From Janthinobacterium agaricidamnosum NBRC 102515 = DSM 9628 (lineage in GTDB: Bacteria > Pseudomonadota > Gammaproteobacteria > Burkholderiales > Burkholderiaceae_D): 64,000 nt of DNA. Position numbers and translations under genes: made by a program. Below the pieces are notes generated by a model. That model was not told where the DNA came from. It ran no database searches and was given only the letters and a program-made list of their open reading frames with translations. The DNA is taken from positions 1,198,025 to 1,262,024 of the forward strand of contig NZ_HG322949.1 in NCBI RefSeq assembly GCF_000723165.1, read 5' to 3'. Below are positions 1-64,000 of this stretch, in pieces. Positions within the stretch are counted from its first letter, which is position 1. Each line of letters opens with the position of its first letter.

Positions 1-747
1 GGCCAGTTGCAGCGCCAGGCGCAGGCCGCCGGGGTGGAGTTCCAGCTCGAGCATCGTTTGCTGTCGCTTGAAAAGTCCGGCGCCGAGCATGTGCTGTCCT
101 TCCAGCATCGCGGCGCGACGCAGGTGCACCGGGCACGCCATCTGATCATGGCCATCCCGCCGTCCGCGATGGCGCGCCTGAACCTGGATTTTCCAGCCGC
201 CTGGAGTCCGTTCCAGTACGACTCGCTGCCTTTGTTCAAGGGATTCCTGACGTTCGATACACCTTGGTGGCAGGCGCTGGGACTGACCGATAAGGTGTTG
301 ATGGCCGATAATCCTCTGCGCAAAATCTACTTCAAGAGCGACAAATACCTGCTGTTCTACACCGACAGCAAAAGCGCCACCTATTGGCAAGACAGCCTGG
401 AGCAAGGGGAAGGCGTGTACCTGCAACGCGTGCGCAGCCATCTGGAAGCAGTACTGCCGCTTGACGGCCAGCCGCTGCCGCCCATCAAGACCCATTTTTA
501 CAAGCATTGGCCGCATGGCGTCGAGTTTTGCCTGGAGCCGGAAGCCGAGCACCCGACCGTGCTGCTGCACCAGGACGGCATCATCTCGTGTTCGGACGCC
601 TACACCCCGCATTGCGGCTGGATGGAGGGCAGCCTGATCGGCGCCCGGCAAGCCAGTCGTTTGCTGCTGGAACGGCTCGGCCAGTCGACTGAAACAGCCG
701 GCGCCGGCAAGCGGCCCCTTACCTCCGCCGATGAAGAGCGAGCATGA
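1..747 (+). CDS. vioA: VioA, L-tryptophan oxidase (3' part only)
   Basis: Last 248 codons of the FAD-dependent L-tryptophan oxidase that opens violacein synthesis by oxidising L-Trp to indole-3-pyruvate imine. The window begins inside the gene (frame from base 1), so the N-terminal dinucleotide fold and the promoter are missing. Seen: an amine-oxidase type segment LIMAIPPSAM at visible codons 48-57 and the C-terminal FAD-contact stretch CGWMEGSLIGARQA at about codons 205-218. The identity is fixed mainly by the vioBCDE genes that follow. The stop overlaps the vioB start (ATGA, 744-747), so the two are translationally coupled. About 170-190 N-terminal residues should lie left of the window. 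Confidence 0.95.
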   Translation, partial: GQLQRQAQAAGVEFQLEHRLLSLEKSGAEHVLSFQHRGATQVHRARHLIMAIPPSAMARLNLDFPAAWSPFQYDSLPLFKGFLTFDTPWWQALGLTDKVLMADNPLRKIYFKSDKYLLFYTDSKSATYWQDSLEQGEGVYLQRVRSHLEAVLPLDGQPLPPIKTHFYKHWPHGVEFCLEPEAEHPTVLLHQDGIISCSDAYTPHCGWMEGSLIGARQASRLLLERLGQSTETAGAGKRPLTSADEERA

Positions 748-3700
748 GCATTCTTGATTTCCCGCGCCTGCATTTCCGGGGATTTGCCCGCGCCAATGTG
801 CCGACCGCCAATCGCAATACGCACGGCCATATCGACATCGCCACCAATACGGTTTCGATGGAGGGAAAACCTTTCGACCCGAACCGGGCGCCGTCTGAAT
901 TTCATGCGTACTTGAAACAGCTGGCACCGAGGTTCAATGCCGCCGGCATGCCTGATCCGGAAGGCATTTTCAGCCAGGCGGCAGGTTACAATTTTTGCGG
1001 CAATAATCATTTTTCTTGGGAAAATACCAGCATCACCGGCGTCCAGCTGCACGACGCTAGCGTCGATACCGAGGACAGCCTGGTCGGCGCCAGGCTGGCC
1101 TTGTGGGGACATTACAACGATTATCTGCGGACCACGTTCAACCGCGCCAGATGGGTCGACAATCACCCCGGCCGGCCGGACAGCACGCTGATTTACGCCG
1201 GCCAGTTCACGCTGAGCGGCAAGCAGGCCACGCCCAGCACGCCGGCCCTGTTCAGTGCCGACATCAGGCAGGCGCACTCGGTACGCTGGCTTGGCAGCGG
1301 CCATATCACCGAGCGCAGCGGGCATTTCTTGGACGATGAATTCGGCCGTTCCAGGCTGTTCCAGTTTTCCGTGGCGAAGTGCGAACCGCATTTTGTCTTC
1401 AACCAGGACGCGCCGCTGCCGGCCAGCCTGCGCGCCTTGCGGCAGGCGCTGGACGACGACGATGTGCTGGGACTGACAATCCAGTATGCCTTGTTCAATA
1501 TGTCGACGCCGCACAAGCCCGATACCCCGGTGTTCTACGATTTGACCGGCAGCATCGGTCCATGGCGCCGCGACGAGCTGGCCACCTATCCGGCCGGCCG
1601 GCTGCTGCTGCCGCGCCAGCGCAGCCTGGGGCCGGTGCTGGTGAAGGTGCATGCGGGGCGGGTCTCGCTCAATATGCCGACCGCGATTCCGTTCACCACC
1701 CGCGCCGCCAGCGCCGTATCCGAACAGCATCCTACACATGCGCTGGGCGGCCAGCAGGCGCTGGGCGACCTGCTGCTGCGTGATGGCTGCGGCACGCTGC
1801 TGGCCCGCATCCCGCAGCCGCTGTACCTGGATTACTGGCGCCATCATGGCGTCGTCGATGTGCCGCTGCTGCACGCCGCCGCGGCCTCGGGTTCGCTTTG
1901 CCTGGGCAGCGCGCAGGCGCAGTGGGATGAAGCCGACTGGGTGCTGCAGTCCGACAGCAACCAGCTGTATCTGGAAGCGCCCAACCGGCACAAGCAGCAA
2001 GAGTTTCCGCAGACCATCACGCTGCAAAGCCGTTTCCGCGGCGCGCTGGCGGTCCATCCGGCGCTGGCGGCGCAGGTGCAAGAGGCGGAAGACGGCGCGC
2101 TGCTGGCGCTGCAGCTGCAGCCCTCCGTGCTCGGGCATGGCTACGCGGAGTTGCGTGTCACGGGCCGCCGTTCCGGCGCCACCCGCATCATGCTGGGCGA
2201 AGGAAAGGAACAACAGTGCCTCGGCGTGCGGGTGCTGCCCGACGACTGGCATCTGGACGAGGTAGCCGCCGAGCAGGTCGATTATGCCTTCCTGTACCGG
2301 CATGTGATGAGCTATTACGAACTGGTCTATCCGTTTATGGCGGACAAGGTGTTCAGCCTGGCCGACCAGTGCAAGTGCGAAACCTATTCGCGTCTGATGT
2401 GGCAGATGTGCGATCCGCAAAACCGCGACAAAAGCTACTACATGCCGAGCACCCGCGAACTGTCGCTGCCGAAATCGCGCTTGTTCCTGAAATACCTGGC
2501 CCAGGTCGAAGCCGCCGCCAAGGCGGCGCTGCCGGAACCGGCCGCGGCGCATGTCATCCGTGGCAAGGACGAGTTGATCGGGGAGCTGAAACAGGCGATC
2601 GACCTGGAATTGTCGCTGATGCTGCAATACCTGTATGCGGCCTATTCGATTCCCAACTATGCGCAAGGGGTCAGGCTGGTCGATGCCGGCCGCTGGCTGC
2701 CGGCCGAGCTGGAGCTGGCTTGCGGTACCGAAGACCGGCGCCGCAATAGTGGAACGCGGGGAGCTTTGCTGGCAATCGCCCATGAAGAAATGATTCACTA
2801 CTTATTGATCAACAATGTGCTGATGGCGCTCGGCGAGCCGTTCCATGCCGGCGCCCCGATGCTGGGACAGCAGGCGCGGCAACGTTTTGGCCTCGACACG
2901 GAATTTGCATTCGAACCGTTTTCCGAGCTGGTACTGGCCAGGTTGGTGCGGTTCGAGTGGCCCGATTATCTTCCCACGCCAGGCAAATCGATCGCCACCT
3001 TCTATACCGCGATCCGCCAGGCGCTGGCCGACCTGCCCGGCCTGTTCGACGACAATCGCGGCAAGCGCGGCGGCGAACACCACCTGTTCCTGAAAGAGCT
3101 GACCAACCGCGCCTATCCCGCGTATCAGCTGGAAGTGTGCGACCGCGACAGCGCGCTGTTCGCGATCGACTTCGTGACCGAGCAGGGCGAGGGCGTGGCG
3201 GTCGATTCGCCGCATTTCGCGTCGTCGCATTTCCAAAGGCTGCGCACGCTGGCAGGCAGGTTTGCGGCGCGCGGGCAGCCGTTTGAACCGGCCGTGCCGG
3301 CGCTGAAAAATCCGGTGCTGGAAGCGCGCCCCGATTGCACCGTGGTGACCGATCGCCAGGCGCGTTCGCTGATGCGGCTGTATCAAGGCTGTTACGAACT
3401 GACCTTCTTGCTGATGGCGCACCATTTCGCGCAGCAGCCGTTGGGCAGCCTGCGCCGCTCGCGGCTGATGAATGCTTCGATCGACATCATGACCGGTGTG
3501 CTGCGGCCCTTGTCGGTCGCGCTGATGAACATGCCGTCGGGTCTGCCCGGCCGTAACGCCGGCCCGCCGGTGCCGGAACCGGTCGAGGGCAATCGGGAGG
3601 ACCAGGCCGGCGACAAGATCAGCGGCGACTACCGCCTGGGATGCGAAATGTTGGCGCAGAAATGCCTGGCGCTGGCCCAGTACGCGCGTTGCCTTGAGAC

Positions 3701-3794
3701 CGATCTGGTCGGCATGGCGCCCATCGACATGCTGGAATTCTTTCATCGGCAACTGACTGATTTATCGCGGGGAACGATGTCAAGAGAGGCTTGA
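744..3794 (+). CDS. vioB: VioB, iminophenyl-pyruvate dimer synthase
   Basis: Large haem-type oxidase of 1016 aa that couples two indole-pyruvate imine molecules into the unstable dimer used by VioE; without VioE the dimer falls to chromopyrrolic acid. Length is close to the Chromobacterium protein (about 1000 aa). It opens MSILDFPRLHFRGFARANVP, typical of the VioB/RebD/StaD family, and has a ferritin-like helical part: DLELSLMLQYLYAAY near residues 617-632 and a HEEMIHYLLINN helix near 678-690. Second gene of vioABCDE; starts inside the vioA stop and ends one base before vioC. No frameshift or internal stop seen. Confidence 0.97.
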   Translation: MSILDFPRLHFRGFARANVPTANRNTHGHIDIATNTVSMEGKPFDPNRAPSEFHAYLKQLAPRFNAAGMPDPEGIFSQAAGYNFCGNNHFSWENTSITGVQLHDASVDTEDSLVGARLALWGHYNDYLRTTFNRARWVDNHPGRPDSTLIYAGQFTLSGKQATPSTPALFSADIRQAHSVRWLGSGHITERSGHFLDDEFGRSRLFQFSVAKCEPHFVFNQDAPLPASLRALRQALDDDDVLGLTIQYALFNMSTPHKPDTPVFYDLTGSIGPWRRDELATYPAGRLLLPRQRSLGPVLVKVHAGRVSLNMPTAIPFTTRAASAVSEQHPTHALGGQQALGDLLLRDGCGTLLARIPQPLYLDYWRHHGVVDVPLLHAAAASGSLCLGSAQAQWDEADWVLQSDSNQLYLEAPNRHKQQEFPQTITLQSRFRGALAVHPALAAQVQEAEDGALLALQLQPSVLGHGYAELRVTGRRSGATRIMLGEGKEQQCLGVRVLPDDWHLDEVAAEQVDYAFLYRHVMSYYELVYPFMADKVFSLADQCKCETYSRLMWQMCDPQNRDKSYYMPSTRELSLPKSRLFLKYLAQVEAAAKAALPEPAAAHVIRGKDELIGELKQAIDLELSLMLQYLYAAYSIPNYAQGVRLVDAGRWLPAELELACGTEDRRRNSGTRGALLAIAHEEMIHYLLINNVLMALGEPFHAGAPMLGQQARQRFGLDTEFAFEPFSELVLARLVRFEWPDYLPTPGKSIATFYTAIRQALADLPGLFDDNRGKRGGEHHLFLKELTNRAYPAYQLEVCDRDSALFAIDFVTEQGEGVAVDSPHFASSHFQRLRTLAGRFAARGQPFEPAVPALKNPVLEARPDCTVVTDRQARSLMRLYQGCYELTFLLMAHHFAQQPLGSLRRSRLMNASIDIMTGVLRPLSVALMNMPSGLPGRNAGPPVPEPVEGNREDQAGDKISGDYRLGCEMLAQKCLALAQYARCLETDLVGMAPIDMLEFFHRQLTDLSRGTMSREA

Positions 3795-3795
3795 A

Positions 3796-5085
3796 ATGCA
3801 CAAAATCATCATCGTTGGCGGCGGCCTGGCGGGCAGCCTTGCCGCCATCTATCTGGCGCAACGCGGACATCAGGTCCAGGTCATTGAAAAGCGCGCCGAT
3901 CCGCTGCTGGAAAATTCAGCCGGCGCCGATCCGGTCAGCTCGCGCGCCATCGGCGTCAGCATGACAGTGCGCGGCATCAAGGCGGTACTGGGGGCCGGCA
4001 TCGATAAGCAGGAGTTGTACCGGTGTGGCGAGCCCATCGTCGGCATGGCGTTTTCGGTCGGCGGCCGCTACAGGGTACGCGAGTTGAGCTCGCTCGAAGG
4101 CATGTTCCCGCTGTCGCTGGACCGGACCGCGTTCCAGCGGCTGTTAAACCGATACGCCGCCATGCATCAGGTGACCTATCACTTTGAGCATAAATGCCTG
4201 GATGTCGACCTGGAAAGGAAAGTCGTGCTGATCCAGGGACGGGACGGCGCATTGCAGCATCTGCATGGCGACCTGATCATCGGCGCCGACGGCGCTCATT
4301 CGGCGGTGCGCAGCGCGATGCAAAGCGGCATGCGGCGCTTCGAGTTCAAGCAGAGTTTTTTTCGCCATGGCTACAAGACGGTGGTGTTGCCGAATGCCGC
4401 CGAGCTCGGCTACAGGAAGGATCTGCTGTATTTCTTCGGCATGGATTCCAAGGGCCTGTTTGCCGGCCGCGCCGCCACCATCCCGGACGGCAGCATCAGC
4501 TTCGCGATTTGCCTGCCTTACTCGGGCACGCCCAGCCTGGCCACGCATGACCGGGAAGCCATGGCAGGCTTCTTCAGCCGCTACTTCGGCGGCCTGCCGC
4601 CGGCCAGCCGGCAAGAGATGCTGGACCAGTTCATCGCGCTGCCCAGCAACGACCTGATCAATGTCCGCTCCAGTACCTTTCATTACAAGGGCAATGTCTT
4701 GCTGATCGGCGATGCGGCGCATGCTACCGCCCCTTTCCTCGGGCAGGGCATGAACATGGCGCTGGAAGACGTCCACGTTTTCATTAATTTACTGGAACAG
4801 CACGGCGATGCGCTGCGCCTGGCATTGTCCGAGTTCACCCGCCAGCGCAAGGTGCAGGCGGACGCGATGCAGGATATGGCGATCGCCAACTACGAAACGC
4901 TGAGCAACCCGAATCTGATGTTTTTCCTGCAAACCCGCTACACCCGCTACATGCACAAGAGATTTCCGCATGTTTATCCGCCCGACATGGCGGAAAAACT
5001 GTATTTCACATCGGTTCCCTACGATGAGCTGCAGCAGATCCAGAAGAAGCAAAACGTTTGGTATAAACTCGGGAGGGTCAATTAA
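3796..5085 (+). CDS. vioC: VioC, FAD monooxygenase (last violacein step)
   Basis: NADPH- and FAD-dependent aromatic hydroxylase of 429 aa that hydroxylates the second indole (oxindole formation), giving violaceinic acid, which oxidises to violacein; acting on prodeoxyviolaceinic acid it gives deoxyviolacein. Seen: N-terminal GGGLAGSLAA Rossmann loop (residues about 8-17), and the second FAD motif GDAAHATAPFLGQGMNMALE near residues 302-321, with DG/GADGAHS of the p-hydroxybenzoate hydroxylase fold between them. The gene begins one base after vioB and its TAA shares one base with the vioD ATG (TAATG, 5083-5087), so expression is coupled along the operon. Confidence 0.97.
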   Translation: MHKIIIVGGGLAGSLAAIYLAQRGHQVQVIEKRADPLLENSAGADPVSSRAIGVSMTVRGIKAVLGAGIDKQELYRCGEPIVGMAFSVGGRYRVRELSSLEGMFPLSLDRTAFQRLLNRYAAMHQVTYHFEHKCLDVDLERKVVLIQGRDGALQHLHGDLIIGADGAHSAVRSAMQSGMRRFEFKQSFFRHGYKTVVLPNAAELGYRKDLLYFFGMDSKGLFAGRAATIPDGSISFAICLPYSGTPSLATHDREAMAGFFSRYFGGLPPASRQEMLDQFIALPSNDLINVRSSTFHYKGNVLLIGDAAHATAPFLGQGMNMALEDVHVFINLLEQHGDALRLALSEFTRQRKVQADAMQDMAIANYETLSNPNLMFFLQTRYTRYMHKRFPHVYPPDMAEKLYFTSVPYDELQQIQKKQNVWYKLGRVN

Positions 5086-6203
5086 TGAACATACTCATTA
5101 TCGGCGCCGGACCGGCAGGGCTGATATTTGCCAGTCAAATGAAGCAAGCCCAACCGGGCTGGGATATCAGCATTGTCGAAAGGAATAACCTGGAAGACGT
5201 GCCCGGCTGGGGCGTGGTGTTGCCGGGGCGGCCGCCGCGCCATCCCGCCAATCCGCTGTCCTACCTGGAGCAGCCGGAACGGCTCAATCCGCAGTTCCTG
5301 GAACAATTCAAGCTGGTGCACCATGACCAGCCCCATCTGATGGGCATAGGCGTCACGCTGTGCGGCGTCGAACGCCGGGCGCTGGTGCAGGCGCTGCGCG
5401 CCAAATGCGTGGCGGCCGGCATCACGCTCAATTACCAGACATCGCTGCCCGGCAGGGCCCAGCTGGAAGCGGAATACGACCTGGTGGTGGTGTCCAATGG
5501 CGTCAATCATAAATCGCTGGAGTTGCCGCCGGCGCTGGTCCCGCATGTCGATTTCGGGCGCAACAAATACATCTGGTACGGCACCACGCAACTGTTCGAC
5601 CAGATGAACCTGGTGTTCCGCAGCAATGACCAAGGCATGTTCATCGGCCATGCGTACAAATATTCGGACACGATGAGCACCTTTATCGTCGAGTGCAGCG
5701 AACAGACTTATGCCAGGGCCGGGCTGGAAATGCATGCCGAGCGCGAAGCCGCGGCCTATATCGCCCGGACCTTCCAGCCCGAACTGGGTGGGCACGAGCT
5801 GTTCAGCCAGCCGGGCCAGGGCTGGCGCAACTTCATGACCCTCAGCCACGACCGTGCATGCGACGGCAAGTTCGTGCTGATCGGCGATGCGCTGCAATCC
5901 GGCCATTTCTCGATCGGCCATGGCACCACCATGGCGCTGGTGGCGGCCCAGCTGCTGGTGAAAACACTCAGCGCCGAAGCCGGCATCGGCGCCGCCCTGG
6001 ACAGCTTCAACACCCGCGCGGTGCCGTTGGTGCAGTTGTTCAAGGCGCATGCCAACAGCAGCCGGCTGTGGTTTGAAACCGTGGACCAGCGTATCGGACT
6101 GAGCAATGCGGAACTGAGCGCCAGCTTCGACGCCCGCCGCCAGGGCCTGCTGTCGCTGCAGGAAGCGCTGATGACCAGCCTTGCCTATGCGCTGGGGCGA
6201 TAG
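5085..6203 (+). CDS. vioD: VioD, FAD monooxygenase (5-hydroxylation)
   Basis: FAD-dependent hydroxylase of 372 aa that adds the 5-hydroxyl to one indole of prodeoxyviolaceinic acid, making protoviolaceinic acid for VioC. Seen: MNILIIGAGPAGLIFA with GxGxxG at the N-terminus and LIGDALQSGHFSIGHGTTMA near residues 264-283 as the second flavin motif. Shorter than VioC, as in other vio clusters. Start ATG overlaps the vioC stop by one base; vioE follows after a gap of 36 bp (to its ATG at 6240), which holds the vioE ribosome site. Confidence 0.97.
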   Translation: MNILIIGAGPAGLIFASQMKQAQPGWDISIVERNNLEDVPGWGVVLPGRPPRHPANPLSYLEQPERLNPQFLEQFKLVHHDQPHLMGIGVTLCGVERRALVQALRAKCVAAGITLNYQTSLPGRAQLEAEYDLVVVSNGVNHKSLELPPALVPHVDFGRNKYIWYGTTQLFDQMNLVFRSNDQGMFIGHAYKYSDTMSTFIVECSEQTYARAGLEMHAEREAAAYIARTFQPELGGHELFSQPGQGWRNFMTLSHDRACDGKFVLIGDALQSGHFSIGHGTTMALVAAQLLVKTLSAEAGIGAALDSFNTRAVPLVQLFKAHANSSRLWFETVDQRIGLSNAELSASFDARRQGLLSLQEALMTSLAYALGR

Positions 6204-6239
6204 GGGCAGAGCGTGGATAAACACAAGGAGCGCCGCGCC

Positions 6240-6836
6240 ATGCCAGCCCCTGCCGGACCGCCGCTGCTGCCGATGCAATGGAGCAGCGCCTATCTGTCGT
6301 ATTGGTCGCCGATGCGGGAAGAAGACCAGCTGACCTCCGGCTATTGCTGGTTCGACTATGCCCGTAACATTTGCCGCATCGACGGCCTGTTCAATCCCTG
6401 GCCGGAAAAGGAAACAGGGCACCGGCTGTGGATGTCGGAAATCGGCGACGCCAGGCAGGGACAAAGCCGCAGACAGAAAGTGGCGTATGCCAGGGAAACG
6501 GCGGCCGCTGGCAGCACGCTGCGCGAGACGGCGCTGGAAGATGAACTGACGCCGTTTCATGCGCTGTTCCTGCCGCAGGCGATCCTGCTTGAGGGCAATG
6601 CGCTGCACGGCGGCCGCCACACCGTGCTGGGCCAGCCGGTCGACGCCTGGGTGGTGCAGCGGCCGGCCAGGGTGCCATCGGTGTTCTATCTGCAAGCCGG
6701 CGGCAACCGGTTGCTGCGCATGGTCACCGGCAACGACCCGCGGCATCTGTCGGTACGCGACTTCCCGAACTTCTGTGCCGGCGCCATCCCGGACAGCGTT
6801 TTCAGCCTGGAAAAAAGCGCAGTCCGGTCCGATTAA
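6240..6836 (+). CDS. vioE: VioE, prodeoxyviolacein-forming enzyme
   Basis: Cofactor-free enzyme of 198 aa that takes the VioB imine dimer and shifts an indole to give prodeoxyviolaceinic acid, the step that commits flux to violacein. Family signs seen: PPLLPMQWSSAYLSYWSPMR at the N-terminus and the aromatic-rich SGYCWFDYARNICRIDGLFN stretch. The frame is open from a GTG at 6213, but AAGGAG at 6225-6230 lies nine bases before the ATG at 6240, and the resulting length fits VioE (about 190 aa), so 6240 is chosen. Last of the five biosynthetic genes; the MFS gene follows after 20 bp. Confidence 0.96.
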   Translation: MPAPAGPPLLPMQWSSAYLSYWSPMREEDQLTSGYCWFDYARNICRIDGLFNPWPEKETGHRLWMSEIGDARQGQSRRQKVAYARETAAAGSTLRETALEDELTPFHALFLPQAILLEGNALHGGRHTVLGQPVDAWVVQRPARVPSVFYLQAGGNRLLRMVTGNDPRHLSVRDFPNFCAGAIPDSVFSLEKSAVRSD

Positions 6837-6856
6837 CCGCATCGAAGGAAACCGCT

Positions 6857-8020
6857 ATGCCTTTGCTTGTCTATATCCTGGGGGTGACGATCTTTTCGTT
6901 AACCACGTCCGAATTCATGGTGGCGGGCATGATGCCGTCGCTGGCGCTGGCCTTGGGCGTGCCGGTGGCGCAGATCGGCTACCTGATCTCGCTGTACGCG
7001 ATCGGCATGGTCATCGGCGGGCCGCTGATCACTATTGCCTTGCTCCAGTTGCGCGTGGCAAATAAAAAGGGATTGCTTTGGCTGCTGGGCCTGTATGCGC
7101 TTGCCCAATCCCTTGCGGCATCGGCTGGCAGCTATGACATCATGGCCGTCGCGCGGGTGGTCACCGGCGTGGCCGGCTCAGCTTGCTTTGGCGTGTCGCT
7201 GGCGATCTGCGCCAATGTCGTCGGCTTTGCAGCGCGGGCGCGCGCCGCCTCTGTCGTGGTCGGCGGCCTGATGCTGGCTTCCGTGGTCGGCCTGCCGATC
7301 GCCACGCTGATCGACCAGCACCTGGGATGGCGCGCCAGCTTCTGGCTGGTGGTGCTGCTGGCGTTATTGTGCATGGCGCTGATCGCGCGGCTGGCGCCGC
7401 GATCAGCGCCATCTGAAAAAACCGGCCTCGGCAACGAACTGGCGGCGTTCAGGAATCGCCACCTGTGGGCGGCCTATGCCAGCAGCGGCCTGATCATCGG
7501 CGCGATTTTCGCGGCCTTCAGCTACTTCACGCCCATCCTGACCCAAGTCACAGGCTTTCCAGCGTCCTCGATTCCCTGGCTGCTGGGGCTGTATGGCGCC
7601 GCAAACGTGGTGGGCAATGCGGTGGTGGGGCGTTATGCGGACCGGCATACCGCCGTCATCATGGTCTGGGGCATGCTGGTGCTGAGCAGCAGCCTGGCGC
7701 TGTTCGCCGTCTTTGCCGATAATAAAACGATCAGCGTTGCCTTGCTGATCGTGATAGGCCTGGTCGGCATGTCGATGAATCCCGCCATCATCGCGCGCGT
7801 GATGAAGACCGTGCATCCCGGCCCGCTGGTCAATACCGTGCACACCTCCGTCATTAACATCGGTTTGGGCGCCGGGTCGTGGATCGGCGGCCTGGGTATT
7901 GCGGCCGGTTATGGCTTGCGGGCGCCGCTGTGGGTCGGTGTCGCGCTGGCGCTGCTTGGACTAATCAGCTTGCTGCCTTACCTCGGCAAAAGCCGCGTGA
8001 TCCGGGTTGTGCCGCATTAA
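6857..8020 (+). CDS. MFS drug:H+ antiporter (DHA1-like), tail of the vio operon
   Basis: Inner-membrane major facilitator transporter of 387 aa with about twelve hydrophobic segments. It starts MPLLVYILGVTIFSLTTSEF, where the TxEFM-like pattern (TTSEFMVAGMMP) is typical of the CmlA/AraJ-type DHA1 drug exporters. AAGGAA precedes the ATG. It lies 20 bp behind vioE on the same strand with no terminator between, so it is very likely cotranscribed. Inference: export of violacein, of a shunt product or of another toxic compound; substrate cannot be read from the sequence. The next gene (lgt) is convergent. Confidence 0.85.
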   Translation: MPLLVYILGVTIFSLTTSEFMVAGMMPSLALALGVPVAQIGYLISLYAIGMVIGGPLITIALLQLRVANKKGLLWLLGLYALAQSLAASAGSYDIMAVARVVTGVAGSACFGVSLAICANVVGFAARARAASVVVGGLMLASVVGLPIATLIDQHLGWRASFWLVVLLALLCMALIARLAPRSAPSEKTGLGNELAAFRNRHLWAAYASSGLIIGAIFAAFSYFTPILTQVTGFPASSIPWLLGLYGAANVVGNAVVGRYADRHTAVIMVWGMLVLSSSLALFAVFADNKTISVALLIVIGLVGMSMNPAIIARVMKTVHPGPLVNTVHTSVINIGLGAGSWIGGLGIAAGYGLRAPLWVGVALALLGLISLLPYLGKSRVIRVVPH

Positions 8021-8075
8021 ATATTCACTCGTTAACTGCATTCATCGCGGCGGCGCCCGATCCGGTAATGGCCGC

Positions 8076-8897
8076 TTAAACCCGCGCCTTGCCTGGCGCG
8101 GTGCCGCCGATATTGTGTTGGTACGACCATGCCAGCAGCGCGATGGCGACCACGATCATCGGCAGCGACAGCATTTGTCCCGATGTGATCGGCACGCCGA
8201 ACCACACTACTTGCCAGTCTGGCGTGCGGAAATATTCGGTGAAGAAGCGGGCGCAGCCGTAAAGCAGCGTGTACATCGCGCCCACCGCGATGCGCGGACG
8301 CTGCTTGCGCGAAAACAGCCACAGGATGATGAATACCAGGATGCCGTCGATCAGCATCTGGTACAACGGCGACGGGTGTACCGGATACGGAATGCCCGGC
8401 CATTGCATGGCCCAAGGCAAGCCTTGCGGTGCTATGCGGCCCGGCAATTCGGCATTGATGAAGTTGCCGAGGCGGCCGGCGGCGTAGCCCAGCGGCACCA
8501 GTGGCGCGATAAAGTCGAGCACGTCGAACAGGTTGCGGCCAGCCTTGCGGCTCCACAGGTACATGGCCAGTATCACGCCGAGGAAACCGCCGTGGAAAGA
8601 CATGCCGCCTTTCCACACCATGAAAATTTCCAGCGGATGGTGCAGGAAGTAGACCGGGCGGTAAAACAGCACTTCCCCCATGCGTCCGCCGATCACTACC
8701 CCGAGCATGCCATAGAACAGCATGTCGTCCAGGTCCTCTTTCCTCCAGCCCAGTTTGGCAATATGCGGCTGCTTGATGCGCACCCGGCCCAGCGCGATAA
8801 ACAGGGCGAAGGCCAGCACATACATCAAGCCGTACCAGTGCACGGCCAGCGGTCCGATCGAAAAGGCGATCGGGTCGGGATTCGGGTGTATCAGCAT
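8076..8897 (-). CDS. lgt: Prolipoprotein diacylglyceryl transferase Lgt
   Basis: Integral inner-membrane enzyme of 273 aa that moves diacylglycerol from phosphatidylglycerol to the lipobox cysteine of prolipoproteins, needed for all the lipoproteins in this window. The Lgt signature GRLGNFINAELPGR is present near residues 142-155, and HWYGLMY near the N-terminus matches the conserved start. Seven or so hydrophobic helices. Its ATG lies seven bases inside the 3' end of the LysR gene, so both may share one transcript. An AAGAAAG-like ribosome site lies in the LysR end. Confidence 0.96.
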   Translation of the reverse strand: MLIHPNPDPIAFSIGPLAVHWYGLMYVLAFALFIALGRVRIKQPHIAKLGWRKEDLDDMLFYGMLGVVIGGRMGEVLFYRPVYFLHHPLEIFMVWKGGMSFHGGFLGVILAMYLWSRKAGRNLFDVLDFIAPLVPLGYAAGRLGNFINAELPGRIAPQGLPWAMQWPGIPYPVHPSPLYQMLIDGILVFIILWLFSRKQRPRIAVGAMYTLLYGCARFFTEYFRTPDWQVVWFGVPITSGQMLSLPMIVVAIALLAWSYQHNIGGTAPGKARV

Positions 8898-9793
8898 GGA
8901 ATATTCTTTCTTAGTAAATCCAAAAAGCCTTGCAGCACCGGCGAGTCATTGTCGCGGCGCCAGGCAAGGCCGGTTTCCACCAGCGGAGTGGGGTCTTGCA
9001 ACGGACGGTATTCTACGCCGGGCCGCATCAAATTCGATACCGATTGTGGCACAAGTGCGATGCCCATGCCAGCCGAGACCAGGCTGACGATGGTTTGCAT
9101 CTGGATCGCTTCCTGGCCGATCAGCGGCGTGATGCCGGCCGCGCGGAACACGCCGAGTATCGCGTCGTGCAGCGCCGGCGAAATAACGCGCGGAAAAATA
9201 ATCAGCGGCAGCGCAGGCAAGCTTTTCAGCGCCACCGGGCCGGGCTGGCGCAACGCGTCCAGTCCGCTTGGCGCGGCCAGGATCAGCGCTTCGGCCAGCA
9301 CCGGCAGGTAGTCGAGCTCGGCGCGCGCCCTGTCGGGCAGCGGCGGGATCAGCAAGCCGGCATCGATGCGCTTGTGCAGCAACTCGTCGACTTGCAAGTC
9401 CGAGGTCGCCTCTTGCAGGCCGATGGTGACTTGCGGGAACGCTGTGCGGTAGGCGCGCAGGAAGGGCGGCAGCACGCTGTAATCGGCCGACGACACAAAC
9501 GCCAGCGCCAGCCGGCCCGCTTCGCCATGCGCGGCGCGGCGCACCAGTTCCGGCAATTCCTGTGCCTGGGCCAGCAAGCGGCGCGCTTCCGGCAGCAGCG
9601 CGACGCCGGCCGGCGTCAGGCTCACTTCGCGGCGGCTGCGCAAGAACAGCGCGGCGCCCAGCAATTCTTCCAGCGCCTGGATGGTTTGCGACAGCGGCGG
9701 CTGGGTCATGTGCAGGCGCCTGGCGGCGCGGCCGAAGTGCAATTCCTCGGCCACCGTGACGAAATAGCGCAACTGGCGCAGTTCCAGGTTCAT
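8891..9793 (-). CDS. LysR-family regulator divergent from ilvD
   Basis: Transcription regulator of 300 aa. N-terminal winged helix-turn-helix (MNLELRQLRYFVTVAEELHF, then RAARRLHMTQPPLSQTIQAL) followed by a LysR substrate-binding domain resembling the CatR/BenM/AlsR subgroup. The frame is open upstream to 9889, but family alignment begins at MNLELRQL, so 9793 is used. It is divergent from ilvD (131 bp gap) and overlaps lgt. A perfect ATTTC-CATGT-GAAAT dyad at 9802-9816, just upstream of its start, is a possible autoregulatory site. A link with branched-chain amino acid synthesis is only inferred from position. Confidence 0.88.
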   Translation of the reverse strand: MNLELRQLRYFVTVAEELHFGRAARRLHMTQPPLSQTIQALEELLGAALFLRSRREVSLTPAGVALLPEARRLLAQAQELPELVRRAAHGEAGRLALAFVSSADYSVLPPFLRAYRTAFPQVTIGLQEATSDLQVDELLHKRIDAGLLIPPLPDRARAELDYLPVLAEALILAAPSGLDALRQPGPVALKSLPALPLIIFPRVISPALHDAILGVFRAAGITPLIGQEAIQMQTIVSLVSAGMGIALVPQSVSNLMRPGVEYRPLQDPTPLVETGLAWRRDNDSPVLQGFLDLLRKNIPC

Positions 9794-9801
9794 TGATATC
9801 C

Positions 9802-9816
9802 ATTTCCATGTGAAAT
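9802..9816. promoter_or_regulatory. Possible LysR-type operator (ATTTC-N5-GAAAT)
   Basis: Perfect 5-bp inverted repeat with a 5-base spacer, 15 bp in all with T and A eleven bases apart inside it, which is the usual LysR-box geometry. It lies 8 bp upstream of the LysR gene start in the LysR/ilvD divergent gap. A TTGACA at 9864-9869, with CAATCT 17 bp further on, could be the ilvD promoter. Both are read from sequence only. Confidence 0.35.
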
Positions 9817-9924
9817 AAATGCTGTGATATTTTATTCGACTCACAGCCATGTGCATCATATATTTGACAGGCGGCCATGGGCAAGGCAATCTGACACTAT
9901 CATTTATGCCATTGAAAGCTGATC

Positions 9925-11787
9925 ATGCCGCAATATCGTTCCCGAACCACCACCCACGGCCGCAACATGGCTGGCGCACGCGCCCTGTGGCGCGCCACCG
10001 GCATGAAAGATGGCGACTTCGACAAGCCTATCATCGCCGTCGTCAATTCCTTCACCCAATTCGTGCCGGGTCACGTGCACTTGAAAGACCTGGGCCAGCT
10101 GGTCGCGCGTGAAATCGAAGCGGCCGGCGGCGTCGCCAAGGAATTCAATACCATCGCGGTCGACGACGGCATCGCCATGGGCCACGGCGGCATGCTGTAT
10201 TCGCTGCCGTCGCGCGACCTGATCGCCGATTCGGTCGAATACATGGTCAACGCCCATTGCGCCGATGCGATGGTATGCATCTCGAACTGCGACAAGATCA
10301 CGCCGGGCATGCTGATGGCGGCGATGCGCCTCAATATCCCGGTGGTCTTCATTTCCGGCGGCCCGATGGAAGCGGGCAAGGTGATCAAGGTGGTCGACGG
10401 CGCCCGCAAGATCATCAAGCTGGACTTGATCGATGCGATGATCAAGGCCGGCGACAGCAGCGTCAGCGACGCCGACGTGGCCGAGATCGAGCGCGCCGCC
10501 TGTCCGACCTGCGGTTCCTGTTCCGGCATGTTCACCGCCAATTCGATGAATTGCCTGACCGAGGCACTGGGCCTGGCGTTGCCGGGCAACGGTACCATCG
10601 TCGCGACCCACGCCGACCGCAAGGAACTGTTCTTGAAGGCGGGCCGCCTCATCGTCGAACTGGCCAGGCGCCATTACGAGCAGGACGATTATTCGGTCTT
10701 GCCGCGCAGCATAGCCACCAAGGCCGCCTGGGAAAACGCGATGGCGCTCGACGTCTCGATGGGCGGTTCGACCAATACCGTGCTGCACTTGCTGGCCGCC
10801 GCGCATGAAGCGGAAGTCGCATTCACGATGGCCGACATCGACCGCATTTCGCGCAACGTGCCTTGCCTGTGCAAGGTCGCGCCGATGACCGACAAATACC
10901 ATATCGAAGACGTGCACCGCGCCGGCGGCATCATCGGCATCCTCGGCGAACTGGCGCGCGCCGGCTTGCTCGATACCAGCTTGCCGACCATCCACAGCCC
11001 GACCTTGGCCGACGCGATCGCCAAATACGACATCAAGCGCAGCGACGATCCGGCGGTGCATCAATTGTTCCGCGCCGCGGCCGGCGGCGTGCCGACCCAG
11101 GTCGCGTTCTCGCAGTCGAGCCGCTTTGAAAGCCTGGACGACAACCGCAGCACCGGCTGCATCCGCGACAAGGAACATGCGTACTCGAAAGATGGCGGCC
11201 TGGCCGTGTTGTACGGCAACCTGGCCGAAAAGGGGTGCATCGTCAAGACCGCCGGCGTCGATGAATCGATCCTGACATTCAGCGGCAAGGCGCGCGTGTT
11301 CGAAAGCCAGGATGCGGCGGTCGAAGCGATACTGGCCGATGAAGTCCATGCCGGCGACGTCGTCATCATCCGCTACGAAGGGCCGAAAGGCGGCCCGGGC
11401 ATGCAGGAAATGCTGTACCCGACCTCCTATATCAAATCCAAGGGGCTCGGCAAGGCGTGCGCCTTGCTGACCGACGGCCGCTTTTCCGGCGGTTCGTCCG
11501 GCCTGGTGATCGGCCACGCGTCGCCGGAAGCGGCCGAAGGCGGCGCGATCGGCCTGGTGCAGGAGGGCGACATGATCGACATCGACATTCCGAATCGCCG
11601 CATCGGCTTGCGCATCAGCGATGCCGAACTGGCCGCACGCCGGGCCGCGATGGAAGCGAAGGGCGCCGACGCCTGGCTGCCGGTCAAGCGCGAGCGTTTT
11701 GTGTCGCAGGCGCTGCAGGCGTATGCGGCGCTGACCACCTCGGCCGACCGCGGCGCGGTGCGCGACCTGTCGCAGCTGAAACGCTGA
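9925..11787 (+). CDS. ilvD: Dihydroxy-acid dehydratase IlvD
   Basis: Cytoplasmic iron-sulfur dehydratase of 620 aa (E. coli enzyme 616 aa) of valine, leucine, isoleucine and pantothenate synthesis; turns dihydroxy-acids into 2-keto-acids. Starts [20 protein letters not shown], with [15 protein letters not shown] near residues 119-133 and [20 protein letters not shown] near 190-209, which carry the cluster cysteines and ilvD/edd signatures. Single gene divergent from the LysR regulator; the gene downstream is on the other strand. Confidence 0.98.
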
Positions 11788-11829
11788 GGCGGCATGGCCG
11801 CGCCGCCGGAGCGATCTTCGGCGGCGCGC

Positions 11830-12054
11830 TCATTTGCGCTTGTCGAAGGTTTGCCTGATGCGGTCCTTGCGCCGCTTGTCATCGACATCGTGGGCCTTGC
11901 GCTTGTCCAGTCCCAGCATCGGCTCGATGAATTCAAACCACAGGAAGGCGGCCAGCATCAGGCCGACGATCCACCACCACGACAGCGCGGCGAAACGCCA
12001 TACTTCAAAGTAGCGTAAAAGACACAGTGCGAGGATGGCAAAAATGACAGGCAT
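11830..12054 (-). CDS. Small Trp-rich membrane protein
   Basis: 74-aa protein with a hydrophobic N-terminal half (residues 1-12 and about 21-43) and a strongly charged tail rich in Lys, Arg and Asp. Five tryptophans, three in a row (W26-W28), mark it as the small Trp-rich protein type I recall from Betaproteobacteria; function unknown. One or two membrane segments with the basic tail in the cytoplasm is the likely topology. Convergent with ilvD and divergent from the cytochrome gene. A GGAAG ribosome site lies upstream of its ATG. Confidence 0.75.
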   Translation of the reverse strand: MPVIFAILALCLLRYFEVWRFAALSWWWIVGLMLAAFLWFEFIEPMLGLDKRKAHDVDDKRRKDRIRQTFDKRK

Positions 12055-12243
12055 GGCCGGCTTCCGGTAGGCAAGGGAGAGAACTTACATCATCTTACAA
12101 ACAAAAGTGCCGCCGGGCCAGTATTACGGCACAATGAGTCAACCTTGTCGGACAGCGCATCGTTGTGGCCTTGAGCGGTGCAAATTACCGCCAGTGCAAA
12201 ACACGGTAAAATGCGGCGAGCAGTAGTAACTTTGGAGAAAACA

Positions 12244-12561
12244 ATGAAACGTTCCATCTTGGTAGGTGTATTGACGATTTCCGCATTCGCGTCGCAAGCG
12301 GCGCTGGCCGATGCCGGCGGCGACCTGGCGAAAGCAAAAAGCTGCATGGCTTGCCATGCGGTCAGCAGCAAAGTGGTGGGCCCGGCTTTTAAAGACGTGG
12401 CGGCCAAATACGCGGGTCAAAAAGACGCCGAAGATAAACTGGCGGCAAAAGTCATGAAGGGTGGTTCCGGCGCCTGGGGCGCGATCCCGATGCCCGCCAA
12501 TCCGCAAGTGAGCGAAGCTGAAGCCCATACGCTGGTGAAATGGGTGTTGTCGCAGAAATGA
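12244..12561 (+). CDS. Periplasmic c-type cytochrome (c551/c552-like)
   Basis: Small class I cytochrome c, 105 aa with a cleavable signal peptide (cut probably after ALADA). Haem site CMACH at about residues 35-39; the sixth ligand is the Met in GAIPMPANP near residue 83. Acts as a soluble periplasmic electron carrier. The frame is open from 12178, but GGAG at 12234-12237 and the signal peptide point to the ATG at 12244. A TTACCG (12185-12190) and TAAAAT (12207-12212) pair 16 bp apart could be its promoter. A strong terminator follows, so it is monocistronic. Confidence 0.92.
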   Translation: MKRSILVGVLTISAFASQAALADAGGDLAKAKSCMACHAVSSKVVGPAFKDVAAKYAGQKDAEDKLAAKVMKGGSGAWGAIPMPANPQVSEAEAHTLVKWVLSQK

Positions 12562-12588
12562 GCTGACAATGACCTTCGACGGTTAAAA

Positions 12589-12621
12589 AACGCGCAGACC
12601 CTGGTCTGCGCGTTTTTTTTT
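12589..12621 (+). terminator. Rho-independent terminator after cytochrome c gene
   Basis: Twelve-base stem AACGCGCAGACC / GGTCTGCGCGTT with a two-base nominal loop, followed by nine Ts. An A-run on the other side would let it work in both directions. Confidence 0.92.
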
Positions 12622-12746
12622 GTCGGCGCCATCTTGCGCATGCCAGCGTGTTCGAGTTAAGTTGCTGAGTGGTAACAGTAATGGATTACCTGGGTAGAAA
12701 ACCACAACCCGTCTTGATGGACGGGGCCACTTTACGGGAGAAAAAA

Positions 12747-13997
12747 ATGCAAAGAACAATAGGTAGCATGCTGTGCATGGCGCTGGTCGGCGGCATGCTT
12801 GCCGGCTGCGGCGGCGGGACTGCCGGGAATGGCGGCAATACGGTCCTGCAATCGGCATCGGCGCAAGCGGGAGTCGCGGCCGTCGCCGTGCCCAAGAGCT
12901 CGACCAAAAAAATCTATATGCACATGATGCCGTGGTTCGAAACCAATGCCTCGTCGGGCAACGGCGCGTGGGGACAGCATTGGACCATGGCGAATCAAAA
13001 TCCGAACATCGTCGATGCAAACGGAAAACGCCAGATCGCCTCGCATTATTATCCGCAAACCGGGCCCTACGCTTCCGGCGATCCCTATATCATCGAATAT
13101 CAATTGCTGCTGATGAAGTATGCCGGCGTCGATGGCGTATTGATCGACTGGCCAGGCAGCCAGAACGTGTGGGATTATCCTAAAAATCGGCAAAACGCCG
13201 AGGCCATCGTGGCGCAGACCGCAAAGATGGGCCTGAGCTTTGCGATGGTCTATGAGGATCACAATATCGGCATGGCGTATGACGCCGGGCTGATCCCCAA
13301 CAAGATGGCGGCGGCTCAGCAAGACATCGCTTACCTGAAGTCCCGCTACACCACGCAAAGCAACTACATTCAAATCAATGACGCGCCGCTGATCCTGGAT
13401 TTCGGGCCGCAAACCTTCGTCAACGGGGACGACTGGAGCACTATCTTTTCGACCTTCCCGAAACCGCCCACGTTCCTGACGCTGTGGTACCAGGTTGGCC
13501 AGGCTGGCGCCAGCGGCAAGGGGGAATTCGCATGGATTTATTTCGACGGCATGGCGGGCCTGGATAATTTCTACAGTAACCACCCGTTGAATCTCAAGTT
13601 CGGTATCGCGTATCCTGGATTTAATACCTTCTATGCGGCCGGTAACTGGCAAGGCCCGACCTGGACATTGCCATACGGTTCGACATTTGCGACGACGCTC
13701 AATAAAGCGCTTGCCGCCCCCGGCGTCGACAATATCCAGGTCGCAACCTGGAATGATTATGGCGAAGGCACCATGGTCGAACCGACGCGGGAGTTTGGCT
13801 ACAGCTATTTAACAACGATGCAGCAAGCGCTCGGCGTGAGCTCGAATCAAAGTGAATTGCAATTGATCTATGCCTTGTACCAGAAGCGAGTCCAGTATGC
13901 CGGCAATGCGGCGCAACAGCAAAAACTGAGCAACGCAGCCAATTATCTGGCCGCGCATCAGGTGTCGCAGGCCGCCGCGATCATCAACGCAATGTAG
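12747..13997 (+). CDS. GH71/GH99-like glycoside hydrolase lipoprotein
   Basis: 416-aa exported lipoprotein: signal MQRTIGSMLCMALVGGMLAG then Cys in a lipobox, followed by a Gly-rich spacer. The rest resembles the glycoside hydrolase family 71/99-like proteins: KIYMHMMPWFET at the domain start, MKYAGVDGVLIDWPG near the middle, and TWNDYGEGTMVEPTREFG near the C-terminus, matching the conserved D/E-rich barrel motifs. The likely role is cleavage of an alpha-linked glycan outside the cell; substrate not readable. The frame opens at 12669 but GGGAG before 12747 and the signal peptide set the start. A bidirectional terminator follows. Confidence 0.8.
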   Translation: MQRTIGSMLCMALVGGMLAGCGGGTAGNGGNTVLQSASAQAGVAAVAVPKSSTKKIYMHMMPWFETNASSGNGAWGQHWTMANQNPNIVDANGKRQIASHYYPQTGPYASGDPYIIEYQLLLMKYAGVDGVLIDWPGSQNVWDYPKNRQNAEAIVAQTAKMGLSFAMVYEDHNIGMAYDAGLIPNKMAAAQQDIAYLKSRYTTQSNYIQINDAPLILDFGPQTFVNGDDWSTIFSTFPKPPTFLTLWYQVGQAGASGKGEFAWIYFDGMAGLDNFYSNHPLNLKFGIAYPGFNTFYAAGNWQGPTWTLPYGSTFATTLNKALAAPGVDNIQVATWNDYGEGTMVEPTREFGYSYLTTMQQALGVSSNQSELQLIYALYQKRVQYAGNAAQQQKLSNAANYLAAHQVSQAAAIINAM

Positions 13998-14013
13998 CTC
14001 CGGATCGGGTCGT

Positions 14014-14050
14014 AAAAAAAGCGCGCCGGCGGTAGCCGGCGCGCTTTTTT
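14014..14050. terminator. Bidirectional terminator between GH71/99-like gene and SBP1
   Basis: A-run, then GCGCGCCGGC, loop GGTA, GCCGGCGCGC and a T-run. With runs on both sides it can end the plus-strand hydrolase gene and the minus-strand binding-protein gene. Confidence 0.93.
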
Positions 14051-14088
14051 GCGCGGCAGCCTGCACAGGGCTGCCGTTCCGCAACGAC

Positions 14089-15225
14089 TTACTTGACCAC
14101 TTCGATCTTGGTCTTCTTGCCGCCTTTGTAGGTGAACAAGGTCACCGCGCCATCCTTGATGTCGCCATACTGGTCGAACGTGATCAAGCCGGTCACGCCC
14201 TGGTATTTGACCTTGGCCAGGAAGGGCAGGTATTTGGCCGGTTCGGCCGATTTGGCGTCGGCCATGGCGGTGGCCATGGTCATCACCGCATCGTAGACAT
14301 ACGGCGCATACAGCTGCACGTCGGCATTGTATTTTTTCTTGTAGCGGGCCTGGAAGTCGTCCATCGCTTTTTGCTGGTCGCCGGTCACGCCGCCAGCTTC
14401 CGCGCAAGTGACGACGCCTTCGCCGATGCCGTCGCCGGCCAGTTTGGCCAGCGGCTCGGTGCACAGGCCGTCGCCGCCGAGGAACTTGGCCTTGATGCCC
14501 AGCGCCTTCATCTGGCGCAACATCGGGCCGCCGACCGAATCCATGCCGCCGAAGAACACGGTATCCGGCGCCTTGCTCTTCAGCGAGGTCAGGATGGCGT
14601 TAAAGTCGGTCGCGTTGGCGGTGGTGAATTCCTTGCCGACGATTTGTGCGCCCTTGGCCTTGGCGCCCTTCAGGAATTCATCGGCCACGCCCTGGCCGTA
14701 GGCGGTGCGGTCGTCGATCACGGCGACTTTCTTGGCTTGCAGCTTTTCAACCGCATAAGCGCCCAGCGTGCCGCCCAGCTTGCTGTCATTGGCCAGCGAG
14801 CGGAATGCGGTATTGAATTTTTGCTTGGTGTATTGCGGATTGGTCGCGGCTGGCGAGATTTGCGGGATGCCGGCGTTGAAATAAATGCGCGACGCCGGGA
14901 TGGTGGTGCCGGAATTCAAGTGACCGATCACGCCGTTGACCTTGGCGTCGACCAGTTTTTGCGCTGCGGCCGTGCCCTGTTTCGGATCGGCCGCGTCATC
15001 TTCCGACAACAGCACGAATTTGACGGCTTTGCCATTGATCTGGAAGCCTTTGGCGTTCAAGTCCTCGATCGCCATCTTGGCGCCGTTTTCATAATCCTTG
15101 CCCAGGTGGGCACTGGCGCCGGTGATCGGCGCGACGCTGCCGATCTTGACGACTTCCTGGGCAGAGGCGCTGCCGGCGAATGCCAGGGCGATAGCCAGCG
15201 GGATGAATTTGGTCTTGAGCAGCAT
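14089..15225 (-). CDS. Branched-chain amino-acid ABC substrate-binding protein (copy 1)
   Basis: 378-aa periplasmic binding protein of the LivJ/LivK type (type I fold). Signal peptide MLLKTKFIPLAIALAFAGSA, cut before QEVVKIG; the mature part has SVAPITGASAHLGKDYENGA and NGVIGHLNSGTTIPASRIYF, hallmarks of Leu/Ile/Val binding proteins. A frame runs upstream to 15390, but AGGAG and the signal peptide place the start at 15225. First of three tandem paralogues of exactly the same length (378 aa); none has a permease or ATPase gene beside it, so they must share a transport core coded elsewhere or act as sensors. Copy 1 is closest to copy 3. Confidence 0.92.
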   Translation of the reverse strand: MLLKTKFIPLAIALAFAGSASAQEVVKIGSVAPITGASAHLGKDYENGAKMAIEDLNAKGFQINGKAVKFVLLSEDDAADPKQGTAAAQKLVDAKVNGVIGHLNSGTTIPASRIYFNAGIPQISPAATNPQYTKQKFNTAFRSLANDSKLGGTLGAYAVEKLQAKKVAVIDDRTAYGQGVADEFLKGAKAKGAQIVGKEFTTANATDFNAILTSLKSKAPDTVFFGGMDSVGGPMLRQMKALGIKAKFLGGDGLCTEPLAKLAGDGIGEGVVTCAEAGGVTGDQQKAMDDFQARYKKKYNADVQLYAPYVYDAVMTMATAMADAKSAEPAKYLPFLAKVKYQGVTGLITFDQYGDIKDGAVTLFTYKGGKKTKIEVVK

Positions 15226-15346
15226 AAAACATTCTCCTATTAGTATGTATAGAAGCGGTGCCTGGTCGGCACCGCCGGATTTATTTTGAGCATTCAAACT
15301 GGGTTTCAGCTTGATACAGGGCAGAACGGTACAACAAAACAGGGAG

Positions 15347-15359
15347 CGCGCAAAGCGCG
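15347..15359. promoter_or_regulatory. Dyad CGCGC-AAA-GCGCG in the copy-1 leader
   Basis: Perfect 5-bp inverted repeat 121 bp upstream of binding-protein copy 1, inside a stretch of about 48 bases (15324-15373) that matches the region upstream of copy 3. The copy-3 counterpart reads CGTGC-AAA-GCACG, a paired change that keeps the dyad. Could be an operator or an RNA hairpin. Confidence 0.5.
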
Positions 15360-15493
15360 ATTTGGCGCTTTTTGACATTCGTGGCGACAATTACCACGGA
15401 TGTGCGCTATTCATCGCCGATAGAGCGCTGTTCACACCAAAAAGAAGCGCAATAGCGAAAAATATGCTTATAAAAACCGCCGCGCCGGCGCTA

Positions 15494-16630
15494 TTACTTG
15501 ACTACTTCGATCTTGCTCTTTTTACCGCCCTTATACGTGTACAAGGTGATCGCGCCATCGTTGATGTCGCCGTAGCGGTCGAACGACACCAGCCCGGTCA
15601 CGCCCTGGTATTTGACCTTGGCCAGATAGGGCAGGTAGCGCGCCGGCGCGGCCGATCTGGCATCGGCCATCGCGCTGGCCATCGTCATCACCGCATCGTA
15701 AACGTAGGGCGCATACAGCGGTGCGGTGCTGTCGTATTTCTTTTTATAGCGGGCCACAAAATCATCCATGACTTTTTGCTGCGCACCGGTGACGCCGCCG
15801 GCTTCCGCGCACGTGACGACGCCTTCGCCGAGCGCATCGCCGGCCAGTTGCTCCAGCTGTTCGGTGCAGACGGCGTCGCCGCCGATGAGTTTGGCCTGTA
15901 TGCCCAGCGTCTTCATCTGGCGCAGTATCGTGCCGGCGATCCCATCGTAGCTGCCTAAAAAGATCGTGTCGGGATGCTTGCCCTTGATCGACGTCAGGAT
16001 GGCGCTGAAGTCGCTGGCATTGATATTGGTGAATTCCCGGCCGACGATTTGCGCGCCCTTGCTTTTTGCGCTTTTGATAAATTCATCGGCCAAGCCCTGG
16101 CCATAGGCGCTGCGGTCGTCGATGACGGCGATTTTCCTGGATTGCAATTTCGCGACCGCATACGCGCCCAGCACGCCGCCCAGTTTTTCATCGTTGGAGA
16201 TCGAGCGGAATGCCGTGTTGAATTTTTGCCGGGTGTATTGCGGGCTGGTCGCGGCCGGAGAAATTTGCGGAATCCCGGCGCCGAAGTAGATGCGCGATGC
16301 CGGGATGGTGGTGCCGGACGTGGCATGGCCGATGACGCCGTTGACTTTGGCGTCGACCAGTTTTTGCGCCGTGGCGGTGCCCAGTTTCGGGTCGCCGGCG
16401 TCATCTTCGGACAACAGCATGAACTTGACGGCTTTGCCATTGATCTGGAAGCCTTTGGCATTTAAATCTTCGATTGCCATTCTGGCGCCATTCTCATAAT
16501 CCTTGCCCAGGTGGGCGCCGGGGCCGGTCAGTGGCGCGACGCTGCCGATGGTGACGATTTCTTGCGCAGCGGCGCTGCCGGCCGCCGTCAGCGCGAAGGC
16601 AAGGGGAATGAGTTTGGTGTGCAACGACAT
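15494..16630 (-). CDS. Branched-chain amino-acid ABC substrate-binding protein (copy 2)
   Basis: 378-aa LivK-type periplasmic binding protein; signal peptide MSLHTKLIPLAFALTAAGSA, cut before QEIVTIG. It is the most different of the three copies: SVAPLTGPGAHLGKDYENGA, NGVIGHATSGTTIPASRIYF and FLGSYDGIAGTILRQMKTLG, where copies 1 and 3 have FFGGMD.VGGP. So the ligand may differ. Start at 16630 is set by GGAG seven bases upstream and by the signal peptide. Its upstream region is unrelated to those of copies 1 and 3, suggesting separate control. Confidence 0.92.
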   Translation of the reverse strand: MSLHTKLIPLAFALTAAGSAAAQEIVTIGSVAPLTGPGAHLGKDYENGARMAIEDLNAKGFQINGKAVKFMLLSEDDAGDPKLGTATAQKLVDAKVNGVIGHATSGTTIPASRIYFGAGIPQISPAATSPQYTRQKFNTAFRSISNDEKLGGVLGAYAVAKLQSRKIAVIDDRSAYGQGLADEFIKSAKSKGAQIVGREFTNINASDFSAILTSIKGKHPDTIFLGSYDGIAGTILRQMKTLGIQAKLIGGDAVCTEQLEQLAGDALGEGVVTCAEAGGVTGAQQKVMDDFVARYKKKYDSTAPLYAPYVYDAVMTMASAMADARSAAPARYLPYLAKVKYQGVTGLVSFDRYGDINDGAITLYTYKGGKKSKIEVVK

Positions 16631-16690
16631 CGGGATCTCCGGATAGGTGGCAATACAGCTGCGACCGGGTAATGTGGCCGCCATAGTATG

Positions 16691-16728
16691 CTGTCAGTTT
16701 GACAGTAGTTTCCACAGTACAATAAAAC
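16691..16728. promoter_or_regulatory. Dyad CTGTCA-GTT-TGACAG plus element shared with 52757-52783
   Basis: Perfect 6-bp inverted repeat at 16691-16705 running into ACAGTAGTTTCCACA and then an AATAAAAC end. The same 15-base core with the same AATAAAAC end recurs at 52757-52783 before an MFS gene. Read on the plus strand, TTGACA (16699-16704) plus an AT-rich block about 17 bases on looks like a promoter pointing away from copy 2. Function unknown. Confidence 0.4.
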
Positions 16729-16838
16729 CGGAGGGAATTCAAAGCATATAACAGTGTTTCTTACATTTGGTAGCAATCCTGTTCAAGCAGGCAGCCGCGC
16801 GCCGGGCTATCAAGCGCGGCGCGTGCGCTGGCATGTGC

Positions 16839-17975
16839 TTATTTAACCACGTCAAGCTTGGTCTTTTTGCCACCGGTAAAGGTGTACAAGGTCAGCGCCG
16901 GGTCCTTGATGTCGCCATACGGGTCGAACGTCACCAGGCCGGTCACGCCCTGGTATTTGACCTTGGCCAGGAAGGGCAGGTATTTGGCCGGTTCGGCCGA
17001 TTTGGCGTCGGCCATGGCGGTGGCCATCGTCATCACCGCGTCATAGACGTAAGGGGCGTACAGTTGCACGTCGATGTTGTATTTCTTTTTATAACGGGCC
17101 TGGAAGTCTTCCATCCCTTTTTGCCGGTCTTCGGTGACGCCGCCCGCTTCGGCGCAAGTGAAGATGCCGTCGATCATGCCGTCGCCGGCCAGCTTGGCCA
17201 TTGAGTCGGTGCACACGCCGTCACCGCCCATGAACTTGGTCTTGATGCCGAGCGCCTTCATCTGGCGCAACAAGGGGCCGCCGACCGGGTCCATGCCGCC
17301 GAAAAAGACCAGGTCCGGACTCTTGCTCTTGATCTTGGTCAAGATGGCGTTGAAGTCGGTCGCATTGGCGGTGGTGAATTCCTTGCTGACGATTTGCGCG
17401 GACTTGCCCTTGGCGCTCTTGGTGAATTCATCGGCCAGGCCCTGGCCGTAGGCGGTGCGGTCGTCGATGACGGCGATTTTTTTGGCTTGCAGTTTTTCTA
17501 CCGCGTAATGACCCAGCGTGCTGCCCATTTTATTGTCGTTGGCGACCATGCGGAACGCGGTATTGAATTTTTGCCGGGTGTATTGCGGGTTGGTGGCCGA
17601 TGGCGAAATTTGCGGGATGCCGGCATTGAAATAGATGCGCGAGGCCGGGATGGTGGTGCCGGAGTTCAAATGGCCGATGACGCCATTGACCTTGGCGTCG
17701 ACCAGCTTTTGCGCGGCCGAGGTGGCTTGTTTCGGGTCGCCGGCATCGTCTTCGGACAACAGCACGAACTTGACGGCCTTGCCATTGATCTGGAAGCCCT
17801 TGGCATTCAAGTCTTCGATGGCCATCTTGGCGCCGTTTTCATTATCCTTGCCCCATTGGGCGGTCGGGCCGCTGATTGCCGCGACGTTGCCGATCTTGAC
17901 GACTTCTTGTGCGCTGGCGCTGCCCGCAAAAGCCATGGCGATGGCAAGTGGAAGGAATTTGGTCTTGAACAGCAT
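16839..17975 (-). CDS. Branched-chain amino-acid ABC substrate-binding protein (copy 3)
   Basis: 378-aa LivK-type periplasmic binding protein with signal peptide MLFKTKFLPLAIAMAFAGSA, cut before QEVVKIG. Very like copy 1 in the whole C-terminal half (LYAPYVYDAVMTMATAMADA, then KSAEPAKYLPFLAKVKYQGV), also at DNA level, which points to recent duplication or gene conversion. Two ATGs lie in frame (17981 and 17975); AGGAG touches the first and is seven bases from the second, so 17975 is used, which also gives the same length as the other copies. Confidence 0.93.
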   Translation of the reverse strand: MLFKTKFLPLAIAMAFAGSASAQEVVKIGNVAAISGPTAQWGKDNENGAKMAIEDLNAKGFQINGKAVKFVLLSEDDAGDPKQATSAAQKLVDAKVNGVIGHLNSGTTIPASRIYFNAGIPQISPSATNPQYTRQKFNTAFRMVANDNKMGSTLGHYAVEKLQAKKIAVIDDRTAYGQGLADEFTKSAKGKSAQIVSKEFTTANATDFNAILTKIKSKSPDLVFFGGMDPVGGPLLRQMKALGIKTKFMGGDGVCTDSMAKLAGDGMIDGIFTCAEAGGVTEDRQKGMEDFQARYKKKYNIDVQLYAPYVYDAVMTMATAMADAKSAEPAKYLPFLAKVKYQGVTGLVTFDPYGDIKDPALTLYTFTGGKKTKLDVVK

Positions 17976-18080
17976 TAACATTCTCCTGTGGTGGCTAGGG
18001 TAGCTATTTTTGTGGCGCCGCCTTGATATAGCGGTTTTTAAAAATATGCCAAGGCCAGAACGTTACAACTAAACGGGCGC

Positions 18081-18093
18081 CGTGCAAAGCACG
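18081..18093. promoter_or_regulatory. Dyad CGTGC-AAA-GCACG in the copy-3 leader
   Basis: Perfect 5-bp inverted repeat 105 bp upstream of binding-protein copy 3, inside a block (18058-18105) that matches 15324-15373 upstream of copy 1. One base pair differs between the two dyads and both sides changed together. Confidence 0.5.
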
Positions 18094-18128
18094 ATTTGCG
18101 GTTTTAGCAACGTTGACACGCAGAGAAC

Positions 18129-18521
18129 TTACTTTTTCAGCGTTTTCAGCTGCATCAATTCTTCGCTGACGGCGCCGCTGACGATTTGTTCCATGGTTTC
18201 TTGCAAGCCGTTGCGGATGTCGCCGCTCAAGTTGTCCAGCGCCTGCCGCAGCACCTGGGCCATGCACTGTTCGAGCACGAAGTCGATTTTTCCCTGCAGT
18301 TGGCGCAAGATCCGCTCGGTCAGGCGTTGTTCCAGCAGCGCCCATTGCTGTTCATCCCAGCGGTGCAATGTTTCGCTTTCCAGTTGTCCGGCGCAATCGG
18401 CGGGTGGCGCCATGGCTGCCGCATTGGCTGCCATCTCGGCTGCCGGCTCCGCGGCCTCCGCTACGGCACTGAGTACTTCGGTCAATACCGGGATACTGGC
18501 GTCGAACACCGGCTGGTTCAT
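18129..18521 (-). CDS. Hypothetical protein translationally coupled to holC
   Basis: 130-aa protein of unknown function. Acidic, Ala-rich N-terminal half (residues about 15-45), then a helical, charged part with EQRLTERILRQLQGKIDFVL and repeated amphipathic helices that could form a coiled coil or bind another protein. No signal peptide or membrane segment. Its ATG overlaps the holC stop (ATGA, 18518-18521), and it seems to be the last gene of the folD-prlC-holC series. Coupling suggests a related role, but I know no function. Confidence 0.7.
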   Translation of the reverse strand: MNQPVFDASIPVLTEVLSAVAEAAEPAAEMAANAAAMAPPADCAGQLESETLHRWDEQQWALLEQRLTERILRQLQGKIDFVLEQCMAQVLRQALDNLSGDIRNGLQETMEQIVSGAVSEELMQLKTLKK

Positions 18522-18949
18522 GTTTTGCCTGCGACAAAGTGGGTGGGCTGCCAGGATTCCCGCTTGTAAAACGCATAGCGTTTGCGGCCGGCCTCGGCGT
18601 CCTGTTCTTCTTGCGACACGATTTCAAACACGCGCTGGAATTGCCCGAAATGGGCTGGCGTGTGCGACGACAGGTTGATCAGGATATCGTGGTGCGGCAA
18701 GGGGACGGTGGTGTCGTCGCTGTCGGTCAGCACGATCGGCGTGTGGGGCGCCAGCGCATCGCCGGCCAGCACATGCGGCAGGTAATCGGTGTCGGACAAG
18801 GTCCACAGCGCGCCATTCAAGGCCGCCAGTTGCTGCGCATCCTCGGCCAGCAGCACCACCTGATTGCGGGCCAGATAGGCTTTACGGACCAGGCGGCAGG
18901 CGTAGGCGATCTTGTCGGGGACGTTGGTATGGAAATCGATGCGTGTCAT
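18518..18949 (-). CDS. holC: DNA polymerase III subunit chi
   Basis: 143-aa clamp-loader accessory subunit, which links the replicase to single-strand binding protein. Family features: starts MTRIDFHTNVPDKIAYACRL, LVRKAYLARNQVVLLAED, WTLSDTDYLPHVLAGD, and DILINLSSHTPAHFGQFQRV. Fits the HolC length (about 140-150 aa). Lies 68 bp behind the DUF4124-glutaredoxin gene and overlaps the next gene by four bases. Confidence 0.93.
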   Translation of the reverse strand: MTRIDFHTNVPDKIAYACRLVRKAYLARNQVVLLAEDAQQLAALNGALWTLSDTDYLPHVLAGDALAPHTPIVLTDSDDTTVPLPHHDILINLSSHTPAHFGQFQRVFEIVSQEEQDAEAGRKRYAFYKRESWQPTHFVAGKT

Positions 18950-19017
18950 ATAAGAATAAAAGTGTCCGGGCGCGCTATGGTTAAACCGCTGTTATTAATT
19001 TTACACCTGGTCCGGCG

Positions 19018-19629
19018 TTAAAACTGAAAATTTGGCGGGGCGTTCAACGGTGGCGGTTTTTGCGATGGCAAGTCGTCCGGTTCAGGCTGGACTGCCGGCG
19101 CGGCGGCCGGCAGCGGCGGCGCGGCCGGCACGGTGGCCGCTGCTCGGTAGCCGGGCGGCAAGCGGCGTTGCGCCGGATAACTCGCGGCGCTCAAGGCCGC
19201 ATTCCACGCGCTGGCCTCGAAACCGCTGTGTTTATCATTGCCAACCAGCAGCAGCGGCAATTTGCCGGCGCCGCCGGCCCGGTTCAGCGCGGCCAAGTCG
19301 GCCGAACTGTCGACGGTTCTTTCCTGGAACGGAATGCCGCGCGCCTGCAACAGCGCGCGGCCCTGGTCGCACGCGTCGCACTGGTTGCCGGTGTACAACA
19401 CCACCGGGTGGCGCTTGACGGCGTCGGCCAGCGCGTACGGCAAACCGTTTGGCTCCGGCGCACTGTTATCGCCGGGCCGGACCTTGACCTTGGAAACGGA
19501 AGGCGGCGGGGGCGTGTCGCTGAAATGCCGGACGCCCTTGTCATCCTTCCATTCATAGACCTGGGCGCCGGCCGCCGCCGCTGCACATAGCAGCAACAGC
19601 AGCGGAGCCGGTTTCCAGGACATCTTCAT
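19018..19629 (-). CDS. Exported DUF4124 / glutaredoxin-like protein
   Basis: 203-aa exported protein. Signal peptide to about residue 22, then a DUF4124 segment (QVYEWKDDKGVRHFSDTPPP), then a glutaredoxin-like domain from about residue 72 with VVLYTGNQCDACDQGRALL, so a C-x-x-C (CDAC) redox site followed by FQERTVD. The tail is Pro/Ala-rich. Likely a periplasmic thiol-disulfide protein. Starts ten bases after the prlC stop and probably belongs to that operon. Start chosen at 19629; a second in-frame ATG (MSW) lies six bases on. Confidence 0.8.
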   Translation of the reverse strand: MKMSWKPAPLLLLLCAAAAAGAQVYEWKDDKGVRHFSDTPPPPSVSKVKVRPGDNSAPEPNGLPYALADAVKRHPVVLYTGNQCDACDQGRALLQARGIPFQERTVDSSADLAALNRAGGAGKLPLLLVGNDKHSGFEASAWNAALSAASYPAQRRLPPGYRAAATVPAAPPLPAAAPAVQPEPDDLPSQKPPPLNAPPNFQF

Positions 19630-19639
19630 TCCTGCGCGG

Positions 19640-21718
19640 TCAAGCCGCCATGCCGCTGTGGCGCAGCAAGGCGTCGATGCTCGGTTCGCGGCCGCGGAAG
19701 GCGGTGAATGATTCCAGCGCCGGCCGCGAACCGCCGACCGCCAGGATTTCTTGCTGGAAGCGTTTGCCGGTTTCAGCCGACATCACGCCGCCGCCCAGCG
19801 CGGCCGCTTCTTCAAACGCGCTGTACGCGTCGGCCGACAGCACTTCGGCCCATTTGTAGCTGTAATAACCGGCCGCGTAGCCGCCGGCGAAGATGTGGCC
19901 GAAGGCATTCTGGAAGCGGTTGTAGGCTGGCGGTATCATCACCGAGAACTTGCGCCGCACGTCGTCGATCACTTCCTGCACGGTCTTGCCGCTGTTTGGA
20001 TCGTAGTCGTAGTGCAAATGCATATCGTGCAGCGAAAACTCGACATGGCGCAGGGTTTGCAGGCCGGACTGGAAGTTCTTGGCTGCCAGCATCTTGTCGT
20101 ACAGTGCGCGCGGCAGCGGTTCGCCGGTCTTGACGTGGGCCGTCATGTGTTCCAGCACTTCCCATTCCCAGCAGAAATTTTCCATGAATTGCGACGGCAA
20201 TTCGACCGCATCCCATTCGACGCCGAGGATGCCGGACACGCTGATTTCATCGATCTGTGTCAGCATGTGGTGCAAGCCGTGGCCGAATTCGTGGAACAGC
20301 GTGATCACTTCATCGTGCGTGAACAGCGATGGCTGCAGTGCGCCGTCGATGACGGCCGGTTCGGTGAAATTGCAGGTCAGGTAGGCCACCGGGGTTTGCA
20401 GCTTGCCGTCCGGCATGCGGCGCCGGCCGCGCGCGTCGTCCATCCACGCGCCGCCAGCCTTGCCGGCGCGCGCGTACAGGTCGAGGTAGAACTGGCCGAC
20501 CAGCTCGCCATCGCGTTCGATGCGGTAGAAGCGCACCGATGGATGCCAGGTGCTGGCCTGGTCCGCGACGATGGAGACCGAGAACAGGCTTTGCACCACG
20601 CGGAACAGGCCGGCGATGACTTTGTGTTCAGGGAAGTATTGTTTGACTTCTTGGGCCGAAAAAGCGTAGCGGCGTTCTTGCAGTTTTTCCGACGCGTACG
20701 GCATGTCCCACGCGGCCAATTCGGCCAGGCCCAGTTCTTCGCTGGCGAAGGCGCGCAATTCGGTCAGGTCCTGTTCGGCGTACGGGCGCGCGCGGGTGGC
20801 CAGGTCTTCCAGGAAGGCGATCACCTGTTCCGGGCTTTGCGCCATCTTCGGCACCAGCGACACTTCGGCGAAGTTTTTATAACCGAGCATCCTGGCTTCT
20901 TCGTCGCGCAATCTCAGCAAGGTGCTGATGTTGGCCCCGTTGTCCCATTTATCTTTTTCGCTGAAATCGACGCCCATGTCGGACGCCTTGGTGGCGTTGG
21001 CGCGATAAATGGTTTCGCGCAGCGAGCGCTGGTCGGCGAATTGCAGGATCGGGTAATACGAGGGGAAATGCAGGCTGAACTGATAGCCTTGCTTGCCGTC
21101 TTTTTCGGCGGCGGCCCGGGCCGCGTGCCTGACGTCGTCCGGCAAGCCGGCCAGGTCGGCTTCGTCGGTCACCAGCAATGTATAGTCGTTGGTGGCGTCT
21201 AGCGTGTTTTCGGAAAAACGGGTCGAGGTGGCCGCGTGTTCTTCCTGGATCTCGGCAAAGCGTTCTTTCTTGTCCGCTGGTAATTCGGCGCCGCTCAGGC
21301 GGAAGCCGCGGATCGCCTGTTCGACGATGCGCTGGCGGGTGGCGCCCAGGGTGGCGAATTCCGGGCTCGCTTGCAGCGTCTTGAATTTGTCGAACAATAC
21401 TTCGTTCTGGCCCAGCTCGGTCCAGAATTCGGTGACCTTGGGCTGGTTTTCATTGTAGGCGGCGCGCAATTCAGGCGTATCGACCACGCCATTCAAATGG
21501 TTGACGATACTCCAGGCCCGGCCCAGAGTTTCTGAAACGTCATCTTGCGGCGCAACAAAATTGTCCCAGGTGACTTGCTCGGCGGGGCTGACCAGCCGCG
21601 CCACGGTGGCCCGCGCCTGTTCCAGCAAGGTGTCGATGGCCGGGGTGACGTGTTCCGGCTTGATGGCATCGAAACGCGGCAAGCCCGAGAAATCCAGCAA
21701 AGGGTTTTGAGTAGTCAT
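19640..21718 (-). CDS. prlC: Oligopeptidase A (M3 family metallopeptidase)
   Basis: 692-aa cytoplasmic zinc oligopeptidase that degrades short peptides, including signal peptide remnants. The zinc motif HEFGHGLHHM and the downstream ENFCWEWEVL glutamate helix are present, and the length fits PrlC (about 680 aa). An ATG 12 bases upstream (21730) is also in frame; GGAAAC lies just before the ATG at 21718, which is preferred. Lies 66 bp behind folD and ten bases ahead of the glutaredoxin-like gene. Confidence 0.96.
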   Translation of the reverse strand: MTTQNPLLDFSGLPRFDAIKPEHVTPAIDTLLEQARATVARLVSPAEQVTWDNFVAPQDDVSETLGRAWSIVNHLNGVVDTPELRAAYNENQPKVTEFWTELGQNEVLFDKFKTLQASPEFATLGATRQRIVEQAIRGFRLSGAELPADKKERFAEIQEEHAATSTRFSENTLDATNDYTLLVTDEADLAGLPDDVRHAARAAAEKDGKQGYQFSLHFPSYYPILQFADQRSLRETIYRANATKASDMGVDFSEKDKWDNGANISTLLRLRDEEARMLGYKNFAEVSLVPKMAQSPEQVIAFLEDLATRARPYAEQDLTELRAFASEELGLAELAAWDMPYASEKLQERRYAFSAQEVKQYFPEHKVIAGLFRVVQSLFSVSIVADQASTWHPSVRFYRIERDGELVGQFYLDLYARAGKAGGAWMDDARGRRRMPDGKLQTPVAYLTCNFTEPAVIDGALQPSLFTHDEVITLFHEFGHGLHHMLTQIDEISVSGILGVEWDAVELPSQFMENFCWEWEVLEHMTAHVKTGEPLPRALYDKMLAAKNFQSGLQTLRHVEFSLHDMHLHYDYDPNSGKTVQEVIDDVRRKFSVMIPPAYNRFQNAFGHIFAGGYAAGYYSYKWAEVLSADAYSAFEEAAALGGGVMSAETGKRFQQEILAVGGSRPALESFTAFRGREPSIDALLRHSGMAA

Positions 21719-21784
21719 CAGTGTTTCCATTTGGTCATGTGGGGCGCCCGCTTGCTGCGCCCCGCTATATTAGTAAGCCCCGTA

Positions 21785-22630
21785 TCAGATCCGTTCCGCC
21801 GCTTCCACCGTGTTCATCAGCAACATGGTGATGGTCATCGGACCGACGCCACCCGGTACCGGGGTGATGTGCGAAGCGACTTCCCTGACGCCGGCAAAGT
21901 CCACGTCGCCGCACAGCTTGCCGGCGTCGTCGCGGTTCATGCCGACGTCGATCACGATCGCGCCGGGGCGCACCATGTCGGCGGTCAGCGTGTTGCGGCG
22001 GCCGACGGCGGCGACCACGATATCGGCGTTGCGGGTGTAATGGCCCAGATCCGGGGTGGCACTATGGCAGATGGTGACGGTGGCGTTGGCTTGCAAGAGC
22101 AGCAGCGCCATTGGTTTGCCGACCGTGTTGCTGCGGCCGATCACTACCGCGTGCTTGCCGCGCAGATCGACGCCGGTGCTTTCGATCAGTTTCATGCAGC
22201 CATACGGGGTGCAAGGGCGGAAGCCCGGCAAGCCGGTCAGCAATTCGCCGGCGCTCAATACGGAATAACCGTCGACGTCCTTGGTGGTGGCGATCGCTTC
22301 GATCACTTTGTGCGGGTTGATGTGTTTTGGCAGCGGCATCTGCACCAGGATGCCGTGGATGGCCGGATCGGCGTTCAGCGCGGCGATGCGTTCCAGCAAG
22401 GCGGCTTCGCTCAGGTCGGCTTCGTATTTTTCCAGTACCGAGTGGAATCCGACGTCGCCGCACGCCTTGACCTTGTTGCGCACATATACCTGGCTGGCAG
22501 GATCTTCTCCGACCAGTATCACGGCCAGGCCCGGCTGGCTGCCCTTGGCGGTCAGCGCGGCGGCGCGCGTGGCGATTTCGGCGCGCAGTTTTTGGGAGAG
22601 TTGGATTCCGTCTATCAATTGAGCTGGCAT
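21785..22630 (-). CDS. folD: Methylene-THF dehydrogenase/cyclohydrolase FolD
   Basis: 281-aa cytoplasmic bifunctional enzyme of one-carbon metabolism: 5,10-methylene-THF to methenyl-THF to 10-formyl-THF. Seen: [20 protein letters not shown] with the catalytic Lys, [18 protein letters not shown] (NADP loop) and [15 protein letters not shown] at the C-terminus. An upstream frame reaches 22708; the family start [19 protein letters not shown] gives 22630. Divergent from aceE across 288 bp. Confidence 0.97.
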
Positions 22631-22790
22631 GGTATAGGCTGGTGGGATTGAAGAAAACGCCATTATAAGGTCTGGAGCCGGGCGCGATGATTTTTGCCTC
22701 TGCCACAAGATAGATTTTCTGCCAAAAAATGCGGCACTGCACCATTTTTCTCATAGGTGAATTCCACAATGTGAAAAGCTATACCGTAAT

Positions 22791-22819
22791 TTGAAAAAGC
22801 AGGAATGACCTGTTAGAAT
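22791..22819 (+). promoter_or_regulatory. Sigma-70 promoter of the PDH operon
   Basis: TTGAAA at 22791-22796 and TAGAAT at 22814-22819 with a 17-base spacer, about 100 bases upstream of the aceE ATG, in the folD/aceE gap. The AT-rich stretch beyond it (TTATTAGTAAATAAT) would be leader. Read from sequence alone. Confidence 0.65.
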
Positions 22820-22918
22820 CCCAGCACTAATCTACATTATTAGTAAATAATCAGCGAAATACCGTCCGACAGCGATCAGGAAATCGGGGTGGGGCGCTCA
22901 CAAAAGGAGACTCAGCAG

Positions 22919-25615
22919 ATGTCAGAGCAAATCAATCAGGTGACGGCGCAACCCGCCCTGGACCCGGATACGCAGGAAACCAAAGAATGGCTGGACGCGC
23001 TTGAAGCGGTGCTGGAAAATGAAGGCCCCGAGCGCGCGCACTACCTGATGGAAAAGCTGGTCGATCTGGCGCGCCGCCGCGGCTCGCAAATCCCGTTCTC
23101 CAGCAATACCGCCTACGTCAACACCATCCCGACCCACCTCGAAGCACACTGCCCGGGCAACCTGGAATACGAAGAGCGCCTGCGCTCGTGGATGCGCTGG
23201 AACGCGATGGCGATGGTGGTCAAGGCCAACCGCGCCGACGGCGACCTGGGCGGCCACTTGTCGAGCTTCGCCTCGCTGGCCAATATGCTGGGCATCGGCT
23301 TCAACCATTTTTGGCACGCGCCGACCCTTGATCACGGCGGTGACCTGCTGTACATCCAGGGTCACTCGTCGCCCGGCATCTACGCGCGAGCCTTCCTCGA
23401 AGGCCGCTTGAGCGAAGACCAGTTGCTGAACTTCCGCAAGGAAGTCGACGGCAAGGGCCTGTCCTCGTACCCGCATCCTAAATTGATGCCGGACTTTTGG
23501 CAGTTCCCGACCGTGTCGATGGGCCTCGGGCCGCACATGGCGATCTACCAGGCGCGCTTCCTGAAGTACCTGCACGCACGCGGCATCGCCAAGACCGACA
23601 ACCGCAAGGTGTGGGCATTCTGCGGCGACGGCGAGATGGACGAGCCGGAATCGCTGGGCGCGATCGGCCTGGCCGCGCGCGACATGCTGGACAACCTGGT
23701 CATCGTGGTCAACTGCAACCTGCAGCGCCTGGACGGCCCGGTACGCGGCAATACCAAGATCATCCAGGAACTGGAAGGCGAATTCCGCGGCGCCGGCTGG
23801 AACGTCGTCAAGGTCATCTGGGGTCCGGGCTGGGACGCGCTGCTGGCGCAAGACAAGGAAGGCATCCTGCAGCAAGTGATGATGGATACCGTCGACGGCG
23901 AGTACCAGAACTTCAAGGCCAAGGACGGCGCCTACGTGCGCAAGCACTTCTTCGGCAAGCATCCGAAGCTGCTGGAAATGGTCGCCAACATGAGCGACGA
24001 CGACATCTGGCGCCTGACCCGCGGCGGCCACGATCCGCACAAGATCTACGCCGCCTTCAAGGTCGCCCAGGAAACCAAGGGCCAGCCTACCGTGCTGCTG
24101 GTGAAAACCGTCAAGGGCTACGGCATGGGCAAGTCCGGCGAAGCGCGCAACACCGCGCACCAGACCAAGAAACTGGACGACGAGGCGATCCGCGAAATGC
24201 GCGACCGTTTCTCGCTGCCGATCCCGGACGACAAGCTGGCCGATATCCCGTTCTTCAAGCCTGCCGACGATGCGCCGGAAATGGTCTACCTGCACGAGCG
24301 CCGCAAGGCGCTGGGCGGCTACCTGCCGCAGCGCCGCCGGCAAGCGGAAGAAACCCTGCCGGTGCCGGCCCTGGACGTGTTCAAGAACGTGCTGGAAGCG
24401 ACGCCTGAAGGCCGTGAAATCTCGACCACCCAGGCCTTCGTGCGCGTCATTTCGACGCTGCTGAAAGACCCGAACCTGGGGCAGCGCGTGGTGCCTATCC
24501 TGGTCGATGAGTCGCGCACCTTCGGCATGGAGGGCCTGTTCCGCCAGATCGGCATCTACAACCCGAAAGGCCAGTTGTACGAGCCGGTCGATAAAGACCA
24601 GGTGATGTACTACCGCGAAGACAAGGCCGGCCAGATCCTGCAAGAAGGCATCAACGAAGCGGGCGGCATGAGCTCGTGGATCGCCGCCGCGACGTCGTAT
24701 TCGACCAACGACCGCATCATGATCCCGTTCTACACCTTCTACTCGATGTTCGGCTTCCAGCGCATCGGCGACCAGGTGTGGGCCGCCAGCGACATGCGCG
24801 CACGCGGCTTCCTGATGGGCGGCACCGCCGGCCGCACCACGCTGAACGGCGAAGGCTTGCAGCACGAAGACGGCCACAGCCATATCTTCGCCGCGACCAT
24901 CCCGACCTGCATGCCGTACGATCCGACCTTCAGCCATGAAGTCGCGGTCATCATCCAGGACGGCTTGCGCCGCATGGTCGCCAACCAGGAAGATGTGTTC
25001 TACTACATCACGATCATGAACGAGAACTACGCCCAGCCAGGCATCAAGCCAGGCCAGGAAGCGGGTATCTTGAAGGGCATGTACAAGCTGCAGGAAGGTC
25101 AGGCCGACGCCAAGCTGCGCGTGCAGCTGATCGGTTGCGGCACCATCCTGCGCGAATCGATCGCCGCCGCCGAATTGTTGCAAAGCGACTGGGGCGTGGC
25201 CGCCGATATCTGGTCGGCGCCATCGCTGACGCTGGTGGCCCGCGACGGCCAGGACGCCGAACGCTGGAACATGGTCAACCCTAGCCAGCCGCAACGCGTG
25301 CCGTACGTCACGTCGCTGCTGCAGGACAGCCAGGGCCCGATCGTCGCCACCACCGACTACATGCGCGCATTCGCCGAACAGATCCGCGCCTTCATGCCGA
25401 AGGGCCGCACCTATAAAGTGCTGGGCACCGATGGTTTCGGCCGCTCGGACAGCCGCGAGAAACTGCGCGAGTTCTTTGAAGTGAACCGTTATTATGTGAC
25501 GGTCGCGGCATTGAAATCGCTGGCCGACGAAGGCAAGATCGAGGTTGCGGTGGTGGAGCAGGCGATTGCCAAGTACGGCATCAACGCCAACAAGCCAAAT
25601 CCGGTGACCCAGTAA
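22919..25615 (+). CDS. aceE: Pyruvate dehydrogenase E1 component
   Basis: 898-aa homodimeric-type E1 that decarboxylates pyruvate on thiamine diphosphate and acetylates the E2 lipoyl groups. The ThDP motif is intact (GDGEMDEPESLGAI, then NCNLQRLDGPVRGN), and SHSSPGIYARAF plus the C-terminal KYGINANKPNP are typical. The frame opens at 22889; AAGGAG at 22904-22909, nine bases before MSEQINQVTA, fixes 22919. First gene of aceE-aceF-lpdA; 100 bp with a nested stem-loop separate it from aceF. Confidence 0.98.
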   Translation: MSEQINQVTAQPALDPDTQETKEWLDALEAVLENEGPERAHYLMEKLVDLARRRGSQIPFSSNTAYVNTIPTHLEAHCPGNLEYEERLRSWMRWNAMAMVVKANRADGDLGGHLSSFASLANMLGIGFNHFWHAPTLDHGGDLLYIQGHSSPGIYARAFLEGRLSEDQLLNFRKEVDGKGLSSYPHPKLMPDFWQFPTVSMGLGPHMAIYQARFLKYLHARGIAKTDNRKVWAFCGDGEMDEPESLGAIGLAARDMLDNLVIVVNCNLQRLDGPVRGNTKIIQELEGEFRGAGWNVVKVIWGPGWDALLAQDKEGILQQVMMDTVDGEYQNFKAKDGAYVRKHFFGKHPKLLEMVANMSDDDIWRLTRGGHDPHKIYAAFKVAQETKGQPTVLLVKTVKGYGMGKSGEARNTAHQTKKLDDEAIREMRDRFSLPIPDDKLADIPFFKPADDAPEMVYLHERRKALGGYLPQRRRQAEETLPVPALDVFKNVLEATPEGREISTTQAFVRVISTLLKDPNLGQRVVPILVDESRTFGMEGLFRQIGIYNPKGQLYEPVDKDQVMYYREDKAGQILQEGINEAGGMSSWIAAATSYSTNDRIMIPFYTFYSMFGFQRIGDQVWAASDMRARGFLMGGTAGRTTLNGEGLQHEDGHSHIFAATIPTCMPYDPTFSHEVAVIIQDGLRRMVANQEDVFYYITIMNENYAQPGIKPGQEAGILKGMYKLQEGQADAKLRVQLIGCGTILRESIAAAELLQSDWGVAADIWSAPSLTLVARDGQDAERWNMVNPSQPQRVPYVTSLLQDSQGPIVATTDYMRAFAEQIRAFMPKGRTYKVLGTDGFGRSDSREKLREFFEVNRYYVTVAALKSLADEGKIEVAVVEQAIAKYGINANKPNPVTQ

Positions 25616-25626
25616 TCGTTTTTGCG

Positions 25627-25684
25627 GGCTCCCTGACAACCGTGCCGTGCGGCGTAATAACGCCGCGGCCGGCTGCAGGGAGCC
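25627..25684 (+). other. Nested stem-loop between aceE and aceF
   Basis: Outer stem GGCTCCCTG (25627-25635) / CAGGGAGCC (25676-25684), inner stem GCGGCGT (25649-25655) / ACGCCGC (25660-25666). No T-run directly behind, so not a classical terminator; it may stabilise or divide the transcript and set the E1:E2 ratio. Confidence 0.55.
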
Positions 25685-25715
25685 TTTCTGACACTATAAG
25701 AACGGAGCACACGCT

Positions 25716-27404
25716 ATGAGCATTGTGGAAGTGAAAGTCCCGGATATCGGCGATTTCAAGGAAGTGGAGATCATCGAACTGATGGTCAAGGTTGGCGATA
25801 CGATCAAGGTCGATCAATCCCTCATCACCGTCGAATCCGACAAGGCCAGCATGGAAATTCCATCGAGCCACGCCGGCGTCATCAAGGAAATCAAGGTCAA
25901 GGTCGGCGAGAAAGTCGCCGAAGGTTCGCTGTTGCTGGTACTGGAAGCTGAAGGCGCCGCAGCAGCGCCGGCTACCGCACCGGCTACCGCGCCGGCTGCC
26001 GCACCGGCTACCGCTCCCGCCGCCGCGCCAGCGCCAGCCGCAGCAGCGCCTGCGGCCGCTGCTCCTGCGCCAGCCGTTAGCGGCGGCCTGGTCGAAGTCA
26101 AGGTGCCGGATATCGGCGACTTCAAGGAAGTCGAAGTCATCGAACTGATGGTCAAGGTGGGCGACACCGTCAAGGTCGACCAGTCGCTGGTGACGGTGGA
26201 ATCCGACAAGGCCAGCATGGAAATCCCGTCCAGCCACGCCGGTGTCGTCAAGGAACTGAAAATCAAGGTTGGCGACAAGGTCGCCGAAGGCAGCCTGGTG
26301 CTGGTCCTGGAAGCCAGCGCTGGCGCACCCGCCGCCGCGCCAGCCGCCGCACCGGCTCCGGCTGCCGCCGTCGCGGCCCCGGCCGCTGCCGCCCCTGTCG
26401 CCGCCGCGGCGCCTGTGGCTGCCCCTGCGCCAGCCGCCGCGTCTGCCGTCAACGGCAAGCTGGCGCACGCATCGCCATCGATCCGCAAGTTCGCGCGCGA
26501 ACTGGGCGTCGAGCTGGCCCGCGTGGGCGGTTCCGGTCCGAAAGGCCGCATCACCCAGGAAGACGTGCAGAATTTCGTCAAGGGCGTGATGTCGGGCGCC
26601 GTCGCCGCGCCAGGTGCTGCCAATGCGGCGCCGGTCGCCAAGGCCGGTTCCGGCGTGGGCCTGGACTTGCTGCCATGGCCGTCGCTGGACTTCAGCAAAT
26701 TCGGCGCCACCGAATTGCTGCCGCTGTCGCGCATCAAGAAAATCAGCGGCCCCAACCTGCACCGCAACTGGGTCATGATCCCGCACGTCACCCAGTTCGA
26801 CGAAGCCGACGTGACCGACCTGGAAGCGTTCCGCGTCGACACCAACGCCGCCAACGCCAAGAACAAGGATGCCGCCAAGCTGACCATGCTGGCGTTCGTC
26901 ATCAAGGCGTCGGTCGCCGCGCTGAAGAAATTCCCGGCATTTAACGCTTCGCTGGACCCCAAGGGCGAAAACCTGATCTTGAAGCAGTACTACAACATCG
27001 GCTTCGCGGCCGACACGCCGAACGGCCTGGTGGTTCCTGTGATCAAGAACGCGGACCAGAAGAGCGTGACGCAAATCGCCAGGGAAATGACCGATTTGTC
27101 GCTGCAAGCGCGCGAAGGCAAGCTGAAACCGGCCGACATGCAGGGCGCCAGCTTCACCATCTCGTCGCTGGGCGGCATTGGCGGCACGCATTTCACGCCG
27201 ATCGTCAATGCGCCGGAAGTGGCCATCCTGGGCCTGTCGAAAGCGTCGATCAAGCCGGTATGGGACGGCAAGGCCTTCCAGCCGCGCCTGATGATGGGCA
27301 CCTCGCTGTCCTACGATCACCGGGTGGTCGACGGCGCGATGGGCGCGCGGTTCTCGGTGTACCTCGGCGAAGTGCTGGCCGACATGCGCAAAATTCTGCT
27401 GTAA
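25716..27404 (+). CDS. aceF: PDH E2, dihydrolipoyllysine acetyltransferase
   Basis: 562-aa core of the complex, moving acetyl from lipoyl to CoA. Two lipoyl domains (about residues 1-80 and 124-205), each with the lipoylated Lys in [16 protein letters not shown]; long Ala/Pro linkers between; a peripheral-subunit-binding domain ([14 protein letters not shown] to RITQEDV, about 248-285); then the catalytic domain from about 330 with [17 protein letters not shown], whose His (about 534) and Asp are catalytic. Ten bases before the lpdA ATG. The second lipoyl domain is almost identical in DNA to that of lpdA. Confidence 0.98.
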
Positions 27405-27414
27405 GGAGCGATTG

Positions 27415-29190
27415 ATGAGCACAGTAGAGGTAAAAGTACCGAATATCGGCGACTTCAAGGAAGTCGAAGTCATCGAACTGATGGTCAAGGTGGGCGACAC
27501 CATCAAGGTGGACCAGTCGCTGATCACCGTGGAATCGGACAAGGCCAGCATGGAAATTCCTTCGACCCACGCCGGCGTGGTCAAGGAATTGAAGATCAAG
27601 GTCGGCGATAAAGTCGCCGAAGGCAGCGTGCTGCTGGTGGTCGATGCGGCTGGTGCCGATGCAACTGCCCCGGCACCAGCCGCTGCTGCTGCGCCTGCAC
27701 CGGCAGCAGCACCTGTTGCTGCGCCAGCGGCCGCGATCGTCCCGGCCGGCAATTACAGCGGCCAGGTCGATATCGATGTCGACATGATGGTGCTGGGCGG
27801 CGGTCCCGGCGGTTATTCGGCGGCGTTCCGCGCGGCCGACCTGGGGCTGAGCACCGTCATCGTCGAGCGTTATGTAACGCTGGGCGGGGTCTGCCTGAAC
27901 GTCGGCTGCATCCCGTCGAAAGCGCTGCTGCACGTGGCGTCGGTGATCGACGAGACGGCGCATATGTCCCACACCGGCGTCACGTTCGCCAAGCCGGCCA
28001 TCGACATCGACCAGGTGCGCAAGTACAAGGAAGGCGTGATCAAGAACATGACCGGCGGTCTGGCCGGCATGGCCAAGGCACGCAAGACGCAAGTGGTCAC
28101 TGGTGTCGGCCAGTTTCTGAGCGCCAACCACATCGAAGTGACGGCTGCTGACGGCACCAAGAAGGTTGTGCAGTTCAAGCAGGCCATCATCGCCGCCGGT
28201 TCGTCGGTGGTCAAACTGCCGTTCGTGCCGGAAGATCCGCGCATCGTCGATTCGACCGGCGCGCTGGAGTTGCGCCAGATCCCGAAACGCATGCTGGTCA
28301 TCGGCGGCGGCATCATCGGCCTGGAAATGGCGACGGTGTACTCGACCTTCGGCGCGCGCATCGACGTGGTTGAAATGATGGATGGACTGATGCAGGGCGC
28401 CGACCGCGATGCGGTCAAGGTCTGGCAAAAGTTCAACGAAAAACGCTTCGACAACATCATGACCAAGACCAGGACGGTTGCTGTCGAAGCCCTGCCGGAA
28501 GGCATCAAGGTCAGCTTTGAAGCAGCGGAAGCGGGCGCCACCGCGCCTGCGCCGCAGCTCTACGACCTGGTGCTGGTGGCCGTCGGCCGCAGCCCGAACG
28601 GCAAGAAACTGGCCGCCGACAAGGCTGGCGTGCAAGTGACCGACCGCGGCTTCATCAATGTCGACAGCCAGATGCGCACCAACGTGCCGAACATCTTCGC
28701 CATCGGCGACCTGGTCGGCCAGCCGATGCTGGCCCACAAGGCGGTGCATGAAGGCCACGTTGCCGCTGAAGCGGCGGCAGGCCAGAAGTCGCACTTCGAC
28801 GTCAAGGTGATTCCATCGGTGGCCTACACCGATCCGGAAGTGGCATGGGCCGGCATTACCGAAGACGAAGCGAAAGCCAAGGGCATCAAGGTCGAGAAGG
28901 GCCACTTCCCTTGGGCCGCTTCCGGCCGCGCCGTGGCCAATGGCCGCGCCGAAGGCTACACCAAGCTGCTGTTCGACGCGGAAACCCACCGCATCGTCGG
29001 CGGTACCATCGTCGGCACGCACGCCGGCGACATGATCGGTGAAATCGCGCTGGCGATCGAGATGGGCGCCGACGGCACCGACATCGGCAAGACCATCCAT
29101 CCTCACCCGACGCTGGGCGAATCGATCGGCATGGCGGCCGAAGTGTACGAAGGCGTGTGCACCGATTTGCCGCCGCCGCGCAAGCGCTAA
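27415..29190 (+). CDS. lpdA: PDH E3, dihydrolipoyl dehydrogenase with N-terminal lipoyl domain
   Basis: 591-aa flavoprotein that reoxidises lipoyl groups with NAD+. It carries its own lipoyl domain (about residues 1-80, Lys in [10 protein letters not shown]), an Ala/Pro linker, then the E3 body: [17 protein letters not shown] (FAD), the redox disulfide [16 protein letters not shown] (about 155-170), [20 protein letters not shown] (NAD), and the C-terminal HPHPTLGES His-Glu. Such fused E3s are known in Betaproteobacteria. A TTG at 27412 is in frame, but AAGGAG at 27403-27408 suits the ATG at 27415. A terminator follows. Confidence 0.98.
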
Positions 29191-29206
29191 GCTGTCAGCA
29201 GCATAG

Positions 29207-29243
29207 AAAACCGGGACCGCCGCCAGGCCGTCCCGGTTTTTTT
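29207..29243 (+). terminator. Terminator of the PDH operon
   Basis: Stem AACCGGGAC (29209-29217) / GTCCCGGTT (29230-29238) with a 12-base loop and a run of seven Ts. Confidence 0.9.
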
Positions 29244-29484
29244 ACGTCCCCGGCAGTTGATTTCACCAATCGAAGAGTCCGCGGGGATTGATATTTCAAC
29301 GTCGTGTAGATTGGAGAGTATTGCCCTACGGTAAAAGTGTGAAAATTCTTTCTCCAGGGATTTTATATTGCCAAGCTGTTGATCAGTCATTGCCAACCGC
29401 CGTGTATCGGTCGTGCTTCCGGACCAGGGCTCAACAATGTAGCTTTTCCCCAAGCCCGTGATGGATACCACAAGCCGTAGGATC

Positions 29485-30642
29485 ATGAAAAAATTTACCG
29501 CGCTCCATATCTCCGACGCGAAGCTCAGGCGCAGCGATTTCCAGCAAGAGGGCATCTGCGCGCTGTTCGCCGATATCGCCGCGTACCGCGCCAGCGGCCA
29601 GCACATCGATGCGATTTTCTTCAGCGGCGAACTGGTGGCGCGCGACGCGGCTCCCGATTCCGGTGGCGGCGCCACGCCAGCCTATGTGTATGAACAATTC
29701 CTGCGCCCGGTGCTGCAGGCGGCCGCGTCGCCGGGCATGCGCTTTTACCTGGTGCCGGGCGGCCGCGCGCCGGGCGGGATCCGGCAGGACAGTTTTGGCG
29801 GTACCGGCTTCAGTTTTTTCTCGACCCTGGCCGAAGCTGGCGCCGGGCAGCGGGCGCACTACAAGAATATCCACGCGGTGTTCCACGGGCATAAACAGGC
29901 CGACAGCGCAGTGTCGCTGATGAATGCGCTGGGAGTTTTATATAAAAGCAATCCCGGCGGCCTGTGCCGGTCTGAAGGCTGTTTTCCCGCGTATGCGCTG
30001 CTGGAGTTCAATGCCGAGCCGGAACCGCGCTGGACCGTCGCGCTGCGGGTCTACGATGAGCAGCGCAACGATTTCCGGGCCACCTCGGTGTACACGCCGA
30101 ACGGCAAGGAAACCTATCGCATGGATGCGGAATATGTGTTTGCCACCTTGTTGCCGCGTATTAATCCGGCCGATGGCTACATCGATGGCTTGCTGGGCAA
30201 GCCGAATCCGGGGCTGCCTGCCGATGAGACGGTTCCAGGTGCCACGGCGGCGCGCGGCTTCCTGATCGAGCTGGCGCTGTGGCTGTTCGAGGCGGACCGG
30301 CTGGCCTTGCAACAATCCGAGCTGGAACGTTTCGCCAGCGATTATTGCGCCGTGGCCGGCATGTGCTGGAGCGCCGAAGTGTTGCTGGACAGTTTGTACC
30401 AGAATGGCTTGTTGCTGAAAACAGATGGCCAGGTGGCGTTTCAGTTTGATTATTTCCGCACTTTTTTCCTGGCGCAGCGCTTTGAAACATCTAGCGACCT
30501 GATGCGTTACGGGCTGGCGCAAGCGAGCGGGCCGGACGCCGATCCGGAATCCGCAACGGAATCCTTGCCGGCGTCCGGCCTGGCGCTGCCCGGCATGCCT
30601 TACCTGAGCCGCAGCATACCAGCTGACCTGATCAAGACTTGA
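29485..30642 (+). CDS. Pseudo-metallophosphoesterase with NACHT/STAND-type C-terminal region
   Basis: 385-aa protein that I cannot assign firmly. The N-terminal 190 residues have the frame of calcineurin-like phosphoesterases of the STAND-linked kind: LHISDAK (7-13), IDAIFFSGELV (41-51), FYLVPGGRA (87-95), IHAVFHGHKQAD (129-140), then GVLYKSNPGG and a LRVYDEQRNDF-like end. The metal ligands are lost: D-x-H is DAK, GD is GE, GNHD is GGRA, GHxH is GHKQ, and the part between GNHD and GHxH is far shorter than usual. Residues about 225-345 (YIDGLLGKPNPG to FQFDYFRTFFLAQRF) resemble the helical region after a NACHT NTPase, yet no P-loop is present. Start uncertain: 29485 fits the family; ATG 29461 is possible. 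Confidence 0.55.
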   Translation: MKKFTALHISDAKLRRSDFQQEGICALFADIAAYRASGQHIDAIFFSGELVARDAAPDSGGGATPAYVYEQFLRPVLQAAASPGMRFYLVPGGRAPGGIRQDSFGGTGFSFFSTLAEAGAGQRAHYKNIHAVFHGHKQADSAVSLMNALGVLYKSNPGGLCRSEGCFPAYALLEFNAEPEPRWTVALRVYDEQRNDFRATSVYTPNGKETYRMDAEYVFATLLPRINPADGYIDGLLGKPNPGLPADETVPGATAARGFLIELALWLFEADRLALQQSELERFASDYCAVAGMCWSAEVLLDSLYQNGLLLKTDGQVAFQFDYFRTFFLAQRFETSSDLMRYGLAQASGPDADPESATESLPASGLALPGMPYLSRSIPADLIKT

Positions 30643-31378
30643 GGGTGCCCTTGAAGAACAGGTCCAGTCCCTGTTCCGCGTTGCGGCGCGATTCCTGGTC
30701 GCTCGGCATATGGGTCGACGGGAACAGCAGGCGCGACATTTGATCGCCCATCAGGCAGTTGATCAGGTGCAACGCCAGCATGTCGACCGGCACTTGTTCG
30801 CGGAAATGGCTGCGGATGGCGGGCCGGCTGAAAAAGCGTATCAATAATTCGCGGGTCTGGCCCGGGCCGACCTTGTGGAAGGTCAGCGCCAGTTCCGGCG
30901 AGGCTTCCGCCTCGGCGACCACCATCCGGTTCAGGCGCACCGCTTCCGGCTTGTTGATCAGCCTGACGAAGCGCAGCGCAAAATCGCCCAGTATCTCTTG
31001 CATCGGACGGCGATCGGCATCCATCGCCGTCATCGTCGAGAAATAGGCCGAACGGCGCCGTTCCACCACCGCATTGAACAAGCCGGCCTTGCCGCCGAAC
31101 TTGACGTAAATCGTACGTACCGCGACGTGCGCTTCGCGCGCGATGCTTTCCAGGCTGACCTTGCCGTAACCATGTTGCAGGAACAGGCAACCGGCCGTAT
31201 CGAGCAAATGTTCGAGGCGCGCTTCCTGGTCGGCGGCGCGCGGGCGTCCGGCCGGCTTGCTGGCGCAACAGAATTCGGGATCTGACGCCGGCGCCGGTGT
31301 GCTGTCGGTGGAAATCGGGTCGGCCACGTCCGGCTGGGCATGATCCGACGCGTCATTTTTGCGGCTGGCTAATGACAT
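30632..31378 (-). CDS. TetR-family regulator of the emr-like operon
   Basis: 248-aa repressor type protein. A disordered, Pro/Asp-rich stretch of about 45 residues precedes the DNA-binding domain GRPRAADQEARLEHLLDTAG, with the helix-turn-helix SLESIAREAHVAVRTIYVKF near residues 74-93; the C-terminal part would be the ligand and dimer domain. Divergent from the HlyD-like gene (136 bp apart) across a promoter and a dyad that fit autorepression and control of the efflux operon. Its 3' end overlaps the convergent gene by 11 bp (30632-30642). Confidence 0.9.
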   Translation of the reverse strand: MSLASRKNDASDHAQPDVADPISTDSTPAPASDPEFCCASKPAGRPRAADQEARLEHLLDTAGCLFLQHGYGKVSLESIAREAHVAVRTIYVKFGGKAGLFNAVVERRRSAYFSTMTAMDADRRPMQEILGDFALRFVRLINKPEAVRLNRMVVAEAEASPELALTFHKVGPGQTRELLIRFFSRPAIRSHFREQVPVDMLALHLINCLMGDQMSRLLFPSTHMPSDQESRRNAEQGLDLFFKGTLKS

Positions 31379-31429
31379 GTCTCTGCGATCTGTACTTGTT
31401 GTGAATGTCCGTACTGTAGTTCAAAATAA

Positions 31430-31453
31430 AATGAAATGCAATCGTTTCATTTC
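31430..31453. promoter_or_regulatory. Candidate TetR operator (AAATGAAA-N8-TTTCATTT)
   Basis: Perfect 8-bp inverted repeat, 24 bp in all, just upstream of the efflux promoter. A second half site TTTCATTT lies at 31496-31503, right before the ribosome site of the HlyD-like gene. Its size and place fit a TetR dimer blocking both promoters. Confidence 0.65.
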
Positions 31454-31454
31454 T

Positions 31455-31483
31455 TGACTTTGGATTTTCTTTGCCCAATAATG
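31455..31483 (+). promoter_or_regulatory. Sigma-70 promoter of the efflux operon
   Basis: TTGACT at 31455-31460 and AATAAT at 31478-31483 with exactly 17 bases between; the -35 box starts two bases after the operator dyad and the TTTCATTT half site lies downstream of the -10 box. Confidence 0.7.
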
Positions 31484-31514
31484 AACCTATATCATTTCAT
31501 TTTTGGAGCGCAGT

Positions 31515-32681
31515 ATGTCTGAGCAGCACAACCTGGCCGAACAAAAAGTACTTGGCGCGGTACCGCCAGCAGTCCCGGCGTCGGCCCCTGTTGCGCCCGC
31601 CGCGGCGACGCCGCCGAACCGCCGTGTGATGGTCATCGCCGGCCTGATCGCGATCGCCGCGATCGGCGCCGGCGGCCGCATGTGGTATCGCAGCCATTAT
31701 TTCGTCGATACCGACAATGCCTATGTGTCCGGCCACGTACATCCGGTGTCCTCGCGCATTGCCGGCGTGGTCACCCGCGTGCTGATCGACGATAACCAGG
31801 TGGTCAAGGAAGGCGATGTGATCGCCGAACTCGATCCATTCGACCAGCGCGTCAAGGCCGAGCAAATCCAGGCCCAGATCGCCAGCGCCGAGCAGCAAGT
31901 CTTGCAATCCGATGCGCAAATCGCCCAGGTGAAGGCGCAAGCGAGCGCGGCGCAGGCGCAAGTGGTGCAGTCGGAAGCGCTGCTGCTGCGCGCCAGACAG
32001 GACGCCGACCGTTTTGGCCAGTTGTATACCAGCCAGATGAAAGCCGTGTCGAAAGCGGAAGTGGATGCCGCCAACGCCGGCCGGACCAGCGCGGTGGCCG
32101 ACCTGGCCGCGCGCCGCGACAGCGCGGCCGCCGCCAAGGAGCAGATCGCCGCAGCCGGCGCGGCCCGCGACGTGTTGAAGGCGCAAGTGGAAGTATTGCG
32201 TGTGCAATTGAAAGACGCGCAACAACAATTGGCGTATAACCAGATCCTGGCGCCGGTATCGGGCCGCATCGGCAAGCGCAATGTCGAGACCGGCATGCGG
32301 GTGCAGCCCGGCCAGCAATTGGCCGCCATCGTGCAAGACAATGTATGGGTCACCGCCAACTTCAAGGAAACGCAGCTGGCCGACCTGCATCGCGGCCAGG
32401 CTGTGCATGTCCGCGTCGATGCGCTGCCGGGCAAGAAACTGGTCGGCACGCTGGACAGCTTCGCCCCTGCATCGGGCGCGCAATTCGCGTTGCTGCCGGC
32501 CGATAACGCCACCGGTAATTTCACCAAGATCGTGCAGCGCGTGCCGGTCAAGGTCGTGTTCAAGCCGGAAGACATCAAGGCCCTCGACGGCCGCCTGGTG
32601 CCGGGCATGTCGGTGGTCGCCGAAGTGGAAGTGAACCAGCCCGAGGCCGCCGGCGGCGCCACCAAGACCGCGACCCGCTAA
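31515..32681 (+). CDS. EmrA/HlyD-type membrane fusion protein
   Basis: 388-aa periplasmic adaptor of a tripartite drug efflux pump. One membrane anchor (RVMVIAGLIAIAAIGAG, about residues 37-53), then the family pattern HYFVDTDNAYVSGHVHPVSS, a lipoyl-like half motif, a long Ala/Gln-rich coiled-coil hairpin (about residues 115-235) and NQILAPVSGRIGKRNVETGM. GGAG at 31505-31508 is six bases before the ATG. First gene of the operon with the DHA2 transporter and the NodT channel. Confidence 0.93.
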   Translation: MSEQHNLAEQKVLGAVPPAVPASAPVAPAAATPPNRRVMVIAGLIAIAAIGAGGRMWYRSHYFVDTDNAYVSGHVHPVSSRIAGVVTRVLIDDNQVVKEGDVIAELDPFDQRVKAEQIQAQIASAEQQVLQSDAQIAQVKAQASAAQAQVVQSEALLLRARQDADRFGQLYTSQMKAVSKAEVDAANAGRTSAVADLAARRDSAAAAKEQIAAAGAARDVLKAQVEVLRVQLKDAQQQLAYNQILAPVSGRIGKRNVETGMRVQPGQQLAAIVQDNVWVTANFKETQLADLHRGQAVHVRVDALPGKKLVGTLDSFAPASGAQFALLPADNATGNFTKIVQRVPVKVVFKPEDIKALDGRLVPGMSVVAEVEVNQPEAAGGATKTATR

Positions 32682-32690
32682 GCAGCAGCC

Positions 32691-34289
32691 ATGAGCAGCT
32701 CGACAACCACACTGGCACGGCCGCCAGCCTTTCCTGCCATCAGCGAACACGTGTCCGGCCGTACCTGGATCGCGGTCGCGGCCGGCATGCTGGGCGCCTT
32801 CATGGCGGTGCTCGACATCCAGATCACCAACTCGTCGCTGAAGGATATCCTCGGCGCGCTGTCGGCCACCCAGGAAGAAGGCTCGTGGATTTCCACCGCC
32901 TACCTGGTGGCGGAAATCATCGTCATCCCGCTGACCGCGCTGTTGACGCGGGCGTTCGGCTTGCGCACCTATATGATCGGCACCACTTCCTTGTTCCTGC
33001 TGTTTTCGACCTTGTGCGGCGCGTCGTGGAACCTGCAAAGCATGATCGTGTTCCGCATGCTGCAAGGCTTTACCGGCGGCGCGCTGATACCGATGGCGTT
33101 CACGCTGGTGATGACCAAGCTGCCGCCGGCCAAGCGCTCCACCGGCGTCGCCATTTTCGGCCTGACTGCGACGCTGGCGCCGGCGATGGGACCGACGCTG
33201 GGCGGCTACCTCAGCGAAATCTATGGCTGGCCATCGATTTTCTACATCAACTGGGTGCCGGGCGTGCTGCTGATCGCCGGCATGATGTACGGCCTGGAGC
33301 GCGAGCCGAAGAACTTGACATTGCTGTGGAAAGCCGACTGGCTGGGCATCGCCTGCATGGCGCTCGGTCTCGGTTCGCTGACGATTTTCCTGGAAGAGGG
33401 CAATACCAAGGATTGGTTCGATTCGCTGTTCATCATCACCTTCGCCGGCCTGGCGATCGCCGGCCTGCTGGGCTGGGTCATCACCAATGCCACCAGCAAG
33501 GAGCCGTTCGTCAACCTGTCGCTGTATGGCACGCGTAACTTCCTGGTGGCCACCGTGCTGTCGGCGGTGACCGGCATGGGCTTGTACGGTTCGGCCTTTT
33601 TGCTGCCGCTGTTCCTCGGCCAGATCGCCGGCTATTCGCCGATGCAGATCGGCGAAGTGATCATGTGGGTCGGCTTGCCGCAATTGCTGATCATGCCGTT
33701 CGTCGCCAGGATGTCGTCGCGGGTCGACAACCGCATCCTGTGCAGCTTCGGCTTGCTGTTGTTCGGCGGCTCCTGCCTGATGAACGCGTACATGGACGCG
33801 GGCACCGGCTACGACCAGCTGCTGTGGTCGCAAGTGGTGCGCGCGCTGGGCCAGCCGTTCGTCATGCTGACCTTGTCGAACTTCGCCATGAAAGGCGTGG
33901 CGCCGAAAGACATGCCGTCGGCGTCGAGCCTGTTCAACATGACCCGAAACCTGGGCGGTTCGATCGGCATCGCGCTGCTGGCGACGGCGCTCAGCACGCG
34001 CGAACATTTTCATTCGCAGCGGCTGGGCGAATCGGTCAGCATGCTGGCAAGCGCCACCCAATTGCGGATCGACCAGCTGACCCAGTCCTTCATCGGCAAG
34101 GGCTACGACGCGGTCACCGCCGGCCAGCAGGCGCTGGCGGCGATCGACGGCGTGGTGCGGCGCGAAGCGTATGTGATGGCTTACAACGACGGCTTTTTCC
34201 TGATTGGCTGCATCTTGATCGGCTGTATCGTGCCGCTGTGGCTGGCCGATAAATTGAAGGCGCCGGGCAGCGGTGGCGGCGGGCATTAA
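32691..34289 (+). CDS. EmrB/QacA-type (DHA2) MFS drug exporter
   Basis: 532-aa inner-membrane proton antiporter with about 14 hydrophobic segments. N-terminal GAFMAVLDIQITNSSLKDI with the conserved D in TM1, and GFTGGALIPMAFTLVM and FGLTATLAPAMGPTLGGYLS (motif C region) mark the DHA2 family. Nine bases behind the adaptor gene. Together with EmrA-like and NodT-like partners it should pump hydrophobic drugs from the inner membrane to the outside. Confidence 0.94.
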   Translation: MSSSTTTLARPPAFPAISEHVSGRTWIAVAAGMLGAFMAVLDIQITNSSLKDILGALSATQEEGSWISTAYLVAEIIVIPLTALLTRAFGLRTYMIGTTSLFLLFSTLCGASWNLQSMIVFRMLQGFTGGALIPMAFTLVMTKLPPAKRSTGVAIFGLTATLAPAMGPTLGGYLSEIYGWPSIFYINWVPGVLLIAGMMYGLEREPKNLTLLWKADWLGIACMALGLGSLTIFLEEGNTKDWFDSLFIITFAGLAIAGLLGWVITNATSKEPFVNLSLYGTRNFLVATVLSAVTGMGLYGSAFLLPLFLGQIAGYSPMQIGEVIMWVGLPQLLIMPFVARMSSRVDNRILCSFGLLLFGGSCLMNAYMDAGTGYDQLLWSQVVRALGQPFVMLTLSNFAMKGVAPKDMPSASSLFNMTRNLGGSIGIALLATALSTREHFHSQRLGESVSMLASATQLRIDQLTQSFIGKGYDAVTAGQQALAAIDGVVRREAYVMAYNDGFFLIGCILIGCIVPLWLADKLKAPGSGGGGH

Positions 34290-34332
34290 GCGCCTGAGCA
34301 TGCCCCGATAAATAATGACAGAGGTATTGATT

Positions 34333-35799
34333 ATGTTGACACGTTTAAAAAGCATCACCGTGGCCGTTGGCGCCGCGTTGGCGGTGGCCGGCTGCACCAC
34401 GGTCGGCCCGGATTTCAAGGCGCCGGCGCATGTCGCCGACAGCGCTTTCCGGTACCAGGCCGGCGCCAGCGACAATACCGCGCAGTTGCCGAAAGACTGG
34501 TGGAGCGTGTTCGGCGACGCGACCCTGGACCGCCTCGAACAGGGCGCGCTGCGCGACAATCCGAGCGTGCGCGTGGCGGCCCAGCGCCTGCTGCAGGCGC
34601 TGGCGCAAACCAACCGCGCGCACGCGGCCCGGATGCCGGAAGTGGACGGCGGCATCGGTGTGTCGAATACCCGCAGTTCGGCCTATACTTCGCAAGGACT
34701 GGCGCTGGGCGGACAGTCGATCAGCGGCAACAACTACAGCGCCGGCGTGTCGTTTTCGTATGAACTCGACCTGGTCGGCCAATTGCGCCGACTGGTCGAG
34801 GCGGCCGATGCCGAGGTGCTGGTGGCCGAGGCCAGCCGCGACGGCGTGCTGCTGATGCTGGCGTCGCAAGTGGCGACCAACTACTGGCAATTGCGCGGCC
34901 TGGACGCCGAGATGGCGATCCTGGACGGCGCGCTGGCCACCCGCCGCGAATCGGAGCAACTGGTCGAGGCGCGCTTCAACGCCGGCTTGACCAATGAACT
35001 GGACCTGGCCCGCGCGCGGGTCGAACGGGCCAACGCGCAGGCCGATTTGCACGAGGTGCGGCGGCAGCGTAATTTGCTGGAAAATAAATTGGCTGTGTTG
35101 ATCGGCAAATCGCCGGCCGAGATGTCATTGCCGGCCGCCGAGCATGCCGAAGCGTTGCCGCAACCGCCGGCGATTCCGGTCGGCTTGCCGGCCAGCCTGC
35201 TGGCGCAGCGTCCCGACCTGGCCGGCAGCATGGCCAACCTGCGCTCGACCAATGCGCAAATCGGCATCGCCGAAGCCGCGTTTTACCCATCGGTGAAATT
35301 GACCGGCAGTTACGGCTATGCGTCGGAAAGCTTGCGCGACCTGGCCAAGGGCGGTGCGCGCCAGTTCAGCGCCGGGCCGTTGTCCTTGTCGCTGCCGATC
35401 TTTTCCGGTGGCCGCAACGAGGCCAACCTGGCGCTGACCAAGGCGCGTTACGAAGAAGCGCTGGCCGACCATGAAAGCAAGCTGCTGACCGCCTTGCGCG
35501 AAGTGGAAGACGCGTTGTCGGACCTGGAACAGCGCCAGTTGCAGGGCCAGGCCCAGCAAGAGTCGCAGCAGGCGGCGGCGCGCGCCTACCTGGTGGCGCG
35601 CGCGCGTTACGAGCGCGGCGTGTCGAACTACCTCGACGTCACCGACGCGCAGCGCAGTTCGCTGGCGGCCGACCGCGCGGCGGTACAGATCAAGACCCAG
35701 CGCCTGCTGGCGACGGTCGCCGTGGCGCGTGCGCTGGGCGCCGGCTGGCAGCCCAGCGCCGCGCTGGCGGCGGTGGCTGACGGCGCCAGCGCACAATAA
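34333..35799 (+). CDS. NodT-family outer-membrane efflux lipoprotein
   Basis: 488-aa TolC-like channel. Signal MLTRLKSITVAVGAALAVAG then Cys (lipobox, residue 21), followed by TTVGPDFKAPAHV, typical of RND/MFS outer factors such as OprM and NodT. Two repeated helix-barrel halves are visible (LEQGALRDNPSVRVAAQRLL and later NLRSTNAQIGIAEAAFYPSV). A start at 34315 is in frame; GAGG at 34321-34324 and the signal peptide favour 34333. Last gene of the operon; the next gene is convergent after 18 bp. Confidence 0.94.
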   Translation: MLTRLKSITVAVGAALAVAGCTTVGPDFKAPAHVADSAFRYQAGASDNTAQLPKDWWSVFGDATLDRLEQGALRDNPSVRVAAQRLLQALAQTNRAHAARMPEVDGGIGVSNTRSSAYTSQGLALGGQSISGNNYSAGVSFSYELDLVGQLRRLVEAADAEVLVAEASRDGVLLMLASQVATNYWQLRGLDAEMAILDGALATRRESEQLVEARFNAGLTNELDLARARVERANAQADLHEVRRQRNLLENKLAVLIGKSPAEMSLPAAEHAEALPQPPAIPVGLPASLLAQRPDLAGSMANLRSTNAQIGIAEAAFYPSVKLTGSYGYASESLRDLAKGGARQFSAGPLSLSLPIFSGGRNEANLALTKARYEEALADHESKLLTALREVEDALSDLEQRQLQGQAQQESQQAAARAYLVARARYERGVSNYLDVTDAQRSSLAADRAAVQIKTQRLLATVAVARALGAGWQPSAALAAVADGASAQ

Positions 35800-35817
35800 C
35801 GCCAGCCTGTAGCAGGA

Positions 35818-36690
35818 TCAGGGGATCTGGTATGAATCGCCGTTGACGCTCCAGCTCAACGGCGTTTTCAAGTCCAGGTTGCCGTTTTTCAGGAACAGGC
35901 GCTGCTGGGTGTCGATCCGGTCGACATTGCCGGCATGGTCGGATTCACCGGCCATCAGCGCGCGCCGCACATCCAGGAACGCATTCAGGTACGCCGTCTC
36001 ATTGCCGCCCTGCGACGGCGGCAATGCGCGGCGCAGCGCCTGGGCGCGCAAGCCGTAAAAACTATTGCTGAGCGTGTCGCCGCCCGGCCCGTGCATGACG
36101 ATCGCGTCGTAGTAGATGAATTGTCCCAGCGTCCCCAAACCGTCTTGCTTGGCCTGTGCCACGGACGGATTGAAATACATATTGTCGCGCAGCGTGTCCT
36201 GGCCTTTCTGGAACGCCGGATCCTTGGCGGCGACTTTCCAGTGGGCTACAAAATTCGGATCGAGGCCGGCGTGCGACGCGGTGCCGTTGACCTTGCGCAG
36301 CGCCGGCAGGTATGTGCTCAGCACATTGCCTGAGTTGGTCTTGGTGTAGGCTTCGACCAGTTCCAGCATGTCGCCGGTGCCGGACGTGAAACCGATGATG
36401 CCGCCGGTATAACCCCGGCCGTCGCTGATGTCTTCGATATAGGCATATTGCGCCTTCCAGTCCAGCGATGAATTTTCGGCGCTGGCGACCAGTTGCATCG
36501 CGATTTCCTTTTTGTCCACTGCGCTCAGGCCGTCCGCCGCGGCGGCCACTGACTGGCCTGGCAGCAATGATGAACTGGAATTTCCTGTCTGCCCGCTGCC
36601 ACCGCCGCAAGCGCTTAAGACCAGCGCCAGTGCCATGGTAATGAGCACGGTAGCGTGCCGCTGGCCAGAATGTGTCGTCTTGTAAGTCAT
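35818..36690 (-). CDS. GH46 chitosanase lipoprotein, copy 1
   Basis: 290-aa secreted chitosanase that splits beta-1,4 bonds in chitosan with inversion. Lipobox LSAC (Cys28), a Ser/Gly-rich spacer, then a full GH46 domain closely matching Streptomyces CsnN174: KKEIAMQLVASAENSSLDWK, EDISDGRGYTGGIIGFTSGT, and YYDAIVMHGPG. Catalytic Glu72 and Asp90 (Glu22 and Asp40 of CsnN174) and Arg92 are kept. Upstream, CCACAGGGTAT precedes the ATG as in copy 2, and the 25-bp dyad lies 205 bp upstream. Four copies stand in a row on this strand. Confidence 0.96.
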   Translation of the reverse strand: MTYKTTHSGQRHATVLITMALALVLSACGGGSGQTGNSSSSLLPGQSVAAAADGLSAVDKKEIAMQLVASAENSSLDWKAQYAYIEDISDGRGYTGGIIGFTSGTGDMLELVEAYTKTNSGNVLSTYLPALRKVNGTASHAGLDPNFVAHWKVAAKDPAFQKGQDTLRDNMYFNPSVAQAKQDGLGTLGQFIYYDAIVMHGPGGDTLSNSFYGLRAQALRRALPPSQGGNETAYLNAFLDVRRALMAGESDHAGNVDRIDTQQRLFLKNGNLDLKTPLSWSVNGDSYQIP

Positions 36691-36895
36691 GGTTGATACC
36701 CTGTGGTTTTTGTCCGGCGATGCTGGTCAGCCGACCTGGACTGAAGTCCAGCTCGTCGGTCTAGTTGAATTGCGGAAGATGAAAAACAGAGGGGAGGTTC
36801 ACATCGGATACAGGATATGGTCCTCTCCGAAACCTGGCGGCGGCGTGATTTCGCCTTCAATTCTAAAGGATCAAGACTGACTTTTTCTATAGCTA

Positions 36896-36920
36896 TTTTT
36901 GCAAATTGGATTGCGAAAAA
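36896..36920 (-). promoter_or_regulatory. 25-bp chitosanase upstream dyad, site 1
   Basis: TTTTTGCAA, six bases, TTGCGAAAAA: an imperfect inverted repeat, 205 bp upstream of chitosanase copy 1. Nearly the same sequence stands upstream of copies 3 and 4. Likely an operator or activator site. Confidence 0.6.
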
Positions 36921-36963
36921 CTGAGGCAGCCTCAGGTATACGGGAGATGCTTAGGGGATCTAC

Positions 36964-37127
36964 TTAGAGCCTGTCCCAGTAGATGAATATGCCCTGTTCT
37001 GGCGCTCCTCAGGAACGGGGACTGGGTTGATCGTCGTCGCGTGGCCCGCCACGCGTCCTCCTCACGCCTGGTCCGCGCTCCCGATGCGCGGCCAGAACAA
37101 GACGCTCACTACTGGGATAGGCTCTTA
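36964..37127. mobile_element. MITE-like element with 18-bp terminal inverted repeats
   Basis: Left end TTAGAGCCTGTCCCAGTA (36964-36981) and right end TACTGGGATAGGCTCTTA (37110-37127) match as inverted repeats with two mismatches; 164 bp in all, GC-rich core, no reading frame for a transposase. No clear target-site duplication seen. Confidence 0.45.
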
Positions 37128-37172
37128 GAGCCTGTTCCGGCAGACAATACATCGCCTGCCGGGACAGGTTCT
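37127..37172. repeat. Long hairpin next to the MITE-like element
   Basis: Arms AGAGCCTGTTCCGGCAG (37127-37143) and CTGCCGGGACAGGTTCT (37156-37172) pair with two mismatches around a 12-base loop. The left arm shares AGAGCCTGT with the end of the neighbouring element, so both may come from one repeat family. It lies 87 bp behind the copy-2 stop and lacks a T-run. Confidence 0.5.
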
Positions 37173-37258
37173 GACAGACCCGTCGCGCGGCTGCGGCCGG
37201 GCCGGGCCGGCGCCGGCCATCGCGGCCGCCGGCCTGTTTTTGTCAGCGCGGATGCGCG

Positions 37259-38164
37259 TCAGGGAATGTGGAAAGAGGTCTGGTTGACCTTCCAGTTCAA
37301 CGGCGTTTTCAAGTCCAGGTTCGCATTTTGCAGGAACAGGCGCTGCTCGGTATCGATCCGGTCGATATTGCCGGCGTGGTCGGATTCGCTGAGCATCAGT
37401 GCGCGCCGCACATCCAGGAACGCGTTCAGGTACGCTGTTTCATCGCCGCCCTTCGATGGCGGCAGCGCCTTTTGCAGCGCAACGGCGCGGATGCCGTTAA
37501 AACTGCTGCGCTGGGTATCCGAACCCGGGCCGTGCATGACGATCGCGTCGTAGTAGATGAATTGGCCCAGCGTGCGCAAACCGTCCTGCTTGGCCAGCGC
37601 CACGGCGGGATTGAAATATTCATTATCGCGCAGCGTGTCCTGGCTTTGCTTGAATACCGCATCTTGGGCGGCAATGCCCCAATCGGCGACGAAATTCGGA
37701 TCGAGGCCATCGTGCGAGGCGCTGCCATTGACCTTGCGCAGCGCCGGCAGGTATTTGCCCAGCACATTGACTGGCTGGATCGCGTTATAGGCGGTGACCA
37801 GTTCCAGCATGTCGCCGGTGCCGGAGGTGAAGCCGATGATGCCGGCGGTATAACCGCGACCGTCGCCGATATCCTCGATATAGCCGTATTGCGCCTTCCA
37901 GTTCAGCGATGAGTTTTCGGCGCTGGAGACCAGCTGCATCGCGATTTCCTTCTTGTCGGCCGCGCTCAAGCCGTCTGCAGAGGCCGGTGGCGGTGACGGC
38001 GGTGGCGGCGGGGTCACGACCGGCGTGTCCGGGCCGGCCGGTGCGCTGGGGTTGGCCGGCTGGCCGCCTGCGCCTCCTCCACCGCCGCAAGCGCTTAACG
38101 TCAATCCGATGACGAACAGCACGGTAGCGTTGCTCCGGCCAAAATATGTGGCGAAATAAGTCAT
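37259..38164 (-). CDS. GH46 chitosanase lipoprotein, copy 2
   Basis: 301-aa chitosanase lipoprotein; lipobox LSAC (Cys26) and the longest spacer of the four, Gly-rich then a proline stretch (about residues 48-60). GH46 core intact: KKEIAMQLVSSAENSSLNWK with Glu83, EDIGDGRGYTAGIIGFTSGT with Asp101 and Arg103. A frame runs further upstream to 38260, but the signal peptide MTYFATYFGRSNATVLFVIG and the CCACAGGGTAT leader before 38164 set the start. It lacks the 25-bp upstream dyad that the other three have, so it may be controlled apart or read from copy 3. Confidence 0.95.
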   Translation of the reverse strand: MTYFATYFGRSNATVLFVIGLTLSACGGGGGAGGQPANPSAPAGPDTPVVTPPPPPSPPPASADGLSAADKKEIAMQLVSSAENSSLNWKAQYGYIEDIGDGRGYTAGIIGFTSGTGDMLELVTAYNAIQPVNVLGKYLPALRKVNGSASHDGLDPNFVADWGIAAQDAVFKQSQDTLRDNEYFNPAVALAKQDGLRTLGQFIYYDAIVMHGPGSDTQRSSFNGIRAVALQKALPPSKGGDETAYLNAFLDVRRALMLSESDHAGNIDRIDTEQRLFLQNANLDLKTPLNWKVNQTSFHIP

Positions 38165-38466
38165 GATTAATACCCTGTGGTTTTTTGTGCGAGCATGCCG
38201 GCCACACAACCTTGTCAAGTGGCCAGCTGGTCGTTTGAGTTGACGAGAAAAAAATAACAAAAGATCACAGGCGTGCGGGTCCCGGTCTTCGCTGAAACTT
38301 TGCGGCGCAATGATGCCGCAGAGATTTTACGTGAAGGGAGCTTTTCTTGCCTGCCGTGCTTCGACAGAACAGCGGCCCCTCGATCGGGCCGGCTATCGGT
38401 GTCGCTTTTCGCGGCAGGTGCCTGGCCGGTGCCCGACTGCGCTCGCCGGCCGGGCGCCAGCGGACG
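38165..38466. other. 302-bp gap between chitosanase copies 2 and 3
   Basis: No gene. Near copy 2 it keeps the shared leader (ACAGGGTAT before the ATG, AAAAAACC block) and an A-rich patch (38247-38262); beyond that GC-rich sequence with small hairpins. The 25-bp dyad is absent. Confidence 0.6.
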
Positions 38467-39339
38467 TCAATTGATTTGATAGGGATCGTGGTTGACTTTC
38501 CAGCTCAGCGGCGTGTTCAAGTTCAGGTTGCCGCTTGTCAGGAACAGGCGCTGCTGGGTGTCGATCCGGTCGATATTGTGCTTGTGGTCGGACTCGGTCA
38601 GCATCAGCGCGCGGCGGGCATCCAGGAAGGCGGCCAGGTACGCCGTTTCATCGCCTTTCCGGGCCGGCGGCAGGGCCTTGAGCAGCGCCGCGGCGCGGAT
38701 GCCTTGCAGGCTGTGCGGTTTCTTGGCGCTACCCGGACCGTGCATGACGATGGCGTCGTAGTAAATGAATTGTCCCAGCGTGCCCAGGCCATCCTGCTTG
38801 GCCAGGATCACGGCGGGATCGAAATATTGCGCATTTAATACGTTCATCTGGGCTTGCTGGAACACGGGATCGGTGGCGGCGTTCTTCCAGTCCGGCACAA
38901 AATTCGGATCGAGGCCGGCGTGCGAGGCGCTGTGATTCACTTGCTGCAGCGCTGGTAAATATTGACTCAGGATATTGCCTGGCTCGGCAACGGTATACGC
39001 CTTGACCAGGTCGAGCATGTCGTCGGTGGCCGAGGTGAAACCGACCAGGCCGGCGGTATAACCGCGCTCATCGCCGATGTCTTCGATAATCGCATATTGC
39101 GACTTCCAGTCCAGCGTCGAGTTTTCGGAACTGGACACCAGTTCCATCGCGAGCTCCTTTTTATCCGGTGCGTTCAGGCCGTCCGGCGTATTGACCACGA
39201 CCACGCGGCCTTGCAGCGAGGTCGCGGCGGCGCCCGGTTCGGCATTGCCGCCGCCGCACGCGCCTAATGTCAATCCAACGCTGATGGCGAGCAGCACGGC
39301 CGCATGCTTGCGCCTCATATATGGTGCGATATAAGTCAT
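38467..39339 (-). CDS. GH46 chitosanase lipoprotein, copy 3
   Basis: 290-aa chitosanase lipoprotein, the most divergent copy. Lipobox LGAC (Cys28); spacer with TSLQGRVVVV, similar to that of copy 4. GH46 core: KKELAMELVSSSENSTLDWK with Glu72, EDIGDERGYTAGLVGFTSAT with Asp90 and Arg92, and YYDAIVMHGPGSAKK. The usual DGRG is DERG and several loop residues differ (FTSATDDMLDL, QQVNHSASH), but both catalytic acids remain, so it is probably active, maybe with another cleavage preference. The dyad is 198 bp upstream. Confidence 0.95.
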   Translation of the reverse strand: MTYIAPYMRRKHAAVLLAISVGLTLGACGGGNAEPGAAATSLQGRVVVVNTPDGLNAPDKKELAMELVSSSENSTLDWKSQYAIIEDIGDERGYTAGLVGFTSATDDMLDLVKAYTVAEPGNILSQYLPALQQVNHSASHAGLDPNFVPDWKNAATDPVFQQAQMNVLNAQYFDPAVILAKQDGLGTLGQFIYYDAIVMHGPGSAKKPHSLQGIRAAALLKALPPARKGDETAYLAAFLDARRALMLTESDHKHNIDRIDTQQRLFLTSGNLNLNTPLSWKVNHDPYQIN

Positions 39340-39639
39340 TTGTCATTCCCTATGTTTTTTATTCGACAATCCCGGTGCGCCAACGCGCGGCTATTCCGGT
39401 GCATTGTGTTGAAATTAACTCAGATGAGAAATAGTCAGGGAAGGCATCGCATGGGACATGCAATGCCTGCTGAAACCCGTGGCGATAGGATTTCAGTAGC
39501 GATTCTAAGGGGGGAGGGCGAGATTTTTCTACCGCTATTTTTGCAAAGCGGATGTCGAAAAAACAGATAGATAATTGGTAAGGGCCGGACTTCCTGGCCG
39601 GGCCTGCGCCCGCGATGGCGGACGCAGGCTTGCTGGCGC
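39340..39639. other. 300-bp gap between chitosanase copies 3 and 4
   Basis: No gene. Contains the copy-3 leader, a CAGATGAGAAATAGTCAGGG block (39420 on) matching the copy-4 leader (CAGATGAAAAATAATCAAGG at 40588), and the 25-bp dyad at 39538-39562. Confidence 0.65.
39538..39562 (-). promoter_or_regulatory. 25-bp chitosanase upstream dyad, site 2
   Basis: TTTTTGCAA, six bases, TGTCGAAAAA, 198 bp upstream of copy 3. The right arm is weaker than in the other two sites (TGTCG for TTGCG). Confidence 0.55.
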
Positions 39640-40506
39640 TTAGCGGATCTGGTATTGGTCGCCGTAGACCGACCAGTTCAATGGCGTGTTCAAGTCCAGG
39701 TTGCCATTGCGCAGGAACACCCGCTGCTCGGTGTCGATCCGGTCGACATTGCCGCCGTGATCGGCTTCGCTGAGCATCAGCGCGCGCCGCACATCCAGGA
39801 AGGCGTTCAGATAAGTCGTTTCGTTGCCGCCCTTGGATGGCGGCGTCGCGCGGCGCAGCGCCTCGGCGCGTATCCCTTGCAGGCTGCTGCGCTGGTTGTC
39901 GCTGCCCGGGCCGTGCATGACGATCGCATCGTAATAGATGAATTGTCCCAGCGTGCGCAAGCCGTCCTGCTTGGCCAGCGTAACCGACGGATTGAAATAT
40001 TGATTATCGCGCAGCGTGTCCTGGCTTTGCTGGAACACCACGTCTTTGGCGGCGGTTTTCCAGTCCGGCACAAAATTCGGATCGAGGCCGGCGTGCGAGG
40101 CGCTGCCATTGACCTTGCGCAGCGCCGGCAGATATTTGCTCAGCACATTGTTCGGCTTGGTCTTGTTATAGGCTTCGACCAGTGCCAGCATGTCGCTGGT
40201 GCCGGACGTGAAACCGATGATGCCGCCGGTGTAGCCGCGGCCGTCGCCGATGTCTTCGATGTAGCTGTATTGCGCCTTCCAGTTCAGCGACGAGTTTTCG
40301 GCGCTGGACACCAGTTGCATCGCGATGTCTTTCTTGGCCGGGGCGCTGAGACCGTCCGGCGCGGCGGCGACCACCGCCTGGCCCTGCAGCGACGTGGCGC
40401 CGGCGCCTTCCGATCCGGCATTGCCGCCGCAAGCGCCCAAGGCCAGGCTGACGGCCAGGAAGACGGCGCTGTTAGTCCTGTTAAAATGTGTCTTTGTAGA
40501 AGTCAT
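39640..40506 (-). CDS. GH46 chitosanase lipoprotein, copy 4
   Basis: 288-aa chitosanase lipoprotein, first of the array in transcription order. Lipobox LGAC (Cys26), short spacer with TSLQGQAVVAA, then the GH46 domain: KKDIAMQLVSSAENSSLNWK with Glu70, EDIGDGRGYTGGIIGFTSGT with Asp88 and Arg90, YYDAIVMHGPGSD. Leader CCATAGGGTAACAATT before the ATG matches the other copies. The dyad is 198 bp upstream. Each copy has its own leader, so they may be four transcription units of one regulon. Confidence 0.96.
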   Translation of the reverse strand: MTSTKTHFNRTNSAVFLAVSLALGACGGNAGSEGAGATSLQGQAVVAAAPDGLSAPAKKDIAMQLVSSAENSSLNWKAQYSYIEDIGDGRGYTGGIIGFTSGTSDMLALVEAYNKTKPNNVLSKYLPALRKVNGSASHAGLDPNFVPDWKTAAKDVVFQQSQDTLRDNQYFNPSVTLAKQDGLRTLGQFIYYDAIVMHGPGSDNQRSSLQGIRAEALRRATPPSKGGNETTYLNAFLDVRRALMLSEADHGGNVDRIDTEQRVFLRNGNLDLNTPLNWSVYGDQYQIR

Positions 40507-40704
40507 AATTGTTACCCTATGGTTTTTTTATCCGACGATCTTGGCTCCAACTTGGCACGGAGCCCAGTTCCTTGCTTTTGAAGTAATTCAGATGAAAAAT
40601 AATCAAGGATCATTGGCTAGGTAAGCGTGGCCCTCATGAAACAGTTGCTGTGGCAACGGTTCCACACCGATTTTAATAATTAATATAGATTATTTGTATA
40701 CTTA

Positions 40705-40729
40705 TTTTTGCAAATCCGATTGCGAAAAA
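40705..40729 (-). promoter_or_regulatory. 25-bp chitosanase upstream dyad, site 3
   Basis: TTTTTGCAA, six bases, TTGCGAAAAA, 198 bp upstream of copy 4. On the minus strand it is followed by a very AT-rich stretch (40670-40704), a likely promoter area. Confidence 0.6.
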
Positions 40730-40777
40730 TCTGCTGTGGCTAGCCAGCCCTGGTCGCCGTTCTGGCCACAGCTGCCA

Positions 40778-42040
40778 TTACAACTCCTGCAAGAATTCAC
40801 ACACCAATCCGGCAAACACCGATGGCTGTTCGATGACACTGATATGCGACGCCTGTGCGATCAGCCGCAACTGTGTATTGGGCAGCTGCGCGGCCATGAT
40901 CCCGGCCATCGCCGGCGGGGTGCCGCTGTCGAGTTCACCGGCGATCAGCAGCACCGGCACCGTTATCTGTTGCAGGCGGGCAGTGGTGGCGATGTCCGCC
41001 ACCGCGCCGCAACAGGCGATATAACCGTCGCTGTCGGTGGCCAGCAGGCGGCGCCGGAAGCGTTCCACCGTGGCCGGATCGGCCGCGCGATAAGCGTCAT
41101 GGAAATAACGCTGCATGACGCCATCGGCAATCGCCGCCATGCCGCCGGCGCACACGCTGGCCACGCGTTGCCGCCACATGTCGCGCGCCGCTTCCGGATA
41201 GCCGGAGGTGGTGTTGGCTGCCACCAGCGCGGACAGCAGCGCCGGATGGCGCAGCGCCAGTTCCTGGCCGACCATGCCGCCCATTGACAGGCCGATCCAC
41301 ACCACCGGGCCGGTGTCGAGTTCCAGCAGCAGGCGCGCCGCATCGTCGGCCAGTTCGGCCATCGTGTACGGTCCCGGCGGCGCAGCGGACCCGCCATGGC
41401 CGCGCTGGTCGTACACGATCACGCGGTGCTCCTCGGCCAGCACATGAGCCAGCCCATCCCACATGCTCAGGTCGCATCCCAGCGCGTGGCTCAGCACGAT
41501 GGTGTGGCGCGGCGCCTTGCCATTGCGCGGGGCGCGCACGCTGTAGTGCAGCGCGGGCTTGCTGCTGGTGTATCCGGCCCGGCCATAACCGGGATGGCTG
41601 GCAGCGGCCGGCGCCATTGCTTCCAGCGCATAGCCGATGTGCGGACCGACTTCGCGCAAGATGGCTTGCGCGTGGCCGAACGCGGTATTGGCGGCCGGCA
41701 CCCCGGCATACACCGCCGACTGCATCAGCACTTCCTTCAATTCGTCGGGCGACAGGCGATTGGCGGCCGGCGCCAGCAGCGCGGCGCGCACATGCAATTC
41801 GAACTCTTCCCAGCGGCCCAGCGCGATGGTGGTGGCGAGCACCATCGCGCGCCGGGTTTTTTGTTCCAGTCCGGGCCGGCCCCAGATATCGTGCCATGCA
41901 AAGCGGGTGATCAACTGCTGGAAATCGGCGTTGAAATTGTTGGCGTTCGATAGCGAACGCTCGACCCAGCTATCGCCGAGGATGGCGCGGCGCATCTGCA
42001 AGCCGCGCTCGAAATCATGATCCACATTGTCGAAGCTCAT
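40778..42040 (-). CDS. pcaCD: Fused 4-carboxymuconolactone decarboxylase / 3-oxoadipate enol-lactonase
   Basis: 420-aa cytoplasmic protein joining two successive steps of the protocatechuate branch. Residues about 1-130 are the decarboxylase (FERGLQMRRAILGDSWVERS, RFAWHDIWGRPGLEQKTRRA, EVLMQSAVYAGVPAAN); residues about 160-420 are an alpha/beta hydrolase with nucleophile GLSMGG, DQRGHGGS, acid in ELDSGTP and His in ASHISVIEQP. Both active-site sets look intact. Order is C then D, opposite to the D-then-C order I recall for actinobacterial PcaL. The start overlaps the pcaB stop by four bases. Confidence 0.93.
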   Translation of the reverse strand: MSFDNVDHDFERGLQMRRAILGDSWVERSLSNANNFNADFQQLITRFAWHDIWGRPGLEQKTRRAMVLATTIALGRWEEFELHVRAALLAPAANRLSPDELKEVLMQSAVYAGVPAANTAFGHAQAILREVGPHIGYALEAMAPAAASHPGYGRAGYTSSKPALHYSVRAPRNGKAPRHTIVLSHALGCDLSMWDGLAHVLAEEHRVIVYDQRGHGGSAAPPGPYTMAELADDAARLLLELDTGPVVWIGLSMGGMVGQELALRHPALLSALVAANTTSGYPEAARDMWRQRVASVCAGGMAAIADGVMQRYFHDAYRAADPATVERFRRRLLATDSDGYIACCGAVADIATTARLQQITVPVLLIAGELDSGTPPAMAGIMAAQLPNTQLRLIAQASHISVIEQPSVFAGLVCEFLQEL

Positions 42041-43425
42041 GCCGGTTTCTCCTGGTAAAAATTGACGGCGTCGAGCGCCGCGATATCGTGCCGCAGGCTG
42101 GCCAGTTGCTGTTGCGCCAGCCGGTGTCCGGGCGCGGTGGCGGCGACCGGATCGAACAGCGCAGCCAATCGGGCCGGCTCGATACGGCCCGGTCCGGGTT
42201 CATCTTGCAGCACGCTGGCCAGGTGGCGTCCGCTGGACGCGGCGGCGCCGGATAGGCGCTCCAGCAAGCTGTGCGCGGCAGGCTTGCCGATGGTGCCGGC
42301 CAGCTCGGCCGCGACCGCTTCGGCGAACACCAGTCCTTGCTGGGCGTCGATGTTACGCAGCATGCGGGCACTGTCGATGTGCAGGCCGCCGATGGCGTCG
42401 TTCAATGCGTGCAGCGCGCCGTGCGCGCCGAGGAAGAGCGCCGGCCATTGCGCCAGTTCGGCTTGCCAATTGCCGAGCCCGCGTTCGTGCTGCTGGCCCA
42501 TGCTGGCCAGCAGCGCGGCGGCATGGTGCGGCGTGCGGGTGGCGGCGGCCAGTGCGATCATCGCCGAGACCGGATTGCGCTTGTGCGGCATCGCCGACGA
42601 GCCGCCGCGGCCATCGCCGGCCGGTTCCGCCAGTTCGCCGATATCGCCTTGCGCCATCAGGCTCAGGTCGGTGGCCAGCTTGCCGAGACTGCCGGCCAGC
42701 AGCGCCACTTCCAGGCCGAGCCGGACCCAGTCGTCGCGCTGGGTGTGCCAGGCCGCGTCGGCCGCTTTCAGCCCCAGCGCGGCGGCGGCGCAGACCGCCA
42801 CGCGCGGGCCTGCGTCGCCCATCACCGCCAGCGTGCCGACTGCGCCGCCCAGCTGCAATTGCAGCGCGCGGGCGGCACACTCGCGCAGCCGGGTACGCGC
42901 GCGCACCAGCGGCGCCAGCCAGCCGGTCAGCTTGAACCCGAGACTGGTCACCTGGGCCGGCTGCATCAGCGTGCGCGCCAGCACCGGCGTCGCCAGATGG
43001 CGCTCGGCCAGGCTGGCCAGTTTGCCGCTCAATTGCGACAAATCCCGGTCCAGCAATTGCAGCGCATGGCGCGTGGCCAGCACCATCGCCGTGTCGATCA
43101 CATCCTGGCTGGTGGCGCCCCAGTGGACCATCTGCGCCGCCTTGCCGTCGTGCAGCGCCACGGTCCTGGTCAATTCCCTGACCAGCGGGATGGCCAGGCT
43201 GCCGGCGCGGCGGCCGGCCTGTATCAGCGCCGCCATGTCGTACAAGCGCACGTCGCAGGCGTCGGCGATGGCTTGCGCGGCGGCCTGCGGCAGCAGGCCC
43301 TGGCTGGCTTGCGCCTCGGTCAGCGCCTGCTCGAAACGCAGCATGCCTTGCACGATCGCCGCGTCGTCGAACACGGCGATCATCGCGTCGGTGCTGAGGA
43401 AATTATCGAAAATGGATACGCTCAT
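42037..43425 (-). CDS. pcaB: 3-carboxy-cis,cis-muconate cycloisomerase
   Basis: 462-aa enzyme of the fumarase/aspartase fold that makes gamma-carboxymuconolactone from the ring-opened acid. The superfamily signature GGSSAMPHKRNPVSA is present near residues 276-290; VHWGATSQDVIDTAMVLATR near residues 101-120 is typical of PcaB. Starts MSVSIFDNFLSTDAMIAVFD. Lies 18 bp behind pcaG and overlaps pcaCD by four bases. Confidence 0.96.
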   Translation of the reverse strand: MSVSIFDNFLSTDAMIAVFDDAAIVQGMLRFEQALTEAQASQGLLPQAAAQAIADACDVRLYDMAALIQAGRRAGSLAIPLVRELTRTVALHDGKAAQMVHWGATSQDVIDTAMVLATRHALQLLDRDLSQLSGKLASLAERHLATPVLARTLMQPAQVTSLGFKLTGWLAPLVRARTRLRECAARALQLQLGGAVGTLAVMGDAGPRVAVCAAAALGLKAADAAWHTQRDDWVRLGLEVALLAGSLGKLATDLSLMAQGDIGELAEPAGDGRGGSSAMPHKRNPVSAMIALAAATRTPHHAAALLASMGQQHERGLGNWQAELAQWPALFLGAHGALHALNDAIGGLHIDSARMLRNIDAQQGLVFAEAVAAELAGTIGKPAAHSLLERLSGAAASSGRHLASVLQDEPGPGRIEPARLAALFDPVAATAPGHRLAQQQLASLRHDIAALDAVNFYQEKPA

Positions 43426-43443
43426 CGCAGCTCCGGTCCAGGC

Positions 43444-43965
43444 TCAGGCGTAGTCGAAAAACACGGTTTCCTGCGGCCCTTGCAGGTGGATGTCCCAGCG
43501 GTAGCGGCCGGCGCCGGTGTGACGGGCCAGCAGCGTGGCGCGGCGTTCGGCCGGCACCTGGGCCAGTAGCGCCGATTGTTGCAGGCCGCTGTCGTCGTCG
43601 AGGAACACCGCGCTGAACTGGTGTACCAGCAAGCCGCGCGCGAACACGGTGAGCAGCGCCAGCGGCGCGCCCGGCGGCTGTTCGACCAGCGACAAACGCA
43701 GGCTGAAAGCGCCTTGTCCATCGCTCGGCACGCGCCGGAAACCGGGCAGCATCTGTTGTTCCTCCGCTGCCGCCGCGGCCGGCTGCCAGGCTTCGATTTG
43801 CGCATCGCTGACGGGCGCGCCGGCGCCGTCGTAGATCACGCCCTCGATGGTGACGGTGGCCGCGTCGGTGCGCAGGTGCCGGGAGGCGCTCAGGTCGGCC
43901 GCCCATTGCCAGGCGGCGTGCGGGTACGGGCCGACGGTTTGCGAAGTGGTAATGTCATTGCTCAT
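43444..43965 (-). CDS. pcaG: Protocatechuate 3,4-dioxygenase alpha subunit
   Basis: 173-aa non-catalytic partner of the ring-cleaving dioxygenase. Starts TTSQTVGPYPHAAW and has TIEGVIYDGAGAPVSDAQIE, GFRRVPSDGQGAFSLRL and FARGLLVHQFSAVFLDDD, in the order seen in PcaG. Somewhat shorter than the typical 190-200 aa. An open frame upstream to 44076 runs into pcaH and is discarded in favour of the ATG at 43965. Ten bases behind pcaH. Confidence 0.93.
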   Translation of the reverse strand: MSNDITTSQTVGPYPHAAWQWAADLSASRHLRTDAATVTIEGVIYDGAGAPVSDAQIEAWQPAAAAAEEQQMLPGFRRVPSDGQGAFSLRLSLVEQPPGAPLALLTVFARGLLVHQFSAVFLDDDSGLQQSALLAQVPAERRATLLARHTGAGRYRWDIHLQGPQETVFFDYA

Positions 43966-43975
43966 GGTGGGTTCC

Positions 43976-44668
43976 TCAAGATTCCAGCGGAGTGGCGTCC
44001 CGTCCGCGCAGGACGATGTCGAATGCATAGCCCAGCATCTGGTCGCCGACCGTGTGCTCCAGGCTGTAGCGCGCAATCAGCCGCTGGCGCGCCGCCAGGT
44101 CGCTGATGCTCTGGAAGATCGGGTCGTACGCGAACAGCGGGTCGCCGGGGAAATACATCTGCGTCACCAGGCGCTGCGCATACACATTGCCGAACAGTGA
44201 AAAATGGATGTGGGCCGGGCGCCAGGCCTTGTCGTGGTTGCCCCATGGGTAGGGGCCGGGCTTGATGGTGACGAAGCGGTAGCGGCCATCGTCGTCGGTC
44301 AGCATCTTGCCCCAGCCGTTGAAGTTCGGATCGAGCGGCGCATGGTGCTGGTCGCGCTGGTGGCGGTAGCGGCCGGCCGCGTTGCATTGCCACACTTCCA
44401 GCAGCGAGTTGCGCACCGGCCGGCCGTCCTGGTCCAGCACGCGGCCGGTGACGACGATTTTTTCGCCCAGCGGCGCGGCCTCGCCTTGCGCCGTCAAGTC
44501 CGTATCGTTCGGCAGCAGGATGCGCGGCGACGCGTCGATGTTGTGCCGGACCGCGTCTGGCCAGTTGAGCCGCAGTGCCGGCTGGGTCGGACCACGGCGC
44601 GCGGTCGATTGGTAGGGCGGATATATCAGCTCCGGATACAGGCCGGGGGCGATGGCGTCGAATTTCAC
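43976..44668 (-). CDS. pcaH: Protocatechuate 3,4-dioxygenase beta subunit
   Basis: 230-aa catalytic subunit that opens protocatechuate between the two hydroxyls with O2 on a non-haem Fe(III). The ligand set is visible: Tyr in AAGRYRHQ, Tyr in KPGPYPWGNH and the two His in RPAHIHFSLFG. Length fits PcaH (about 235 aa). First gene of pcaH-G-B-CD; the operon does not continue here into pcaIJF, so the last steps are coded elsewhere. Confidence 0.96.
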   Translation of the reverse strand: MKFDAIAPGLYPELIYPPYQSTARRGPTQPALRLNWPDAVRHNIDASPRILLPNDTDLTAQGEAAPLGEKIVVTGRVLDQDGRPVRNSLLEVWQCNAAGRYRHQRDQHHAPLDPNFNGWGKMLTDDDGRYRFVTIKPGPYPWGNHDKAWRPAHIHFSLFGNVYAQRLVTQMYFPGDPLFAYDPIFQSISDLAARQRLIARYSLEHTVGDQMLGYAFDIVLRGRDATPLES

Positions 44669-44757
44669 AGCGGGTTTCCTTCGGTGGGTGAATGGTCAGC
44701 TTGGCCACGATGGTAGGGAAGCCGCGGCAGGCTCACAAGATGCCCGCTGCGTGTTAT

Positions 44758-44772
44758 ATTCGCTGATCGCAC
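44758..44772. promoter_or_regulatory. Candidate PcaR/IclR binding box
   Basis: ATTCGCTGATCGCAC matches the Pseudomonas PcaR box GTTCGATAATCGCAC (as I recall it) at 12 of 15 positions. It lies in the gap between pcaH and the IclR gene, 38 bp before the latter. Confidence 0.55.
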
Positions 44773-44810
44773 ATAAAGGGCGAATATCGCCCAAATTCGG
44801 ATTTTTTTAC

Positions 44811-45584
44811 ATGGACAGCACCACACCGCCGCCTGCCAGGCGCGACCTGATCGCCGGACTGGAAAAGGGCTTGCAAGTAATCGAGGCCTTCGACCAGGAA
44901 CGGCGCCGCCTCAGCATCGCCGAAGTGGCCGAACGCACCGGCCTGACCCGCGCGGCGGCGCGGCGCTACCTGATCACGCTGACGCACCTGGGTTATATGC
45001 GGCATGAAGACAAGCTGTTTTCGCTGACGCCGATGGTGCTGCGGCTGGGCCAGTCCTACCTGCATTCGGCGCGCTTGCCGCGGGTGGTCCAGCCGCTGCT
45101 GTACCGGCTCGCGTACGGCCTGGGCGAGGCGGCGTCGGCCGGCGTGCTGGACCACGATCAACTGGTGTGCGTGGCGGCCGTCAGCGCCGGGCAACTGGTG
45201 TCGGCCACGCTGCAGCCGGGCACCCGGGTACCGGCCTGGTGCACCGCCAATGGACGCATGCTGCTGGCCAACCTGGGACCAGGGCAGGTCGAGGCTTTCC
45301 TGGCCCGCATCGAACCCGAGCAAATCACGGAACATACCATCGTCGACAAGCAGCGGCTGGCGCTGGAAATCGGCCGCGCGCGCAGCCAGGGTTATGCCTT
45401 GGTGGACCAGGAACTGGAGCTGGGATTGCGCACCATCGCCGTGCCGCTGAAGAACTTTCGCGGCGAAGTGATCGCCGCGCTCAACATCAGCGTGCATGCC
45501 GGCCGCATGCCGCTGGAGCAACTGGTCGAGCGCTGCTTGCCGGCGCTGATCAAGATCCAGGTCGAATTGAACGCTTTGCTGTGA
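44811..45584 (+). CDS. IclR-family regulator of the pca operon (PcaR/PcaU-like)
   Basis: 257-aa regulator: short lead, HTH (SIAEVAERTGLTRAAARRYL, about residues 41-60), then the IclR effector domain with PGTRVPAWCTANGRMLLANL and YALVDQELELGLRTIAVPLK. This is the PcaR/PcaU/PobR subgroup, which binds beta-ketoadipate or protocatechuate. Frame opens at 44652, but MDSTTPPPARRDLIAGLEKG at 44811 matches the family start. Divergent from pcaH, with a PcaR-like box between them. Confidence 0.9.
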   Translation: MDSTTPPPARRDLIAGLEKGLQVIEAFDQERRRLSIAEVAERTGLTRAAARRYLITLTHLGYMRHEDKLFSLTPMVLRLGQSYLHSARLPRVVQPLLYRLAYGLGEAASAGVLDHDQLVCVAAVSAGQLVSATLQPGTRVPAWCTANGRMLLANLGPGQVEAFLARIEPEQITEHTIVDKQRLALEIGRARSQGYALVDQELELGLRTIAVPLKNFRGEVIAALNISVHAGRMPLEQLVERCLPALIKIQVELNALL

Positions 45585-45591
45585 GTACGGT

Positions 45592-46476
45592 TCAGGGCGG
45601 CCCGAAACGCTCAAGCACAAAGTCGATAAAGGTCGTCAGTTTCGGCGTCGGCTGCCGGTCGCGCGAATACAGCAAATGCATCGGCCGCGGCGCCGGCACG
45701 TACTCTTGCAGCAGCGGGACCAGGCGTCCCGCCGCGATATCCTTTGCCAGCAATATTTCAGTTTGCAACACCACGCCAAAACCTTGCAGCGCGGCCATGC
45801 GCAAGGCTTGGCCATTGTTGCAGCGAAAGCGTCCGCCCCACAGCGCCGAATCGCCGGTTTCTCCTTTCAAGCGCCAGCGCACCAGCTTGTTCCAGTGTAT
45901 GTAATCGAGGCATTCATGCTGGACCAGGTCGTCCGGCGTGCGCGGTCTGCCATGCCGGGCCAGGTAGGCCGGCGACGCGCAAATGGCCATGCGGTAAGGA
46001 TGTAGCGGCCGCGCGACCAGGCTGGAGTCTTCCAGCTTGCCGATCCGTATCACCGCATCGTAACCTTCATCGACCAGGTCGACCAGGCGGTCGTTCAAGT
46101 TCAGGTCCAGGCTCACTTCCGGATGTGATCGCAGGTAATCGGTGACCGCCGGCGCCAGCAATTCGCTGCCGAAGGTTACCGGCACGCTGACTTTCAAACG
46201 GCCGCGCGGCACCGCGTGCATCGCTTCGGCGCCGCTTTCGGCGGCCGTAATGTGCGCCAGGATCAAACGGCATTGTTCACAATACTGGGCGCCGATCTCG
46301 GTCAGGCCCTGGCGCCGCGTGGTGCGCGTCAGCAACTGCGCACCGAGCCGGCTTTCCAGGTGCTTGATATGTTTGCCGATCATTACCGGTGACATCTCGA
46401 ACGCCTCGGCGGCGGCGGTAAAGTTGCCGGCGTCGACCACCGCGACGAAGATTTCCATGCTGCGCAGCTTGTCCAT
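45592..46476 (-). CDS. LysR-family regulator (divergent from SDR gene)
   Basis: 294-aa regulator of the CrgA-like LysR subgroup: MDKLRSMEIFVAVVDAGNFT, HTH with AAAEAFEMSPVMIGKHIKHL, TRTTRRQGLTEIG, then RGRLKVSVPVTFGSELLAPA. Such regulators often control the divergent gene, here a short-chain dehydrogenase-like gene 111 bp away. Seven bases after the IclR gene and convergent with it. Ligand unknown. Confidence 0.9.
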   Translation of the reverse strand: MDKLRSMEIFVAVVDAGNFTAAAEAFEMSPVMIGKHIKHLESRLGAQLLTRTTRRQGLTEIGAQYCEQCRLILAHITAAESGAEAMHAVPRGRLKVSVPVTFGSELLAPAVTDYLRSHPEVSLDLNLNDRLVDLVDEGYDAVIRIGKLEDSSLVARPLHPYRMAICASPAYLARHGRPRTPDDLVQHECLDYIHWNKLVRWRLKGETGDSALWGGRFRCNNGQALRMAALQGFGVVLQTEILLAKDIAAGRLVPLLQEYVPAPRPMHLLYSRDRQPTPKLTTFIDFVLERFGPP

Positions 46477-46587
46477 GATTGCTAACCATGAGTTTGTAAT
46501 GATGTAAATGTTAGCGCATTTATTCTTCGGATGAAGAGGAACATACTGCTTTCACCACCTCACTGATTCATACACAAGGAAGACACC

Positions 46588-47187
46588 ATGAAAATCATCG
46601 TCATCGGCGCCAGCGGCGCCATCGGCAAGGAAGTGGCGGCACAATTGGCGCAAGGCCACGACATCATCAAGGTCGGCAGCAGCAGCGGCGACTTGCAAAC
46701 CGATATCAGCGACATCGTGCAAGTACGCGCGCTGTTCGCCAAGACCGGCAAGGTCGATGCGGTAGTGGTGGCGGCCGGCAATGTGCACTTCGGCCCGCTG
46801 GCCCAGTTCACGCCGGAACAATTCCAGGTCGGCTTGAACAGCAAGCTGATGGGCCAGGTCAATGTGGCGCTGGTGGCGCAGGAATTCGTCAACGACGGCG
46901 GTTCGATCACGCTGACCAGCGGCATCCTTGCCGAACAGCCTATCCGCCATGGCGTCGCGGCCAGCCTGACCAATGCGGCGGTGGAGGGATTTGTGCGCGG
47001 CGCGGCGATCGAGCTGCCGCGCGGCCTGCGCATCAATGCGGTCAGCCCGACCGTGCTGGAGGAATCGCTGCCATCGTATGGCCCGTTTTTCCGGGGCTTC
47101 GAGCCGGCCAGGGCCAGCCGCGTGGCGCTGGCCTACGTGCGCAGCGTCGAGGGCGCGCAAACCGGACAGGTATTCAAGGTTTGGTAA
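46588..47187 (+). CDS. Atypical short-chain dehydrogenase/reductase
   Basis: 199-aa compact SDR-like protein. NAD(P) loop VIGASGAIGKEVAAQL at the N-terminus, VVVAAGNVHFGPL for the NAG region and GLRINAVSPTVLEESLPSYG near the end. The usual catalytic Tyr-x-x-x-Lys is not present: the place reads GVAASLTNAAVEGFVRGAAI. The size and this change are typical of a small SDR group commonly found beside a LysR gene. Activity is uncertain. Confidence 0.85.
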   Translation: MKIIVIGASGAIGKEVAAQLAQGHDIIKVGSSSGDLQTDISDIVQVRALFAKTGKVDAVVVAAGNVHFGPLAQFTPEQFQVGLNSKLMGQVNVALVAQEFVNDGGSITLTSGILAEQPIRHGVAASLTNAAVEGFVRGAAIELPRGLRINAVSPTVLEESLPSYGPFFRGFEPARASRVALAYVRSVEGAQTGQVFKVW

Positions 47188-47299
47188 GATTGATGGCCTG
47201 ACTGGCGTGAATCAGGTGGTTTACAATAGCCGCCTTGGGAATCGCGGCGCCGCTTATCCGGCGCGCCGCTGTTCCGATTGAATTCACCACAAAGGTCAC

Positions 47300-49015
47300 A
47301 TGAAAAAAATCCTGCTCCCCCTGATGATGGCGGCCGTAGTCGGCGGCGCCTGTGCTGCACCGGCCCCAGCCAGCGTCGATGAATTGAACCGCATGAGCGC
47401 GCGTTACGCGCCGGTCCAGTTGACCGCCGATATTTCCGGTTTGTCGGCCGGCGACCGCAAGGCCATCGCAAAACTGGTCGAAGCGGCCAGGATCGTCGAC
47501 GTGCTGCAATTGCGCCAGCGCTGGTCGGGCAATGAAGCATTATGGGCGGCCTTGAAAAAAGACCAGACTCCGTTGGGCGTCGCGCGCCTCGATTATTTCT
47601 GGCTCAACAAAGGCCCATGGTCGATCCTCGATGGCCATGAGTCTTTCTTGCCAGCCGAATACGCCGGCATGACGATCCCGGCCAGGAAGCCGGACGCGGG
47701 CAATTTTTATCCGGCCGGGACCAGCAAGGCCGCGCTGGAAAGCTGGATGGACGCCTTGCCAGCCAGGGACAAGCAGCAGGCGCAGTGGTTTTTCACCACC
47801 ATTCGCCAGGGCAAGGACGGCAAGTTCAAGACCGTCAAGTATTCCGACGAATACAAGACCGAGCTGAAGCAACTGGCCAGGCTGTTGAATGAAGCGGCCG
47901 CCGCGACCGACAATGCGTCGCTGAAAAAATTCCTGACCTTGCGCGCCAAGGCTTTCCTCGACAACGATTACCTGCCGTCCGACTTCGCGTGGATGGACCT
48001 GGATGCCCCGGTCGATGTCACCATCGGGCCGTACGAAACCTATAACGACGAATTGTTCGGCTACAAGGCGGCGTTCGAGGCGTATGTGAATATCCGCGAC
48101 CAGGCCGAAACCCAAAAGTTGAATTTCTTCGCCAAGCATATGCAGGAGCTGGAAGACAACTTGCCGCTGGATAAGCAATACCTGAACCCGAAAGTCGGCG
48201 CGCTGGCGCCGATGGTGGTGGTGAACCAGGTATATGGCGGCGGCGACGGCAATATGGGCGTGCAAACCGCGGCCTACAATTTGCCGAACGACGAGCGCAT
48301 CATCAGCGCGCGCGGTTCGAAGCGCGTGATGTTGAAGAACGTGCAGGAAGCCAAGTTCGCCGCGACGCTGACGCCGATCTCGACAATCGTGCTGACCGAA
48401 GCGGCGCAGCAAGACCTGGATTTCAATTCCTTCTTCACCCACATCCTGGCCCATGAAATCACCCACGGCCTCGGCCCGCACGCGACCAGGGTCTACGGCA
48501 AGGCATCGACGCCGCGCCAGGATTTGAAGGAAACCTATTCCACCATCGAAGAAGCCAAGGCCGACATCACCGGCCTGTACGCGCTGGCCTACATGATGGA
48601 CAAGGGCCAGTTGAACGATACGCTGGGACAAGGCGCAGTGGCCGAGCGCAAGCTGTACAACACCTTCCTCGCCTCCGGTTTCCGCACGCTGCATTTCGGC
48701 TTGACCGATTCGCATGCGCGCGGCATGGCGATCCAGATGAATTACCTGCTCGACAAGGGCGGTTTTGTGGCTTTGGGCGATGGCAAGTTTGGCGTCGATT
48801 TCAGCAAGATCAAGCAGGCGGTGGCCGACCTGGACCGCGAATTCCTGACCATCGAAGCGACCGGCGACTATGCCCGCGCCAAGGCCTTGATCGCCAAATA
48901 CGTGGTGATCCGTCCTGAAGTGCAAGTCGCGCTCGACAAGATGAAGGCGGTCTCCAACGATATCCGTCCCGATTTCGCGACGGCCCGCGCGCTGGAGAGC
49001 GGTGCGGCAAAATAA
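47300..49015 (+). CDS. Exported M49-like zinc peptidase
   Basis: 571-aa protein with signal peptide (MKKILLPLMMAAVVGGACAA, cut near residue 20). Zinc motif HEITH at residues 385-389 followed by GLGPHAT, and the second helix ETYSTIEEAKADITG with Glu417, as in bacterial proteins distantly related to dipeptidyl peptidase III; true DPP III has HExxxH spacing, here it is plain HExxH. Likely a periplasmic peptidase. Stands alone between the SDR gene and the chemoreceptor; a weak hairpin with eight Ts (49034-49071) follows. Confidence 0.78.
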   Translation: MKKILLPLMMAAVVGGACAAPAPASVDELNRMSARYAPVQLTADISGLSAGDRKAIAKLVEAARIVDVLQLRQRWSGNEALWAALKKDQTPLGVARLDYFWLNKGPWSILDGHESFLPAEYAGMTIPARKPDAGNFYPAGTSKAALESWMDALPARDKQQAQWFFTTIRQGKDGKFKTVKYSDEYKTELKQLARLLNEAAAATDNASLKKFLTLRAKAFLDNDYLPSDFAWMDLDAPVDVTIGPYETYNDELFGYKAAFEAYVNIRDQAETQKLNFFAKHMQELEDNLPLDKQYLNPKVGALAPMVVVNQVYGGGDGNMGVQTAAYNLPNDERIISARGSKRVMLKNVQEAKFAATLTPISTIVLTEAAQQDLDFNSFFTHILAHEITHGLGPHATRVYGKASTPRQDLKETYSTIEEAKADITGLYALAYMMDKGQLNDTLGQGAVAERKLYNTFLASGFRTLHFGLTDSHARGMAIQMNYLLDKGGFVALGDGKFGVDFSKIKQAVADLDREFLTIEATGDYARAKALIAKYVVIRPEVQVALDKMKAVSNDIRPDFATARALESGAAK

Positions 49016-49033
49016 GTCTCCGTTTCGCACCGG

Positions 49034-49071
49034 AAACGGCGGTTTGCGTAGGTGCAGCCGTCGTTTTTTTT
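49034..49071 (+). terminator. Weak terminator after the M49-like gene
   Basis: ACGGCGG ... GCCGTCGT imperfect stem with a 13-15 base loop, then eight Ts. Confidence 0.5.
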
Positions 49072-49140
49072 CACTTCAATTAGCTGTCGGCAAGAGTGAA
49101 AGTCTTGTGGTACAGTCATTTCAGTTGCAGTATTGGAATT

Positions 49141-49191
49141 ATGCGCAAGCTTGCGCATCAATAAAAACACTTTGCGCATAGCGCATTTTTT
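49141..49191. promoter_or_regulatory. TGCGCA palindromes upstream of the chemoreceptor gene
   Basis: Perfect 18-bp palindrome ATGCGCAAGCTTGCGCAT at 49141-49158 and, 15 bases on, TGCGC-ATA-GCGCA at 49173-49185 followed by six Ts. Two related dyads in 50 bp before a single gene suggest a regulator-binding region; the second with its T-run could also be a short attenuator-like hairpin. Confidence 0.5.
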
Positions 49192-49209
49192 CAACAGAGA
49201 CAAGAACAC

Positions 49210-50946
49210 ATGCAGATCGAAGGTATGAAAATCAGCAACCGCCTGGCGCTCGGCTTCGGCGCCGTATTTGCATTGATGGTGATCCTGACCGGCCTCGCCA
49301 TCCTGCGGGTGCAAAGCATCGACACCATCCTGACCGGCATCAGCGACGTCAACAACGTCAAGCAGCGCTACGCGATCAATTTCCGCGGCAGCGTGCATGA
49401 CCGGGCGATCGCCGTGCGCGACGTGGTGCTGGCCGCCGACAAGGGTGCGGCGCAGCCGGAAATCGACAAGATCAAGACGCTGGCCGACAATTACGCCAAA
49501 TCGGCCGGCCCGCTGGACCAATTGCTGGCCAGCGCCGGCAACACCAGCGACGCCGAGCGCAGCGCCCTGGTCGCCATCAAGGCCAGCGAAGCGAAGACGC
49601 AGCCGCTGATCGACAAGCTGATCGCCCTGCGCCTGGCCGACAATGTACCGGACGCGACTGAATTGCTGCGCAGCCAGGCCGCGCCGGCGTTTGTCGAATG
49701 GCTGGCGTCGGTCAATAAGATGATCGACCTGGAAGAAGCGATGAGCCAGGAGCAAGCCGCCGAGGCGCGCCAGGTGGCGCGCAATTTCTTCTTCTTCATG
49801 GTCTTGCTGTGCGCCAGCGCGATCGCGATCGGTACCACGGCGGCGATTTTCATCAGCCGCGGCCTGTTGAAACAATTGGGCGGCGAACCCGAATACGCGG
49901 TGCAAATCGCCGGCAACATTGCCGCAGGCAATCTTGCGGTGGTCATCGATACCAAGGCTGGCGACCAGTCCAGTTTGCTGTTCGCGATGCGCGGCATGCG
50001 CGACAGCCTGGTCAATATCGTGGCCCAGGTGCGCAGCGGCACGCTGACGATTTCGCAGGCGTCGGCCGAGATCGCCGCCGGCAACCTGGACTTGTCGGGT
50101 CGTACCGAACAGCAGGCCGGCACGCTGGAAGAAACCGCGTCGTCGATGGAAGAACTGACCAGTACGGTACAGCAGAATTCCGACCATGCGCGGCAAGCCA
50201 ATCAACTGGCGCTGTCGGCGTCGGCGGTGGCGGTCAAGGGCGGCGCGGTGGTGTCGGAAGTGGTGCACACGATGGCGTCGATCAATGAATCGTCGAAACG
50301 CATCGTCGATATCATCGGCGTGATCGACGGCATCGCCTTCCAGACCAATATCCTGGCCTTGAACGCGGCGGTCGAAGCGGCGCGGGCGGGCGAGCAGGGC
50401 CGTGGTTTCGCGGTGGTGGCGACCGAAGTGCGCAACCTGGCGCAGCGCTCGGCCTCGGCGGCGAAAGAAATCAAGACGCTGATCGGCGACTCGGTCGAGA
50501 AAGTCGATACCGGTGCCAAGCTGGTCGACGAAGCTGGCGCGACGATGTCGGAAATCGTCGACAGCGTCAAGCGCGTGACCGACATCATGGCCGAGATCAG
50601 CATGGCCAGCCAGGAGCAGACCCAGGGCATCGAGCAAGTCAACGCCGCCATCGGCATGATGGATTCGGTGGTGCAGCAAAACGCCGCGCTGGTCGAACAG
50701 GCCACGGCCGCCGCTTCGGCGCTGGAAAACCAGGCCGGCAACCTGGCGCAAGTGGTCAGCATCTTCAAGCTCGATGGGCATGCCGCGCCGGTCGTCGCTG
50801 CCGCCGCGCTGCGGCCGGCGCCACGCCAGCCGGCCAAGGTTGGCAAGCTTGCCAAGGTTGCCCAGGCAAGCACGGCGCCGAAACGCCTGGCTGCCGGCGC
50901 CGCGCCGTCGCGCAAGCCTGGCGCCGATGAGTGGGAAGAGTTTTAA
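49210..50946 (+). CDS. Methyl-accepting chemotaxis protein
   Basis: 578-aa membrane chemoreceptor. TM1 at about residues 12-33 ([20 protein letters not shown]), a helical periplasmic sensor of about 155 residues, TM2 near 197-218 ([20 protein letters not shown]), a HAMP-like linker, then the signalling hairpin with the tip [20 protein letters not shown] and [20 protein letters not shown]. It ends in EWEEF, which fits the xWxxF tether for CheR/CheB. Start is 49210 or the in-frame ATG 49225; neither has a strong ribosome site. Ligand unknown. Confidence 0.95.
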
Positions 50947-50970
50947 GCGGCGCTTGCCGCAGCGGAATCC

Positions 50971-50998
50971 AGGCCGGTGGCGACACCGGCCTTTTTTT
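50971..50998 (+). terminator. Terminator of the chemoreceptor gene
   Basis: AGGCCGGTG, loop GCGA, CACCGGCCT, then seven Ts. Confidence 0.93.
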
Positions 50999-51104
50999 CG
51001 CCGCTGTTGTCTATTTTGCCTTGTGGAAATACGCGGACCGGCTACTCTATAAGCAATAAAAAGTTACTTTTAGGAACTTGTTGTTGTTTCATGGAAATAT
51101 TGTC

Positions 51105-51800
51105 ATGTTCAAGTCCGTGGCATTTGCCGGTTTATCTTTACTTTGCAGCACTGTTTCAGCAGGACCGGGCGATTTGACCGACACCGAATCGCGCTGGCTG
51201 CGCGCCGCTGCGCCCGTGATCGAGTATGCACGCCAGATCAAGCTGCCGCTCGACATCATTGTTCAACCGCAACAAGCGCCGGACGCGGTGCCGCTGGCGC
51301 TCGGTTTTGCCGGCGGCCGCTGCAAGCTGGTGCTGTCGATGCGTGGCAATCCGCAAGCCGAGACCATCGTGCAAGCGGTGCCGGCCGCCCAGCGCGACTG
51401 GATGATTGAAGCAATGACGGCGCATGAAATCGGCCATTGCTGGCGCTACGCCCAAGGCGACTGGCACCGCACGCCGAGCGGTTTTGTCGAGGCGCCGGAA
51501 GGTTACGCCTATCAGCCTGACTTGCAGAAAGTCGCGCAGGAAATTCGCGAAACCCGGCGTGAAGAAGGTTTTGCCGACCTGGTGGCGCTGGCCTGGACCC
51601 GTGGCCGCCATCCCGAGCAATATGGCGCGGTGTATGCCTGGATGGAAGATGTGCGCCGGACACAGCCGCTGGCGGGCGGTTCGCACGATACGCTGGCATG
51701 GCTGGGGCTGGTCAAGGATGGCGCCGTTTTTACTGTTTCCGATTCACCTTTTGATCAGGTGCAAGACTTATGGCGGGAAGGTTTGATCAAGGACAAATGA
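51105..51800 (+). CDS. Exported HExGH metallopeptidase-like protein
   Basis: 231-aa protein with a signal peptide (MFKSVAFAGLSLLCSTVSAG). HEIGHCW at residues 107-113 and a later EEGFADLVALAW helix resemble a gluzincin zinc site (His, His, Glu). No closer family recognised. The frame opens at 51078; GGAA eight bases before the ATG at 51105 and the signal peptide set the start. Single gene. Confidence 0.7.
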   Translation: MFKSVAFAGLSLLCSTVSAGPGDLTDTESRWLRAAAPVIEYARQIKLPLDIIVQPQQAPDAVPLALGFAGGRCKLVLSMRGNPQAETIVQAVPAAQRDWMIEAMTAHEIGHCWRYAQGDWHRTPSGFVEAPEGYAYQPDLQKVAQEIRETRREEGFADLVALAWTRGRHPEQYGAVYAWMEDVRRTQPLAGGSHDTLAWLGLVKDGAVFTVSDSPFDQVQDLWREGLIKDK

Positions 51801-51918
51801 CCCGTCATGAGCGGACAGATAGCGGTACACGATTTCCCGGAACGGTACGTTCACGCACAGAGAGCGGCGCCCATCAGGCGTCTAATCTCTTCGTCAACCT
51901 AACCAGAAAGGGAACATC

Positions 51919-52641
51919 ATGAATAAAGTCATCTCGCTTGTGCTGGCAGCCAGCGCTTCCGCTTTGTTGGTTGCCTCGCCTGCTATCGCACAACAAGCCA
52001 ACCAGTCCACCCAGGCCAGCGGCGCCAGCTACAAAAACCTGACCGACAAGGCCTCTAGCGACTACAAGGCCGCCAAAACGGCGTGCGATGCCAATAGCGG
52101 CAACGCCCGGAAGGTGTGTGTCGAAGAAGCCAAGGTGGCCCGCGCCAAGGCTGAATCTGATGCTGTCGCGCAATATCGCAACACCCCGCGCGAGCTGAGC
52201 AAGGCCCGCAAATCGGTGGCCGACGCCGAATATGATTTGGCCAAGGCAAAATGCGGCGAGCGTAGCGGCAGCGACAAGACGGTCTGCACCAACCAAGCCA
52301 AAGCGGCCCGCGACACGGCCTTGGCCGCCGCCGACAGCGGCACGCCAGATGGCGGCGCAGCGGCAACCGGCCAGGCGCAAAACCAGAACAATGCCAACCC
52401 CACCGCCGGCAGCAGCACCGCCCGCACCGCCGTGGCCGATACCGTGATCACCACCAAGATCAAGGCCGACCTGGTCAAGGCGCCGGATTTGAAGGCGCTG
52501 GACGTGCATGTCGAAACCGTCAACGGCGTGGTGATGCTGAGCGGTTTCGTGCCGTCGCAAACCGAGGCCAACAAGGCCGTGGCGCTGGCGCGCAGCGTTG
52601 AAGGCGTGACCGATGTAAAAAGTGCATTGAAAGTAAAATAA
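51919..52641 (+). CDS. Periplasmic BON-domain protein
   Basis: 240-aa exported protein: signal peptide to about residue 25 (ALLVASPAIA), a helical Ala/Lys-rich region with two CxxxxGNARKVC / CGERSGSDKTVC cysteine pairs (about residues 55-120), an Asn/Ala linker, and a BON domain at the C-terminus (VADTVITTKIKADLVKAPDL ... GVVMLSGFVPSQTEANKAVA, about 173-240). BON domains bind membranes or phospholipid in OsmY-type envelope stress proteins. AAAGGGAAC precedes the ATG. Confidence 0.88.
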   Translation: MNKVISLVLAASASALLVASPAIAQQANQSTQASGASYKNLTDKASSDYKAAKTACDANSGNARKVCVEEAKVARAKAESDAVAQYRNTPRELSKARKSVADAEYDLAKAKCGERSGSDKTVCTNQAKAARDTALAAADSGTPDGGAAATGQAQNQNNANPTAGSSTARTAVADTVITTKIKADLVKAPDLKALDVHVETVNGVVMLSGFVPSQTEANKAVALARSVEGVTDVKSALKVK

Positions 52642-52655
52642 GCGGCAGTACAACA

Positions 52656-52690
52656 ACGGGGATGGATGGCGGGGCGCCGTCCATCCCCGT
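52656..52690. repeat. Hairpin after the BON gene
   Basis: Perfect 11-bp stem ACGGGGATGGA / TCCATCCCCGT with a 13-base loop, 14 bp after the stop. There is no T-run, so it is not a classical terminator, but it may protect or end the message. Confidence 0.6.
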
Positions 52691-52756
52691 GTTGACAACG
52701 CTGTCCCGCGCTGCCCCATCCTGTGTTTTCCTGTCGCTAAATAACCACTGCTTGAT

Positions 52757-52783
52757 ACAGTAGTTTCCACAAGTAAATAAAAC
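52757..52783. promoter_or_regulatory. Second copy of the ACAGTAGTTTCCACA element
   Basis: ACAGTAGTTTCCACA followed by an AATAAAAC end, as at 16702-16728. TTGATA at 52753-52758 and TAAATA 16 bp further on form a possible promoter for the MFS gene that starts at 52888. Confidence 0.4.
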
Positions 52784-52887
52784 GATGTATGCTTGACTAT
52801 TTATTATCAATCATAGCGGCCGTTTGTATTTATGATGATCATCATATAAAATGAACGGCACCGATATATCTATACTCAAGGACATCC

Positions 52888-54183
52888 ATGTTAGCCCTAC
52901 CGTTTTCAGACTGGCTCAAGCAGCGCGGCATCCATTTTGGCTGGGTCATCGTTGTTATCACTTTCCTGACCGCGCTGACCTCGTCCGCAGCACTGGGTTT
53001 GCCCGGTGCGATGATGCAGCCGCTCAGCAAGGAGTTCGGCTGGGACACCGAGCAGATCTCGTCGGCGCTGGCGGTGCGTTTTGCGCTGTTCGGCTTGATG
53101 GGACCGTTCGCCGCGATCCTGATGGAACGCTTCGGCTTGCGTAATGTGATTTGCGTCGCGCTCAGCCTGATCGCCGCCGGCATGTTGCTGGCGACGCGCA
53201 TGACCCAGTTCTGGCACTTGCTGGCGCTGTGGGGCATCTTGCTCGGCATCGGTTCCGGCCTGACCGCGCTGGTGCTCAGCGCGGTGGTGGCCAACCGCTG
53301 GTTCGACACCCATCGCGGCCTGGTGATCGGCTTGCTGACCGCCAGCTCGGCCACCGGGCAATTATTGTTCCTGCCGTTTGGCGCGTGGCTGATCGAGCAT
53401 TTCGGCTGGCGCAGCGCGGTGCTGCCGATCTTTGCCATTTGCGCGCTGGTGGCGCTGCTGGCGTTCCTGTTCATGCGCAACCGTCCGCAAGACGTCAACC
53501 TGATCGCCTATGGCGCCGACCCGGCCGTCGCGCCTGCACCTGCGCCATCGGTCAAAGTCACGTTCGCCACGCCGTTCCAGATCCTGCGCAGCGTATCCGG
53601 CAACCGCACCTTCTGGATCTTGTTCGGCACCTTCTTCATTTGCGGCCTGAGCACCAATGGCTTGATCCAGACCCACTTCATTTCATTGTGCGGCGATTCC
53701 GGCCTGTCGGCGGTGCCGGCCGCGTCGGTGCTGGCGATGATGGGCGCGTTCGACCTGGTCGGCACGGTCTTGTCCGGCTGGCTGTCGGACCGTTACGACA
53801 ACCGCAAGCTGCTGTTCTGGTATTACGCCTTGCGCGGCTTGTCGCTGTTCTGGCTGCCGTATTCGGAATTCACGCTGTACGGCCTGTCGCTGTTCGCGAT
53901 GTTCTACGGCCTGGACTGGATCGCCACCGTACCGCCTACCGTCAAGCTGGTCGGCAGCACGTTCGGCAAGGAACAGGCCGGCATGGTGTTCGGCTGGATC
54001 TTTGCCGGCCACCAGCTGGGCGCCGCCACGGCGGCGTACGGCGCTGGCCGTATCCGCACCTTGATGATGACGTATAACCCGGCCCTGTTCGCCGCCGGCG
54101 CCGCCTGCCTGGTGGCGGCCTTGATGGTAATGGCCATCAAGCGCCAGAAGGCGCAGGTCCAGCCCCTGGCCAAGGCGGCGTAA
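52888..54183 (+). CDS. MFS transporter (monocarboxylate/oxalate-formate antiporter-like)
   Basis: 431-aa inner-membrane carrier with about 12 hydrophobic segments. HFGWVIVVITFLTALTSSAA at TM1, LTALVLSAVVANRWFDTHRG between TM4 and 5 and LVIGLLTASSATGQLLFLPF resemble the OFA/monocarboxylate type MFS group. AAGGA before the ATG. Single gene; the next is convergent. Substrate unknown. Confidence 0.88.
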   Translation: MLALPFSDWLKQRGIHFGWVIVVITFLTALTSSAALGLPGAMMQPLSKEFGWDTEQISSALAVRFALFGLMGPFAAILMERFGLRNVICVALSLIAAGMLLATRMTQFWHLLALWGILLGIGSGLTALVLSAVVANRWFDTHRGLVIGLLTASSATGQLLFLPFGAWLIEHFGWRSAVLPIFAICALVALLAFLFMRNRPQDVNLIAYGADPAVAPAPAPSVKVTFATPFQILRSVSGNRTFWILFGTFFICGLSTNGLIQTHFISLCGDSGLSAVPAASVLAMMGAFDLVGTVLSGWLSDRYDNRKLLFWYYALRGLSLFWLPYSEFTLYGLSLFAMFYGLDWIATVPPTVKLVGSTFGKEQAGMVFGWIFAGHQLGAATAAYGAGRIRTLMMTYNPALFAAGAACLVAALMVMAIKRQKAQVQPLAKAA

Positions 54184-54214
54184 AAAAACCGGCCCGGTCG
54201 GCAGACCGGGCCGG
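54182..54214 (-). terminator. Terminator of the minus-strand S9 peptidase gene
   Basis: CCGGCCCGGTC (54189-54199), loop GGCA, GACCGGGCCGG (54204-54214). On the minus strand it is followed by seven Ts, so it serves the gene ending at 54242; it overlaps the stop of the MFS gene. Confidence 0.9.
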
Positions 54215-54241
54215 CTTGGCTGACGTCGAGGCAGCGGCGGA

Positions 54242-56365
54242 TTACTTCAGGTATTTGGCCAGCCAGCCTTGCACTTCGCTGTAGAAGTAACGGCTGTTTT
54301 CACCCTTCATGATCCAATGGTTTTCGTCCGGGAACACCAGCAGCTTGCTCGGCACGTTCAAGCGTTGCTGGATGGCGAAATTCATCAGGGCATTATTGGC
54401 CGGCACGCGGTAATCCAGCTCGCCGACCGAGATCAGGATAGGCGTCGTGAAACCGGTGCCTTTTTCATGATTGCCAGCCTGCAGCGCCGGGCTTTGCTCG
54501 CGCCATACCGGCGCATTGCTCCAGATCGTACCGCCGGCATTGACTTCGCGTCCCAGGCCGCCATCGCTGGTGCCCCATTGCATGACCAGATCCATTTCAC
54601 CGGCATGCGAGACGATCGCCTTGTAGCGGGTGGTGGTCGCTTGCAGCCAGTTGGCCAGGTGGCCGCCGTAACTGGCGCCGCCGGCCGCCAGCTTGCTGCC
54701 GTCGATGAAGGGATATTTGTTGATTGCTTCGTCGACCGCCTGGTTGATCTCGTCGGCCGGTCCCTTTAATGGATCGAACTGGATCGCACGCGCAAATTCC
54801 TCGCCATAACCGGTCGAACCTTTGTAGTCGGTCAGCAAGACGATATAGCCGGGCTGGGCCAGCAAATGATAATTCCAGCGCAGCACGAACTGGTCGCGCC
54901 ACATGCTGGCGGCGCCGCCATGGATCACGGCGAACAGTGGATATTTCTTGCTCGGATCGAAGTTGGCCGGCTTGACGATCATATTGTGGATCTGGCGGCC
55001 ATCGGCCGCCGTGAACCAGAAGTGTTCCGGCGCTTGCCAGTCGATCGCCGCGGCCTGCCCGGTATTGAACGTGGTCAGGCGTTTCGGCGCGCCATGGAAG
55101 GAATAGATTTCCGGTGGATTGATCGACGATTCCCACACCCCGACCAGCGCCTTGCCGCCGGCGCTCAGCGCACCGATGCTGCCGGTCGCCGCCGATGGCT
55201 CGTCGCGCACCTCGCCACCGCTGTAATTCATCGAATACAATTTTTCCAGGCCGGCATGTTCGTAGGTGAACACGATGCGCTTGCCGCCATCCGGCAGCAC
55301 GAAGCGCGAAATCGAACGGTCCAGCCTGGCGCTCAGCACGCTCGGCTGCGGATGGGCCAGCGGCCATGCGAAGCTGGCCAGCCGCTTCAGGTCGTAGACC
55401 TTGTCCGGCGTTTCTTCCGACGTCAGCGTGAACAGCGTCTTGCCGTCGGCGGAGAATTTCAGCGAACCATAGCTGCGCTTGTCTTGCGTCAATTGGCGGG
55501 CTTCGCCGCCGTTGACCGGTACGCTAAAGATTTGCGCATCGCTGTAAACGCGGGCGATTTGATCGCGGTTGGTCGAGGCGGAAAACACGATCGACTGGTT
55601 GTCCGGCGCCCAGATCGCGTCGAGCGACTGGCCTTCATCGCCCTGGCCGCCGCCAAAGCCCGGCAGCGCCGCCAGTGTGGTGCCGGCCAGGATATCGCGC
55701 GGCGTGGCGCCGGCTTGCGCATCCATCACGAACAGGCGTACCTGTTTGTCGGTCAGCCATTTGTCGAAATAGCGCGGCGGATACGTTTCATAGGCGCGCG
55801 CGCTGTATTTGCGGTCCTTGCGTTCCTTGGCCGATTGCTTGATGTCTTCTTCGCTGGTGTCGCCAGCATAGATATCGCTGACGAACAGCAATTGTTTGCC
55901 GTCCGAGCTCCATTTCGGCTGGCGCGCGCCCATCGTCAACGTGGTCAGGCGTTGCGCCTCGCCGCCGCCGGCGATGTCGAGGCGGTAAATCTGGCCCGCT
56001 TCATCGCCGTCGCGCTTGGCGACAAACACCAGTTGCCGGCTGTCCGGCGACCAGGCCACGGCGCTTTCGCCACCCTTGGTAAACGTCAGGCGGCGCGCCG
56101 GCGTGTCGTCGGTCAGCGACTTGATCCACAAGTCCGACCACTGCTCCTTGCTGTCGTAGGCGCTGTCGAGCACGGAAAACACGGCCCACTTGCCGTCCGG
56201 GCTGGCAACGGGAGCGCCGACCCGTTTCATCAGCCATACATCCTGGTGGGTGATCGCATGTTTCGCGGCCGGCGTGGCGGCGTTGGCGAGCGTGGGTAAA
56301 GCAGGAAAAAAGGCGGCGGCGATCAGCAGCGCGCCGGCTTGATGCCGCAAATGGGGAAATATCAT
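54242..56365 (-). CDS. Exported S9-family prolyl oligopeptidase
   Basis: 707-aa serine peptidase of the acylaminoacyl/dipeptidyl peptidase type. Signal peptide (GALLIAAAFFPALPTLANAA), a TolB/WD40-like beta-propeller (SPDGKWAVFSVLD, SPDSRQLVFVAKRD, SSDGKQLLFVSDIY), then the hydrolase: nucleophile GGASYGGHLANWL, Asp in GELDYRVPANN and His in PDENHWIMKG. The frame opens 120 bases further up, but the signal peptide starts at MIFPHLRHQ (56365). Likely periplasmic. Confidence 0.93.
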   Translation of the reverse strand: MIFPHLRHQAGALLIAAAFFPALPTLANAATPAAKHAITHQDVWLMKRVGAPVASPDGKWAVFSVLDSAYDSKEQWSDLWIKSLTDDTPARRLTFTKGGESAVAWSPDSRQLVFVAKRDGDEAGQIYRLDIAGGGEAQRLTTLTMGARQPKWSSDGKQLLFVSDIYAGDTSEEDIKQSAKERKDRKYSARAYETYPPRYFDKWLTDKQVRLFVMDAQAGATPRDILAGTTLAALPGFGGGQGDEGQSLDAIWAPDNQSIVFSASTNRDQIARVYSDAQIFSVPVNGGEARQLTQDKRSYGSLKFSADGKTLFTLTSEETPDKVYDLKRLASFAWPLAHPQPSVLSARLDRSISRFVLPDGGKRIVFTYEHAGLEKLYSMNYSGGEVRDEPSAATGSIGALSAGGKALVGVWESSINPPEIYSFHGAPKRLTTFNTGQAAAIDWQAPEHFWFTAADGRQIHNMIVKPANFDPSKKYPLFAVIHGGAASMWRDQFVLRWNYHLLAQPGYIVLLTDYKGSTGYGEEFARAIQFDPLKGPADEINQAVDEAINKYPFIDGSKLAAGGASYGGHLANWLQATTTRYKAIVSHAGEMDLVMQWGTSDGGLGREVNAGGTIWSNAPVWREQSPALQAGNHEKGTGFTTPILISVGELDYRVPANNALMNFAIQQRLNVPSKLLVFPDENHWIMKGENSRYFYSEVQGWLAKYLK

Positions 56366-56542
56366 ATGGCCTGGTCCGTTAGTCAGTAAAAGGAGCGACA
56401 GCAAATTCTCGTCAAGTATAAAATTGTCGACGGCCAATATTATCCCGCATTTGTGGCCTCTCAGACAATTTTTAGAGAGGGGCAAGGCGTGGTTGCCGAA
56501 TTTAATATTGCTATTGGCAAGTCGGGACTTCCCTAAAATTTT

Positions 56543-57589
56543 ATGTATTCGCTATCAATGAAAAACTCTTTCACTCAACTGACATCCATGCTGCTGTTCA
56601 CCGGTTTGCTGGGCGCACACGCCATGGCGGCCGATACGGTCCCGTATCCGAATACCAGCGCAATGGGGATCGACCATCCCGAAACGGAAGCCTGGTACAA
56701 GCAATGCGTGCAGGTCGCCAAGGTCATGCCGCCGGCCGCCGATGTGGGGGCCGCCGCGCCGGCCGATTGCAATGCCGAAGACTTGTATTACGACACCAGG
56801 AGTTTGCCGGCGGCCAGCCAGGCCGACTGGCAAAACGTGCGTGCCTGCGCCATCGCGAAGAAGAACGGCAAGGTCTTGATGATGTTGTATGCGAATGGCT
56901 TTGGCGTGGCGAAAAATTCGCCGCTGGCGGTGAAATACGCGTGCAGCATTGCCGCCGCGCCGGCTGAAATGAGCGGCCGCATCGAGCATCTGAACGACAT
57001 TGCCAGGAAAGGCGGCAAGGAAGCGTTTGACTTGTGCGACGACATCACCAGCGGCGCCATGATGGGGTATTGCCAGCAGATCAGCGAACGGCAAGCCGCC
57101 AAGGCGCGCGGCCATCAAGTGAACAGCGTGGCCAAGACCTTGCCGCCGGCGCAGCAGGCGGCCCTGAGCGAGGTGCAAAAGGCGCTGCAGGTATTTGCCG
57201 ATGGCCGTGGCCGCGATGAAACGGATTTGAGCGGCACTGCGCGCGCGGCGATGTCGATCGCGGCGACGTCGGCCGAACTGGATGTATTTGCCAAGGATTT
57301 GCAGAAATTCGAGCAGGGAAATACGCCGCGTTATAGCAGCGCCGGATTTGCCGACGCCGATAAAAAGCTGAATGACGCCTATCGCAAGGTGATGAATGCA
57401 AAAGATGGCGGCGGCTTCGGTACGGTGACCAAAGACGGCATCAGAAATACCCAGCGCGCCTGGTTGAAATACCGCGATGCGATGGTCAAATTCGGCGTGT
57501 TGAAATATCCGAAGGTGGCGGCCGATTCGTGGAAAACGCTGCTGACCGAACGCCGTACGCAGCAACTGGATGCATTGGTCTCCCAGTAA
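56543..57589 (+). CDS. Exported protein with C-terminal LprI (lysozyme-inhibitor-like) domain
   Basis: 348-aa exported protein. Signal peptide ends near AMAAD; a middle region with six or so cysteines has a Sel1-like KVLMMLYANGFGVAKNSPLA segment; the C-terminus has the LprI pattern (DADKKLNDAYRKVMNAKDGG, then IRNTQRAWLKYRDAMVKFGV). LprI proteins in mycobacteria inhibit lysozyme; whether this one does is open. In-frame starts at 56543 and 56561, neither with a clear ribosome site. Divergent from the S9 gene. Confidence 0.75.
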   Translation: MYSLSMKNSFTQLTSMLLFTGLLGAHAMAADTVPYPNTSAMGIDHPETEAWYKQCVQVAKVMPPAADVGAAAPADCNAEDLYYDTRSLPAASQADWQNVRACAIAKKNGKVLMMLYANGFGVAKNSPLAVKYACSIAAAPAEMSGRIEHLNDIARKGGKEAFDLCDDITSGAMMGYCQQISERQAAKARGHQVNSVAKTLPPAQQAALSEVQKALQVFADGRGRDETDLSGTARAAMSIAATSAELDVFAKDLQKFEQGNTPRYSSAGFADADKKLNDAYRKVMNAKDGGGFGTVTKDGIRNTQRAWLKYRDAMVKFGVLKYPKVAADSWKTLLTERRTQQLDALVSQ

Positions 57590-57714
57590 TCAATGTTGAT
57601 GTAATCATCAGGTAACTTTTCATCGTCATGATGACGGATCATTATTTTTATAAAATATGGTTCGCTTAAACAGCATCTGCGGACGCTGTTGATACGGCCC
57701 TTCGGAGGTCATTC

Positions 57715-59868
57715 ATGACAAGTAAGTTCGCAATGCGCCCGCTATATGCCGGCGCATTTTTATGCGCGGCTTTATTATCGGCCTGCGGCAGCAGTTACGA
57801 TATCGATCCGCCGCCAGCGCCGGCCGCGCCGAATCCCGGCGTCGCCTTCATGACCGACGTGCACTTTGAAAACGTGTATGGCGATTTGAAAAGCACGCAG
57901 TTTTCCGGCATTCCGACCAAGGATGGCAAGAATGCGACCATCCGCACCATGTATGCGCAATTGACGTCGACCCGCCTGTTCAACGAAAACTATTTTGCCT
58001 TCCGTTCCGCGCTCGACGACGCCTACGGCAAGGGCATCACACTGGTGGCGCTGCCGGGCGATTATTCCGACGATGCGCAGCCGATCAATATCGACGGCAT
58101 CAGCGATATCCTGCGCGAATACCAGGCCAAGGGCATGCGCTTCTTTATCGCGCCGGGCAACCACGACCCGAATGAACCGTATGACGATGACGAAGCCGGT
58201 AAAAGCGATTTCCTGACCAAGGACGGTAAAGAGCAAAAAGTCTTCGCGACCGGCAATGCAGCATGCAAGGCCAGGGACGCCAGCGTGGTATGTACCGACC
58301 AGTTGAAGGAACAGGGTTATGAAAGCCTGATTACCAAGCTGGCCGACTTCGGCTATATGCCGAACAAGAATGACGTGTATTGGGAAACGCCGTTTGGTCT
58401 GTATGCGAATAATCAGTACAGCTATGCGGACGCGGTGATCAAAGGCGACTTGAAAAACCGCCAGTTTGAAATGTGCGCCGAAGGCGAGGGCGGCGCTTAT
58501 CGTGCCGCCGGCGAAAAGGCGCTGGGCAAGCCTTATACCAAATGCAGCAATATCATCGACGCCAGTTATCTGGTGGAGCCGGTAAAAGGCTTGTGGTTGT
58601 TGTCGATCGACGCCAACGTGTATATCCCGAACGGTAATTTCGATCCGGCCAATCCTAAATCCTTCAAGGGCTTCGACGGCGCCGGCAATGCCGGCTGGAA
58701 CAAGGTACTGACGCATAAAAAACACCAGATCGAATGGATCAAGTCGGTGGTCGAACGGGCCAAGGCGCAAGGCAAGCAATTGATGGCCTTCTCGCATTAT
58801 CCGACCATGGATTTTTATGCCAACCAGACCGGCGCGATGAAAGCCGTATTCAAGCCGGGCGCGTTCCAGACCGCGCGCGTGCCGGATGCCGCGACCACCA
58901 GCGCGCTGGCGGCGACCGGTTTGCGCCTGCACATCGGCGGCCATATGCATTTCAACGGCACCAACGATTTCCAGGATGCCGCCGGCAACTACCTGGTCAA
59001 CGTGCAGTCGCCGTCGCTGGCGGTGTATGGCGCGTCGTACAAGATCGTCAATTACAAGGATAGCGACACGGTCGACGTGCAAACCGTCGCGCTCAATTCG
59101 GTGCCGCGTTTCAAGGAATTGTTCCCGCTGTACCAGGTCGAATACGATTACCTGCAAGGCAGCACGGCTCCCGGCGATATCAAGAAACGCTGGAACCGCG
59201 CCGTGCTCGACACCACCTCGTACGGCGACTTCACGCGCTTCTATTTCGGCGAATTGTCGCGCCTGCGTTTCATGGATGAATACTGGCCATGCGAAATGAA
59301 GGAAGCGGCGACGGCGCTGGATGCCAGGCAAATGCTGATCCTGTCGCAATTGCAAACTCAGGTCACCTTGGCGCAATTGGCGCAAGTGCCGGGGGTGGTG
59401 CCGATCAGCGCCAGTTGCGCGGCGAAGGGCGTGGCCGGCGGCACGCCGGTGCCGGCCAGCCAGTTGACGGCAGACTGGGCCGCCGCCACGGTTAAAGCCG
59501 CTACGCTGGCGACGGCCGCCGGCCTGAAGCTGGACGACTTCGCGGCGATCAGCGCCTACGACTTCCATGGCGATTTCCACCGCACCGTGTACGCCGGCGA
59601 ACTGGCCTTGCGCGACATGGGAACATTGCGCGTGAACCAGTACAAGGTGCTGATGTCGGCCTTTCCGGCCAACCCGGCGCCCATCGCCAGGATCGGCGAC
59701 TTGCCATCGGACCAGAACGCCGTCAACGTCCTGTTCCAAAACCAGTTCAAGCAAGTGTTTGCGATCTTCAAGGGATTGGGTTCGGCCAAGCCGAGCGACC
59801 ATTTCGTGATCGATTTCAAGGCCAGGAAATTGAGCAACGCCAATACGACGGCGCTGAGCTTTAATTAA
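57715..59868 (+). CDS. Large metallophosphoesterase lipoprotein
   Basis: 717-aa lipoprotein: signal ending LLSAC (Cys24), then a calcineurin-like phosphoesterase with full metal set: VAFMTDVHFENVYG, LVALPGDYSDD, FFIAPGNHDPNEPYDD, MAFSHYPTM and HIGGHMHFNGTNDF. Large inserts and a long C-terminal extension without a known motif. Probably cleaves phosphoesters at the cell surface or in the periplasm. Followed by a strong terminator. Contrast with the metal-dead homologue at 29485-30642. Confidence 0.88.
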   Translation: MTSKFAMRPLYAGAFLCAALLSACGSSYDIDPPPAPAAPNPGVAFMTDVHFENVYGDLKSTQFSGIPTKDGKNATIRTMYAQLTSTRLFNENYFAFRSALDDAYGKGITLVALPGDYSDDAQPINIDGISDILREYQAKGMRFFIAPGNHDPNEPYDDDEAGKSDFLTKDGKEQKVFATGNAACKARDASVVCTDQLKEQGYESLITKLADFGYMPNKNDVYWETPFGLYANNQYSYADAVIKGDLKNRQFEMCAEGEGGAYRAAGEKALGKPYTKCSNIIDASYLVEPVKGLWLLSIDANVYIPNGNFDPANPKSFKGFDGAGNAGWNKVLTHKKHQIEWIKSVVERAKAQGKQLMAFSHYPTMDFYANQTGAMKAVFKPGAFQTARVPDAATTSALAATGLRLHIGGHMHFNGTNDFQDAAGNYLVNVQSPSLAVYGASYKIVNYKDSDTVDVQTVALNSVPRFKELFPLYQVEYDYLQGSTAPGDIKKRWNRAVLDTTSYGDFTRFYFGELSRLRFMDEYWPCEMKEAATALDARQMLILSQLQTQVTLAQLAQVPGVVPISASCAAKGVAGGTPVPASQLTADWAAATVKAATLATAAGLKLDDFAAISAYDFHGDFHRTVYAGELALRDMGTLRVNQYKVLMSAFPANPAPIARIGDLPSDQNAVNVLFQNQFKQVFAIFKGLGSAKPSDHFVIDFKARKLSNANTTALSFN

Positions 59869-59888
59869 GCTGTTTTTGACGGCAAAGG

Positions 59889-59915
59889 GCGGCCGCATTG
59901 TGCGGCCGCTTTTTT
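59889..59915 (+). terminator. Terminator of the metallophosphoesterase gene
   Basis: GCGGCCGCA, loop TTG, TGCGGCCGC, then six Ts. Confidence 0.94.
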
Positions 59916-59936
59916 GCTTGAACATCAAGCGAAATG

Positions 59937-59966
59937 AAAAAAGCCAACCCCTGGAGGTTGGCTTTT
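59937..59966 (-). terminator. Terminator of the tRNA-Lys gene
   Basis: AAAAGCCAACC / GGTTGGCTTTT stem with a six-base loop; on the minus strand it ends in a T-run 17 bases after the tRNA. Confidence 0.9.
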
Positions 59967-59982
59967 CTGTACTGCGCATTCG

Positions 59983-60058
59983 TGGTAGGCCGTGCGGGAT
60001 TCGAACCTGCGACCAACGGATTAAAAGTCCGCTGCTCTACCAGCTGAGCTAACGACCC
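59983..60058 (-). tRNA. tRNA-Lys (anticodon UUU)
   Basis: 76-nt cloverleaf read on the minus strand: acceptor GGGTCGT / ACGGCCT (with G-T pairs), D arm TAGCTCAGCTGGTAGAGCA, anticodon loop CTTTTAA with anticodon TTT, T arm GGTTCGAATCC and an encoded CCA end. Lone tRNA with its own terminator; no integrated element beside it. Confidence 0.98.
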
Positions 60059-60142
60059 GAAAGAGGCCGCATTATATATCAGTTGAAAAATTATGCAAAG
60101 ACTTCCATCAAAAAGTTCACATAAAATCAGTGTGGGATGGCG

Positions 60143-61924
60143 TTATGATAAGGCTGCCGTCACTTTCAGCACTTCTTCCTGCGTGGTCACGCCTTCGATG
60201 ATTTTCAGCGCGCCGGCGATGCGCAGCGGTTTCATGCCGTCGCGGATGCTTTGGCGGCGCAAGGCGTGGATGTCGGTATCTTCCTTGACCAGCTGGCTGA
60301 ACGCTTCCGTGATGCTCAGCAATTCGTAAATCCCGGTGCGGCCGCGGTAGCCGGTCTGGCGGCATTCCGGGCACCCGACCGGACGGTACACCTTGGCCGG
60401 CTTGGCCAGGTTCCACGCACCGCCCAGGCTGCGCCAGATGTCGTCGTTGATCTCGCCATCCTGGCTTTTGCAATCCGGACACAGCGTGCGCACCAGGCGC
60501 TGCGCCATCACGCCGATCAGCGTCGCTTCCAGCAGGTAATATGGCACGCCCAGTTCCAGCAGCCGCATCACCGCCGACGGCGCGTCGTTGGTATGCAAGG
60601 TGGACAGCACCAGATGGCCGGTCAGCGCGGCCTGGATCGCCATTTCGGCGGTGGCCAGGTCGCGGATTTCGCCGATCATGATGATGTCCGGGTCTTGCCG
60701 CATCAATGCCCGCACGCCATCGGCGAACGACAGGTCGATGCCGGGCTGTACTTGCATCTGGTTGAACGCGACTTCCACCATTTCGATCGGGTCTTCCACG
60801 GTGCACACATTCACTTCCGGCGTGGCCAGCGCTTTCAAGGTGGTGTACAGCGTGGTGGTCTTGCCGGAACCGGTCGGCCCGGTGACCAGGATGATGCCAT
60901 GCGGACGGCTGGTCAGCGCATCCCAGCGCGATGCGTCGTCCGGCGGGAAACCCAGTTCGGGCAAGGTCTTGACCACCACTTCGGGGTCGAAGATGCGCAT
61001 CACCAGCTTTTCGCCGAAGGCGGTCGGCAGCGTCGACAAACGCAGTTCGATTTCCTGGCCGCCGGCGGTGCGGGTCTTGACGCGGCCGTCTTGCGGGCGG
61101 CGTTTTTCAATCACATCCATGCGGCCCAGCAATTTAATGCGCGCCGTCATCGCCAGCAAGACGACCGCCGGTACTTGGTAGACCTGGTGCAAGACGCCGT
61201 CGATACGGAAACGCACCGAGCCGATGTCGCGTTTTGGCTCCAGATGAATGTCGGATGCGCGCTGTTCGAATGAATATTGCCACAGCCAATCGACAATATT
61301 GATGATGTGCTGGTCGTTGGCATCGACTTGTTTATTGCTGCGCCCCAGCTCGACCAATTGCTCGAAGTTGTTACGCAGCGCTAAATCCTGGCCAGTCGAC
61401 TTATTGGCGTTCTTGATCGACTTGGCCAGGCTGAAAAACTGTGAAATGTATTGGGCGATATCGAGCGGATTGGCGATCACCAGCTTGATGGTGCGCCGCG
61501 ATACCTTGATGATCTCGCTTTCCCAGTCGAGCGCAAACGGTTCCGCGGTGGCGATCACCAGCGTGTTGTGGGTCAATTCCACCGGCAAGATATTAAAACG
61601 CGCCGCATAACTGGCCGACATCACGTCGGCCACCTTGGTGAAATCGACTTTCAGCGGGTCGATGCGCATGAAGGGCAGGCTGGCCTTGCCGGCCAGCCAT
61701 TCGCTGAGGAAATCGAGCGTCAGCAGTTTATGCGGAGGCAAGGCCGACAACAGCTTGCAATGGGCCACGGCGCACAGCGGGTGCATATTGCCGATGGTAT
61801 TCTTGAGGATCCCTTGGGCCTGCGCAAACACCGTCTTGACGTTGGCGGTCGCGACCAGGCCGTCGGCCAGCAGCCAGGTGAAGATTTGTTGCAAGTCGAG
61901 TAACTTGGGCGGCGCATTCTTCAT
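60143..61924 (-). CDS. GspE/PulE-type secretion ATPase
   Basis: 593-aa hexameric ATPase of type II secretion / type IV pilus systems. N-terminal GspE-like domains (about residues 1-190), SFEQRASDIHLEPKR, Walker A GPTGSGKTTT at about 347-356, Asp box CTVEDPIEMV, Walker B ALMRQDPDIIMIGEIRD, and a Zn cluster CPDC ... CPEC near residues 472-515. It stands alone, without pilin or secretin genes nearby, so its machine is coded elsewhere. 30 bp upstream is the spermidine-synthase-like gene. Confidence 0.93.
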   Translation of the reverse strand: MKNAPPKLLDLQQIFTWLLADGLVATANVKTVFAQAQGILKNTIGNMHPLCAVAHCKLLSALPPHKLLTLDFLSEWLAGKASLPFMRIDPLKVDFTKVADVMSASYAARFNILPVELTHNTLVIATAEPFALDWESEIIKVSRRTIKLVIANPLDIAQYISQFFSLAKSIKNANKSTGQDLALRNNFEQLVELGRSNKQVDANDQHIINIVDWLWQYSFEQRASDIHLEPKRDIGSVRFRIDGVLHQVYQVPAVVLLAMTARIKLLGRMDVIEKRRPQDGRVKTRTAGGQEIELRLSTLPTAFGEKLVMRIFDPEVVVKTLPELGFPPDDASRWDALTSRPHGIILVTGPTGSGKTTTLYTTLKALATPEVNVCTVEDPIEMVEVAFNQMQVQPGIDLSFADGVRALMRQDPDIIMIGEIRDLATAEMAIQAALTGHLVLSTLHTNDAPSAVMRLLELGVPYYLLEATLIGVMAQRLVRTLCPDCKSQDGEINDDIWRSLGGAWNLAKPAKVYRPVGCPECRQTGYRGRTGIYELLSITEAFSQLVKEDTDIHALRRQSIRDGMKPLRIAGALKIIEGVTTQEEVLKVTAALS

Positions 61925-61954
61925 CGGCTGCTCTCTATGCGGACTGGTGCGGAT

Positions 61955-62749
61955 TTATCGTGCCGCTGGCTGGGTGCTGCTGTTGATGCCCTTGACCCAG
62001 GACTTGGCTGGCAATTTAGTGTCCAGCACGATTTGTGCCGCACGCGCCGCCAGACGGTCGGCGTCAAGTTCCGGCTTGCTCTTGAAGGCGATCGCCACCA
62101 CGTTCCCATCATGCACTTCGGGCAGGCAAATCACCTGCTCGAACGCAAATTTCATCGCCTTGATATTTTTGGCATAGCTCGGATGGTCGCCGAACAGGTT
62201 GACGGTCATGATGCCGTGCGGCGCCAGGCAGGCGGCGCACGCGGCATAAAACTCGGCGCTGTCGAGCACCGGGCCGCGCGCGGTGGCGTCGTACAAGTCC
62301 ACTTGCAAGGCGTCGAGCGTGCCGTGATTGGCCTGGTCGTTGACGAAGTCCTGCGCATCCTGCTCGCGCACCTCGAGTCGTTCATCGTTGCACGGCAGCT
62401 TGAACATCGACTCGCAGACGGTGATGACGGCCGGATTCAGTTCAATCGCGGTAACTTTTGCCTGTGGGAACTGTCGGTAGCAGAATTTGGTCAGCGTGGC
62501 CGTGCCCAAACCGAGCTGGGCCACATGTTGTGGCTGCTCGATGAACAGCATCCAGACCATCATTTGTTGCGCGTATTCCAGTTCCGGCCAGTCCGGCTTG
62601 CGGATGCGCATCGCGCCTTGCACCCATTCCGTGCCGAAGTGCAGGTAACGCACGCCATCCAGTTCGGACAGGGTCACCGGCGCATAGCGTGGTTTGCGCG
62701 GCGCGCGCGAGGATTCTTCTTTTTCGATCGATTTTCGTTTGATGAGCAT
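61955..62749 (-). CDS. Spermidine-synthase-like methyltransferase-fold protein
   Basis: 264-aa protein of the SpeE-like fold. EYAQQMMVWMLFIEQPQHVA, the nucleotide loop QLGLGTATLTKFCYRQFP, AIELNPAVITVCESMFKLP and DALQVDLYDATARGPVLDSA follow the order in spermidine synthases. The short N-terminus and missing substrate residues (D in place of the usual catalytic GGGD... motif region) make true polyamine synthesis uncertain; many such paralogues are of unknown function. Probably in one operon with the GspE gene. Confidence 0.8.
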   Translation of the reverse strand: MLIKRKSIEKEESSRAPRKPRYAPVTLSELDGVRYLHFGTEWVQGAMRIRKPDWPELEYAQQMMVWMLFIEQPQHVAQLGLGTATLTKFCYRQFPQAKVTAIELNPAVITVCESMFKLPCNDERLEVREQDAQDFVNDQANHGTLDALQVDLYDATARGPVLDSAEFYAACAACLAPHGIMTVNLFGDHPSYAKNIKAMKFAFEQVICLPEVHDGNVVAIAFKSKPELDADRLAARAAQIVLDTKLPAKSWVKGINSSTQPAAR

Positions 62750-62880
62750 AAGGCAGCCTGATAGATTGCCCCATTATCCCGCGTTGCCTTACGCCAAAGC
62801 AAGAGAAACCGGCCCGCACATGAAAACTGCCGGTCATGCGACCGGCAGTCTGGACAGCAAGGATGGTACTTGCTTGTTTG

Positions 62881-63393
62881 TTACTGTTGCGCAGGCTCGA
62901 TCGATACGCGCAGGCGCACTTGCTGGCCCGGATCGTAGGACATGATGCTGGTGTAATTGCGGCCGCGGTAGTCGTAGCTGACTTGATAGCCATTGTTGCG
63001 CGATTCCCAGTGGTCGACGGTACGGCATTGCTGCACCGCTTGCTGCTGGGTGCCACCCTGGTAATTATTGGCGTTGTCGAGGCGGTCGCCGGTGATGGCG
63101 CCGGCGATCGCGCCCGCTGCCGCGGCGGCGGTGCGGCCATTGCCGCCACCGACCTGGCTACCCAGCAAGGCGCCGGCGATACCGCCGACGATGGAGCCGC
63201 CAGCGCTGCGCTGTTGCGGCGGCGTTTGCACCTGGACATATTCGGTACGGCATTCCTGGCGTGGGCGGTTCACTTGCTCGACTTGCGGGACGACCCGCAC
63301 GACCCGGCCGAAATCTTCGAAGTCGGCGGCCTGGGCGAGTGGCAAGGCACCGATACAAAGGGCTGACATCATTAATTTGGCTTGCAAGTTCAT
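62881..63393 (-). CDS. Glycine-zipper outer-membrane protein (17-kDa antigen-like)
   Basis: 170-aa exported protein. Signal peptide to about residue 22 (LPLAQA), then a glycine zipper segment (GGSIVGGIAGALLGSQVGGG ... AAGAIAGAITGDRLDN, about residues 66-107) as in the Rickettsia 17-kDa antigen/SlyB-like family, then a C-terminal part with CRTVDHWESRNNGYQVSYDY. Envelope structural or stress role likely. Single gene. Confidence 0.85.
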   Translation of the reverse strand: MNLQAKLMMSALCIGALPLAQAADFEDFGRVVRVVPQVEQVNRPRQECRTEYVQVQTPPQQRSAGGSIVGGIAGALLGSQVGGGNGRTAAAAAGAIAGAITGDRLDNANNYQGGTQQQAVQQCRTVDHWESRNNGYQVSYDYRGRNYTSIMSYDPGQQVRLRVSIEPAQQ

Positions 63394-63824
63394 TTGTTAC
63401 CTCGTTATGTGGAAATTCTGGATACAGCGTTTTTTACAACATGACTGCATGGTAATCCGGCTTTATCCCGTAGTGTATTTAGCATGGCAACAAATTGTAA
63501 CAGCCGGCATGGTCTTGCCCGTGAGCTGTAACATGTGCTTGCATCGGATACAGAAGACGGAAACCGGCGGAAAAAAAATGTCGATGGCGGTATTGTATCG
63601 CCTTGCGCTGAAGGTGATCTGAAGAGTCCTGATTTGCCTAAAAAAGCCTGTTTGTAACAAATCTTGCGTTTGATATCATTTTCGGGTTGATTCATGCAGT
63701 ACAACACGTTACCCTAATACGCGTATGGTATTACTGAATCACGTCATGCGCATTGACCCGCATGGCGTGACGGAATAGAAAAGCACAAGCAGATCCATAC
63801 ATAACAGGTCGATTTGAGGGAAAA
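63394..63824. other. 431-bp gap upstream of the last gene
   Basis: No gene seen. It holds the promoter area of the glycine-zipper gene (minus strand), an AT-rich stretch, and a long hairpin at 63739-63770 in the leader of the gene starting at 63825. Confidence 0.6.
63739..63770 (+). promoter_or_regulatory. Leader hairpin upstream of the last gene
   Basis: TCACGTCATGCG, loop CATTGACC, CGCATGGCGTGA: a 12-bp stem with one T-G pair, 54 bases before the ATG at 63825. No T-run. May be an mRNA control structure or an operator. Confidence 0.5.
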
Positions 63825-64000
63825 ATGAGTTTGTTAATAACCGTGCCGCCCAACCTTGTCCAATCCATCCGTGCCTTTCGCGTGACCGAGTTGCAGGACG
63901 AGGCGATTCGTCTCGGGCAGCATTTTTTATATGCACATTGCCTGGCTGGCTTGACCAAGCAGCAAGTGCTGGCGACTATCAGTGAGTCTTTCCTGTTTCC
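63825..64000 (+). CDS. Unidentified gene, 5' part only
   Basis: First 58 codons of a gene that runs off the window. ATG with GAGGG four bases upstream. The visible protein begins MSLLITVPPNLVQSIRAFRV and continues with DEAIRLGQHFLYAHCLAGLT and KQQVLATISESFLF. No signal peptide, no family recognised. Coding bias looks normal. Confidence 0.6.
   Translation, partial: MSLLITVPPNLVQSIRAFRVTELQDEAIRLGQHFLYAHCLAGLTKQQVLATISESFLF

What the first reader, a model, noticed from the sequence alone, without database searches (positions are those of the whole stretch)
35818..40506. Four tandem GH46 chitosanase lipoproteins
Four complete GH46 genes stand head to tail, all with lipobox cysteines and all with the catalytic Glu, Asp and Arg (CsnN174 Glu22, Asp40, Arg42). 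Most bacteria carry one. Their spacers differ (proline stretch in copy 2, Ser-rich in copy 1) and copy 3 has diverged in the substrate loops, which suggests a graded set of surface-bound enzymes against chitosan-rich fungal walls. In a violacein maker this fits a fungus-attacking life style.
Basis: partly seen in the sequence, partly recalled or inferred. Interest (0 to 1): 0.7.

Follow-up and report, generated by a model that had tools for sequence, protein, structure and literature searches.

The report
Four tandem chitosanases in mushroom pathogen
A bacterium that rots cultivated mushrooms carries four side-by-side copies of a gene for an enzyme that cuts chitosan, a fungal wall sugar; the enzyme is of a known kind, but the size of the array, its private control site and one strongly altered copy are unusual.

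Summary
Confirmed: four intact GH46 chitosanase lipoprotein genes lie head to tail on the minus strand (35818-40506); all keep Glu22, Asp40, Arg42, Thr45. The genome is almost certainly Janthinobacterium agaricidamnosum DSM 9628, a button-mushroom soft-rot pathogen (contig length equals the published size). A published secretome (PMC10470514) lists two GH46 proteins released on mushroom medium with help of type II secretion; accession order and masses assign them to copies 4 and 1 (inference). So the fungal-attack reading is largely right and partly in print; 'surface-bound' and 'graded set' remain unproven. Found here: GH46 in 3 of 40 genus genomes, four in a row only in this one; array plus pca genes absent between the same two flanking genes in 9 of 9 relatives inspected; a 25-bp palindrome before copies 1, 3 and 4, not 2, and nowhere else in the genome, exact in copies 1 and 4, the two reported secreted; dN/dS 0.29-0.40 within the array against 0.13-0.22 to single-copy relatives; copy 3 altered at 15 conserved positions, including Tyr34Ile (0 of 211 relatives). 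Two distant GH46 genes sit elsewhere beside a TonB receptor. Known enzyme family, unusual expansion.

The parts
35818..36690 (-). copy 1: GH46 chitosanase lipoprotein, 290 aa (database start gives 272 aa)
   Evidence: PF01374 306.4 bits; E22/D40/R42/T45 kept; by number and mass probably CDG81764 of the published secretome
37259..38164 (-). copy 2: GH46 chitosanase lipoprotein with Pro-rich spacer, 301 aa from ATG 38164
   Evidence: PF01374 304.2 bits; E22/D40/R42/T45 kept; leader shared with the other copies; no palindrome upstream
38467..39339 (-). copy 3: divergent GH46 chitosanase lipoprotein, 290 aa
39640..40506 (-). copy 4: GH46 chitosanase lipoprotein, 288 aa
   Evidence: PF01374 314.5 bits; by number and mass probably CDG81767 of the published secretome
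36896..36920 (-). 25-bp imperfect palindrome before copy 1
   Evidence: 0 mismatches to TTTTTCGCAATCNNATTTGCAAAAA
39538..39562 (-). 25-bp palindrome before copy 3, 3 mismatches
40705..40729 (-). 25-bp palindrome before copy 4
   Evidence: 0 mismatches; 23 of 25 bases identical to the copy 1 site, against 11 of 40 upstream and 24 of 60 downstream
36860..36889 (-). promoter-like TAGAAA-18-TAGAAT before copy 1, just downstream of the palindrome; the same pair at 39502-39531 before copy 3
   Evidence: consensus scan only (5 found, 1.9 expected)
36962..37131 (.). MITE-like repeat with inverted ends between copies 1 and 2 (ends approximate)
   Evidence: at least 41 places in the genome at 88-100% identity, window copy included; only 40 of 229 candidates were scored; ends seen
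35800..45591 (.). stretch (GH46 array, pca-like genes, IclR regulator) that is absent between the same flanking genes in relatives
   Evidence: 0 of 9 relatives inspected have it there; outer-membrane efflux gene and LysR gene adjacent in 7 of 9, LysR not matched in 2

Best explanation
The array encodes four active-site-intact endo-chitosanases of GH46 cluster A, made as lipoproteins, which J. agaricidamnosum uses on the chitosan of fungal walls. Exported by the Sec/lipoprotein route (inferred from the lipobox), they reach the outside and, for copies 4 and 1, appear in the medium in a way that needs the type II secretion system (published; my assignment of accessions is inferred). They cut deacetylated stretches of chitin, together with the secreted GH18 and GH19 chitinases, and so loosen the wall; oligomers may be taken up by the TonB receptor of a second locus that also carries two distant GH46 genes (inferred). 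The copies arose by tandem duplication of one ancestral gene, each unit carrying its own promoter region; copies 1, 3 and 4 share a private operator-like palindrome, copy 2 lost or never had it. After duplication the proteins changed faster than single-copy relatives, copy 3 most, so that copy 3 is likely to differ in +1/-2 subsite use. Shown here: gene structure, residues, distribution, palindrome, rates. Published: secretion and T2SS dependence of two GH46 proteins. Inferred: operator function, altered specificity, lipid anchoring, uptake.
For: Family and residues; fold of copy 3. Identity of the genome: contig length 5,949,001 for copy 4's protein equals the published genome size, which also reports a violacein locus; VioE is in the window. 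Secretome on mushroom medium: CDG81767 30.9 kDa log2 -4.356 and CDG81764 28.7 kDa log2 -2.490, delta-gspE over wild type (PMC10470514 Table 1); computed masses copy 4 31.0 kDa, copy 1 in its database form 28.8 kDa; accession interpolation from two GH18 anchors puts the four numbers at 1,237,100-1,240,383, the array lies at 1,233,842-1,238,530. Co-occurrence: GH46 of both types, and a TonB receptor at 90-91% identity, in the same 3 of 40 genus genomes. Rates: within-array dS 0.42-0.73, dN/dS 0.29-0.40; to S3T4/K2E3 dS 0.75-1.00, dN/dS 0.13-0.22; five neighbouring genes own-K2E3 dS 0.61-1.19. Palindrome.
Against: The three-anchor fit misses the array by about 16 kb and I read no sequence under the CDG accessions. 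Copies 2 and 3 are not in Table 1; its supplements were not readable, so absence there says little. No activity data for any copy. The protein tree does not show the array as one clade (p-AU 0.118 for holding it together, log-likelihood 8.1 lower), and an earlier tree put copy 3 with a Luteibacter protein (95/97), which vanished when a closer relative was added. The ROK-regulated second locus has no such palindrome (best score 9.3 against 38-42), nor do the GH46 genes of S3T4/K2E3, so nothing ties the site to a known regulator. Lipoprotein processing was not tested.
Confidence: 0.72

Rival explanations
1. Gene dosage only: four near-equivalent copies kept for yield of one activity; the differences are neutral.
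For: All catalytic residues and the fold are kept; copies 1, 2 and 4 have only 3-5 changes at conserved positions; dN/dS is below 1 for every pair.
Against: Copy 3 has 15 such changes, with Tyr34Ile in none of 211 relatives; dN/dS within the array is two to three times that to single-copy relatives; upstream regions differ, copy 2 lacks the palindrome.
Confidence: 0.3
2. Foraging on free chitosan: the enzymes feed a chitosan uptake and catabolism locus rather than attack living fungi.
For: The second GH46 locus has ROK regulator, PfkB kinase, MFS transporter, TonB receptor and two GH46 lipoproteins, and co-occurs with the GH46-A type in 3 of 40 genomes; the review PMC4663542 names assimilation as one role (section read).
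Against: The organism is a mushroom pathogen and two GH46 proteins are in its mushroom secretome. The two roles do not exclude each other.
Confidence: 0.35
3. Protection of the cell against chitosan, which harms bacteria.
For: Shown for a Streptomyces csnA deletion and for periplasmic chitosanase in E. coli, as told in PMC4663542; lipoproteins would sit at the envelope.
Against: Two copies are in the medium and need type II secretion; nothing here tests it.
Confidence: 0.15
4. Copy 3 is a decaying copy on its way to loss.
For: Largest dN (0.19-0.24), 15 changes at conserved positions, imperfect palindrome, absent from the published Table 1.
Against: Open frame of 290 aa, all catalytic residues kept, dN/dS 0.20-0.40, confident GH46 fold; five of its changes are shared with a Luteibacter protein, 5 of 5 in P0125 and 4 of 5 in P0123, which points to tolerated alternatives rather than damage.
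Confidence: 0.2

Closest known systems
Cho4239-1, GH46 chitosanase of Janthinobacterium sp. 4239 (PMC2835661)
   Same: Same genus, same family, about 291 aa, lipoprotein-type signal; activity mostly in medium; cold-active endo-enzyme (abstract, results part 1 and discussion read).
   Different: Reported to lack Asp40 and Arg42, which all four copies have and none of 217 proteins here lacks; neighbour gene different (aspartate decarboxylase); one gene cloned, authors could not tell whether a second exists. I did not have its sequence.
CsnN174 of Streptomyces sp. N174 (1chk)
   Same: 63-68% identity over the catalytic domain, all key catalytic residues.
   Different: Secreted by a Gram-positive, no lipobox; single gene studied.
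Three tandem GH46 genes in Lentzea sp. NBRC 105346 (L069) and three dispersed ones in Kitasatospora setae (PMC5635096, passages)
   Same: Several GH46 genes in one genome; in Lentzea side by side.
   Different: Three, not four; actinobacteria; separate branch of the tree. K. setae genes flank a csnR transport cluster.
CsnR-operator system of actinobacteria (PMC3048496, passages)
   Same: A palindrome before chitosanase genes, bound there by a ROK-family repressor.
   Different: The palindrome here lies upstream of the -35-like hexamer rather than over the start site, and no regulator is linked to it; a ROK gene exists only at the second locus.
ElpS of Caulobacter (PMC2996285, abstract only)
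   Same: Surface lipoprotein whose release into the medium needs the T2SS.
   Different: Unrelated protein; offered only as a model for how a lipoprotein becomes T2SS-dependent in the supernatant.

Membership tests
GH46 chitosanase (PF01374) | Full-length match above the curated cut-off | tested here: met
   4 of 4, 281.6-314.5 bits, cut-off 27
GH46 chitosanase (PF01374) | General acid Glu, base Asp, assisting Arg, water-orienting Thr | tested here: met
   E22, D40, R42, T45 in 4 of 4
GH46 chitosanase (PF01374) | Two-lobed lysozyme-like fold of GH46 | tested here: met
GH46 chitosanase (PF01374) | Endo-hydrolysis of chitosan | not testable with these tools
   needs purified enzymes
GH46 cluster A | Grouping with CsnN174-type sequences | tested here: inconclusive
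   63-68% identity to CsnN174 and 25-32% to the own genome's distant GH46 pair; all rows in the trees were cluster-A-like, so other clusters were not set against them
Bacterial lipoprotein | Lipobox with Cys after a hydrophobic stretch | tested here: met
   LSAC or LGAC in 4 of 4, by eye, no signal predictor run
Bacterial lipoprotein | Acylation and outer-membrane or surface location | not testable with these tools
   published data show two GH46 proteins in supernatant, not their acylation
Type II secretion dependent exoprotein | Less in the medium without the T2SS ATPase | not tested
   published for CDG81767 and CDG81764 (PMC10470514); the link to copies 4 and 1 is inferred from number and mass

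The most novel reading that the evidence does not exclude
The array is a divided enzyme set: copies 1 and 4, under an operator-like palindrome that occurs nowhere else in this genome or in 39 others of the genus, are the mushroom-induced, type-II-released workhorses, while copy 3, with a remodelled +1 subsite (Tyr34Ile, a contact kept in 211 of 211 relatives) and altered 41-56 loop, has taken on a chitosan type (for instance more acetylated or shorter chains) that no studied GH46 enzyme prefers, and copy 2 is uncoupled from the palindrome.
Probability: 0.25. Interest if true: 0.6.

Novelty: new member of a known kind. Interest (0 to 1): 0.42.

Why it matters
PMC5635096 notes that nearly all chitosanase studies deal with one enzyme per strain and that it is largely unknown how one species deals with the variety of natural chitosans (passage). 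Four sister enzymes with one strongly altered member, in a fungus pathogen whose secretome is already measured, make that question directly testable. It also bears on the open point in PMC2835661 whether Janthinobacterium has one or two chitosanase genes: in the three GH46-bearing genus genomes seen here both a cluster-A-like and a distant GH46 type are present.

Tried and rejected
Recent horizontal gain from a named donor: rejected as unproven; the nearest named relatives outside the genus are Actinomycetota and Burkholderiales at 57-71% (best segment), and GC content of the copies (0.60-0.617) equals that of the window (0.613). Mobile element as carrier of the island: no direct or inverted repeat of 10 bases or more shared by 300-base stretches at the two edges. 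Palindrome as a wider regulon: no further site in the genome at up to 3 mismatches and none in 39 other genus genomes. Gene conversion as main shaper: identity along the pairs shows no long identical tract (longest 48 bases). Copy 3 as a gene taken from Luteibacter: the grouping did not hold; five shared residues stay unexplained. Parallel recent doubling of the distant GH46 pair: K2E3 has one such gene where the own genome has two, but D2-K2E3 dS 0.63 is below D1-D2 0.69, so the doubling may be older than the split, with a loss in K2E3. A print search for the array itself: searches list no paper on it; only PMC10470514 and PMC8692619 hold both J. agaricidamnosum and chitosanase (the second seen as a listing only). 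The alignment around residue 201 differs, so no claim is made on it.
Full report

WHOSE GENOME. The window lies in a single 5,948,970-base contig. The protein database gives 5,949,001 bases as the contig of copies 1-4, which is the published size of J. agaricidamnosum DSM 9628, reported with a violacein locus (PMC4400430, whole text); VioE is at 6213-6836 (PF18234). No record title was read, so this is a strong inference. The species causes soft rot of Agaricus bisporus.

WHAT IS ALREADY PUBLISHED. PMC10470514 (passages and section 7 part 1 read) grew the strain and a T2SS ATPase mutant on mushroom medium. Table 1 has two GH46 proteins: CDG81767, 30.9 kDa, log2 ratio -4.356, and CDG81764, 28.7 kDa, -2.490. 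Computed masses are 31.0 kDa for copy 4 and 28.8 kDa for copy 1 with the start used in the database (272 aa); copy 2 gives 30.3 (database start) or 31.9, copy 3 31.3. With two GH18 genes as anchors the four consecutive numbers fall at 1,237,100-1,240,383, against 1,233,842-1,238,530 for the array; a fit on three anchors falls about 16 kb short. Hence 81764-81767 are most likely copies 1-4 in order. Copies 2 and 3 are not in that table; its supplements could not be read.

DISTRIBUTION. GH46 is in 3 of 40 genus genomes (3 of 37 of high quality): the own genome (four plus two), and two others, whose contigs equal those of Janthinobacterium sp. S3T4 and K2E3, each with one cluster-A-like and one distant gene. 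Family sample: 15 of 392 with a match, 13 over the cut-off. Class sample: 3 of 369, 2 over the cut-off. Of 80 GH46 loci fetched (best 80 of 288 confirmed), 2 hold more than one gene within the locus: three in Lentzea L069 and two in Lentzea L090. In 48 whole genomes reached through 50 of these loci: 34 with one, 12 with two, 2 with three.

SURROUNDINGS. Upstream of the array (on the plus strand) stand an MFS and an outer-membrane efflux gene; the latter is in 38 of 40 genus genomes and 37 of 37 good ones. In 7 of 9 relatives inspected it is followed at once by the LysR gene that in the window comes only at 45592; in the other 2 the LysR gene gave no match; in none of the 9 do GH46 or pca-like genes lie between. 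The pca-like hydrolase next to copy 4 is in 5 of 40 genomes including this one, and in the three fetched cases at another place. So 35800-45591 is an insertion, or a retained stretch lost elsewhere; no boundary repeats were seen. The GH46 genes of S3T4 and K2E3 share a 14-kb locus with each other but none of the window's neighbours. A MITE-like element of about 168 bases, with at least 41 places in the genome, sits between copies 1 and 2.

SECOND LOCUS. At 1.967-1.976 Mb the genome has a ROK regulator, a PfkB kinase, an MFS transporter, a TonB-dependent receptor and two distant GH46 lipoprotein genes. The receptor has 90-91% identical counterparts only in the same two GH46-bearing relatives; all others are at 56% or less. 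This looks like a chitosan oligomer uptake locus (inference from gene types). K2E3 has one GH46 gene there, not two.

PROMOTERS. Just before the ATG all copies and the S3T4/K2E3 genes share a leader around AGGG. Farther up, copies 1, 3 and 4 have TTTTTCGCAATCNNATTTGCAAAAA, with 0, 3 and 0 mismatches; no other site with up to 3 mismatches exists in this genome or in 39 other genus genomes; reversed-pattern controls gave none. Between copies 1 and 4 the 25 bases agree at 23, the 40 upstream at 11, the 60 downstream at 24; copies 1-3: 21, 10, 35; copies 3-4: 21, 7, 13. The next best window score is 9.4 against 38-42, so copy 2 has no such site. A promoter-like TAGAAA-18-TAGAAT lies just downstream in copies 1 and 3, but the scan's excess over chance is small (5 against 1.9) and copy 4 has no such hit. 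The two copies with exact sites are the two that I assign to the secretome. With four genes this is suggestive only.

EVOLUTION. Nei-Gojobori distances over the catalytic domain: within the array dS 0.42-0.73 and dN/dS 0.29-0.40; array to S3T4 or K2E3 dS 0.75-1.00 and dN/dS 0.13-0.22; S3T4 to K2E3 dN/dS 0.04; five nearby genes between own genome and K2E3 dS 0.61-1.19. The simplest reading is duplication after the lineages parted, followed by faster protein change. The protein trees are less clear: the genus sequences group together (100/100 with a Luteibacter protein inside; 85/84 without), the array is not recovered as one clade, and holding it together is not rejected (p-AU 0.118). Copy 3 has the longest branch (0.48 against 0.15, 0.16 and 0.02). 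Against 211 relatives (the two top-120 lists less the own proteins) it differs at 15 positions conserved in 95% or more, the others at 3-5; Tyr34 is Tyr in 211 of 211 and Ile in copy 3. Tyr34 (Tyr37 in OU01) makes a +1 subsite hydrogen bond and is Tyr in all the enzymes of the table in PMC5635096 (passage).

MECHANISM. Best reading: secreted or surface-anchored endo-chitosanases that work with chitinases on the fungal wall. How a lipobox protein becomes T2SS-dependent in the medium is open; ElpS of Caulobacter, a surface lipoprotein released with help of the T2SS (abstract), is a model. Foraging and self-protection are rivals that do not exclude it.

VERDICT. A real, well-described observation with a mostly right reading. 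The enzymes are ordinary GH46 members and two are probably already in a published secretome table; the four-gene array, its private palindrome and the altered copy 3 are the new points.

Noticed in passing
own genome G000:C1 about 1967000-1976000 (L102:1356-9993): Locus with ROK regulator, PfkB kinase, MFS transporter, TonB receptor and two distant tandem GH46 lipoproteins; likely chitosan oligomer uptake.
   Followed up: partly
window 36962-37131: MITE-like element of about 168 bases with inverted ends, at least 41 places in the genome.
   Followed up: partly
window 35800-45591: Nearly 10 kb with the array, pca-like genes and an IclR regulator, missing between the same flanking genes in 9 of 9 relatives inspected; no boundary repeats.
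   Followed up: partly
window 40778-42040: Fusion of a carboxymuconolactone decarboxylase domain with an alpha/beta hydrolase, only in 5 of 40 genus genomes.
   Followed up: no
P0123, P0125 (Luteibacter-type proteins) and copy 3: They share four or five substitutions (48L, 49V, 54A, 118L, 119N) that are rare elsewhere, without grouping in the tree; convergence or old exchange.
   Followed up: partly
literature: Cho4239-1 (PMC2835661): Reported to lack Asp40 and Arg42 with activity intact; 0 of 217 proteins seen here lack them, so a local reading-frame error in that sequence is worth checking.
   Followed up: no
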